From: Verrucomicrobiota bacterium
GTDB lineage: Bacteria > Verrucomicrobiota > Verrucomicrobiia > Chthoniobacterales > Chthoniobacteraceae
NCBI GenBank assembly: GCA_009885995.1
Contig: VFJQ01000023.1
Location: 62,001 to 126,000 of the forward strand
Length of the DNA stretch: 64,000 nucleotides
Reading direction: 5' to 3'
Part shown: one piece after another, positions 1-64,000 of the stretch
How the letters are laid out: the number at the start of each line of letters is the position of its first letter
Numbering within the stretch: position 1 is the stretch's first letter
The notes under the pieces: model-generated
Told to the model about the DNA's origin: nothing
Database searches by the model: none
The model's input: only the letters and a program-made list of their open reading frames with translations
Position numbers and translations under genes: made by a program

Positions 1-9
1 CCGGCGTGG

Positions 10-1422
10 GTGCGCCGCCACGGTATCGCGCTCATCGCGGTGCTCACGCTCGCCGTCGCGGCGATCGGGACGTTCGCGGTGTATCAGCGCTTCGCTTTGT
101 CGCTCGATGAATATTGCGCCGACTTCCAGGCGACCATCTTCACCCAAGGCAAGATCGCCGCGCCGATCCCGGCCGAGTGGCAGCAGACCGCACGGTGGCT
201 CAAGCCCGGTTTCATCGTTTACGATCGCGACAAGCAGACGTGGACCGGGCCGTATCTGCCGGTCTACGCCGCGATGCGCGCGGTCTTTCTCCTCGCCGAT
301 GCCACGTGGCTGCTCAATCCCCTCCTCGCTGCGCTAAGCATCGTGGCGATCGCCGGCGCTGCTCGCAGATTGTGGCCCGAGTCGCAGGCCGCGCCGTGGC
401 TGGCGGCGGCGTTGCTCGCCTCGTCGCCGCAGTTCCTCATCACCGCGATGAGCGCCTACTCCATGCCGGCGCATCTCGCTTTGAATCTCGTCTGGCTCTG
501 GCTTTACGCGCGGCAAGATCGGCTCGGCATGCTGCTCGCACCACTGATCGGGCTGGCCGCGACCGGGCTGCATCAGCCGAATTTACACATTCTCTTCGCC
601 TTCCCATTTGGCGTGCGCCTGCTCTGGCAACGCCGCTGGGGCTGGGCCGCCTACTACGCGCTCAGCTACGTCGCGGTGCTGCTCGTCTGGATGGCTTGGT
701 GGCGCTGGGTGCGGCCCAGCGCGCTGACCGATACCGGGAAATTCATGGCGCTGCCGCAGTCGATCCAGCTGCTCATCCAGCCGATGAATTTCGTGCTCAT
801 CTTTTCGTGGATCAGCCTCGCCGCGGGAGTGCTCGCGCTCGTGTCGCTGCGCCGCTGGAAGGAACTGCCGCCGATGGTCCGCGACCTCGCGTGGGGCTGC
901 CTCCTTACCTTCGTCTTCCACTTCGGCTTCAACAGCACCCAGGGCCACGGCTGGGGTTACCGTTACTTCCACGCCACGCTCGGGAGCTTCGTGCTGCTCG
1001 CCGTCGCGGGCTGGCAGCCGCTTTGCGCAGCGTGGGGCGAAAAGCAGGCGCGCACCTTCGTCGTCGCCTCGGTGCTCATCACGCTGCTCGTGCTCTTTCC
1101 GGTTCGCGCGATCCAGACCGAGTCGGTCGTGCGCCCATTTGCTGATGCCGATGCCGCGCTCCGCTCGGCCAAGGCAGGCACCATCCTCATCACGCCTGGC
1201 GCCGTCTGGTATGGCAGCGATCTGCTGCGCAATGACCCCTTCCTCCGCAACCGGCCGCTGCGAGCCTTTCGTTATCGGCTTGGCCCCGAGCAACTCGACG
1301 CGCTACGCACGGCCGGTCCGATCGCCGACGTGACGCCAGAGCAGCTCGCGCGCTTCGGACTCATCCCGCGAAAGACCCATGCACCACCCAAGCCTGACCG
1401 TCCTGATACCATGCCTCAATGA
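10..1422 (+). CDS. Multi-pass membrane protein, glycosyltransferase (GT39/ArnT-like); may begin upstream of the window
   Basis: 470-aa ORF rich in hydrophobic segments at the head of a glycosyltransferase cluster; GTG at 10 with no stop between it and the window edge, so the start is uncertain. Confidence 0.6.
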   Translation: MRRHGIALIAVLTLAVAAIGTFAVYQRFALSLDEYCADFQATIFTQGKIAAPIPAEWQQTARWLKPGFIVYDRDKQTWTGPYLPVYAAMRAVFLLADATWLLNPLLAALSIVAIAGAARRLWPESQAAPWLAAALLASSPQFLITAMSAYSMPAHLALNLVWLWLYARQDRLGMLLAPLIGLAATGLHQPNLHILFAFPFGVRLLWQRRWGWAAYYALSYVAVLLVWMAWWRWVRPSALTDTGKFMALPQSIQLLIQPMNFVLIFSWISLAAGVLALVSLRRWKELPPMVRDLAWGCLLTFVFHFGFNSTQGHGWGYRYFHATLGSFVLLAVAGWQPLCAAWGEKQARTFVVASVLITLLVLFPVRAIQTESVVRPFADADAALRSAKAGTILITPGAVWYGSDLLRNDPFLRNRPLRAFRYRLGPEQLDALRTAGPIADVTPEQLARFGLIPRKTHAPPKPDRPDTMPQ

Positions 1423-2332
1423 GGAGCACGGCATCGGCGACGTCGTCGCGGAATACCGCGCGGAGTTCCCCGATGCGCGCATCCTCGTCATCGACAACGG
1501 CTCGACCGATCGCACCACCGAACTCGCGATCGCGGCGGGGGCCGAGGTCATCTTCGAGCCGCGCCGCGGCAAGGCGCGCGCTGTATTGACCGCGCTGCCG
1601 GAGGTCAGATCAGACGTGCTCATCATGGTCGATGGCGACGGCAGCTACCCGTCCAAAGGCGCGCGCATCCTCATGGACGAATACATCGCGCGGCCGACCG
1701 ACATGCTCACCGGTGTGCGCTGCGCGCCGGAGGAAAAGGGCGAGGTCTTCCGCCCGATGCACCAGCTCGGGATGGGCGTCTTTGCCACGACGTTGCGCCT
1801 CGTGTTCGGGCACAACTTCGCCGATCTCTTCTCCGGCCTGCGCCTTTTCTCCGCGCGGTTCTATCGGCACGTGCCGGTGCTCTCCGGCGGCTTCGAGCTC
1901 GAGATCGAGCTCACGCTGCAGGCGCTCGACAAAGGCTTCAGCACTCGCGACGTGCCGGTGCCGTTTCGCAAGCGCGCCGAAGGCTCCGTTTCAAAGCTGC
2001 GCACCTTCAGCGACGGTTGGCGCATCCTGCGTTTCCTGCTGCTGCTCTTCCGCGACTTCAAGCCGCTCGCGTGCTTCGGCTCGGTCTCGCTCTTCGTGCT
2101 GCTGCTCGGCCTGCTCGCCGGCTCCGTGCCGGTGCTGGAATACCTGCGCACCGGCCTCGTCGGTCGCTTCCCCCTCGCCATCCTCGCGGCCAGCCTCGTG
2201 AACGTCTCCATCATGCTCATGCTCGTGGGCGTGCTGCTCCAGTCGAGCCTGCGCTACCATCGCGAGCGCTATCAGGTGGAGCTTCGCAAAAACGGTGGGC
2301 TGCACCGGCGCGACGATCGCACCGCCTCGTGA
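1379..2332 (+). CDS. Glycosyltransferase family 2 (dolichyl/polyprenyl-phosphate sugar transferase-like) with C-terminal TM segments
   Basis: SLTVLIPCLNEEHGIGDVV, VIDNGSTDRT, MVDGDGSYP, FSGLRLFSARF are GT-A/GT2 motifs; C-terminal hydrophobic pair. Confidence 0.88.
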   Translation: MHHPSLTVLIPCLNEEHGIGDVVAEYRAEFPDARILVIDNGSTDRTTELAIAAGAEVIFEPRRGKARAVLTALPEVRSDVLIMVDGDGSYPSKGARILMDEYIARPTDMLTGVRCAPEEKGEVFRPMHQLGMGVFATTLRLVFGHNFADLFSGLRLFSARFYRHVPVLSGGFELEIELTLQALDKGFSTRDVPVPFRKRAEGSVSKLRTFSDGWRILRFLLLLFRDFKPLACFGSVSLFVLLLGLLAGSVPVLEYLRTGLVGRFPLAILAASLVNVSIMLMLVGVLLQSSLRYHRERYQVELRKNGGLHRRDDRTAS

Positions 2333-3333
2333 GCGAGACACGCGGGCGGGTCCATCTGCTCAACCAGTATCTCTGGCCCGACAGCGCGCCGACCGGCATC
2401 TACACGGAGATGCTCGCCGATCGGCTCACCGCACGCGGCTTCGCCACCACGCTCGTGGGCGGCGGTGGCAGCTACCGCGAAAGCACGCGCCCCGCTCCCG
2501 CGACACCCATCGTCCGCTTGCGCGCGCAGCGCGGTCGGCGCGGCTCGCACGTGAGCACGCTCGGCGAGTATTGGTCGGTGAATGCGGCCTTCGCCGACTA
2601 CATCCGCCGCGAAGTGCGCGCAGGCGAAGTCGTGGTCATCAGCAGCGCGCCGCCGCTCACGATCCACCTGCACCGCGAGATTCACCGGCAGCGCGCGATC
2701 GGCATTTATTGGCTGCAGGATTATTACCCGGAGTTGCTGCGCGGCGTGTGGGATTACCCCACGCCGATCCGCTCGTGGCTCGGCCGCCACTGGCACCGGC
2801 ACCTCGGGAAGTGGGATCGTGTTGTGAAATCCGCCGCGAACCTCGGCTACCATGCCGCGAACGCCGCGGTGATCCGCAACTGGCCAACGCTCGACTTCTC
2901 GGAGCCGCCGCCGCCCGAGCCGGGCACGGCGCTTTACACCGGCAACTTCGGCTACGGCCACGATGTCGCGAGCTTCGTGGCGATGTGCGAACGACTGCGC
3001 GCGCAAGGCTGCCGCATCACCGTGCGCGGCGATGGTCCGGGAGTGGCGCGACTGCCGGCGTGGATCGATACGCGGCCGCCCTTCGCGTCGGCGGAGGAAC
3101 TGCACGCGGGCTTGCTCCGCCACGCCGTGCATTTGGTCGCGGCGCATCCGCAGATTCGCAGCGCGATTTTTCCCTCGAAGATCTGGAATAGTCTCGCCGC
3201 GGGGCGCCCGATCGAGGCCTCGGGCTTCGCGGGCGAAATGGCCGCCGAACTGGAGGCGACGCTGCGCGCGCCGTGGCGCGAGCACCGCGCGGAATGGGAG
3301 AAACTGATTGCTGATAAATTGAGCGACGAGTAG
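2329..3333 (+). CDS. Glycosyltransferase (WcaI-like, GT4-type)
   Basis: GTG start overlaps the upstream TGA (GTGA); VHLLNQYLWPDSAPTGIYTEMLADRL...SAPPLTIHLHREIHRQRAIGIYWLQDYYPELLRG resembles WcaI-type transferases. Confidence 0.72.
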   Translation: MSETRGRVHLLNQYLWPDSAPTGIYTEMLADRLTARGFATTLVGGGGSYRESTRPAPATPIVRLRAQRGRRGSHVSTLGEYWSVNAAFADYIRREVRAGEVVVISSAPPLTIHLHREIHRQRAIGIYWLQDYYPELLRGVWDYPTPIRSWLGRHWHRHLGKWDRVVKSAANLGYHAANAAVIRNWPTLDFSEPPPPEPGTALYTGNFGYGHDVASFVAMCERLRAQGCRITVRGDGPGVARLPAWIDTRPPFASAEELHAGLLRHAVHLVAAHPQIRSAIFPSKIWNSLAAGRPIEASGFAGEMAAELEATLRAPWREHRAEWEKLIADKLSDE

Positions 3334-3346
3334 CTCTGCAAACGAA

Positions 3347-4489
3347 GTGACACCTTCGTCTTCCACAAACGCCGCGTCGGCGATCCCGGTATCGATTCCC
3401 GACCTTGGAGGGAACGAGGCCGCGTATGTCATGGAAGCGATCCAAAGCTCGTGGATCTCCTCGACGGGGAAGTTCATCGATCGGTTTGAGCGCGAGTTTG
3501 CCGACCTCTGCGGCGCGCGCACGGCGCTGAGCGTGAGCAATGGCACGGTCGCGCTCCACCTCGCGCTGCTCGGGCTGGATGTGCGGCCGGGCGATGAAGT
3601 GCTCGTGCCCTCGCTCACCTACGTCGCGACCGCGAACGCCGTGCGCTACATGGGCGCGGAGCCTGTTTTCATCGATGTGGACCCGGCGACTTGGGGGCTC
3701 GATCCGCGTCTCATCGAGGCGAGCATCACCCGCCGGACAAAGGGGATCATCGTCGTCCACCTTTACGGGCATCCGGTGGACATGGATGCGATCAATCACC
3801 TCGCGGCGGTGCATGGGCTCTGGGTCGTGGAAGACGCCGCCGAGGCGCACCTCGCCACCTACAAAGGTCGGCCAGTCGGCGGTCTCGGCGACTTGGGGAC
3901 GTTCTCTTTTTACGGCAATAAGATCTTCACGAGCGGCGAAGGCGGAGCGGTGACGGTGAACAATCCTCAGATGGAAGTGCGGCTGCGCGCGCTGCGCGGT
4001 CAGGGCGTCGATCCGGCGCGCCGATACTATTTCCCGATCACGGGTTACAACTTCCGCCTGACGAATGTCGCGTGCGCTTTCCTCTGCGCGCAGCTGGAGC
4101 GGCGGGACCAGTTGATCGGGCGCCGTCGCGAGATCTTCGCGTTGTATCGGCAGCTCTTGTCGGGCGTGCCCGGCTTGGACTTCCAGCCCGAGGCTGAATG
4201 GGCGCGGTCCGCTCCGTGGCTGTTTTGCCTGCTCATCGACGCGGCGAAATTTGGCGTCACGCGCGACGAAGTGCAGACGCGGCTCGCTGCGCAGGGCATC
4301 GATTCGCGGCCGTTCTTCATCCCGCTGCACACGCTGCCGCCCTTCCGCGAAGGCTCCCGTCAGCGCGGAGAAAAGCTGCCGTGGACCGAGACGCTCGCGG
4401 CGACCGGGATGAATCTGCCGACTTACACCAACATGACCGACGATGACGTGCGGCGCGTAGCGGGCGCGATCGTGGAGTTGAGTCGGTGA
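3347..4489 (+). CDS. DegT/DnrJ/EryC1/StrS-family PLP aminotransferase
   Basis: IPVSIPDLGGNEAAYV, FEREFADLCGARTALSVSNGTVALHLAL, VEDAAEAHLATYKGRPVGGLGDLGTFSFYGNKIFTSGEGGAV (PLP lysine motif). Confidence 0.93.
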   Translation: MTPSSSTNAASAIPVSIPDLGGNEAAYVMEAIQSSWISSTGKFIDRFEREFADLCGARTALSVSNGTVALHLALLGLDVRPGDEVLVPSLTYVATANAVRYMGAEPVFIDVDPATWGLDPRLIEASITRRTKGIIVVHLYGHPVDMDAINHLAAVHGLWVVEDAAEAHLATYKGRPVGGLGDLGTFSFYGNKIFTSGEGGAVTVNNPQMEVRLRALRGQGVDPARRYYFPITGYNFRLTNVACAFLCAQLERRDQLIGRRREIFALYRQLLSGVPGLDFQPEAEWARSAPWLFCLLIDAAKFGVTRDEVQTRLAAQGIDSRPFFIPLHTLPPFREGSRQRGEKLPWTETLAATGMNLPTYTNMTDDDVRRVAGAIVELSR

Positions 4490-4950
4490 GCGTGGAGTCC
4501 GCTGTCGAATTCCGCAGGCTCTGTCCTGCTCTGGGCCCGGCGCTTGGCGCCTTTCTGGAGCTGCTCGCACGCGGCGGCGATGGAGCTTTTTTTCACCCGC
4601 ATGAACTGAGCACCGCGAAGGCGATGGAGCTGAGCGCGGCCGAGACGCGCGACCTCTATTACGTGGCGGTGTGTGGAGGTGAAGTGTTCGCCTACGGCAT
4701 GCTCCGCGGCTGGGACGAGGGTTGGGAGGTGCCGAGCTTGGGGATCGCGGTGCATCCGCAATGGCATGGGCGCGGGCTGGCTGTGGCGTTCATGCAGTTC
4801 CTCCACGTCGCCGCGCGGGCACGCGGGGCTTCGCGGATACGGTTGAAGGTCGGCAAGGCGAACGCGCGTTCGATGCATCTTTGTGAGCGGTGCGGATACG
4901 CCTTTGAGCCGCTCAATGACGAAGAGCAGCTTGGGTTTCTCGATCTGTGA
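4486..4950 (+). CDS. GNAT-family N-acetyltransferase
   Basis: VPSLGIAVHPQWHGRGLAVAFMQFLHVAARARGASRIRLKVGKANARSMHLCERCGYAF. Confidence 0.88.
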   Translation: MSVESAVEFRRLCPALGPALGAFLELLARGGDGAFFHPHELSTAKAMELSAAETRDLYYVAVCGGEVFAYGMLRGWDEGWEVPSLGIAVHPQWHGRGLAVAFMQFLHVAARARGASRIRLKVGKANARSMHLCERCGYAFEPLNDEEQLGFLDL

Positions 4951-6110
4951 AGCCGCTACGAATCGCCATCGATGCACGGTTTCCGTCCGGGAAGATGGGA
5001 GGCATCGAGCAGTTCGTGCTCGGCCTGCTTCATGGTCTCGCGCGGCTCGAGGCGGGTGAGGAGCGGTATCACGTGCTCGTGAACGAAGGGCAGACGGACT
5101 GGCTCGATGGGCGGCTTTGGCCCGAGGCGGAGCTGCTCTTTACCCGGAACGGCGGCGCGCGGCGGATCTTTAGCGATGGAGCGATCGAGGCGGCGAGGAT
5201 TGATGTGATGCACTTCACGTGGCAGTTCGCCTTCCTCACGCGGGTGCCGAGCATCTACCACCCGCACGATCTGCAGCACATCCACCTGCCGCGGAATTTC
5301 TCCTTCATGGATCGGTTCGGGCGCAGCATGCTCTATCGGCTTTTTTGTCGCAGAGCGGCGGTCGTGTCAGCGGGCACGGAGTGGACGGCGCAGGATTTGA
5401 GGCGGCAGTTTGGATTGAGTAGCTCGAAGGTGCGGGTCACAAACCTCTCGCCGGTGATCCAATCCTACGCGCCGCCCGACGAGGCTTCGTGTCGCGCGCT
5501 ACGGGAAAAGCATAAGCTTCCTGCGGACTTCGTGTTTTACCCGGCGCAGACGTGGCCGCACAAAAACCACATTCGCCTGATCGAGGCGCTCGGGCATCTG
5601 CGGCGCGACGGGTGCGCGGCGAACCTCGTGTGCTCCGGCGCGATCGATCGGCAGCATCAGCCGAAGATCGAGGCGGCTGCGCGGGCTGCGGGCATCGAGG
5701 CTGATGTCCACTTCCTCGGTTTCGTGAGCCCGGCGGAGCTACGGGCGCTCTACTCGATGTGCCGAATGGTGTGCATTCCTACGCTATTCGAGTCGGCGAG
5801 TTTTCCGATGTGGGAAGCCTTCGAGCTCGGCGCGCCGGTCGCGTGCTCGACGGTCACTTCACTGCCTGCTCAAGCCGGTGGCGCGGCGCTGCTATTCGAT
5901 CCGATCGATGTGCGCGCCATCGCTGCTGCGATCCGGCGGCTGTGGGAAGACGAGGCGGAGCGGCTGCGCCTGCGGGTGCTTGGCGCGGAGCGGGTGAAGC
6001 AGTTCACGTGGGAGAAAACGGCGCTTCTTTTTCGCGCCTACTATCGGCACGTCGGGGGTCGCACCTCCGCGGAGGTGCGGGAATTGATCGAGAGCGCGCC
6101 GCTGATCTGA
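4947..6110 (+). CDS. Glycosyltransferase family 4
   Basis: IAIDARFPSGKMGGIEQFVLGLLHGLARL, FVFYPAQTWPHKNHIRLIEAL, VHFLGFVSPAELRALYSMCRMVCIPTLFESASFPMWEAFELGAPVACS. Confidence 0.93.
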   Translation: MKPLRIAIDARFPSGKMGGIEQFVLGLLHGLARLEAGEERYHVLVNEGQTDWLDGRLWPEAELLFTRNGGARRIFSDGAIEAARIDVMHFTWQFAFLTRVPSIYHPHDLQHIHLPRNFSFMDRFGRSMLYRLFCRRAAVVSAGTEWTAQDLRRQFGLSSSKVRVTNLSPVIQSYAPPDEASCRALREKHKLPADFVFYPAQTWPHKNHIRLIEALGHLRRDGCAANLVCSGAIDRQHQPKIEAAARAAGIEADVHFLGFVSPAELRALYSMCRMVCIPTLFESASFPMWEAFELGAPVACSTVTSLPAQAGGAALLFDPIDVRAIAAAIRRLWEDEAERLRLRVLGAERVKQFTWEKTALLFRAYYRHVGGRTSAEVRELIESAPLI

Positions 6111-7513
6111 AGCTGCCGGAGTCGGTATGCGCTCGCGGTGATGGCGATGAGAAATCCGCCGACCGGCAGGAAGCTGCCGCCGAGCCACGCGGTGCCTGCG
6201 GCAGCCACGAAGCCAGGAATGAGTCCCAGCAGCGGGAGAGCCCACACTTGCCAGACACTCTGCCCGAGATGGCGAGCGATCCGAAGGGCGACCGGAGTTA
6301 GCGCGAGGCTGCCGAGAGTGCCAGAGACGAGGATTCCAGCGACGCCGATGTGAGGGACGAGAACCACGGAGCCGCTGAGGATCACGGCGACTTCTCCGAG
6401 GCCCCACAGCGCCGCGACGTGGGTAAGCGCCACGCCCATGCAGGCGGTGAGCAGCACGCGGTGAAAGCTGGCTGCGAGTCCGAACGTGCCGACGAGGATG
6501 GCGAGGGACGGATCGTTCAGCGGCAGCTGCAGCCAGCGGCCGAGCACGAGTGGACCGAGACAGGCGAGACCCGCGAAGGCGACCAGACACATCGCGGCGG
6601 AGTAGGAATACGACGCGCGGAAATTTGTCGCGCGGGATGGAGCGTCTGGTAGCGCAGCGAGATCGGCGGTCGATGTGTCGCTAGCGTTTGCGCCGAAGAC
6701 GCTCACGAGTTCACTGAGCTTGAGCAGGATGAAGTAGGTGCCCGCCGCAGCGGGGCCGAGGAGCGCGCCAGCGAGGAAGGTGAGAAGGTAGCTTTTGAGC
6801 AGCGACTCCGTGGCGGTGAGCGCAAACCAGCGACCGGCGTAGATGCTTCGGAAGAGACCCGCGGGGCTGATCGCGCCAAGCGCGCGCGGGAGCGCGGCGA
6901 GCTCGGCTGAGCGGAAGACGAGCGCGCACCCGAGATTCGGGATCGCCAGCGAGAGAGCGTAGCCGAGAAAGCAGCCGTTGGCCGAGGAACCTGTCGCAAC
7001 CAGACCGAGCACGACGGGGGTGGCGAGTGCATTGCCGATGAAGGCGGAGGCCTTCACTTGCGACAGCCGGCCACGGGCGGCAAGCGGCTCGAGCAGCAGC
7101 ATCGAGAAGCCGCACGCGCTGCTGCCGAGTAGCGCGACGGCGAGCAAATGGCCGTCGCTCCTCGTCCATCGCTGCCACAGTCCGCTCGCTGCCACGATCG
7201 CGCCGAGCGCGGCGAATGAGGCAAGCAGACCGAGATAGTGACCGAGTGCTTCGGCGAGTGAACGGTTGCCGGCTGTGGATTCGGTCTGCGCCGTGAGTCC
7301 GCTCAGCGCGATGCGGAGGCGGATGCGCAGCCCGAAGTCGAAGCTCAGGACGCATGCCATCGCCGAGAGCGCGAGTGCGAGGAAGCCATAGCCTTCGGTG
7401 CCGAGCCGGCGGAGCAGCACGGGCGTGACGAGAAAAAAGAAGAGCGCCTTTGCGATCGTGCTCAGCGTTTCCCACCACTGGTTGAGCGTGAGTTCACGCT
7501 GTTGCGATCGCAT
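6041..7513 (-). CDS. Polysaccharide biosynthesis flippase (MATE/Wzx-like)
   Basis: 490 aa, many TM segments; N-terminus NQWWETLSTIAKALFFFLVTPVLLRRLGTEGYGFLALALS typical of Wzx-type flippases; overlaps the convergent GT4 gene by 70 bp. Confidence 0.83.
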   Translation of the reverse strand: MRSQQRELTLNQWWETLSTIAKALFFFLVTPVLLRRLGTEGYGFLALALSAMACVLSFDFGLRIRLRIALSGLTAQTESTAGNRSLAEALGHYLGLLASFAALGAIVAASGLWQRWTRSDGHLLAVALLGSSACGFSMLLLEPLAARGRLSQVKASAFIGNALATPVVLGLVATGSSANGCFLGYALSLAIPNLGCALVFRSAELAALPRALGAISPAGLFRSIYAGRWFALTATESLLKSYLLTFLAGALLGPAAAGTYFILLKLSELVSVFGANASDTSTADLAALPDAPSRATNFRASYSYSAAMCLVAFAGLACLGPLVLGRWLQLPLNDPSLAILVGTFGLAASFHRVLLTACMGVALTHVAALWGLGEVAVILSGSVVLVPHIGVAGILVSGTLGSLALTPVALRIARHLGQSVWQVWALPLLGLIPGFVAAAGTAWLGGSFLPVGGFLIAITASAYRLRQLQISGALSINSRTSAEVRPPTCR

Positions 7514-8340
7514 CAGGTATCGTCGCGTTTGCGCAAGGCGAGGCTATCGGAGAGTGTGAGCGACTTTGACCGACGGAGCTCGAAAAGGATGGAGCCGCAG
7601 CCGTAGGCGAGCCACGCGGAGCTGAGGAGGCGGGCGAGGATCGCGTGCTTCCACGACGGAACGACGAAGTCGCTGCGGATGAAAAGTGTGTGCGTCGGCG
7701 CGACGATGGCTTCGTAGCCAAATTTGCGCGCGATGTAGCGCATGCTCCGCTCGGAATAAAACGCGATGTGCTGTCCGCCCTCTGGCACGTAGAACCACCA
7801 GTCGCGTGCGGGCTGTCCGTCGTGGAGCGAGGTGCTCACGAGCACGGTGCGATGGCGCGGGGCGAAGATTCGTGCGAGTTCGGCGCGCACGTCCACGAGA
7901 TGCTCGAGGACTTCGAATGCGGTCACAAGTTCATGCGTCTGCGCGGGGTCGCCCTCGAAGCCGCGGGCGAAGAGGTTTTCGCCGTATTTGTCGCTCCACG
8001 TGAAGTGCCAACCGGCGTCGCGCATGAGGCGCGTGAAGACGCCGTGGCCGCCGCCGAAGTCGAGGCACTTCGCGCGGGGATCGAGGCCGAGCACGAAGCC
8101 GACGGCGAGGGTGAGCCGCGCGGTGAAGGTGTTGCGGTGGATCGCGCCGGTGTCGATCGCGCCGAGCGCCGAGCTGTAGGCTTGATCGAGCCAGTGGGGC
8201 AACTCGGTCTCGATGAGGTCGCACTTCGCGCACTGGAAGTAGGCGACGTCGTGACGATGCAGCACGCGCTGGGTCATGAAGCTCCCGGCTTCACCGCCGC
8301 AGAGCCTGCACGGAATTTTCGCCTCGGCAGGTCGCGACAT
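7513..8340 (-). CDS. Class I SAM-dependent methyltransferase with N-terminal Zn-ribbon-like CxxC motifs
   Basis: MSRPAEAKIPCRLCGGEAG...YFQCAKCDLIETELPHWLDQAYSSA...CLDFGGGHGVFTRLM...VTAFEVLEHLVD; start chosen inside the longer ORF 7513..9828; ATGA overlap with the flippase gene. Confidence 0.85.
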   Translation of the reverse strand: MSRPAEAKIPCRLCGGEAGSFMTQRVLHRHDVAYFQCAKCDLIETELPHWLDQAYSSALGAIDTGAIHRNTFTARLTLAVGFVLGLDPRAKCLDFGGGHGVFTRLMRDAGWHFTWSDKYGENLFARGFEGDPAQTHELVTAFEVLEHLVDVRAELARIFAPRHRTVLVSTSLHDGQPARDWWFYVPEGGQHIAFYSERSMRYIARKFGYEAIVAPTHTLFIRSDFVVPSWKHAILARLLSSAWLAYGCGSILFELRRSKSLTLSDSLALRKRDDT

Positions 8341-8342
8341 GG

Positions 8343-9629
8343 TTACTGGTTTGGCTTCCACATTTGCAGCGGCATCGCGAGGGCGCCGGGGACGGGGTCG
8401 TAGATGTGGCCGGCGACGAAGAGCTTGCGGTAGCTGTGCAGTTCGGTGGCGCAGACGAGGAGCACGGTGCTGGTGAGTGCGGCGGTGCGGAAACGGGGCG
8501 CGAGTTTTTCCGCGAACGCGGCGAGGAGGCTGTAGGCGAGCCAGCAGAGCGGGAGCGCCCACATGGCGCCGTAGCGCATGTTCATGCCGTAGCGGACTTG
8601 GGCCATGCAGGCGTAGGAGATGAGGAGGAAGAGGGCGAGATGGCGCTTGGCGGGGTCGCTCCAGCGCGTGCCGCCGAGTGCGGCGATAGCGAGGAGGGTG
8701 ATGGCGGGGCTGACGAGGAGGAAGTCGAGGATGTAGCGGTGCCACGGGCCGTCGCCGGTCTTGAGGGCGTAGGGGAGGAGGACGGATTTGGTGGCGTTGA
8801 GGCGGTAGGCTTCGAGGAGCGGCGCGAGGCCGCCGGCGGCGAGGATGAGCAGGCCGGCGCCGAGCGCGGGCGCGGCGAAGGTGACGAGGAGGAGCGGGCG
8901 GGTGACGGTGCCAATGCGCAGCCAGCGATTGAGCGCGACGATGCCGAGGAGGGCGGCGTAGGCGAAGGCGGCGTTTTCTTTGGTGATGACCATCGCGATG
9001 AGCGCGGCAGCGTAGAGCGCGAGCCAGCGGCGATCGTTCGGTGCGCGCAGGCTTTCCCACAGACCCCAGACGGCGAGCAGGGCGGTGAGGGCGAAGAAGC
9101 CGTCGATGAGCGCGCGGTGGGCGAGGTGGATGAGCAGCGGTGAGCAGGCCAGAAAGGCGGTGACGGCGAGTGTCGCAGCGGGGCTTGTCGTGGAAGCGAC
9201 GCCCTCGTCGCTTTGGAGTGGAGTTGAAGCGGCGGGGCGCCGCTTCCACAGGCCGAGGCGGGAGACGAAGACGGCGCCGAGGAGGAGCGTGGCGATGGAG
9301 GCGGCCCAGGAGATCCGGCGGAGGGCTTCGAGGGATTCGCAATCGGTGAGTTCGCGCACGAGGTGGGCGCTGCCGAGGAAGAGGATGCGGGTGGGCGGTA
9401 GGACGGTGTCTTTGCCGACGGTTTTGCGGCCATGCTTTTCGTCTTCGATGTAGCGGGCGATCAATTGCGGCCAGCCGCGGAGGCCGGAATTGTCGAGAGC
9501 GGTGACGTATGCGGCGCAGAAGCCTTCGTCGGAACCGACATAGGTGCGGTCGATCGGCCTCGGCAGGCGCAGCCAGCCGCCAAATGCGATGATGAGGATG
9601 AGCAGTGCAGCGGTCGCTCGGGCGGGCAT
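8343..9629 (-). CDS. GT39-like membrane glycosyltransferase with an in-frame palindromic insert
   Basis: MPARATAALLILIIAFGGWLRLPRPIDRTYVGSDEGFCAAYVTAL...HRALIDGFFALTALLAVWGLWESLRAPNDRRW, paralogous to 9629..10882 and 12650..13867. Confidence 0.78.
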   Translation of the reverse strand: MPARATAALLILIIAFGGWLRLPRPIDRTYVGSDEGFCAAYVTALDNSGLRGWPQLIARYIEDEKHGRKTVGKDTVLPPTRILFLGSAHLVRELTDCESLEALRRISWAASIATLLLGAVFVSRLGLWKRRPAASTPLQSDEGVASTTSPAATLAVTAFLACSPLLIHLAHRALIDGFFALTALLAVWGLWESLRAPNDRRWLALYAAALIAMVITKENAAFAYAALLGIVALNRWLRIGTVTRPLLLVTFAAPALGAGLLILAAGGLAPLLEAYRLNATKSVLLPYALKTGDGPWHRYILDFLLVSPAITLLAIAALGGTRWSDPAKRHLALFLLISYACMAQVRYGMNMRYGAMWALPLCWLAYSLLAAFAEKLAPRFRTAALTSTVLLVCATELHSYRKLFVAGHIYDPVPGALAMPLQMWKPNQ

Positions 9630-10882
9630 CAGCGGCTCGGGGGTTCCTTGATGATCTTGAGGGCCTGAAACAAGGAGACGGGGGAGGGCTCGTAGATGGC
9701 GCTGTCGATGAAGAAGATCCGGAACTGGCGGAGGTCGTAGGCGCACACGGCGCTGAACAGGACGACGGCGACGATGGCTGCCCGGCTCCCGGCGCGCAAG
9801 GCGAGGGCGATGAGCTGGGCGGCGGCAAATGCGGTCAGCGGGAGCGCCCAGATGGTCGTGTAGCGGAGATTCATGCCGTAACGGACATTGCACATGATGA
9901 GATAGCTGAGGGCAACGAAGCCGAGGAGGAAGAGGTAGGGGCGCCGTTCCGCGGGTAGTGTGAAAATGCCGCTGAGGGCGAGGAGCAGGACCAGCGGATC
10001 GAGGGTGAGCAGTTCGATCAAGTAGCGGTGCCAGGGGCCGTCGCCGGTGGCGATCGCGTAACCGAGGGTTTGGGCTTTGGTGACGAGGGTGCGGTAGATT
10101 TCCACAAACGCCTCGATACCTCCGGCGAGGGTGACGAGGACGAGGAGTCCGGCGAGCGGGCCGAGCACGCCCACGAGGATGAGGGGCCGGGTGGTGGCGC
10201 CGAATTTGGCCCATCGGTTTGCGACGACGAGGCCGCAGAGAGACACATAGACGAAGAAGGCGTTTTCTTTCGTCGTGACCATGAGGGCGAGCGCGAAGCC
10301 GAGGGCGGTGAGGCGCCGCCAATCGTTGGGGCGCTGAAGATTCTCCCAGAGCAGCCACAGGCAGAGCGTGGCCCAGAATGCGAAGAAGCCATCGATCAGC
10401 GCGTGGGCACCCATGTGGACGGAGAGCGGCGAGGCGGCCATGAGCGCCATCGCGCCGAGGCCTACGGGCGGGCCGAGCATGCGCCACGCGGCGAGGCCGA
10501 TGAGGCCGACGCTGAGGATGGAAAACGCGCACGATACCCGGCGCAGGGATAGCCACGCGGGGTCGCGGGTCGCTGCAGCCGGGCCATCGACGCGTGGGGT
10601 ATCGCCGAAGGTCGCGTGCTTCACGACCCAACTCGTGAAGATGTAGAGGAAGCGCGTGGGCGGGAGCTTGGCGATCGAGCGTGGGTCGCGTTGATCCTCG
10701 ATGTAAACCTGCGCGATTTGTGGATAGCCGCTCAGGCCCACCTTATCGAGCATGGTGATGTATTTGGAATAAAGCGCTGCATCCGGCCCGATGCCGCGGA
10801 AGCTCGGCTCGGAGGCGAGCCGGAAAACTGCACCGAGGAGGAAGATGACTGCGGCGGCGATATACGGGAGGCGTGATTTCAT
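9629..10882 (-). CDS. GT39-like membrane glycosyltransferase
   Basis: MKSRLPYIAAAVIFLLGAVFRLASEPSFRGIGPDAALYSKYI...GAHALIDGFFAFWATLCLWLLWENLQRPNDWRRL; ATGA overlap with the downstream paralog. Confidence 0.8.
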   Translation of the reverse strand: MKSRLPYIAAAVIFLLGAVFRLASEPSFRGIGPDAALYSKYITMLDKVGLSGYPQIAQVYIEDQRDPRSIAKLPPTRFLYIFTSWVVKHATFGDTPRVDGPAAATRDPAWLSLRRVSCAFSILSVGLIGLAAWRMLGPPVGLGAMALMAASPLSVHMGAHALIDGFFAFWATLCLWLLWENLQRPNDWRRLTALGFALALMVTTKENAFFVYVSLCGLVVANRWAKFGATTRPLILVGVLGPLAGLLVLVTLAGGIEAFVEIYRTLVTKAQTLGYAIATGDGPWHRYLIELLTLDPLVLLLALSGIFTLPAERRPYLFLLGFVALSYLIMCNVRYGMNLRYTTIWALPLTAFAAAQLIALALRAGSRAAIVAVVLFSAVCAYDLRQFRIFFIDSAIYEPSPVSLFQALKIIKEPPSR

Positions 10883-11643
10883 GGGCGCTGCGCGATGAGC
10901 AGGAGTGAGGAGCCCGCGTGTTGTTGAGGGATGCGCTCGGCGTGGCTGAAGCACCACAGCGCGGCATTGATCGCGCGACCGCGGGTGGAGAAGCCGCTGC
11001 GCAGGATCTCGTCGTGATCGGTCGCGCCGCGCAGTCGGTGCTGGCGGATTCGCAGGAGCAGCCGGAGCGGCCAGCCCCAGTAGGTCCAGCGCGTGACTTT
11101 CAACCCGCACGCCTCCACGAGCGCGATGAGATCGGGTGCGAGGTATCGCCGCACGTGACCGGCGGCGCGATCGTAGGCGGAGTGCAGCGCGGGATCGGCG
11201 GGGACATTGATGAGGACGCGGCCACCTGGCTTGAGGTGAAAGAGCGCGGCTTCGAGGAAGGCGCGGTCGTCGTCGATGTGCTCGATGACGTCGAAGAGGA
11301 GGATGCTGTCGTAGGCTTCGCGCAGCGATGGGTCGCGCGTGAAGATGTTGTAGCAGATGCGGCGGCTCGTGCGGCAGACGGACTCGCGGAGCGCGAGTTC
11401 GTTGAGGTCGAAGCCGTCGATGCTGACGCCGAGATGATCTTCAAACTGCCGCTGGAGCAGACCCGAGCCGCAGCCGATCTCGGCGAGGCGCTGCTTTGAC
11501 CAATCGAAGTCCGCAGTGAGTCGGCGCAGCACTTCAAAGCGGCGGCGGATCCAGAAGTGGTCCGTCGAGGCGATGGAAAACCACGCGTCGCCCATGCTCA
11601 CCGGCTCCGGCTGCGAAAGGTAGACGATCACGGGCTGCGTCAT
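10879..11643 (-). CDS. Class I SAM-dependent methyltransferase
   Basis: RLAEIGCGSGLLQRQFEDHLG...YDSILLFDVIEHIDDDRAFLEAALFHLKPGGRVLINVPA. Confidence 0.88.
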   Translation of the reverse strand: MTQPVIVYLSQPEPVSMGDAWFSIASTDHFWIRRRFEVLRRLTADFDWSKQRLAEIGCGSGLLQRQFEDHLGVSIDGFDLNELALRESVCRTSRRICYNIFTRDPSLREAYDSILLFDVIEHIDDDRAFLEAALFHLKPGGRVLINVPADPALHSAYDRAAGHVRRYLAPDLIALVEACGLKVTRWTYWGWPLRLLLRIRQHRLRGATDHDEILRSGFSTRGRAINAALWCFSHAERIPQQHAGSSLLLIAQRP

Positions 11644-12644
11644 GGTTGGACGCTCGCCGGCGCTGAGAGCACGACCTGGCTCGGCTGCGGGCGCAGGTCG
11701 CCGATGATGAGCTGTGCGACCGCGGCCGGGCGGCGTTTCAATTCCTTGAGCATCACGACGAGGTATTCGCCCATGATGCCGAGGCAGAAGAAGAGCATCG
11801 AGGAGACGATCGAGACGTAGAGGATGACGGTGGTGGTGCCCGGGTTTGCGCCGATCCAATAGCTGAGGATGGTGAATTTCGGGAACAGGCGATTGAACAG
11901 AAACAAGCCGCCGAGCAGCAGGCTGAAGCAGCCCATGCCGAGGCCGAGGAGGCTCGCCAGCCGCAACGGCACGTAGCTGAAGCCGGTGAGCGATGTGAGC
12001 GCGAGTGCGAGCAGGCGCAGCCAACTGTATTTGGTTTTGCCGTGTGTGCGCGCCGGGCGATCGACGGGAATTTCGCACTGTCGAAATCCCACCCACGAGC
12101 GCAGCCCGCGCAGCACGCGGACCGTCTCCGGCAGGGCGAGGATGGCCAGGTGGACGCGGCGGTTGAAGACGGAGAAATCGCCGGCATCGACCGGCCATGG
12201 GTGCTCGGAGAGGCCGTGCATGAGACGGTAAAATGTCTTGTAACACAGTTCCATGAGCCAGCCGCTTTGTCGCCGCCGGCGCACGGCGAAGCAGACATCG
12301 TAGCCGTCGTGCCGCACTCGGCGGTAAAGCGCGATGAGTGCTTCCGGCGCGTCCTGGAGATCGCAATCCATGATGCCGACGATTTCGCCGGAGGCGAAGG
12401 CCAGACCGCAAGTCACGGCGGGTTGATGGCCGAAGTTGCGGCTCAGCGAGACGCCACGGATGCGCGCGTCCCGGGTGTGCGCCTGCATGATGAGATCGAG
12501 CGTGCGATCACTGCTGGCGTCGTTGACGAGGATGATTTCCCAGTCCGCGCCGGCTTCGCGATCAAGCAGCGGCGTGACGGCGTCGAGCAGATGGGGGAGC
12601 GCATCTTCTTCGTTGTAGCAGGGGACGACGAGCGAGAAGTGCAT
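11640..12644 (-). CDS. Glycosyltransferase family 2 (ArnC/GtrB-like, polyprenyl-phosphate sugar synthase type)
   Basis: MHFSLVVPCYNEEDALPHLL, ILVNDASSDRTLDLI, GIMDCDLQDAPEALIALY, VDAGDFSVFNRRV, two C-terminal TM segments. Confidence 0.9.
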   Translation of the reverse strand: MHFSLVVPCYNEEDALPHLLDAVTPLLDREAGADWEIILVNDASSDRTLDLIMQAHTRDARIRGVSLSRNFGHQPAVTCGLAFASGEIVGIMDCDLQDAPEALIALYRRVRHDGYDVCFAVRRRRQSGWLMELCYKTFYRLMHGLSEHPWPVDAGDFSVFNRRVHLAILALPETVRVLRGLRSWVGFRQCEIPVDRPARTHGKTKYSWLRLLALALTSLTGFSYVPLRLASLLGLGMGCFSLLLGGLFLFNRLFPKFTILSYWIGANPGTTTVILYVSIVSSMLFFCLGIMGEYLVVMLKELKRRPAAVAQLIIGDLRPQPSQVVLSAPASVQP

Positions 12645-12649
12645 GGCGG

Positions 12650-13867
12650 CTACTTCAAGACTTTCACCGCGCGCAGCGTCTCGGCGGGAGTGAGCGCGTA
12701 GGTCGGGGAATCGACGGTGAAGATGACATATTGATTGAACTCGAAGAGCACGAGAGCGGCGGTGGCGAGCAAGGTCGCGAGCCGCGCGCGAGGACCGAAA
12801 CGCTCGCAGAAGGTGAACAACCCCGCGGCGGCGAGGAGGCGCAGCGGCATGTCCCAGATCGTCGTGTAGCGCAGGTTCATCCCGTATTTGAGGTTGGCCA
12901 TCATCGCGAAGGTAAGGCCGACGAAGAGGAGGAGGAAGAGCGATGGTTTGTCGGCAGCGCGGAGATGAAATGCGCGGCCGGTCGCGAGCAGGACGAGCAG
13001 CGGGCTGACCAGCATCAATTCGACGAGATAGCGATACCACGGCCCGTCGCCGTTCACGATCGCGAACGGGACGGCGTGCGACTTCGTGACGAGGAGGCTA
13101 TAGATCGCGATGAAGACATCGAGCCCGCCTGCGAGAAAGACGAGGCTCACGAAACCCAGCAACGGGCCGGCGAGCGTGAGGAGCAGCAGCGGCTTGGTGA
13201 TCGTGCCGAAGTGCAGCCAGCGGTTCGCGAGCAGGAGGCCGCAGATTCCGGCGACGACGAAGAAGGAGTTTTCCTTGGTCATCACCATCGCGGCGAGGCT
13301 CGCGGCGTAGAGCGTCATCCACAGCAGTCGGCCGGGTTGTTGCAGGTTTTCCCACAGGCTCCAGAGCGCGAGGAGGCACCAGAATGTGAAGAAGCCATCG
13401 ATCATCGCGTGCTGGGATTGATGGACTTGATTCATGGCGACGCTCATCAGCGCGGTGACCGCGAGTGCGAGGCCCGGTCCGGCCAGACGGCGCGTGAAAC
13501 CAGCCGTCAACGCCAGCACGAGTATGCTGAAAAGCGCGGAGGTTTTCACGAGGGACGCATAGAGATCGGCCCCTGTGGTCGCCCGCCACAGGTGCGCGCA
13601 GTAGAGGTAGAGAAATCGCGTCGGGGGAGGGATGGCGGAGGAGTCCTTGCTCTGCTTCATGAGGTAAACGAGGCAGTTCTCGGGGTAGTCGAGCAGGCTG
13701 TGCCGGTCGAGATAGCTGAGGTGATGGACGTAGATGTGTTCGTCGAAGCCGCGGCTTTTGAATGCCGCCGAAGGCACCAGTCGGAGCACGGCGCCGAGCA
13801 GGAGGATCAACGCGAGAGCGGACCAATAGAGGCGTGGTGAGATCGAGCTGTGGTTTGCCGGAGGCAT
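12650..13867 (-). CDS. GT39-like membrane glycosyltransferase
   Basis: MPPANHSSISPRLYWSALALILLLGAVLRLVPSAAFKSRGFDEHIYVHHLSYL...HAMIDGFFTFWCLLALWSLWENLQQPGRL. Confidence 0.8.
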   Translation of the reverse strand: MPPANHSSISPRLYWSALALILLLGAVLRLVPSAAFKSRGFDEHIYVHHLSYLDRHSLLDYPENCLVYLMKQSKDSSAIPPPTRFLYLYCAHLWRATTGADLYASLVKTSALFSILVLALTAGFTRRLAGPGLALAVTALMSVAMNQVHQSQHAMIDGFFTFWCLLALWSLWENLQQPGRLLWMTLYAASLAAMVMTKENSFFVVAGICGLLLANRWLHFGTITKPLLLLTLAGPLLGFVSLVFLAGGLDVFIAIYSLLVTKSHAVPFAIVNGDGPWYRYLVELMLVSPLLVLLATGRAFHLRAADKPSLFLLLFVGLTFAMMANLKYGMNLRYTTIWDMPLRLLAAAGLFTFCERFGPRARLATLLATAALVLFEFNQYVIFTVDSPTYALTPAETLRAVKVLK

Positions 13868-13923
13868 GAGTGCTTCGTCGTTATCGGAAAGAACCGTGAG
13901 TTGCCAAGCCGCACCCGCGCCGA

Positions 13924-15777
13924 TCAGGGCTTGGGTGGCGCATCGAGTTGGCGCTGCAATTCGAGAAACTGTGGCTGGCCGGGACGGAGGCGGAGTGCTT
14001 CGGCGAGCGCGGTGCGGGCGCCGGGGTGGTCGCCGAGTTCGAGGCGCGCGCGGGCGAGGAGGAAGTGGGTCTTCGCGTCTTCGGGTTCGTATTTCGCGGC
14101 CAGCTCGAAGCAGCGGCGTGCGACGGGCCATGCTTTTTCTTTCATGGCGACGACGCCGAGATTGTTCCATGCGTCGGCGTGCGCGGGGGCGAGCTGGAGG
14201 GTGCGGCGGTAGAAGGTTTTCGCTTTCGGGTGGTCGTCGCGGGCGAGCCAGAGGTTGCCGAGGGCGAAGTTGATCTCGGCGTTGTCCTGCACGTAGGCGA
14301 AGGCGAGTTCGAGTTCGCGCTGGGCGGTGCCGAGTTCGCCGATCCGCTGCGCGCGCAGGCCGGTGTTGTAGTGGTCGAGCGACCACATACCGATGTCGCC
14401 GCGCGGCCAGCTCACGAAGAGTGCGGCGCACGCGGTCGCGCCGGTGTAGCCGAGCGGCTCGAGCCAGCGGCGGGTGCAGAGCCAGTCCCACAGCGTCCAC
14501 AGGCCGTAGCTGGTGAAGATCATGAGCCCCGGCACGGCGCAGAGGCGGTAGCGTTCGGTGATGAAGACGGGCATAAGCGCGGCCATGTGGAGCAGCACGG
14601 CGGCAGCGATCCAGCGGGCGCGCGGGGCGCGCCAAAGTGAGAGCAGCATCCCGGGCAGACCGAGCGCGGCGATGACGCCGAAGCGGAGGCCGGGGAGGAG
14701 GACGCCTTCGGTGCGCAAGAGCGAGATGATGCTGAGGTCGTCGTATTGGAAGGCGTTCCAGAAGTTGACGAACTTGCGCGCGAGCAGGGCGAACCATGCG
14801 GGGCGGTCGGCGGCGATCCATGCTTTCGCCTTAGCGGACCAGTGCGCGGAGACTTCGGCGCGCGTGAGTTTTCTCCCCGCCTCGCGCTCGGCGAGGGTGA
14901 TGGAGTCGCGCAGCAGGCCCTCCTGGCTGGCGCGCAAGCCGGCGGGGATTTTCGGGTAGCCGGTGGCTTGGGGGTTGTTGCCGATCCAGGCGTTGAGGCC
15001 GCTGTGGGCGGAGAGGAGCACGGGTTCGCGGGCGATGAGACGGTTGTGCAGCCACGCGGGGGAGCAGCCGAGGTAGAAGCCGGCGAAGACCAGGGCGATG
15101 GCACCGAGGATGGGACCGGGTTGCCGCGGTCGCGAGCGCCAGATGGCGGCGAAGACGAGCGGGAGCAGCATGAGGATCGTGGCGACGAGCATCGAGACGA
15201 CGCCGATGAGCAGCCCCATCGCGAGCCACGTGCGCCAGGTGGATCGCGCGCCCGTTTTCACGATCCAGAGCACGAGGCCCCAGAATGCGGCGACGACCCA
15301 GGAGGTGGGCATGAGGATGATCGAGAAGGTCTGGGCCGGTAGGAATGCGATCCAGCCGAGTGCGGCGGTGAGGGCGATGGGCAGGGCGAGCCGGGGACGG
15401 TCGGCGAAGGCTTCGAGCGCGAGACGGGCGATGAAGGTGGTCGTGAGCGCTTCGAGACCGCACTGGACGAGGCCGACCGGCCACGGGTCGAGGCCCGCCA
15501 CCTTATAGATGGCTGCGAGGCAGAAGGCGTAGCCGGGGAGCCCGTAAAAGGCGCGGCCGTCGGTCCACTGGCCGTGGAGGATGCGGACGGCCCAGTCGTG
15601 GTAGAACTTCATGTCGTCGCCGTTGGGGACGAAGTCGGGCGACTCTGCGAACCTGCCCAAGGCGATCGTGCGAACGAGGAAAGCAGCGGCGGCGAGGAGG
15701 AACCAGAACCATCGGAATTGAGAAATATGGACGGGTTCTTTCACGAAATGAGAGAAATCACGCCGCCGGCATTGCAC
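13924..15777 (-). CDS. GT39-like membrane glycosyltransferase with C-terminal TPR repeats
   Basis: N-terminal multi-TM region; C-terminal AQRELELAFAYVQDNAEINFALGNLWLARDDHPKAKTFYRRTLQLAPAHADAWNNLGVVAMKEKAWPVARRCFELAAKYEPEDAKTHFLLARARLELGDHPGA. Confidence 0.8.
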   Translation of the reverse strand: MQCRRRDFSHFVKEPVHISQFRWFWFLLAAAAFLVRTIALGRFAESPDFVPNGDDMKFYHDWAVRILHGQWTDGRAFYGLPGYAFCLAAIYKVAGLDPWPVGLVQCGLEALTTTFIARLALEAFADRPRLALPIALTAALGWIAFLPAQTFSIILMPTSWVVAAFWGLVLWIVKTGARSTWRTWLAMGLLIGVVSMLVATILMLLPLVFAAIWRSRPRQPGPILGAIALVFAGFYLGCSPAWLHNRLIAREPVLLSAHSGLNAWIGNNPQATGYPKIPAGLRASQEGLLRDSITLAEREAGRKLTRAEVSAHWSAKAKAWIAADRPAWFALLARKFVNFWNAFQYDDLSIISLLRTEGVLLPGLRFGVIAALGLPGMLLSLWRAPRARWIAAAVLLHMAALMPVFITERYRLCAVPGLMIFTSYGLWTLWDWLCTRRWLEPLGYTGATACAALFVSWPRGDIGMWSLDHYNTGLRAQRIGELGTAQRELELAFAYVQDNAEINFALGNLWLARDDHPKAKTFYRRTLQLAPAHADAWNNLGVVAMKEKAWPVARRCFELAAKYEPEDAKTHFLLARARLELGDHPGARTALAEALRLRPGQPQFLELQRQLDAPPKP

Positions 15778-15820
15778 GGCGGACGGTAGCTACAGAAGGG
15801 GGCAGGAAACTTTAGCTTGC

Positions 15821-15837
15821 TTGGCATCGCTGTTGCT
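15821..15837 (+). promoter_or_regulatory. Candidate sigma-54 (-24/-12) promoter upstream of the pilin-like gene
   Basis: TTGGCATCGCTGTTGCT matches TGGCAC-N5-TTGC with exact GG-N10-GC spacing, 72 nt upstream of the pilin ATG. Confidence 0.6.
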
Positions 15838-15908
15838 GAATTATCGCTTTGCCGACTTTCTAAGTCGGTAATTAACAAAACAACAAAACGCAAAAATACA
15901 TCAAACCT

Positions 15909-16328
15909 ATGTTGCAGAAACTAAACAAAAACCGCGGGGGCTTCACCCTCGTCGAAATCATGATCGTGGTGGCAATCATCGCCCTCCTGGCCGCGATCGC
16001 CGTCCCGAACTTCCTACGCGCCCGCAAGCGCTCGCAGGCCACCCGCATCCTTGATGATCTCCGCCTCATCGACGCTGCCATCGACCAGTATGCCATCGAA
16101 ACGAACAAACCCGGAAATTATTCGGTGGTATGGGATGACGTCAAGGCCTACCTGAAGACAGGCTCGAAGTTGTATAACTCCGAAGGCCTCGATATGTTCG
16201 GCGCAGCGTTCAACGAAACGGTGAACAGTTTCAAGGTGGACGTGATCCCGATTCTCAACTCCGGCACGTTCAACGAACTCTCGGACGTCGCACCGGCTGA
16301 CTTCTGGTCGCCGTTCATCGCGCCGTAA
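15909..16328 (+). CDS. Type IV pilin / type II pseudopilin-like protein
   Basis: Prepilin peptidase motif RGG|FTLVEIMIVVAIIALLAAIAVPNFLRARKRSQ. Confidence 0.92.
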   Translation: MLQKLNKNRGGFTLVEIMIVVAIIALLAAIAVPNFLRARKRSQATRILDDLRLIDAAIDQYAIETNKPGNYSVVWDDVKAYLKTGSKLYNSEGLDMFGAAFNETVNSFKVDVIPILNSGTFNELSDVAPADFWSPFIAP

Positions 16329-16356
16329 CAATCAGGCACTAGCCTAACCCCTCGCG

Positions 16357-16400
16357 CCAGCCGCCTTCCCGATCTTTGGGAGGGCGGCTGGTTGCTTTTT
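16357..16400 (+). terminator. Rho-independent terminator after the pilin-like gene
   Basis: CCAGCCGCCTTCCC-gatcttt-GGGAGGGCGGCTGG (14-bp stem, one G:U) followed by TTGCTTTTT. Confidence 0.9.
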
Positions 16401-16478
16401 GGGGTCTTGGCTCAGCTTTTTGTTTTCCCGTCGCCGATTTGTCGGTAAAAGCCGCGGCTCTTCCGCACTCTACCAACC

Positions 16479-17717
16479 ATGCCCAAATACATCGAAATGC
16501 CAAAGCTCAGCGACACGATGACCGAGGGGACCCTCGTCAAGTGGCGCAAGAAAGAAGGAGACAAAGTCTCGACCGGCGATGTCCTCGCGGAGATCGAGAC
16601 CGACAAGGCGACGATGGAAATGGAGGCTTTCGACGATGGTGTGCTGCATCAGTTTCTCGTCGCGGAAGGCGCCAAAGTGCCGATCGGTGGCCGGATCGCC
16701 GTGCTCCTCAGCAAGGGTGAGGCGCCGCCGCCGGCTGGCACTCCGATCCCTGAGGCGTCAGCAGCCGCGGCGAAGAGCGCTCCCGCGCCGGCTGCAGTTC
16801 CAGAGCGTAAGGCAGCACCGAAATCAGCAGACCAGGCCACTTCCGGGCGCGTGAAGGCGTCTCCGCTGGCGAAAAAGGTCGCCGCTGGGAAGGGTGTGGA
16901 CTTATCGAAGGTCACCGGCACCGGCCCTGGCGGACGGATCGTCGCCAAGGATGTGGAAGTGGCCGGAAGCGCCGGCCCGCAGGTGGGCGCAGCACCGGCG
17001 GCCATCGTGCCGACGGCTGGCTCGGGAGATCAGCGCATCCCGCTCAGTGGGATGCGCCGGGTGATCGCCGAGCGGTTGCTGGCGAGCAAGACCCAGCTCC
17101 CGCATTTCTACCTCCACATCGAAGTGGACGCCGGCCCGCTGATGAAGACACGCGCGGAACTGAATGTCGTGACCGAAGCAACCGGGGGGCCGAAGCTGAC
17201 CGTCAACGACTTCATCCTCCGTGCGGTGGTCGCCGCGGCGACGCGGGTGCCGGCGGTGAACGCCAGCTTTGCGGGCGACGCGATCATCCAATACAGCAGC
17301 GTGAACCTCTGCGTAGCCGTGGCGGTCGAGGAAGGGCTCGTCACTCCGGTGATCCGCGATGCGCAGCAAAAGTCGCTTCGTGAGATCAGCGAAGCCGTGA
17401 AAGACCTCGCTACCCGCGCCCGCGGCAAGAAGCTCAAGCCCGAGGAATATCAGGGCGGCACCATTACAGTCTCAAACCTCGGAGCTTACGGCATCGAGAG
17501 TTTTTCGGCGATCATCAACCCGCCGCAGGCCGCGATCCTGAGCATCGGCGCGATCGTGAAGAAACCGGTTGTCAACGCGCGGGACGAGATCGTCGTCGGC
17601 CAGCGGATGAGCATCGGGCTGAGCGCGGATCATCGCGTGATCGATGGTGCGGTCGGCGCGAGCTACCTGGCCGAGTTGCGGAAGCTGGTCGAAAACCCGG
17701 CGCTGATGCTCCTGTAG
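16479..17717 (+). CDS. pdhC: Pyruvate dehydrogenase complex E2, dihydrolipoamide acetyltransferase
   Basis: Lipoyl domain MPKLSDTMTEGTLVKWRKKEGDKVSTGDVLAEIETDKATMEMEAF; peripheral-subunit-binding domain VKASPLAKKVAAGKGVDLSKVTGTGPGGRIVAKDV; catalytic SADHRVIDGAVGASYLAEL. Confidence 0.95.
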   Translation: MPKYIEMPKLSDTMTEGTLVKWRKKEGDKVSTGDVLAEIETDKATMEMEAFDDGVLHQFLVAEGAKVPIGGRIAVLLSKGEAPPPAGTPIPEASAAAAKSAPAPAAVPERKAAPKSADQATSGRVKASPLAKKVAAGKGVDLSKVTGTGPGGRIVAKDVEVAGSAGPQVGAAPAAIVPTAGSGDQRIPLSGMRRVIAERLLASKTQLPHFYLHIEVDAGPLMKTRAELNVVTEATGGPKLTVNDFILRAVVAAATRVPAVNASFAGDAIIQYSSVNLCVAVAVEEGLVTPVIRDAQQKSLREISEAVKDLATRARGKKLKPEEYQGGTITVSNLGAYGIESFSAIINPPQAAILSIGAIVKKPVVNARDEIVVGQRMSIGLSADHRVIDGAVGASYLAELRKLVENPALMLL

Positions 17718-17868
17718 GGCGGGTTTAAAACTTTCCAAACATTGGCCTTGCCAAGGCGAAAGGCGACGGCACTTTGCCAATCCGTTTTTCCGCTGGAGTT
17801 CCTGACACGGCTTCATGCGCAGCACCGCCGTTCCGTTGCAGCACACCGTCACTAGCCAAGATTATTTT

Positions 17869-17927
17869 CGCAGAGATCCCGAGACGCAGAGCTTTCCAGC
17901 AAGGTTCTGCGTCTCGGCGTCTCTGCG
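17869..17927. repeat. Palindromic repeat, CTCTGCG family, in the rpoB 5' intergenic region
   Basis: CGCAGAGATCCCGAGACGCAGA (17869-17890) pairs with TCTGCGTCTCGGCGTCTCTGCG (17906-17927), 22-bp arms, 2 mismatches. Confidence 0.85.
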
Positions 17928-18052
17928 TTTTCTTCCCGGCAGGACGGCGCGCAATTAAGGCACCACCACCACCATCACCACCCGTCCGAGTGCTCCGTCG
18001 CGGACCGGGTGAGCAGCGAAACTGACGAGCAAACTGAGCGAATCCATACCCA

Positions 18053-21862
<3,810 letters not shown>

Positions 21863-21901
21863 CCCAACCCGCTTCGCTAACCTCAAACACAGACCACTTA
21901 C

Positions 21902-26041
<4,140 letters not shown>

Positions 26042-26071
26042 ACGCAGCGTTCGCACAGAACAGTTACCGCC

Positions 26072-26110
26072 ACGGGCCGGGAGCACTATGCTTCCGGCCC
26101 GTTGCTTTTT
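26072..26110 (+). terminator. Rho-independent terminator after rpoC
   Basis: ACGGGCCGGGAG-cactatg-CTTCCGGCCCGT (12-bp stem, one G:U) followed by TGCTTTTT. Confidence 0.9.
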
Positions 26111-26137
26111 GGCCGGTCGGCGCCTCACATCTCTCCC

Positions 26138-27565
26138 ATGCCCCGCCTCGTCCTCCTCCTCGCCCTCGCCTTCGCGCTCGCCTTCGCGCTCGCCTTCGCG
26201 CTCGCCTTCGCGCTCGTCTCGCGAGCCGCCGATAAGCCGAACGTTATCATCATCTACGCCGACGACCTCGGCTATGGCGACCTCGGGTGCTACGGCCACC
26301 CGAGCATCCGCACGCCGAACCTCGACCGCATGGCGAGTGAAGGGATGCGCTTCACCGACTTCTACTCCGCGGCGGAAGTCTGCACGCCGAGCCGGGCGGC
26401 GCTGCTGACGGGGCGGTATCCGATCCGGAGCGGGATGTGCCACGAGAAGTTCCGCGTGCTGCGCAGCGTCTCGACCGGGCATCTGCCGCACGAGGAAGTG
26501 ACGCTGGCGGAGCTGTTGAAGGGGCAGGGCTATGCGACGGGATATGTGGGCAAGTGGCATCTCGGCGTGTGGGCGAACAATCCGGCGGGGCATCCGAAGC
26601 ATCACGGGTTCGATTTCGCCTTTGGCCTGCCGCACTCGAATGATATGGACCCGCTGCCGGGGCGAACGAAGGAGGAGGATAACAAGGAGGACCCGGACCA
26701 GAAATTTTGGAACCCGCCGCTGTTCGAGGGCGAGAAGTTGATCGAGCAGCCCGCGGATCAGACGACGCTGACGCGGCGCTACACGGAGCAGGCAGTGAAG
26801 TTCATCGGGGAGAAGAAGGGGGGGGCGTTCTTTCTCTATTTTCCGCACACGTTTCCGCACACGCCGATCTATGCGTCGGAGAAGTTTCGCGGGAAGAGCG
26901 CGCGCGGTCGCTATGGGGACGTGGTGGAGGAGATCGACTGGAGTGTGGGCCAGGTGCTCGACGCGGTGCGCGCGGCGGGGATCGAGAAGAACACGTTCGT
27001 CTTCTTCTCGAGCGACAATGGGCCGTGGCTGATCCGCGGGCTGGCGGGCGGGAGCGCGGGATTGCTGCGCGAGGGGAAGGGATCGACGTGGGAAGGCGGG
27101 ATGCGCGTGCCGGGGATCGCGTGGATGCCGGGCCGCGTGGCTGCGGGCCATGTGTGCCGGGAGGTGGCGACGACGATGGATCTTTTCACGACGTGCGCGA
27201 CGTGGGCCGGGGCGAAGGTGCCGGCGGATCGTGTGATCGACGGGCTGGATATCACGCCGCTGCTCACTGCGAGCGGCACGGTGAAGCGCGAGGCGTTCTT
27301 CTATTATCGGGGCCCGACGCTCTTTGCGGCGCGGGTCGGGAAGTGGAAGGCGCACTATCTCACCCAGCCCGCTTACGGTGCGCCGAAGCCGACCGCGCAT
27401 GAGACACCGCTGCTCTTCGATCTCGGGCGCGATCCCGGCGAGAACATCGACATGGCCGCGCAGCAGCCCGAAGTGCTGCGCGAGATCGCCGCGGCGGTGG
27501 ATAAGCATCGCGCGAATCTTCAACCCGCCCCGACGCAACTCGAAGCCACCATCGCCGCAAAATGA
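26138..27565 (+). CDS. Secreted sulfatase
   Basis: KPNVIIIYADDLGYGDLGCYGHPSIRTPNLDRMASEG and formylglycine motif VCTPSRAALLTGRYP; start after the terminator chosen over ORF start 26102. Confidence 0.94.
   Translation: MPRLVLLLALAFALAFALAFALAFALVSRAADKPNVIIIYADDLGYGDLGCYGHPSIRTPNLDRMASEGMRFTDFYSAAEVCTPSRAALLTGRYPIRSGMCHEKFRVLRSVSTGHLPHEEVTLAELLKGQGYATGYVGKWHLGVWANNPAGHPKHHGFDFAFGLPHSNDMDPLPGRTKEEDNKEDPDQKFWNPPLFEGEKLIEQPADQTTLTRRYTEQAVKFIGEKKGGAFFLYFPHTFPHTPIYASEKFRGKSARGRYGDVVEEIDWSVGQVLDAVRAAGIEKNTFVFFSSDNGPWLIRGLAGGSAGLLREGKGSTWEGGMRVPGIAWMPGRVAAGHVCREVATTMDLFTTCATWAGAKVPADRVIDGLDITPLLTASGTVKREAFFYYRGPTLFAARVGKWKAHYLTQPAYGAPKPTAHETPLLFDLGRDPGENIDMAAQQPEVLREIAAAVDKHRANLQPAPTQLEATIAAK
26167..26214 (+). 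repeat. 12-bp tandem repeat (about 4 copies, GCCTTCGCGCTC) in the signal-peptide coding region
   Basis: Direct reading of CGCCTTCGCGCTCGCCTTCGCGCTCGCCTTCGCGCTCGCCTTCGCGCTCGTC, encoding LAFALAFALAFALAFALV. Confidence 0.9.
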
Positions 27566-28824
27566 AACCGCTCGCCTTTCTCCTCCTCGCTCTCACCGCA
27601 CACGCCGCTGACGCGCCGTGGAAGTGGCAGTCCGCGCTCGTGCCCGACGCGGGCATCGACCTCGACGCCGCGCAGATCGTGCGCGTCACGTCGCTGCGCA
27701 CGAAGGGCGACGGCACTTTTCGCGACGCGCTGAAAATCAAGGGGCCGAAGCTCATCGTCTTCGAGGTCGGCGGCGTGATCGATCTCGATATGCAGCCGAT
27801 CAGCCTCGACGAGCCGGACTGCTTCGTAGCTGGGCAGACGGCGCCCGCGCCGGGCATCACCTTCATTCGCGGTGGGCTGCGCTTGCGCGGCGATCGCGTG
27901 GTCTTACAGCACCTGCGTGTGCGTCCCGGCGACGCAGGGCAGCCGAAGAAGAGCGGCTGGGATCCCGACGGCATCAGCACCAGCGGCGGGCCGCAGGATG
28001 TGTGGATCGACCATTGCTCGTCCACGTGGGCGATCGACGAAGCGATCTCGGCCTCCACTTACAAATCGCCCACCGGCGAGCCCGTGCGCCGTGTCTTCAT
28101 CCGCGATTGCATCATCGGCCCCGGCCTCGACAACGCCACCCACAGCAAAGGCCCGCACGCGAAAGGCACGCTCGTCTTCGGCGGCACGCAGCACGTCGCG
28201 ATCGTCGGCAATCTCTACACGAGCAACGTCGAGCGGAACCCCGTCTTCCAGCCTGGCACCTCCGGTGTCGTCGTGAACAACGTGATCGCCAATCCCGGCC
28301 AGCGCGCCATCCACGCGCACAGCGCCGACGCGGAACTGGGCAAGGAAGGCGCGAATCCGCGCATCGCCGTGGTCGGCAACGTGGTGCTCTTTGGGGAGAA
28401 GACGAAGAAGACGGCGGGCGTCCTCGAGGGGACGGCCGACGCGTATGTGAAAGACAACGAAGGCTACGACTGGCTTGGGCAGCCGATCCGCGAATTGCGC
28501 GAGCCGCTCACGTCCACCGTGCTGCCACAACCGCCCGTCTGGCCCGAGGGACTCAAGCCAGTCAGCACTACCGCCGCGCTGTGGCACGTCGCGCGTTTTG
28601 CCGGCGCGCGGCCCGCGGAGCGCGACGAGATCGACACGCGCATCGTGCGCGAAGCGCTCACCGGTGCGGCGAAGATCATCGACAGCCAGGAGGAAGTCGG
28701 TGGTTACCCGAGGCACGAGCCGACGACGCGCAAGCTGGACGTGCCGGACAAGGACCGCCGCGCCTGGCTCGAGAAGCTCGCGCGTGAAGTGACCTTCGGC
28801 GCAGACGTTCCCCAAAAACAATGA
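27562..28824 (+). CDS. Pectate lyase-like protein (PL1-type beta-helix)
   Basis: Signal peptide, VVLQHLRVRPGD, DPDGISTSGGPQDVWIDHCSSTWAIDEAIS, VFIRDCIIGPGLDNATHSKGPHAKGTLVFG; ATGA overlap with upstream sulfatase. Confidence 0.8.
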   Translation: MKPLAFLLLALTAHAADAPWKWQSALVPDAGIDLDAAQIVRVTSLRTKGDGTFRDALKIKGPKLIVFEVGGVIDLDMQPISLDEPDCFVAGQTAPAPGITFIRGGLRLRGDRVVLQHLRVRPGDAGQPKKSGWDPDGISTSGGPQDVWIDHCSSTWAIDEAISASTYKSPTGEPVRRVFIRDCIIGPGLDNATHSKGPHAKGTLVFGGTQHVAIVGNLYTSNVERNPVFQPGTSGVVVNNVIANPGQRAIHAHSADAELGKEGANPRIAVVGNVVLFGEKTKKTAGVLEGTADAYVKDNEGYDWLGQPIRELREPLTSTVLPQPPVWPEGLKPVSTTAALWHVARFAGARPAERDEIDTRIVREALTGAAKIIDSQEEVGGYPRHEPTTRKLDVPDKDRRAWLEKLAREVTFGADVPQKQ

Positions 28825-30245
28825 TCCGTCCCATCGTCGTCCTGCTCGTCCTCTTCGCCACGCTCACGCGTGCCGCGGACAAGCCGAACATCCTTTTCAT
28901 CCTCGCCGACGATCTCGGCTGGAGCGACCTGAGCTGCTACGGCCACCCGATTCTCAAGACACCGAACATCGACCGGCTCGCGAAAGAGGGGACGCTCTTC
29001 ACGCAGTTCTACGTGAATGGATCGGTCTGCTCGCCGAGCCGCTCGGCGTTCTTCACCGGGCAGTATCCGGCGCGGAACCGCATCCACGGCCACTACGCGA
29101 CGCCGGAGCAAAACACGGCGCGTGGCATGACGCAGTTCCTCGATCCGAAAGTGCCGAACGTGCCGACGCTGCTCAAGCAAGCCGGCTACAAGACCGCGCA
29201 CATCGGCAAGTGGCACCTCAGCAGTAACTCCGGCGGGCCGGAGCCGGGCGCCTACGGTTTCGACTTCGTCGGCAGCGGCGAACGCGGCGGTGCGGACGGG
29301 CCGAGCGAGGATCCGTTCTATCGCGCGAAGTCGTCGGCGCTGTTTGTCGATGAGGCGATCGGCTTCATCCGAGAGCACAAGGCCGGGCCGTTTTATCTCC
29401 AGCTCTGGACGCTCGTGCCGCACGCAACTTTGAATCCGACACCCGAGCAGATGAAGCCGTTCGCGAACCAGCGCGCGGGTGGGAAAGACTTCCCGCATGC
29501 GAGCGCCGCGCAGGTTTTCTACAGCTCCGTCGCCGACCTCGACGCGCAGCTCGGCCGGCTCTTCACCGCACTCGACGAGCTGAATCTCGCCGACAACACG
29601 CTCATCCTTTTCAGCAGCGACAACGGCCCCGAGGATATCCACGTGAAGAACGCCGGCCACAGCGGCGTCGGCAGTGCGGGGCCATTCCGCGGGCGCAAGC
29701 GCAGCCTCTACGAGGGCGGCATCCGCGTGCCCGGCCTCGTCCGCTGGCCCGGTCACGTGCCGGCGGGGAAGATCGACGACACCGCGATCGTCGCGGGTGT
29801 CGATTGGCTGCCGACGGTTTGCAAACTCGCGGGCGTCGCGATCCCGAAAGATCACGCGCTCGACGGCGAAGACGCGAGCGACGTGCTGCTCGGCGCGAGT
29901 CGCCCGCGCACGCGACCGCTCATGTGGGAGTGGCGCTTCCGCATCATGGGCGAGCCCTTTCACCAGAGCCCGCAGCTCGCGATCCGCGACGGCGACTGGA
30001 AGCTGCTGATGAACCCCGACCGCACGCGCACCGAACTCTACGAGATCAAACGCGACCCGACGCAACTCGACAACGTGGCCGAGCATCACGCCGACATCGT
30101 CGCGCGCCTGAGTGAGCCGCTGCTCGCGTGGTCGAAGTCGCTCGCACCCGGCCCGCGCGACCCCGGCGCCGGCGAGATGAAAGCACCGTGGCCCGGCCAG
30201 CCGAAAGGCGAGCCCGCGGCTCGAAAGGCCGGAGCGAACAAGTGA
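28821..30245 (+). CDS. Secreted sulfatase
   Basis: KPNILFILADDLGWSDLSCYGHPILKTPNIDRLAKEG, VCSPSRSAFFTGQYPARNR, GKWHL. Confidence 0.94.
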   Translation: MIRPIVVLLVLFATLTRAADKPNILFILADDLGWSDLSCYGHPILKTPNIDRLAKEGTLFTQFYVNGSVCSPSRSAFFTGQYPARNRIHGHYATPEQNTARGMTQFLDPKVPNVPTLLKQAGYKTAHIGKWHLSSNSGGPEPGAYGFDFVGSGERGGADGPSEDPFYRAKSSALFVDEAIGFIREHKAGPFYLQLWTLVPHATLNPTPEQMKPFANQRAGGKDFPHASAAQVFYSSVADLDAQLGRLFTALDELNLADNTLILFSSDNGPEDIHVKNAGHSGVGSAGPFRGRKRSLYEGGIRVPGLVRWPGHVPAGKIDDTAIVAGVDWLPTVCKLAGVAIPKDHALDGEDASDVLLGASRPRTRPLMWEWRFRIMGEPFHQSPQLAIRDGDWKLLMNPDRTRTELYEIKRDPTQLDNVAEHHADIVARLSEPLLAWSKSLAPGPRDPGAGEMKAPWPGQPKGEPAARKAGANK

Positions 30246-31741
30246 TTAACTTCCGCGCTTTTTCCATCGCGTGCCTGCTGCCTCTCGTCGCAGCCGCCGC
30301 TCAGCCATTCTGCATCGAGGTGCTCGACGAATCGACCGGCCGCGGCGTGCCGCTGGTGGAACTCGAGACGATGGATAATCAACTCTACGTCACCGACAGC
30401 GCAGGCCGCGTGGCTTTCGACGAAGCCGGGCAGATGGGCGTGCCGGTGTGGTTCTCGATGCGCACGCACGGCTATGACCTGCCGATCGACGGCTTCGGCA
30501 TGACTGGCCAGCGCTTCACTCCGCAGCCGGGCGGGAAGGCGACGCTCAAGATCAAGCGGCGCAACATCGCCGAGCGGCTCGTGCGGCTGACCGGGCAGGG
30601 CATCTATCGCGACACCGTGCTGCTCGGCGAGAAGCCGCCGCTCGCTGAGCCGTTGAGCAACGGCGGCGTGGTCGGGTCGGATTCGGTGCAGGCTGTCGTC
30701 TATCGCGGGCGCATCTTCTGGCTGTGGGGCGACACGATGCGGATGTCGTATCCGCTCGGAAATTTTCGCACGACCTGCGCGTGGTCGGAACTGCCGGGGA
30801 AAGGAGGGCTGCCGCCGGAGCAAGGCGTGAATTTCCGCTACTTTACCGCGCCCGACGGCTTCGCGAAGGAGATGTGCCCGCTCGAGCGTAAGGACGGCGT
30901 CGTGTGGCTTTTCGGCCTCGCAGTCGTGCGCGACGAATCCGGCGCCGAGCGGCTGATCGCTCACTACGCGCGTCGGCAAGGTTTGGAAAAGCAGCACGAA
31001 CACGGCATCGCGATCTTCAACGACGAGAAGGAAATCTTCGAGCGCGCGATCGAGTTGCCGGCGGGTGAAACGTGGCGCTTCCCACGTGGTCGCGTGACGC
31101 CGGTGCGCGAGGGCGAAGTCGATTACCTCTACTCCGGCGAGGCCGGACTGTGCGTGCGTGTGCCTGCGCGCCTGCGCGACGTATGCGACCCGGCGAGCTA
31201 CGAGGCGTGGACCTGCGCGCGCGAGGGCAAGCCGCAGCGCCGCGCGGATGGCTCGCTCGATTTTGTGTGGCGCAAGGATTCCGCGCCGGTCGAATCGCCG
31301 GAGGAAATGAAGTGGCTGAAAGCCCGCCTCATCAAGCCCGAGGAGTGCCGGGTCACACCGGAAGATGTCGCGACAAAGGAGCGCGTATCGCTGCACGAAG
31401 GCAGCGTGCGCTGGAACGAACACCGGCGTCGCTGGGTGCTCATCGCCGTGCAGCACGGCGGCAAGCCGTCGTTCCTCGGCGAGGTCTGGTATGCCGAAGC
31501 GACCGCTCCGACCGGCCCGTGGACACGCGCCGTGAAGATCGTCACGCACGACCGCTACTCCTTCTACAATCCCGCCCAGCACGCCTTTTTCGACGAGGAC
31601 GGTGGGCGGCTGATCTACTTCGAGGGCACCTACACCTACACCTTCTCCCGCCGCGAAGGCCGCACGCCTCGCTACGACTACAACCAGATGCTCTATCGGC
31701 TCGACCTCGACGATCCACGGCTGAAGGACGCGCAGCAGTAG
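30242..31741 (+). CDS. Secreted hypothetical protein, possibly glycoside-active beta-propeller type
   Basis: GTG start overlapping upstream TGA; signal peptide; YRGRIFWLWGDTMRMSYPLGNFRTTCAWSELPG; operon-like position. Confidence 0.55.
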   Translation: MINFRAFSIACLLPLVAAAAQPFCIEVLDESTGRGVPLVELETMDNQLYVTDSAGRVAFDEAGQMGVPVWFSMRTHGYDLPIDGFGMTGQRFTPQPGGKATLKIKRRNIAERLVRLTGQGIYRDTVLLGEKPPLAEPLSNGGVVGSDSVQAVVYRGRIFWLWGDTMRMSYPLGNFRTTCAWSELPGKGGLPPEQGVNFRYFTAPDGFAKEMCPLERKDGVVWLFGLAVVRDESGAERLIAHYARRQGLEKQHEHGIAIFNDEKEIFERAIELPAGETWRFPRGRVTPVREGEVDYLYSGEAGLCVRVPARLRDVCDPASYEAWTCAREGKPQRRADGSLDFVWRKDSAPVESPEEMKWLKARLIKPEECRVTPEDVATKERVSLHEGSVRWNEHRRRWVLIAVQHGGKPSFLGEVWYAEATAPTGPWTRAVKIVTHDRYSFYNPAQHAFFDEDGGRLIYFEGTYTYTFSRREGRTPRYDYNQMLYRLDLDDPRLKDAQQ

Positions 31742-31778
31742 CCAAGATTCGCCGGCTCGCGCGGGTTGTCCCCGCACC

Positions 31779-34700
31779 ATGAAGCCGCTGCTTCGCTCCC
31801 TCCTCGCTCTCGCCGTGTCGTCCGCTTTCGCCGCGGACGCGAACCGCCTCACGTATCTCGACGACTCGTCGCCGTTCTGGCCCACGTCGCAGTCACCGAA
31901 ATTCACCACGCCGCAATGGGTCGGCGAACCGGGCGTCGATGCGGTCGTCGTGCTCGCGATCGACGACATGCGCGAGCCGGCGAAATACGAAGCCTTCCTC
32001 CGCCCGATCCTCGACCGGCTGAAACGAATCGAACCCGCCCATGGCGGCGATGGCCGCGCGCCGGTGAGCATCATGACGAACGTCGTGCAACCCGACGATC
32101 CGCAGCTTGCGGCGTGGCTGAAGGAAGGCCTCTCGCTCGAAGTCCACACGCTCGCGCATCCGTGCCCGTGCCTTGGCAAGATGTCGCTCGACGACGCGGC
32201 GAAGACTTACCACGGCGGCGTGGATCTGCTCGCGAGCGTGCCGGGGAACAAGCCCGTCGCCTTCCGCATGCCCTGCTGCGACTCGATGAACTCGGCGAGC
32301 CCGCGCTTCTTCTCGGAAATCTTCCCGCGGGCGAGCGAGAAGGGGAACACGCTCGCGATCGACTCGTCGGTCTTCACGCTGCCGCCGGGCGAGCGGTTCG
32401 CGAAATACTTCCCGGCCGAGCTGCGCCCGCCGATGAAGAAGACGCTCGGCGATTACGCGGGGTTCATCGACGATTACCCGTATCCCTACGTGATCGGCGG
32501 CAAGTGCTGGGAGTTCCCGTGCATCGTGCCGAGCGACTGGGAAGCGTTCAACCTGCTCGGCGCGAAGTCGGCGACGATGCTCGACGACTGGAAGGCCGCG
32601 CTGGATCGGATCGTGCAGCAGCAAGGCGTCTTCACCGCCGTCTTCCATCCGCACGGCTGGAGCGGGCCGGAGCAGTGGATCGAGTTCATCGACTACGTGG
32701 AGCAGACCTACGGCAAGCGCGTGAAGTTCCTCAACTTCCGCGAAGCGCTCGAGCGGCTGGAAAAGAACGCGCTCGCCGGTCGCACGCTCAGCACGAAACT
32801 CGGACCCGACAACGGCGTGCGCCTGCTCGACGTGAACGCGGACGGTTTCATGGACGTGGTGATCGGCGCGGCAAATCAGCCCGTGACGCGCGTGTGGAAG
32901 CCGAAAGAGCAGCGCTGGAGCGAGACGGCGACACCCGCGAACTTCGTCCGCTTCGGTGACGATGGCGGGATGCGGACGAAGGTCGCGCTCGGCATCGCGC
33001 GGAAATCCGGCGAGCCGACGCTCTTCGCGCCGGGCAAGGCGTGGACGTATCGCGACGGCGGCGCGTGGCAGTCGGACGAGGCGTTCGCTCGCAGTCTGCC
33101 TGACGCGGCGCAGATTCGCTTCCGCGATTTCGACAATGACGGCGTGTGCGAAGCGCTGACGAACGACGGCATCTTCGCATGGAGCGAGAAGGACGCGCGC
33201 TGGCAGCCTGCCGACTACGCCTTGCCGCCGGACTGCGCGCCGTTCGACACACGCGGCGGCGACAACGGCCTGCGCTTCGTCGATCTCAACGGCGATGGCT
33301 TCGACGACGTGATCCAATCGAACGACGCGGGTTACGCGGCCTATCTCTGGGCTGGCGTCGTGAAGGCGAACCTCGGCTGGAAGCACGGCTGGCCGCACCT
33401 CGTGCGCAAAGGTCCCGCCGATGCGAATGCAAAGGTCCTGCCGTTCGTGCGCGACGGGCGCAACAACGGCGCGTGGTTCCATCGCGGCTCGATCGTGTGG
33501 CAAAACGAAGCGGTCGCGACACCCGGCGCGGAGTCGGTCAGCCGCACGTTCAAGGACATCATCGCCTTCGACGTGCCGCCGGATCGGTCGCCGCAGGAGT
33601 CGCTCGCCGCGCTGCGGCCGCGACCCGGCTTCACGGTCGAACTCGTCGCCGCCGAGCCGCTCATCGAAAGCCCCGCGGCGTTCGAATGGGATGCGCAAGG
33701 CCGGCTCTGGGTCGTCGAGATGCGCGACTATCCGCTCGGCATCGATGGGAAAGGCAAAGTCGGCGGCGTGGTGAAGATCCTCACGGATACCGACGGCGAC
33801 GGCCGCTATGACAAGGCCGACACGTTCCTCGATGGCCTCGCGTATCCCACCGGCCTGCTGCCGTGGCGCAATGGCGTGCTGCTCGCCGCTTCCGCCGACA
33901 TCCTCTTCGCCGCCGACACGAACGGCGACGGTCGCGCCGACGAGAAGCGCGTGGTCTTCACCGGCTTCAAGGAAGGCAATCAGCAGCACCGGCAGAACGG
34001 CTACGAGTGGGGTCTCGATGGCTGGGTCTATGGTGCGAATGGCGACAGCGGCGGCGAGGTGAACGGCGTGAGCATCAGCAGTCGCGACTTCCGCTTCCGG
34101 CCAGACACGGGCGAGTTCGAGGCGGAGAGCGGGCAGACGCAATTCGGCCGGCGGCGCGACGACTGGGGGAACTGGTTCGGCAACAACAACTCGAAGTGGC
34201 TCTGGCACTACACGATCGACGATCGCTACCTGCGGCGGAACCCGAAGCTCGCTGTGAAGACGACGAAGCAGATGCTCGCGGAATATCCCGATTCGACGCG
34301 CGTATTTCCCGTGAGCGAGCTGCCGATCCGCTTCAATCAGCCACAGTCGCTCGGGCATCTCACCAGCGGTTGCAGCCCGGCGCTATATCGCGACGAGCTG
34401 TTCGGGCCCGCGTTCGCGACGAGCGCGTTCGTCGCCGAGCCGGTGCACAACGTGGTGCATCGCGAAGTGCTCACGCCAGACGGCGCGACCTTCACGAGCA
34501 AGCGCGCGGACGACGAGCAGGACCGCGAATTCCTCGCGAGCACCGATCCGTGGTTCCGCCCCGTGCATTTGAAAACCGGGCCCGACGGCGCGCTCTACGT
34601 CGCGGACTTCCATCGCTTCGCGCTCGAGCATCCCGAGTGGATCGCGCCCGAGACGCAGAGTCGCCTCGACCTCCGCGCCGGTGCAGACAAGGGCCGCATC

Positions 34701-35732
34701 TACCGCGTTTTCCCAAACGGCGCGAAGCTGCGCCCGGTGCCGAATCTCGCGAAGCTCGATAACGCCGCGCTTGCCGCCGCGCTCGACAGTCCGAACGGCT
34801 GGCAGCGCGACACCGCGCAGCGTGTGCTGACCGAGCGGCAGGCAAAGGACGCCGCGCCCGTGCTCCGGCAACTCGTCTCCGCTGCACGCAACGCGAAGGT
34901 CCGAGTGCAGGCGCTCGCGACGCTGGACACACTGCACGCACTCGATGCGAACACGATCCACGCCGCGCTGCGGGACAATCATCCCACCGTGCGCGTGCAG
35001 GCGCTGCGCGTGAGCACTTCGCTCGACGATGCGGTGCTCGCGAGCGCGGACGACACAGACTTCACGGTGCGCTACCAGCTCGCGCTCACGCTCGGCGCTT
35101 TCCGCGACGAACGCGCGGCCACCGCGCTCACGAAGCTCGCCGAGCGCGACGGCGACCAGCCGCAGATGCGTGTCGCGATCATGTCGTCGCTCACGCCGGA
35201 GAGCGCGCTCTTCGCGAAGCTCAACAAGGCCGCGACGTCGAGCGCAGCGCCCGCCGTCGTGCTGCCGAAGCCGAGCACGCCCGATCGCGCCCGCGTCATT
35301 GCCAGCTACGCGGGCGTGCCGAATCTCAAAGGCGTAGCCGAGCGCGGTCACGAGCTGTTCAAGCAGCAGTGCTTCATCTGCCACCGGCTGAAGGGCGAAG
35401 GCCAGGAAGTCGGCCCCGATCTCGCGATGGTCGCGGACAAGCCGGCGGACTGGCTGCTCACCGCGATCTTCGATCCGAACGCCGCGATCGAAGACCGCTT
35501 CAAGGCGCAGACGCTCAAGCTCAAGTCCGGCACCGAAATGGCCGGGCTCATCTCCGCGGAGACGGCGAACAACGTCGTGCTGCGCCTGCCCGGCGGCGTG
35601 GATTTGCCCGTGCTTCGCAGCGACCTCGCCAGCCAGCAGCCGTCCACCCGATCGCTCATGCCGGAGGGCCTCGAGACGGTGCTCAAGCCGCAGGACGTGG
35701 CGGACCTCATCGCGTGGATCCGGGCGCGGTAG
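31779..35732 (+). CDS. Multidomain secreted protein: polysaccharide-deacetylase-like N-terminus, FG-GAP-like repeats, PVC-type membrane-bound dehydrogenase propeller, HEAT-like region, C-terminal cytochrome c
   Basis: AIDD and EVHTLAH metal-site-like motifs; repeated DVNADGFMDVVIG / DFDNDGVCEALTND / DLNGDGFDDVIQSN; FEWDAQGRLWVVEMRDYP; heme motif CFICH. Confidence 0.8.
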   Translation: MKPLLRSLLALAVSSAFAADANRLTYLDDSSPFWPTSQSPKFTTPQWVGEPGVDAVVVLAIDDMREPAKYEAFLRPILDRLKRIEPAHGGDGRAPVSIMTNVVQPDDPQLAAWLKEGLSLEVHTLAHPCPCLGKMSLDDAAKTYHGGVDLLASVPGNKPVAFRMPCCDSMNSASPRFFSEIFPRASEKGNTLAIDSSVFTLPPGERFAKYFPAELRPPMKKTLGDYAGFIDDYPYPYVIGGKCWEFPCIVPSDWEAFNLLGAKSATMLDDWKAALDRIVQQQGVFTAVFHPHGWSGPEQWIEFIDYVEQTYGKRVKFLNFREALERLEKNALAGRTLSTKLGPDNGVRLLDVNADGFMDVVIGAANQPVTRVWKPKEQRWSETATPANFVRFGDDGGMRTKVALGIARKSGEPTLFAPGKAWTYRDGGAWQSDEAFARSLPDAAQIRFRDFDNDGVCEALTNDGIFAWSEKDARWQPADYALPPDCAPFDTRGGDNGLRFVDLNGDGFDDVIQSNDAGYAAYLWAGVVKANLGWKHGWPHLVRKGPADANAKVLPFVRDGRNNGAWFHRGSIVWQNEAVATPGAESVSRTFKDIIAFDVPPDRSPQESLAALRPRPGFTVELVAAEPLIESPAAFEWDAQGRLWVVEMRDYPLGIDGKGKVGGVVKILTDTDGDGRYDKADTFLDGLAYPTGLLPWRNGVLLAASADILFAADTNGDGRADEKRVVFTGFKEGNQQHRQNGYEWGLDGWVYGANGDSGGEVNGVSISSRDFRFRPDTGEFEAESGQTQFGRRRDDWGNWFGNNNSKWLWHYTIDDRYLRRNPKLAVKTTKQMLAEYPDSTRVFPVSELPIRFNQPQSLGHLTSGCSPALYRDELFGPAFATSAFVAEPVHNVVHREVLTPDGATFTSKRADDEQDREFLASTDPWFRPVHLKTGPDGALYVADFHRFALEHPEWIAPETQSRLDLRAGADKGRIYRVFPNGAKLRPVPNLAKLDNAALAAALDSPNGWQRDTAQRVLTERQAKDAAPVLRQLVSAARNAKVRVQALATLDTLHALDANTIHAALRDNHPTVRVQALRVSTSLDDAVLASADDTDFTVRYQLALTLGAFRDERAATALTKLAERDGDQPQMRVAIMSSLTPESALFAKLNKAATSSAAPAVVLPKPSTPDRARVIASYAGVPNLKGVAERGHELFKQQCFICHRLKGEGQEVGPDLAMVADKPADWLLTAIFDPNAAIEDRFKAQTLKLKSGTEMAGLISAETANNVVLRLPGGVDLPVLRSDLASQQPSTRSLMPEGLETVLKPQDVADLIAWIRAR

Positions 35733-35737
35733 CGCCC

Positions 35738-35766
35738 GTGGTTCACGCTGGGGCAGCGTGAACCAC
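35738..35766. repeat. Perfect palindrome 6 nt after the cytochrome stop codon
   Basis: GTGGTTCACGCTG-ggg-CAGCGTGAACCAC, 13-bp perfect arms. Confidence 0.9.
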
Positions 35767-35767
35767 A

Positions 35768-36214
35768 TTAAGGCGAGCCGGGATGCGCGCTCCGGCACGC
35801 GGCCAGAAACTCGATCGGCTCGCAAATCGTGACCTCCCCCGCGTAGTAAGGCCGAAGCGAAAGGAGATGCGGGTCGTAGCTGACGAGGTGGGTGCTGCGA
35901 CCGTTGATGGCGCAGAGCAGAAACATCACGTCCTCCGAGTCCACGGGGTAGTGGCGGAAGTGAAAGAAGACGATGGACACGATCTCGCCATGCCGGGCGA
36001 TGAGGCGGATGAAGGCCGCGACTTCGGGCGCCGGGATGCCGCGTTCGAGCAGCTTCTCCGCATACTCGGCGAGGGTGTCGAGGCTGTAGAGAAAACGAAA
36101 CTCGTGCTGCTGCCAGCGATCGAGAATCTCCGCCGTGGGACTCGTCGCGTGCGGGCTGAGCCGGGCCGCCAGCACGACGTTGGTATCGAGCACCGCACGA
36201 ATGGAGCCCGGCAT
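35768..36214 (-). CDS. PIN-domain protein, putative toxin of a toxin-antitoxin pair
   Basis: IRAVLDTNVVLAARLSPHATSPTAEILDRW...FLYSLDTLAEYAEKLL...DSEDVMFLLCAINGRSTHLVSYDPHLL. Confidence 0.85.
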   Translation of the reverse strand: MPGSIRAVLDTNVVLAARLSPHATSPTAEILDRWQQHEFRFLYSLDTLAEYAEKLLERGIPAPEVAAFIRLIARHGEIVSIVFFHFRHYPVDSEDVMFLLCAINGRSTHLVSYDPHLLSLRPYYAGEVTICEPIEFLAACRSAHPGSP

Positions 36215-53478: not shown

Positions 53479-56400
53479 ATGCGCCGCCTTCTGATCGCCC
53501 TCTGTCTCGCCCTGCCTGCCGTCTCCTTCGCCCAGAAGAAGAACGACCAACTCCCGGAGCGCTCGGAGGCGGACATCCTGAAGACCGTCACCCTGCCCGA
53601 AGGCTACGAGGCGACCGTCTTCGGCAAGCCGCCGCAGGGTGGCTACCCGGTGCAGGTCAGCGCGGCCATCGATGGGACGATCTTCGTCGCCATCGACGAA
53701 AACGGCTCGCTCGGGCGCGATCGGAACACGGCGGAGCAGAAGCCCGGTAAGGTCGTCCGCATGCGCGACACCGACGGCGATGGGCACGCGGATGAGTTCA
53801 TCACCTTCTGCGACGTCGAGAGCCCGCGCGGCGTGATCTGGGACGGCGTGCCAGTAGTCCAAAGTCCAAAGTCCAAGACTGCCGAAGGCAGGTCGAGGGG
53901 GAAACATGGCGACAATCCAAAGTCCTCGCAGTCGAACGCGCCCACGCAGGGGAAGACTTTGGACTTCGGACCCTTGGACCTTGGACCCTACCGCCTCCCC
54001 GGCACGCTCTACGTCATGCACCCGCCGAACCTCACCGCTTACACCGACACCGACGGCGACGGGAAATCCGACAAGCAGGAGGACATCCTCACCGGGCTCG
54101 GCTTCGGGCTCGATTTCCGCGGCGCGGATCACACCACGAATGGCTGCCGGCTCGGCATCGATGGCTTCATCTACATCGCGGTCGGCGACTACGGCTTCAC
54201 GAAAGCGGTCGCCAAGGACGGCACCACGCTCACCAACCGCGGCGGCGGCATCGTGCGCATCCGGCCCGATGGCACCGGCTTCGAGATCGTCTCGCGCGGC
54301 CAGCGCAACATCTACGACGTGGCCGTCTCGCCCACGCTCGACCTCTTCACCCGCGACAACACCAACGACGGCGGCGGCTGGAACGTGCGCCTGAGCTTCG
54401 TCCCGCCCGGCGCGCACATGGGCTACCCGTATTTGTTCAAAAACTTCCCCGAAGACCGGCTCGACGCGCTGGCCGATCTCGGCGGCGGCAGCCCGTGCGG
54501 CGCGCTCTGGCTCGATGAACCGGGGCTGCCGAAGGGGCTCTTCACCGTCGAGTGGGGCGCGGGCGGCATCTTCTACCACGACGATCTCGTGCCCGACGGC
54601 GCCGGGTGGAAGCTGGCCGGTGTAGCGTCCGCTGTCCCAGCGGACAGTGCGCTGGGACAGCGGACGCTACAGCCCGACGGCAGGAAGACCCCGACGGTGA
54701 AGCCGAACCAATGGATCAAAATGGTCCGCCCGACCGACATGGACGTGGACGCCAGCGGCCGCCTCTACATCACGAGCTGGGAAGGCGCGACGTTCAACTA
54801 CAACGGGCCCTTCGCGGGGTATGTGCTGCGGGTGGTGAAGAAGGGGGCGGGGAAGGTGGCTGTGCTGGAGATTGCGAAGGCGAAGCCGGCGGAACTTGTG
54901 CAGCTCATCAATTCGCCAAGCGGCGTCGTTCGTCAGGCGACGCAGCGAGAATTGATTCGTCGCGGTGCGAACGAAGACGTGCTGATCGGCTTGATGAAGA
55001 TCGCGCACTCGAAAGCGCCGTTGGAAATTCGCGTGGCGGCCTTGTATTCGGCGCTGCAATCGATCCCCGCATCGAACAAGCCGCTCGAAATGTTTTTTCC
55101 GCAGATGCTCGGGCCGATCTTCGACGCGGGCGACGCGCGTGAGTTCGGGCTGCGGTTGGCGGGTGACTTTCCGAAGCGCCTCGAAGGATTTGGTTTCAGC
55201 CCCGAAATTCTCGCTGACGCGAGCCCCCGCGCCCGCGCCGCCGCGATCACCGCGCTGCGCCGGCTGCACAAGACCGACGCCGCGCCTTCCATCCTCCCGC
55301 TCGTCGCCGATCCCGACCCGGTCGTCGCGCACCTTGCCGTGCGGGCGCTCAGCGAGTTGAAGGCGGTGCAGCCTTGCCTCGCTGCGCTCGATTCCACCGA
55401 CGCCAAGGTGCAGCCCGGCGCCTTGCGCGCGCTCTACGGCATCTCCGATCCCGCCGTCGTGGACGGTCTCCTTTCCCGCCTTGGCGGCGCGAAAGGCGAG
55501 CTGCGCCGCGGCATCCTCAACGCGCTCTGCCGCCTCGCCAACCAGGACGCGCCTTACACCGACCCGAGCGTGTGGTGGGGCACGCGGCCCGATACGAGCG
55601 GCCCGGTTTACCAGCCCATCGCGTGGAGCGAGACCGACAAGATCACCGCCGCGCTCAAGACCGCGCTCGAGAAGTCCGACGCCGACGATGCGAAGTGGCT
55701 CGTGCAGCGCATGTATGCCACGAAGGTGAACTTCCCCGACCTCGTGGAACTCATGCTCGCCAAGGCCGGCAGCGACACGCCCGCCAAGCTCGAAGCCATC
55801 GAGGGCATGATCCGCGCCGACAATTCGCTCCCCGCCGAGGGCGTCGCCGCGCTGCAAAGCATCGCCACCGATGACCGGCAAGCCATCGAGCTGCGCGTGC
55901 GCGCGCTGCGGGTCTTCCAGCGCTGCGCGGAGAATGGCACCGTCTTCCCCGGCGCCGTCGCCGCCTTTGCCCCGCTCGCCGGACACGACATCGGCGACGC
56001 GAAGCTCACCGCCGCGTTCGAGGACTTCACCCGCGGCGCGCATAACGGCAAATGGGTCGGCGATTACGCGAAACATCTCACCGGCAAGGACGCCGCCACG
56101 CGCCAGCTCGCCGCGACCGTGCTCGTGAATCTGTCCACCAGCCGCGTCGGCAAGGAGCAGGATCGCGACGCCGCGAAGAAGGCCGTGGAGAAAGCCTTCG
56201 CGCAGCCCGAGCCCGCCGCCGCGCTGCTCGCCGCGATCGCCCGCACCGGCGCGAAGCCTTACGCCGAGCAGGTGAAGGCGAAGCTGAACGATCCCAACAA
56301 CGCCGTGGCCGAAGCCGCTCTCTTCGCCTTCCAAAAACTCGGCGGCGGCGACAAGCCGGCGAAGATGATCGGCGAGATGAAATACGAGGAGGTCCTCGCC

Positions 56401-56829
56401 GCCGTGCAGCGCGGTGGCGACGTGAAAGCGGGCAGCGAGATGTTCCTCAAAGCCGCCTGCATCGCCTGCCACACCATCAACGCCGACGAGCCGCCGAAAG
56501 GCCCGATCCTCAGCGCCGTCGCGAAGATCTACGACCGCGCCGCGCTGACCGAGAGCATCCTCAAGCCGAGCGCGAAGATCGCGCAGGGCTTTGAGAGCAC
56601 GTGGATCAAGACGAAGAAAGGTGAGCAGGTGGAAGGCTTCGTGACGCGCGAAGGCGGCGACAGCGTGGACATCCGCAACATCGCCGGCCAGACCGTGCTC
56701 GTGGAGAAAGCCGACATCGCCGAGCGAGGCCACCGCGACATCTCGATCATGCCCGAGGGCCTGCTCAACGCCTTCACGACCGCCGACATCGCGAACCTGC
56801 TCGCGTGGATGGAGTCGCTGAAGAAGTGA
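53479..56829 (+). CDS. PVC-type CxxCH heme-binding protein (membrane-bound dehydrogenase propeller + HEAT-like + cytochrome c) with two in-frame palindromic insertions
   Basis: Signal peptide; DTDGDGHADEF, TDTDGDGKSDKQEDILTGLGFGLDF; heme motif CIACH; C-terminal MPEGLLNAFTTADIANLLAWMESLKK. Confidence 0.88.
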   Translation: MRRLLIALCLALPAVSFAQKKNDQLPERSEADILKTVTLPEGYEATVFGKPPQGGYPVQVSAAIDGTIFVAIDENGSLGRDRNTAEQKPGKVVRMRDTDGDGHADEFITFCDVESPRGVIWDGVPVVQSPKSKTAEGRSRGKHGDNPKSSQSNAPTQGKTLDFGPLDLGPYRLPGTLYVMHPPNLTAYTDTDGDGKSDKQEDILTGLGFGLDFRGADHTTNGCRLGIDGFIYIAVGDYGFTKAVAKDGTTLTNRGGGIVRIRPDGTGFEIVSRGQRNIYDVAVSPTLDLFTRDNTNDGGGWNVRLSFVPPGAHMGYPYLFKNFPEDRLDALADLGGGSPCGALWLDEPGLPKGLFTVEWGAGGIFYHDDLVPDGAGWKLAGVASAVPADSALGQRTLQPDGRKTPTVKPNQWIKMVRPTDMDVDASGRLYITSWEGATFNYNGPFAGYVLRVVKKGAGKVAVLEIAKAKPAELVQLINSPSGVVRQATQRELIRRGANEDVLIGLMKIAHSKAPLEIRVAALYSALQSIPASNKPLEMFFPQMLGPIFDAGDAREFGLRLAGDFPKRLEGFGFSPEILADASPRARAAAITALRRLHKTDAAPSILPLVADPDPVVAHLAVRALSELKAVQPCLAALDSTDAKVQPGALRALYGISDPAVVDGLLSRLGGAKGELRRGILNALCRLANQDAPYTDPSVWWGTRPDTSGPVYQPIAWSETDKITAALKTALEKSDADDAKWLVQRMYATKVNFPDLVELMLAKAGSDTPAKLEAIEGMIRADNSLPAEGVAALQSIATDDRQAIELRVRALRVFQRCAENGTVFPGAVAAFAPLAGHDIGDAKLTAAFEDFTRGAHNGKWVGDYAKHLTGKDAATRQLAATVLVNLSTSRVGKEQDRDAAKKAVEKAFAQPEPAAALLAAIARTGAKPYAEQVKAKLNDPNNAVAEAALFAFQKLGGGDKPAKMIGEMKYEEVLAAVQRGGDVKAGSEMFLKAACIACHTINADEPPKGPILSAVAKIYDRAALTESILKPSAKIAQGFESTWIKTKKGEQVEGFVTREGGDSVDIRNIAGQTVLVEKADIAERGHRDISIMPEGLLNAFTTADIANLLAWMESLKK
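53857..53986. repeat. In-frame palindrome built from 7-mers (GTCCAAA family)
   Basis: GTCCAAAGTCCAAAGTCCAAGAC ... GACTTTGGACTTCGGACCCTTGGACCTTGGAC; encodes VQSPKSKTAEG...GKTLDFGPLDLGPY. Confidence 0.88.
54621..54671. repeat. In-frame perfect palindrome of exactly 51 bp, GTAGCG/CCGCTGTCCCAGCGG family
   Basis: TGTAGCGTCCGCTGTCCCAGCG-gacagtg-CGCTGGGACAGCGGACGCTACA, 22-bp perfect arms, 7-nt loop, 17 codons. Confidence 0.96.
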
Positions 56830-56830
56830 C

Positions 56831-56948
56831 GGTGGAACGCGCGCTCCGAGCGCGTTTTCTCCACACCGCGGGCGCAGCCCGCCACTTCTCCCAGTTTGCC
56901 GGCTTCGCCGGGCTGCAATGAAAACGCGCTCGGAGCGCGCGTTCCACC
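56831..56948. repeat. Palindromic repeat, TGGAACGCGCGCTCCGAGCGCG family
   Basis: GGTGGAACGCGCGCTCCGAGCGCGTTTT (56831-56858) perfectly complementary to AAAACGCGCTCGGAGCGCGCGTTCCACC (56921-56948). Confidence 0.97.
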
Positions 56949-56995
56949 ATCTCGACGGATTCCCGAGCGTCTCGTAGGTTCGATCCTTTCACCCC

Positions 56996-58192
56996 TTGCC
57001 CGAACCTCATCCAACCGCACCTCGCTGGAAACTCGCGACGCTCTTTTTCCTGAGCGGCGCGGCGCTGGGGATGTGGAATGTGAACTTCGGCAACGTGCTC
57101 CGCACGCATGGGCTCGAGCACATCATCGGCTACGCGTATGCGTGCAGCGGCGTGGCGGCGTTCATCTCGCCGCTGGCGATCGGCGCGCTGGCGGATCAAG
57201 CCGTGTCGCCGCTGCGCATCGTGCGCTGGCTGGCGGTGCTGACGGCGGGCGCGCTCACGCTGCTCTTCGTGGCGATCGAACGCGGCTGGGGCGTGATGCC
57301 GGTGCTCGCGCTCGCGCAGCTCCAGGCGATCTGCGCCGCGCCGATCTTCGGCCTCTGCACGAGCATCGTGATGTCCGAGCTGGACGACGCTGGCCGCGAG
57401 TTTGGCCCGGTGCGCTCGCTCGCGACGCTCGGCTGGATGGTCGCGGGCTGGATCGTGAGCTTCATCCTGAATGCGGATACTTCGACGCTGAGCGGCTACG
57501 CGGGCGCGGTGGCGTGGCTGGTGACCGCGGCATTCACCTTCGCGCTGCCCTCGCCGGCGCCGATCGCACGCGAGGGCCCGCGCGATGTCTTCGGGCTCTC
57601 GGCGCTGGCGCTGCTGCGCGATCACAATCACCGCGTCGTCTTCCTCGCCGCCGCGCTCTACAACATCCCGATGGCGGCGTTCTATCCGTTCACGCCGATC
57701 CATCTCACGCAGCTCGGCGTCGATCACGCCACGGCGGCGATGAGCATCGGACAGATCAGCGAGTTGATCTCGATGTTCCTCCTCGCCGGGCTCATCGCGC
57801 GGCTGCGGCTCAAGCGCGTCTTCCTCGTCGGCGTCGGATTCGGTGTGCTGCGTTTTGCGCTTTGCGGGCTCGATACGAAGGCGTGGCTGATCACCGGCAT
57901 CGCGCTGCACGGGTTTGCGTTCACGCTCTTCTTTATCACCGCGCAGATCTACCTCGAGCAGCGGGTCGATCCCGCGATGCGCGCCCGCGCGCAGGCGCTG
58001 CTGAGCGTGATGCTCTCCGGCATCGGCGCGCTGATCGGCTTCCTCGGCAATGGCTGGTGGCGGAACGCCTGCGCGACACCGCTCGGCACGGATTGGCCGC
58101 GGTTCTGGTTCGGCGTGAGCGGAGTTGCGGCGCTGGTCGGCGTGTGGTTTGCGTTCAGCTACCGTGGGCGGGCAAAAACGCAGTCATCCTGA
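56996..58192 (+). CDS. MFS transporter (nucleoside/sugar permease-like)
   Basis: 12-TM pattern; LFFLSGAALGMWNVNFGNVLRTHGLEHIIGYAYACSGVAAFISPLAIGALADQ; stop codon lies inside the following palindrome. Confidence 0.87.
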   Translation: MPEPHPTAPRWKLATLFFLSGAALGMWNVNFGNVLRTHGLEHIIGYAYACSGVAAFISPLAIGALADQAVSPLRIVRWLAVLTAGALTLLFVAIERGWGVMPVLALAQLQAICAAPIFGLCTSIVMSELDDAGREFGPVRSLATLGWMVAGWIVSFILNADTSTLSGYAGAVAWLVTAAFTFALPSPAPIAREGPRDVFGLSALALLRDHNHRVVFLAAALYNIPMAAFYPFTPIHLTQLGVDHATAAMSIGQISELISMFLLAGLIARLRLKRVFLVGVGFGVLRFALCGLDTKAWLITGIALHGFAFTLFFITAQIYLEQRVDPAMRARAQALLSVMLSGIGALIGFLGNGWWRNACATPLGTDWPRFWFGVSGVAALVGVWFAFSYRGRAKTQSS

Positions 58193-58348
58193 GCGGAGCG
58201 CCGCTTCGCGCAGCGAAAGGCGCGGAGTCGAAGGACCCCGTAATCCGTCGTGAGACTTTCGCTGCGGGAGTCTCAGGCAGTCTGCACGGGGTCCTTCGAC
58301 TGCGCACCGCGCCGCCTTCGCCCACCGCGGCGCTCCGCTCAGGATGAC
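58183..58348. repeat. Long palindromic repeat, GTCATCCTGAGCGGAGCG family
   Basis: GTCATCCTGAGCGGAGCG...GGAGTCGAAGGACCCC vs GGGGTCCTTCGACTG...CGCTCCGCTCAGGATGAC. Confidence 0.92.
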
Positions 58349-58401
58349 TCGCTATTTGGGCAGTCCCAAAACGCAGCGGCTCACGCTGTTCTCCCGCACA
58401 C

Positions 58402-59760
58402 ATGAAACGTCTCCTCCCGCTGCTCCTCGCACTCGTCGCCTCCTCCGCACTCGCCGCGGATCGCAAGCCGAACGTCCTCGTGATCCTCGCCGACGACCTC
58501 GGCTACGGCGAGCTAGGCTGCCAGGGCTTCACGAAGGAAATCCCGACGCCGAACGTGGACTCGATCGCGGCGCACGGCGTGCGCTTCACGAACGGCTACG
58601 TGAGCGGACCATATTGCTCGCCGACGCGCGCGGGACTGATGACCGGGCGCTATCAGACGCGCTTCGGGCATGAGTTTAATCCCGGCCCCGGACCAAGCGC
58701 GCCCGGCATCGGGCTCTCGCTCAAGGAGACGACGATCGGCGACCGGATGAAGGCCGCGGGTTACGCGACCGGCTGGTTCGGCAAATCGCATCTCGGCTAC
58801 GAGCCGGAGTATCACCCGCTCAAGCGCGGCTTCGATGCGTATTACGGCTTCCTCGGCGGGGCGCGCGATTACTTCGACACGCCGAAGCCCGTCAGTCCGA
58901 TGCTGCGCGGCACTGAGCCGGCGGGGAAATTTGAATACACCACCGAGGCGATCGGCGCGGAGGCAGTCGCGTTCATTGGGAAACAGCGCAGCGAGCCGTG
59001 GTTCACCTACCTCGCGTTCAATGCGGTCCATTCGCCGATGCAGGCGACGGAAAAATATCTCAGCCGCTTCCCGAACATCACCGACAAGAAACGCCAGACC
59101 TACGCGGCGATGCAGTCCGCACTCGACGACGCGGTCGGCACGGTGCTCGCGAAAATCCGCGAGCTGAAGCAGGAGGAGAACACACTCATCTTTTTCTTCA
59201 CCGACAACGGCGGTCCGACCTCGAACAACACTTCGACCAACGGCCCGCTGCGCGGCTTCAAGGCGCAGACGTGGGAAGGCGGCATCCGCGTGCCGTGGAT
59301 GGTGCAGTGGAAAGGCCGCATCCCCGCGGGCAAGACCGACGATCGCCCGGTGATCCAGCTCGACATTCTACCCACCGCGCTCGCTGCCGCGGGCGTGGAG
59401 GCGAAGCCGGAATGGAAGCTCGATGGCGTGAATCTGCTGCCGTTCATCCTCGGCGAGAAGACGGGCGCACCGCACGAGGCGTTGTATTGGCGCTTCGGGC
59501 AGCAGATCGCCGTGCGCATGGGCGACTGGAAACTCGTGAAAGCCACGGGCAATCCGACCATGGAAAGCGGTGGTGCGGCGAGCACCGAGGGTGCGGATCT
59601 TTACAACCTCGCGAAGGACATCGGCGAAAAGGAAAACCTCGCGAGCAAGGAACCTGAAAAGTTCAAGCAACTCGCCGCCGCGTGGGACAAATGGAACGCC
59701 GGGAATATCGAGCCAGCCTGGGCCGGCGCCAAACGCGCGAACGCGAAGCGGAAGAAGTAA
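58402..59760 (+). CDS. Secreted sulfatase
   Basis: KPNVLVILADDLGYGELGCQGFTKEIPTPNVDSIAAHG, CSPTRAGLMTGRYQTRFGHE. Confidence 0.93.
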   Translation: MKRLLPLLLALVASSALAADRKPNVLVILADDLGYGELGCQGFTKEIPTPNVDSIAAHGVRFTNGYVSGPYCSPTRAGLMTGRYQTRFGHEFNPGPGPSAPGIGLSLKETTIGDRMKAAGYATGWFGKSHLGYEPEYHPLKRGFDAYYGFLGGARDYFDTPKPVSPMLRGTEPAGKFEYTTEAIGAEAVAFIGKQRSEPWFTYLAFNAVHSPMQATEKYLSRFPNITDKKRQTYAAMQSALDDAVGTVLAKIRELKQEENTLIFFFTDNGGPTSNNTSTNGPLRGFKAQTWEGGIRVPWMVQWKGRIPAGKTDDRPVIQLDILPTALAAAGVEAKPEWKLDGVNLLPFILGEKTGAPHEALYWRFGQQIAVRMGDWKLVKATGNPTMESGGAASTEGADLYNLAKDIGEKENLASKEPEKFKQLAAAWDKWNAGNIEPAWAGAKRANAKRKK

Positions 59761-59812
59761 CTCCACCACTGCGCGGCTTGCCCACGCCGCAGACCTCGAT
59801 AAGAACCCGCCC

Positions 59813-61093
59813 GTGAATCCGCTCCTCCGCACTTCGCTCGCCCTCGTCTTCGCATCCACCACGCTCGCTGGCGACTGGCCGCAGTGGCGTGGCCCGGATC
59901 GCAGCGGCGTGGTGAAAGACCCCGCGCACAAACTCGAAACGCTGCCTGCCGAGCCGAAGACGCTGTGGTCGATCGAAGCGGGGCCGGGCCAGTCGTCGCC
60001 GCTCGTCGTGGGCGATCGTGTCGTCTTCATGGACGGCATCGACGCGCAGGAGACCGCGCATTGCCTCGACCTGAAAACGGGCAAGGAGCTGTGGCGCGTG
60101 GCGATCGGGCCGATGGTCGAATTCCAAAATGCCTACGGCGAAGGCCCTCGCTGCACGCCGCTCGTCGATGGCGACCGCGTGTATGCGCAGTCGTGCGGTG
60201 GCGAGTTTAAGTGCCTCGCGCTCAAGGACGGCAAGCAGCTCTGGGCCGTGAGCTTCGGCAAGGACTACGGCGCGACCTTCATCGGCAACAAGAGCGGCGA
60301 CCCCGCTGCAAAGGAAACCGCCTCGCGCCGCCACGGCAACAACGGCAGCGGTGCGATCGACGGCAACCGCGTCTTCGTGCCCGTCGGCAGCGTCGAGAAG
60401 GGCACGCTCATCGCCTTCGACAAAATGACCGGCAAACAGCTCTGGGCCGCGGGCAATGACAACACGGCTTACTCCAGCGTCGTCGTCGCCACGCTCGCCG
60501 GCACGCGGCAGGTGCTGCATCTCACCGGCGATGCGCTCATGGGCGTGGACGTTGCAACCGGCAAAATCCTCTGGCGCGAACCACTCAAGACCGGCGCGAA
60601 GCGACACGTCTTCACGCCGCTTATCGATGGCGACACCGTCACCGTCGCGTCGTCGAGCATCGGCACGATCCGCTTCCGCATCGTGAAGTCGGGTGGCGAA
60701 ATCAAAGCCGAGCGGGCGTGGGAAAATCTGCCGCTCAAGACGATCATCAGCACCGGCACGCAAGTCGGCGACACGCTCTTCACCGTCGGTCCGGGGAACC
60801 GCTGCGACCTCGTCGCCATCGATGCGAAGACGGGTGCCGAGAAGTGGAAGCAGAGCGGGCTGGGCGACTACGCGAGCATCACCGCCGTGAACGACAAACT
60901 GCTCGTGCTCGACTCGACCGGCGAGCTGCGGCTCGTCCGCGCCAGCGCCGACAAATACGAGGAACTCGGCCGCGCGCAGGTCGCCGCGAAGACGTGGGCC
61001 TCGCCTGCTTACACGGACGGCAAGCTGGTCGTGAAGGACGGCAGCAAGCTCGCACTGGTGCAGCTCGAAGCCGATGTCCGCGGGAAGGAATAG
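59813..61093 (+). CDS. PQQ-binding-like beta-propeller repeat protein
   Basis: GTG start inside longer ORF; GDWPQWRGPDRSGVVKD, HCLDLKTGKELWRVAIG, KCLALKDGKQLWAVSFG, GVDVATGKILWREPL. Confidence 0.9.
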   Translation: MNPLLRTSLALVFASTTLAGDWPQWRGPDRSGVVKDPAHKLETLPAEPKTLWSIEAGPGQSSPLVVGDRVVFMDGIDAQETAHCLDLKTGKELWRVAIGPMVEFQNAYGEGPRCTPLVDGDRVYAQSCGGEFKCLALKDGKQLWAVSFGKDYGATFIGNKSGDPAAKETASRRHGNNGSGAIDGNRVFVPVGSVEKGTLIAFDKMTGKQLWAAGNDNTAYSSVVVATLAGTRQVLHLTGDALMGVDVATGKILWREPLKTGAKRHVFTPLIDGDTVTVASSSIGTIRFRIVKSGGEIKAERAWENLPLKTIISTGTQVGDTLFTVGPGNRCDLVAIDAKTGAEKWKQSGLGDYASITAVNDKLLVLDSTGELRLVRASADKYEELGRAQVAAKTWASPAYTDGKLVVKDGSKLALVQLEADVRGKE

Positions 61094-61994
61094 CCGCCGC
61101 GCCTTCCTCGCGACGTGCGCCGGCGCCGCGCTCGCTCGCGCCGCCGAGCCGCTGCGGATCATCGATACGCACACGCACTTCTACGACCCGTCGCGCCCGC
61201 AAGGCGTGCCGTGGCCGGGGAAGGGCACGCCGCTCTACCGCACGGTGCTGCCCGTGGACTACATGGCACTCGCGAAGCCACACGGCATCGCCGGCACCGT
61301 CGTCGTCGAGGCGAGCCTGTGGGTGGAAGACAACCAATGGCTGCTCGACCTCGCCACGCGCGAGCCGTTCATCGTCGGCATCGTCGGCAATCTCGATCCG
61401 CTCGCCGCGCAGTTCGCCGCGAACCTCGCGCGCTTCGCAAAGAACCCGCTCTTCCGCGGCATCCGCGTCTCCGGAAGCAAGCTGATCGAACACGGCACCA
61501 CGCCCGCCTTTCTCGACGCGATGCGCCGCCTCGCCGACGCCGGCCTCTCGCTCGATCTCAACGGTGGCGCATACCTCCCATTCGTCCCACCGCTCACAAA
61601 AGCCGTGAGCAATCTGCGCATCATGATCGACCACGTCGGCGGCGCGGGCGACGCCGCTTCGCTGAAGCCCGAGTGGCGCGACGGCATCCGCGCCGCGGGC
61701 GAAAGCGCGAACGTCTTCTGCAAGGTAAGCGCCTTGGCCGAGCAGACCCGCACCGCGTCCGGCCAGGCGCCGACGGACCCCGCCTACTACCGGCCGATCC
61801 TCGACGCCGTGTGGGAAGCCTTCGGCGCCGATCGTGTCGTCTATGGCAGCAACTGGCCGGTTTCGGAGAAAGGCACCAGCTTCGCCAACTGCCTGCGCAT
61901 CGTGCGCGAGTATTTCGCCACGAAGGGACCCGAGGCGGAGGCGAAGTATTTCGTGAAGAACTCGCGCGCGGTCTATCGCTGGCTCGACCGCTAA
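61074..61994 (+). CDS. Tat-exported amidohydrolase-family TIM-barrel protein
   Basis: NSRRAFLATCAGAALARA (Tat-like RR signal), LRIIDTHTHFYDPSRPQGVPWP, MIDHVGGAG, DRVVYGSNWPVSEKG. Confidence 0.9.
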   Translation: MSAGRNSRRAFLATCAGAALARAAEPLRIIDTHTHFYDPSRPQGVPWPGKGTPLYRTVLPVDYMALAKPHGIAGTVVVEASLWVEDNQWLLDLATREPFIVGIVGNLDPLAAQFAANLARFAKNPLFRGIRVSGSKLIEHGTTPAFLDAMRRLADAGLSLDLNGGAYLPFVPPLTKAVSNLRIMIDHVGGAGDAASLKPEWRDGIRAAGESANVFCKVSALAEQTRTASGQAPTDPAYYRPILDAVWEAFGADRVVYGSNWPVSEKGTSFANCLRIVREYFATKGPEAEAKYFVKNSRAVYRWLDR

Positions 61995-62044
61995 TCGGCG
62001 CGCAACTCCGCGCTCCCGGCGCGGTTCCAGTCAGCACCGTTGCC

Positions 62045-64000: not shown

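Follow-up and report, generated by a model that had tools for sequence, protein, structure and literature searches.

A GT39/PMT-like gene of the window (the whole 64,000-nucleotide stretch of Verrucomicrobiota DNA analysed here) carries in its reading frame a 60-nt inverted repeat, which is a REPIN, that is, a pair of inverted REPs, and which belongs to a new family of this known kind of element. Taken overall, the best explanation, to which we assign a probability of about 0.85, is an in-frame REPIN of a genome-specific family whose likely mobiliser is a RAYT transposase embedded in the chaperone ClpB. Directly observed here are the element, its family, the in-frame positions, the phase bias, the empty sites, and the RAYT inside clpB with matching REPs. 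Previously, both the tolerance of in-frame palindromes and the location of their mobiliser had been open questions, and this one genome combines frame conservation, a linker-coding phase, absence from the sampled relatives, and a likely transposase within a chaperone gene.

The coordinates of the element, its host gene, and the associated features are collected in Table 1. The terminal 15-nt arms of the palindrome (9190-9204 and 9235-9249) are 93% complementary, and those of the first REP unit (9194-9201 and 9206-9213) fully so. When folded, the strand has a predicted energy of -47 kcal/mol as against -31.4 +/- 3.5 kcal/mol for shuffled versions (z -4.4), with 1 of 200 shuffles folding equally well. 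Inverted units of 23-24 nt with outward-facing GTGG heads and a spacer between them together make up the anatomy of a REPIN, and the ends of the window copy are also those of the genome-wide family (BLAST query 6-65). A conventional MITE with target duplications and a tandem repeat were both considered for the palindrome and rejected.

Table 1. Positions of the REPIN, its host gene and paralogs (window coordinates), and of the REPs next to the clpB RAYT (locus coordinates)
Feature	Position	Strand	Description and basis
REPIN, pair of inverted REPs	9190..9249		60 nt, in frame; minus-strand peptide LWKRRPAASTPLQSDEGVAST
REP unit 1	9190..9213	+	GTGG head and palindrome AAGCGACG-CCCT-CGTCGCTT
Spacer between the two REPs	9214..9226		13 nt; varies among copies
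REP unit 2, inverted	9227..9249	-	GTGG head and AAGCGGCGCCCCGCCGCTT
Host gene, PMT/GT39-like membrane glycosyltransferase	8346..9629	-	428 aa including insert; PF02366 E 6.5e-6; homologs
Paralog 1, empty site	9632..10882	-	RM|LGPP; alignment
Paralog 2, empty site	12653..13867	-	RL|AGPG; alignment
REPs bordering the PF01797 domain of clpB	L062 5239-5320 and 5914-6007		REP search and Pfam

The original prediction, made from the window's sequence alone, had described a palindrome inserted in frame and, in the two neighbouring paralogs, the corresponding empty sites; both parts held. The position, reading frame, insert peptide, and flanks that it gave were all confirmed, and the absence of the insert from both paralogs was confirmed by the three-way alignment it had asked for; a paralog segment of equivalent length, the outcome it had named as refuting, was not found in that alignment. 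Moreover, the GT39-like protein has 27 residues where all 19 others compared (the two window paralogs and 17 aligned homologs from related genomes) have five, and the net gain of 22 residues (66 nt) is accounted for by the 60-nt element and two codons beside it. Empty sites in relatives were examined in full for GT39, ClpB, and AlaRS only. In the mechanism we propose, the two head-outward inverted REPs would act as one mobile hairpin that inserted into the GT39-like gene, adding about 22 residues between two membrane helices, and the insertion would have survived because the element is devoid of stop codons and the frame was kept.

As for the location of the insert in the protein, it falls between predicted hydrophobic helices (residues 109-127 and 151-169), and an extramembrane loop is therefore likely. 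The topology check that had also been suggested thus leaves the loop idea plausible, though the AlphaFold model, built from three sequences with a pLDDT of 44, draws the insert as unstructured between helices and is too poor to prove anything. The window copy is itself atypical, being the sole phase-2 member among 26 intragenic copies (it reads WKRRPAAS) and being bordered by C and A, where the family usually has G and C. Possibly, the positive charge of the WKRRPAAS segment is tolerated in a membrane-protein loop, but this is inferred.

What the original prediction had overlooked is that the element recurs about 35-fold in the genome; the REPIN identity, the 35-member family, and the ClpB-embedded transposase all go beyond its claim. 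When the element was searched by BLAST against the genome that carries it, 77 hits at about 40 places were obtained, almost all with precisely the extent of 9190-9249, and a two-arm pattern search found 26 places versus none in the reversed control. Altogether, we counted about 35 REPIN copies, each of which pairs two inverted units of 23-24 nt, GTGGAAGCGRCG(CCCn)CGYCGCTT, whose GTGG heads point outward; the spacer between them measures 8-48 nt in the majority of copies. The defining feature of a REP, a GTRG head beside a short palindrome, is met in nearly all copies (GTGG-AAGCGRCG...CGYCGCTT), and so are the features of a REPIN, namely dispersed head-outward inverted pairs and a RAYT domain in the same genome flanked by the same REPs. 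One usual trait, a predominantly extragenic location, is not met (26 of the 35 copies are intragenic); extragenic preference is a usual property of REPs and REPINs and not part of their structural definition.

The family was not found in 39 other genomes of the same bacterial family, and a strict REPIN pattern run over GTDB genome contigs likewise gave no hits, although this genome may itself have been left out of that scan. A same-family pattern match in genome G017 was dismissed as chance, and genome G030 holds a single copy of a sister repeat that does not belong to this family. At locus L109 of G030 (G030:C2, near 6247-6355), a PurL-like protein (VFDVAATPSSPSVAAAPSPRGDASDE...) contains an in-frame sister REP pair, so that the pattern recurs there with another REP sequence.

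For gene calling, a codon model derived from this genome was combined with Pfam and PDB homology, without full annotation, and for a few copies near gene starts or ends the placement relied on homology or on the start position. On this basis, 26 of the 35 copies have coding sequence on both flanks in the same strand and frame and are themselves free of stops, and no out-of-frame, gene-interrupting copy was seen among the intragenic ones (26/26 in frame). Since the lengths of these 26 elements are spread over the three remainders modulo 3 (9/10/7 for 0/1/2), it is the bases next to the element that restore the frame. By homology, the hosts include CarB, MnmA, methionyl-tRNA synthetase (MetG), a MiaB-like radical SAM protein, aldehyde dehydrogenase, and PSD1 proteins, and by Pfam phosphoglucomutase, sulfatases, and GT9; a further host, recognised from its sequence only, we take to be MoaA. 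Aconitase carries two REPINs, both of which face gaps or unalignable stretches in human IRP1. That the open frames are an assembly or pseudogene artefact, or stay open merely from high GC, is all but excluded. High GC does give rise to long spurious antisense ORFs, but the host domains on both sides of the inserts match Pfam or PDB families within one ORF, neither flank has abnormal codon scores, and the transposase fusions described below occupy an identical site in several species. Separately, the REPIN-bearing proteins of loci L039 (MetG), L058 (GT9), and L045 have extra low-complexity inserts (EAGSREQGAGREQEAGS, NSQLPIPNSQPQS, and NAEGAKGTEERREGT) that resemble further repeat families read in frame.

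The intragenic copies are read predominantly in one phase (6/19/1 for phases 0/1/2; p 5e-5 versus uniform), and this favoured phase gives GGSGAPPL...SGGAPLPP or ...SGEGAAST, a flexible linker of the GGSG type. An insertion-site preference could produce such a bias without any selection on the peptide, and the adjoining bases are indeed constrained, with G before the element in 30 of 35 copies and C after it in 29 of 35. We nevertheless regard this rival as unlikely, as the phases also depart from a G^C target model (expected 9.5/7.9/8.7, p 6.5e-6) and from a G^N model (p 0.003). Selection on the peptide would thus be the preferred reading: out-of-frame insertions would be removed, and among the in-frame ones the phase encoding Gly/Ser/Ala/Pro linkers would be favoured. 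An unusual and strongly selected in-frame coding life style is then likely for the family, with the selection inferred on the assumption that insertion is random in frame, and that the host proteins work is inferred too, there being no protein activity data. Alternatively, the hairpin might be a regulatory RNA or DNA element (an attenuator, or a gyrase or mRNA-stability site) with coding as a by-product. For this speak the very stable predicted hairpin and the assignment of such roles to REPs elsewhere (PMC3733652). Against it, the copies sit at unrelated positions in unrelated genes and are confined to one species among 40, and an RNA role would not call for the conserved frame and preferred coding phase that they show; hence, we consider this alternative very unlikely.

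For the mobiliser of the REPINs, the proposed candidate is a RAYT (HUH-type Y1 transposase, PF01797) that would be translated in frame in clpB between two REPINs of the window family. The clpB-RAYT gene is one ORF of 1103 aa, residues 2-506 and 772-1094 of which align to ClpB (PDB 6dju), with ClpB also identified by Pfam. Within it, the RAYT is recognised by PF01797 (37.5 bits) and has intact HVHVL (HUH) and YVRRNP (Tyr) motifs, and its match to TnpA-REP (PDB 4er8) is weak (E 0.008). In this genome, the stretch of 45 codons ahead of the RAYT core contains no ATG, GTG, or TTG, and the RAYT is therefore apparently translated solely as a segment of ClpB. A single further ClpB-like match is present in the genome, at C15; with 45-50% identity, it represents a second Clp-type family that is common to most relatives.

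A probable role of the clpB-embedded RAYT as mobiliser of the roughly 35 REPINs is inferred, with no experimental data on REP cutting, transposition, or expression. It could be instead that another RAYT, such as the free-standing second one at C16, moves the REPINs in trans and that the clpB RAYT is carried along without activity or is a relic in decay. In support of this, the genome has seven further PF01797 matches, and the ClpB-RAYT of genome G026 has lost its Tyr-Asn-Pro motif and sits on a long branch. However, among the eight PF01797 domains only that of clpB is flanked by this REP, which borders it on both sides and was not found within several kb of the other RAYT loci fetched. Furthermore, the clpB RAYT keeps its HUH and Tyr motifs and is under purifying selection in three species (G000, which is this genome, G030, and G033; dN 0.19-0.23 versus dS of 0.9 or more), and we consider this rival unlikely.

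The ClpB-RAYT fusion is found at the same site in four other species, namely G030, G033, G026, and, from another family, G364. These have REP-type flanks of their own sequence, with terminal inverted repeats in G030, G033, and G026, and all of the ClpB RAYTs group together in a single clade (100/100). The fusion is scattered among relatives that lack it, G033 being sister to the empty G032 and G026 to the empty G027. Because the ratio of RAYT to ClpB identity is uneven (66% and 69% shared residues between G000 and G364, but 68% and 86% between G000 and G030), lateral arrival of the RAYT at the same ClpB site is suggested, with losses and rate changes not excluded. In G026 (locus L081), the fusion that has lost the Tyr-Asn-Pro motif is still in frame, and conceivably the transposase is dead there while the host gene stays open.

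Searches for RAYTs at the level of family, phylum, and class revealed further long ORFs with Pfam host domains on both sides of the transposase, comprising AlaRS, RecG, ThrRS, ValRS, LeuRS, CarB, HsdR, and an NspC-like decarboxylase, with DinG-type helicases, SNF2, and methyltransferases added by reading of the flanks. The insertion position is the same in different genera for AlaRS, RecG, LeuRS, and the DinG type, and AlaRS is a single gene in the carriers examined (the G026 and G119 copies are split by contig ends). Thirteen RAYTs in AlaRS, RecG, and ThrRS group as a single clade (100/99) in which, as sampled here, every member is embedded (13/13) and none stands alone. At the class level, the RAYT lies in an ORF of more than 380 aa at 17 of 27 loci, though a few of these ORFs are unconvincing as hosts, and free-standing RAYTs of 200-300 aa also exist. 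A bolder reading, toward which we lean only slightly, is that of protein-embedded REPtrons: in bacteria of the Verrucomicrobiota type, RAYTs and REP ends would be translated as in-frame domains of essential single-copy proteins (ClpB, AlaRS, RecG, ThrRS, LeuRS, ValRS, and CarB), partly without a start codon of their own, and would reuse identical sites, undergo clean loss or homing-like transfer, and seed non-autonomous in-frame REPINs like that of the window. Homing-like site reuse, host protein function, and mobilisation are all inferred here and not shown experimentally.

Several known systems come close. In Opitutus terrae, GTAG/GTGG REPs occur inside ORFs with the highest intragenic count among the GTAG families (Di Nocera et al. 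2013, PMC3733652). Like the window family, these have GTGG heads, are often in head-outward pairs, can be intragenic, where they encode 20-30 residues, and belong to Verrucomicrobia; in contrast, they are mostly intergenic and the window family mostly intragenic. That paper also establishes RAYT-REP units (REPtrons), with RAYT genes flanked by REPs, and we found in it neither a statement of a RAYT in frame inside a host gene nor a phase analysis. Rickettsia palindromic elements similarly are in-frame palindromes in many unrelated proteins, but RPE-4 and RPE-6 have a CGTC tag and no known transposase (PMC3733652), and membership was rejected for the window family given its GTGG head and cognate RAYT. 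The REPINs and RAYTs of Pseudomonas, E. coli, and others likewise pair two inverted REPs as a hairpin with an HUH Y1 transposase, though most REPINs there lie outside genes and the transposase is encoded by a free-standing gene (PMC8049555, PMC8266576), unlike the intragenic and embedded arrangement here. One RAYT-type enzyme cuts a GTGG-headed REP variant at CC (PMC8266576), with which it may be compared that elements of the window family mostly end in ...CCAC followed by C.

Inteins, too, resemble the embedded RAYTs in being extra in-frame domains at recurrent sites of essential proteins with a patchy distribution, but their embedded enzyme is a homing endonuclease and not a single-strand transposase. 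An intein identity was rejected, as Pfam scans of the fusions showed no Hint or other splicing-domain family. In-frame and intragenic REPs are already published, and the more novel part is the RAYT in clpB and other essential genes, for which no report was found in the open-access literature searched. If true, this would amount to an intein-like life style without splicing, in which the embedded element could be lost only by clean removal because it lies inside genes that the cell needs, and natural domain-insertion sites would be supplied in AlaRS, RecG, LeuRS, and ClpB.

Two additional observations concern proteins of other genomes. The AlaRS of G030 (locus L173) has a second in-frame insert at residues ~896-951 (SGRVGVPPAGLGILPERSSE...) with many matches elsewhere in G030, which represents a different repeat class that also decorates proteins. 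Lastly, at loci L264 and L266 (genomes G354 and G334), one and the same small gene, D-aminoacyl-tRNA deacylase-like, has a RAYT joined at its 3' end, and this fusion type, seen in two species, is C-terminal and not internal.

Follow-up and report, generated by a model that had tools for sequence, protein, structure and literature searches.

The 51-bp palindrome at 54621-54671 of the window, the 64,000-nucleotide stretch of an uncultured verrucomicrobial genome analysed here, is very probably (we put it at about 0.9) a REPIN: two GTAG-tagged REPs in inverted orientation, presumably moved as single-stranded DNA into a host gene by the RAYT transposase encoded on contig C74. The evidence for this reading comes from the anatomy of the palindrome, the protein that carries it, the dispersed family to which its units belong, and a RAYT gene that lies among members of the same family.

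The palindrome and its host gene

The palindrome reads TGTAGCGTCCGCTGTCCCAGCG-gacagtg-CGCTGGGACAGCGGACGCTACA, and the coordinates, the perfect 22-bp arms and the 7-nt loop given in the earlier note are all exact on re-reading the sequence. A repeat search of the window extends the arms to 25 nt, with one mismatch, around a 1-nt centre. Such a hairpin has a chance expectation of about 4e-8 in 64 kb, and against shuffled sequences it folds with z = -9.4 as RNA (-57.2 kcal/mol) and z = -12.5 as DNA. It resolves into two inverse copies of a 24-nt unit, GTAGCGTCCGCTGTCCCAGCGGAC, set tail-to-tail with 1 bp between them, and this unit, a hairpin footed by GTAG, has the anatomy of a REP. A GTAG 5' of a short hairpin together with dispersal across the genome characterizes GTAG-type REPs, and two inverted REPs that make one hairpin characterize REPINs; both are found here. 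REPINs are usually extragenic and this one is intragenic, but we do not treat location as defining because intragenic GTAG REPs have been published (PMC3733652). The features concerned are as follows.

53479..56829, + strand: host gene, PVC-type heme-binding CxxCH protein of 1116 aa (DUF7133, HEAT, cytochrome c; TIGR02603)
54621..54671, no strand: compact REPIN of family A, an inverted REP pair carrying GTAG at one end and CTAC at the opposite end; contributes 17 codons in frame, VASAVPADSALGQRTLQ following the flanking Gly
54622..54645, + strand: REP unit 1, GTAGCGTCCGCTGTCCCAGCGGAC, GTAG foot and hairpin, 0 mismatches to the family core
54647..54670, - strand: REP unit 2, GTAGCGTCCGCTGTCCCAGCGCAC, one mismatch in its own stem

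Gene calls here rest on codon signal, not annotation. The host ORF carries cytochrome c, DUF7133 and HEAT domains, in agreement with the cytochrome gene claimed earlier, and matches TIGR02603 above the cutoff and TIGR02604 in its N-terminal part, below the cutoff. The insert of 51 bp amounts, as had been claimed, to exactly 17 codons and begins on the third base of a Gly codon; the 18-letter peptide first assigned to it takes in that flanking Gly. With the 51 bp removed, the gene is still one open frame, reading ...GWKLAGPDGRKTP..., and the palindrome itself is open in two of its three frames. All 28 of the 28 homologues aligned across the site (relatives with about 32-62% identity) are without the 17 residues, which, together with similar in-frame copies in other genes, bears out the proposal of an insertion. 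These homologues differ in the length of the segment that joins the conserved 'GA.Y/F' and 'RPTD' motifs, and by alignment the site therefore looks like a loop of the host protein. A single-sequence structure prediction for 443 residues of the protein returned a mean pLDDT of 33.

The peptide of the palindrome written in non-palindromic codons, which would point to an origin at the protein level, was sought among the host-gene homologues and not found. The suggestion that the insertion is young is not borne out: any inverted pair of like REPs will have perfect arms by its nature, and the exact core occurs only once in the assembly (a draft in 181 contigs, 91% complete). No target-site duplication is apparent at the palindrome.

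Other dispersed repeats also lie in frame nearby. The same host gene has a second insert at 53850..53997 (+), about aa 124-172, that homologues are without; it is made of AGTCCAAAG-type inverted repeats flanking a TGCCGAAGGCAGGTCGAGG.GGAAACATGGCGACA element, of which four more copies occur in about 490 kb of the source genome examined. A DHPS (folP-like) ORF at 52127-53170 of the window likewise contains two in-frame stretches, of the ATCAGTAATCAGT type (about 52376-52475) and the GGAGCAGGGAGCA type (about 52913-53039).

REP family A and its candidate transposase

A pattern search at low mismatch finds about 45 REPs of the palindrome's family, here family A, in the source genome: 41 places at no more than one mismatch and 46 at no more than two, one of the latter being closer to a second family, B. 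The reversed pattern, used as a control, gave almost no matches. Family-A units are found as single copies and as direct arrays too, with the densest cluster at C74:38161-44138; single-REP matches such as that at L034:11619, in an aldehyde dehydrogenase-like ORF, we took as probable chance. Among 24 distinct copies typed from the pattern matches, three stem positions vary, nearly always as compensated pairs, so that 96% of cells are paired and 28 are double-changed. Stem covariation is 0.407 compared with 0.109 after shuffling, a value reached in 0 of 500 shuffles and lost when the partner is slid. Compensatory change between copies thus maintains the stem, as in GTAG-type REPs, and the hairpin itself is what family A conserves. 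The earlier idea of selection for the hairpin is supported for the REP family as a whole; the simplest view is that selection acts on it as a RAYT substrate and not as an mRNA hairpin with an effect on the host gene.

The source genome has eight Y1_Tnp matches, one of which, at C74:41880-42083, falls within the densest family-A cluster. This ORF scores 98 bits against the profile for REP-associated tyrosine transposases (NF047646, cutoff 80), and E. coli TnpAREP, 4ER8, is the one structure in the PDB that it matches. It is flanked by family-A REPs, the arrangement of a REPtron, as is likewise the case in three other genomes; in two Chthoniobacterales MAGs (MGR_bin232 and MGR_bin418) and in Verrucomicrobia 'isolate 9', homologues with about 51-63% identity carry family-A REPs inside the gene or next to it. 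The C74 RAYT gene moreover holds an in-frame REPIN between its HUH and Tyr motifs, which are 88 residues apart compared with 72 in the closest homologues. A 5' GTAG, a 3' CTAC and an in-frame REP between HuH and Tyr, the sequence features of double-foot REPs and of RAYT subclass 2.4, are thus all present.

REPs between HUH and Tyr occur in two further cases. One, the RAYT gene on C85 (L032 4907-5730; also L014 1168-1890), is surrounded by a different REP family, of the TGTAGCCGCGTCGCTCTGCGACGCG type, and has its own, different REPs inside the gene, with a HUH-Tyr distance of 104 residues. The other is L220.

Neither a clear target-site duplication nor a fixed flank motif was found, and a bias in flanking bases and CT/CA dinucleotides, tried as a cleavage signature, gave weak signals only. 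A scan of GTDB genomes for the exact family-A pattern returned 99 stretches, nearly all in records titled Chthoniobacterales, Spartobacteria, Udaeobacter or Verrucomicrobia and none in records titled Opitutus. In a sample of 59 genomes of relatives, matches were found in the source genome and in two others of the order, these two having one or two matching places apiece, and in this sample family A is therefore confined to the source genome within its taxonomic family.

The earlier note had also joined the palindrome to the intergenic copies at 44034 and 46207 through a common core. GTAG and CCGCTGTCC..CAGCGG are indeed held in common, but the copies are not of the same family: they belong to a related but distinct REP family B (GGTAGGGACSGCTGTCCYCAGCSGTCCGCG), and each of them is again joined by an inverted partner, at 44111 and 46285 respectively.

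44033..44112, no strand: family-B REPIN, outside coding frame
46206..46286, no strand: family-B REPIN, outside coding frame

Family B (GGTAGGG...) is the larger of the two, with 159 matches genome-wide at up to 3 mismatches, and the draft genome yielded no RAYT for it.

In-frame copies and competing explanations

When coding signal is tested on both flanks, 8 of the 18 family-A clusters of two or more REPs are intragenic and in frame. Their hosts are the window gene, the RAYT gene, an aldo/keto reductase, an ABC transporter ATPase, a kinase with an FGE-sulfatase domain (L028) and three paralogous Ser/Thr kinases with a REPIN at one site (L021 4408-4460, L022 221-273 and L069 4811-4863). Another kinase, on L017, has tandem REPs in frame, an array outside the strict criteria of this count. 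The REPIN in the aldo/keto reductase gene is missing from 19 homologues, and no target-site duplication is apparent there. For family B the corresponding count is 4 of 21, not significantly different from family A (p = 0.16). Compact REPINs lie in genes in 10 of 21 cases and long-spacer ones in 1 of 14 (p = 0.023, or 0.047 with the three paralogues collapsed), an enrichment that is only suggestive, the two groups having been set by hand after the data were seen.

If the palindrome is a REPIN, then it would be a non-autonomous element mobilised as single-stranded DNA by the cognate RAYT/TnpAREP on C74, which, by analogy with the TnpAREP experiments summarised in PMC8266576, would recognise the GTAG foot and the hairpin; we infer RAYT-catalysed mobility on this basis. 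The REPIN would have entered a length-variable segment of the PVC-type heme-binding gene, which kept its frame because the insert is open in two of three frames and adds, on balance, a multiple of three bases, and the allele, longer by 17 residues, would have survived. Intragenic insertions would, more generally, be retained when the frame survives and the new residues land in a tolerant segment. Most likely the insertion was tolerated in a variable loop, its 17 residues having a neutral effect on the host protein.

The very stable RNA hairpin would also fit a domesticated regulatory element, kept for an effect on the mRNA such as ribosome pausing, RNA stability or attenuation, and the three paralogous kinases offer some encouragement, since their same-site REPINs have stems that are mostly paired, with positions changed on both sides although the encoded residues differ. 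Yet the element is also present in unrelated genes and in intergenic positions, the host gene's homologues manage without it, and the covariation belongs to the whole dispersed family, so we regard such a role as improbable. Selection may instead have favoured the residues for their use to the protein, for example as a linker, and the VASAV... frame is indeed common to the window gene, the RAYT gene, the aldo/keto reductase and two kinases; the CSVRS... frame is used in other genes, however, the DNA palindrome dictates the encoded residues, and homologues are without the segment, which leaves this explanation with very little probability.

A short, palindromic, dispersed element could also bring to mind an ordinary MITE of a DDE-transposase insertion sequence, a reading that we consider highly improbable given that the GTAG-foot hairpin units are also present alone or in direct arrays, that a RAYT lies in their densest cluster and that no target-site duplication is apparent. 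The REPIN reading itself admits a stronger form, in which the REPIN of this lineage is adapted to gene interiors and is evolving as a coding-compatible mobile element. Its basis is that nearly spacer-free copies with two open frames are commoner in genes than long-spacer copies are, and that stems stay paired while residues change in the three kinase paralogues; we think this unlikely, if less so than the regulatory role above.

Relation to known REP systems

All of these features lie within published descriptions (PMC3733652, PMC6006769). Intragenic GTAG REPs are known above all from Opitutus terrae, also of the Verrucomicrobia, where dimers have units 1-2 bp apart, and the inserts add 20-30 aa (Di Nocera et al. 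2013, PMC3733652). The REP dimers of O. terrae and other species resemble the palindrome in being GTAG-tagged, tail-to-tail with a 1-2 bp spacer, and in frame in many proteins; here the species and host genes are different and 17-18 aa are encoded. Rickettsia palindromic elements likewise occupy in-frame positions in genes whose protein products are probably functional, but RPE-4 and RPE-6 of R. conorii are of the CGTC class and not associated with transposase genes (PMC3733652), in contrast to the GTAG class with a RAYT found here. REPINs of Pseudomonas fluorescens SBW25 share the RAYT association and the inverted REP doublet as one hairpin; the work on these dealt with extragenic space, and their two REPs commonly stand 71 or 110 bp apart (Bertels and Rainey 2011, PMC3116915), whereas the pair here is nearly fused and often intragenic.

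The closest likeness on the transposase side is to TnpAREP/RAYT subclass 2.4 (RAYT group 4), for which in-frame REPs inside the RAYT gene between HuH and Tyr are a feature (PMC6006769), and which shares with family A the REP ends GTAG...CTAC; the likeness lies in these sequence features. Verrucomicrobia go unmentioned in the text of the paper. Its authors note that 'double-foot' REPs could derive from an inverted dimer that lost its centre by deletion (Quentin et al. 2018, PMC6006769).

As far as our searches show, the species, REP family A and its RAYT are new instances. They add a RAYT/REP pair from uncultured Chthoniobacterales whose element repeatedly enters genes and leaves them unbroken, one host gene of the REPIN being its own transposase. 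Comparing sister genomes makes it possible to test both how the RAYT chooses its targets and what short in-frame insertions of peptide cost.

Follow-up and report, generated by a model that had tools for sequence, protein, structure and literature searches.

Tiny repeats that sit inside heptamer arrays have been described to date mainly in cyanobacteria. The small dispersed repeats (SDR) of Nostoc, the subject of Elhai et al. 2008 (cited in PMC3116915 and PMC4390886), are said to be tiny elements that are nested and frequently lie within tandem heptamers or repeats of other kinds; an RNA intermediate has been proposed for them. SDR5 inserts in HIP1 at a fixed point (PMC4390886). Repeats of the TAACTGA heptamer occur in Beggiatoaceae, Cyanobacteria, and Bacteroidetes, and STRR in cyanobacteria, and some of these arrays are located in ORFs (PMC4679880). 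Rickettsia palindromic elements (RPE), about 150 bp long, are found in frame in unrelated protein genes (PMC10969869). In Verrucomicrobia, ORFs can contain GTAG REPs and REPINs, and a single gene may hold several (PMC3733652, PMC3116915); the largest number of intragenic GTAG REPs is that of Opitutus terrae, another member of this group (PMC3733652). REPs are the preferred target of the insertion sequences ISPpu9, ISPa11, and others (PMC1525189).

Here, we present a palindromic insert in a cytochrome gene of a Verrucomicrobiota bacterium (GenBank assembly GCA_009885995.1). The gene lies in the window, by which we mean the whole 64,000-nt stretch of contig VFJQ01000023.1 that was analyzed (contig positions 62,001 to 126,000). 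The insert is composite, with a palindrome of GTCCAAA heptamers on the outside and a 38-nt dispersed element within the left arm of the palindrome. Similarly to an RPE, the palindrome is inserted in frame in a protein gene. However, RPEs form dispersed families with a conserved peptide, whereas the GTCCAAA palindrome is built of heptamers, occupies one locus in this genome, encodes no conserved peptide, and contains a nested second element. The palindrome shares with GTAG REPs and REPINs the GTAG..CTAC ends and the inverted pair within an ORF, and the same gene contains a true GTAG REP dimer (54621–54671). It differs from them in that the arms are tandem heptamers, the copy number is not high, and no RAYT flanked by GTCCAAA arrays was found in the genome. 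The TAACTGA and STRR repeats are likewise tandem heptamers scattered over distant bacteria, some of them in ORFs, but they mostly form direct, intergenic arrays, whereas the GTCCAAA repeat uses another word and forms an inverted pair in a gene.

The 38-nt element resembles the Nostoc SDRs, by description and not by sequence, in being tiny, dispersed, and nested in heptamer arrays or other repeats. However, it occurs in another phylum, is 38 nt long instead of 21–27, exchanges 2 nt of its target, prefers REP palindromes, and displays no covariation for a hairpin. ISPpu9 and ISPa11 are full insertion sequences with a transposase, whereas the 38-nt element encodes nothing. In-frame palindromes and tiny nested elements were already known as kinds; the 38-nt family, its phylum, its preference for palindromes across unrelated sequences, and the 2-nt exchange are new. 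A second family of tiny nested repeats, outside the cyanobacteria, whose targets form a clear class, whose ends are defined, and whose 2-nt exchange can be read against many empty REPs of the same genome, provides a measurable footprint for the question of movement.

Insertion in the cytochrome gene

The host gene and its two in-frame repeats are positioned as follows.
53479..56829, plus strand: host gene, an ORF of 1116 aa encoding a PVC-type haem-binding CxxCH protein
53853..53987, no strand assigned: whole in-frame insertion, 135 nt or 45 codons, delimited by 26 homologues that lack it; the edges are inferred, and a 1-nt shift is equally possible
54621..54671, no strand assigned: GTAG-type REP dimer TGTAGCGTCCGCTGTCCCAGCGGAC.GTGCGCTGGGACAGCGGACGCTACA in the same gene and in frame, where it reads GVASAVPADSALGQRTLQP

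The host protein is composed of an N-terminal β-propeller part, HEAT repeats, and a C-terminal cytochrome c. It contains the Pfam domains DUF7133, HEAT_2, and Cytochrom_C; in NCBIfam it matches TIGR02603 above the cut-off and TIGR02604 below the cut-off. The β-propeller fold was recognized from an AlphaFold2 model built on the alignment and from Foldseek matches, which include quinoprotein glucose dehydrogenases and NHL-type designs. The overall pLDDT of the model is 68, and therefore only the general picture is safe. In the model, the 135-nt insert is predicted to form a disordered loop with a pLDDT of 35–40, located between the strands 99–104 and 156–162. Peptides predicted from the insert include HGDNPK and TLDFGPLDLGPYR. 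The REP dimer is also situated in a low-confidence loop of the model (364–386), and is most likely the palindrome that the preliminary description counted as the first one of this gene. It belongs to the family of TGTAGCGT REPs, which flank a Y1 transposase gene on contig C74.

As judged from comparison with homologous sequences, the palindrome in the cytochrome gene is a real, recent, lineage-specific, in-frame insertion. The ORF scan shows the reading frame uninterrupted across the palindrome. The insert is absent from all 26 aligned homologues from relatives, which are 47–73% identical to the host protein over the aligned part. The preliminary description had named conservation of the loop as protein elsewhere as an observation that would speak against an insertion, and this was looked for among the same 26 homologues and found in none. 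In a tblastn search of 57 related genomes, every homologue match ended at the edge of the insert (residue 173–178). The sequence from the nearest relative, Chthoniobacter flavus, reads WDG-PKGDG-PGVLYVMHPP, compared with WDG-50 aa-PGTLYVMHPP in the window. The net gain of exactly 45 codons sharpens the earlier estimate of about 45. The related protein encoded at 31779–35732 reads PTGLLPWRNGVLLAASADILFAADTNGDG without interruption at the equivalent place, as had been noted before.

Joining nucleotide 53852 to 53988 gives GGC GTG CCC TAC CGC CTC CCC GGC, translated as G-VPYRL-PG. Since the excision leaves a five-residue loop as in C. flavus, the insert probably spans 53853–53987, 135 nt. No target-site duplication was seen at the palindrome insertion. 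As in RPEs, the palindrome lies within an ORF with an intact frame and is missing from the orthologues. Copies in several unrelated genes are found for the nested 38-nt element, whereas the outer palindrome has a single locus in the genome.

Composite palindrome and the GTCCAAA repeat

From left to right, the palindrome is composed of the following parts.
53854..53857, plus strand: GTAG, the left end of the palindrome, whose last G is the first G of the array; from the sequence, the same tetranucleotide as in the REP heads of the genome
53857..53877, plus strand: first part of the left arm, GTCCAAAGTCCAAAGTCCAAG, three GTCCAAA heptamers read from the sequence
53878..53915, plus strand: nested 38-nt dispersed element ACTGCCGAAGGCAGGTCGAGGGGGAAACATGGCGACAA (also given as ACTGCCGAAGGCAGGTCGAGGnGGAAACAnGGCGACAA), found in repeat searches of the genome
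53916..53925, plus strand: second part of the left arm, TCCAAAGTCC, split from the first part by the 38-nt element and folding back on the right arm
53926..53954, no strand assigned: central loop TCGCAGTCGAACGCGCCCACGCAGGGGAA, from the sequence
53955..53986, minus strand: right arm GACTTTGGACTTCGGACCCTTGGACCTTGGAC, degenerate TTTGGAC heptamers, from the sequence
53988..53991, minus strand: CTAC, the right end of the palindrome; the minus strand reads GGTAGGGTCC, a 7-base head as in the GGTAGGG REPs of the genome

The preliminary description had placed the two arms at 53857–53877 and 53955–53986, where we also find them, and the pairing of the arms is far above chance. Without the nested element, the inverted-repeat score is 41; first-order Markov shuffling of this stretch, repeated 1000 times, gave scores of 13.6 on average and 26 at most. 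The insertion of a palindrome thus stands as described, but the account of its make-up was incomplete, because the insert consists of two elements, one within the other; the 38-nt repeat in the left arm had been missed, together with the resumption of the array as TCCAAAGTCC. The score is 29 in the presence of the nested element and rises to 41 after its excision, and therefore the 38-nt element interrupts an older palindrome. The minus strand of the insert folds strongly (z -4.1).

GTCCAAA repeats with inverted arms are present at one locus of this genome, when allowing ≤1 mismatch in 13 nt. The genome contains eight Y1_Tnp matches, and none of the eight genes is flanked by GTCCAAA arrays. 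The heptamer palindrome was therefore rejected as a RAYT-flanking repeat. For one of the eight Y1 transposase genes, on contig C74, the flanking repeats are GTAG REPs of the TGTAGCGT type that belong to the genome's own set. The outer palindrome carries GTAG (53854–53857) and CTAC (53988–53991) at its outer ends, but REPINs have many dispersed copies and the palindrome has a single locus in the genome. We call it REPIN-like in anatomy and not a member of the REPINs, because both its copy number and its RAYT neighbourhood differ from theirs. A RAYT-like Y1 transposase (L180:5608-6339, on contig C74 of genome G000), with a Pfam score just under the cut-off, contains an in-frame REP dimer of the surrounding family (ALGQRGVASAVSAEDALGQRTLQ).

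An exact 18-nt GTCCAAA array was found in 6 of the 387 Verrucomicrobiota genomes, and inverted partners are present at several loci of G214. Inverted GTCCAAA pairs also occur in five viral contigs, and the loops differ between genomes. GTAG ends were rejected as a hallmark of all GTCCAAA palindromes, since they are mostly absent from those of other Verrucomicrobiota and of phage contigs; therefore, the window copy is the one source of the link between the outer part and a RAYT. In 1.53 Mb, a quarter of the genome, there are about a dozen inverted 7/8-mer elements that use few words; the block-shuffled sequence has none. The backward control of the GTCCAAA pattern, CCTGAAACCTGAAACCTG, is abundant in some Verrucomicrobiota (67 sites in G369) as another heptamer family. 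The backward pattern CCTGAAA cannot serve as a clean control, since it forms repeats of its own in other genomes.

Two viral contigs (L181:7382-8602 and L185:7804-9012) have GTCCAAA palindromes at both edges of a 346-aa gene, about 1.15 kb apart. The gene was considered as a transposase and rejected, since it does not look like one; its product is probably a virion protein. In another Verrucomicrobium (L085, contig C27 of G148), a mixed insert of GTCCAAA and CTTCAGC heptamers is located in the frame of a putative aminoacyl-tRNA synthetase.

Nested 38-nt element

The 38-nt element is a short dispersed repeat, as are the SDRs, with 17 strong copies (E <= 3e-10, covariance model) on 15 contigs of the window's genome. 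A pattern search finds 13 copies at <=3 mismatches, and its backward control finds 0. Six variant copies are present in one relative, the soil isolate Chthoniobacter flavus Ellin428 (G017), and none in the other relatives searched. Similarly, an exact-pattern scan of a species genome collection gave matches only in C. flavus. In a sample of 387 Verrucomicrobiota genomes, the element was found in one, its own, and in none of the others at 2 mismatches. In some copies (L038, L042, L043, and C. flavus), a 24-nt hairpin module or a 12-nt tail module is present in duplicate. A structure of two short stems accounts for 96.6% of the cells in the alignment of the element, with shuffles being nearly as good, and no pair of the drawn hairpins has changed on both sides. 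The hairpins are plausible, although not proven. An Rfam search of the region gave nothing credible. No partner insertion sequence was found for the non-coding element, and a search of the 1.53 Mb for copies split around a larger insertion sequence found none.

Context inspection places about 16 of the 17 copies inside another palindromic repeat, either a REP or a heptamer array; L042 is the sole copy without a clear palindromic host. At least 12 of the 17 lie <=20 nt from a REP head. Such zones make up 0.28% of the 1.53 Mb sampled, which gives a binomial p of about 1e-27 for a sample of contigs picked partly because they carry elements. The REP-head test replaced a generic palindrome score around the nested copies, which is insensitive because a short REP hairpin no longer scores once an element has entered it. 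Two copies are embedded in heptamer arrays, the window copy (L033, GTCCAAA) and L040 (GGGAGTT), and two further copies in REPs with duplicated modules (L038, L043). The hosts comprise at least five repeats of different sequence: GGTAGGG, TGTAGCGT, GTGGCTCACGC, GTCCAAA, and GGGAGTT. Relative to the TGTAGCGT REP, the element occurs in both orientations (L032 compared with L034), and its point of insertion varies among the hosts.

The empty site can be read because the genome also has many REPs of these families that lack the element. In seven of the eight clear comparisons with empty REPs (L028-L031, L034, L035, L039), exactly 2 target nt are missing at the junction, and 3 at L027; the comparisons cover the families other than GTGGCTCACGC, whose REPs are not resolvable. 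By eye, the lost bases are mostly TG; L032, which has the opposite orientation, lost GG, and the copy in the GGGAGTT array lost AG. The entry of 38 nt and loss of 2 nt (net +36) therefore keeps the frame. By extension from the copies in REPs, the window copy in the GTCCAAA array would have lost 2 nt as well. The embedding in other repeats, including heptamer arrays, and the precise insertion point with a recoverable empty site are features in common with SDRs.

Besides the window copy, the in-frame copies of the element include L032 and L034, which share an ORF on contig C74, and L040, which lies in the gene of an AMP-binding enzyme. Across unrelated proteins, several different frames of the element are used. 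The 38-mer is free of stops in six frames, as are 27% of random genomic 38-mers, and so is the GTCCAAA tandem, as half of all heptamers are. Openness is therefore a filter for survivors and not a design. We speculate that the 38-nt element is among the smallest mobile DNAs, that it recognizes palindromes of any sequence as such (the loops of REPs, the arms of heptamer arrays), and that by swapping itself for exactly two target bases it settles in genes without a frameshift; as a whole, this reading is unlikely.

History of the insert

We think it likely that two successive insertions of non-coding repeat DNA took place in a tolerant surface loop of the cytochrome gene. A GTCCAAA palindrome with GTAG ends, about 99 nt or 33 codons long, would have entered the five-residue loop between two β-propeller strands. 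In this it may have resembled a REPIN, being a short element that forms a hairpin and is moved in trans. It would most likely have been mobilized by a RAYT-type single-strand (HUH Y1) transposase; at least one such gene, accompanied by its own REPs, is present in the genome. Later, by the order that we infer, the 38-nt element of a second, lineage-specific family would have entered the left arm, adding net 36 nt or 12 codons. The end product would be a full-length protein with a 45-residue disordered loop that presumably has no function of its own. The survival of both insertions would be explained by net lengths divisible by three and by the lack of a stop codon in all six frames of either sequence. 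The insert also illustrates how selfish repeats lengthen proteins, here by two layers in a propeller loop, each probably a multiple of three and stop-free.

Alternatively, the outer palindrome may have grown in place from a short seed by replication slippage and hairpin template switching, with the 38-nt element as the only mobile part and the heptamer word recurring because arrays of this kind arise readily and lack stops in every frame. We regard this as rather unlikely. The single GTCCAAA locus in the genome, the variable loops and ends of GTCCAAA palindromes in different genomes, the lack of a visible target-site duplication, and the ease with which heptamers (half of them) give arrays open in six frames all agree with growth in place, which would, however, need to reinvent the same inverted heptamer in distant orders and in phage contigs. 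The dozen or so inverted 7/8-mer elements of few words in a quarter of the genome, with 0 in the shuffled control, also argue against it. The same question of mobility concerns the 38-nt element, which could have originated once in a REP and been distributed as part of the composite, through recombination or copying by a RAYT. Most copies do reside in REPs of families that RAYTs are thought to move, but a single composite would keep one host sequence, whereas the copies occupy at least five host repeats, at different points and, relative to the TGTAGCGT REP, in both orientations, which makes such passive spread improbable.

A role for the insert as a functional protein loop under selection, or as an RNA hairpin in regulation, is very improbable: every homologue does without it, the loop is predicted to be disordered, and the 38-nt element occurs in unrelated proteins in several reading frames. 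The open frame would suit a functional loop and the strong minus-strand fold an RNA, but the fold is a consequence of the inverted arms. The genome is a 181-contig draft, in which an assembly artefact or a wrong gene call could mimic an insertion. This is hardly credible here, given the intact frame on both sides, the occurrence of the nested family on 15 contigs of this genome and otherwise in one relative, and a second heptamer array with the same element in frame in the AMP-binding enzyme. Two successive insertions, the outer palindrome and then the 38-nt element, remain our preferred reading.

The surroundings of the cytochrome gene are rich in similar repeats. Five inverted tandem 7/8-mer palindromes are located within 6 kb (48027-53991), compared with about eight in the other 1.5 Mb sampled; the chance of such a cluster is about 1e-6, with the window having been searched more closely than the rest.
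48027-48099: inverted 7/8-mer palindrome CACGAAGG
52018-52105: inverted 7/8-mer palindrome CGCAGAGG
52375-52480: inverted 7/8-mer palindrome TCAGTAA
52912-53040: inverted 7/8-mer palindrome GGGAGCA
53854-53991: inverted 7/8-mer palindrome GTCCAAA

The TCAGTAA and GGGAGCA palindromes are both in frame in the dihydropteroate synthase gene (52127-53170), and the family profile matches this gene in separate stretches around the two.
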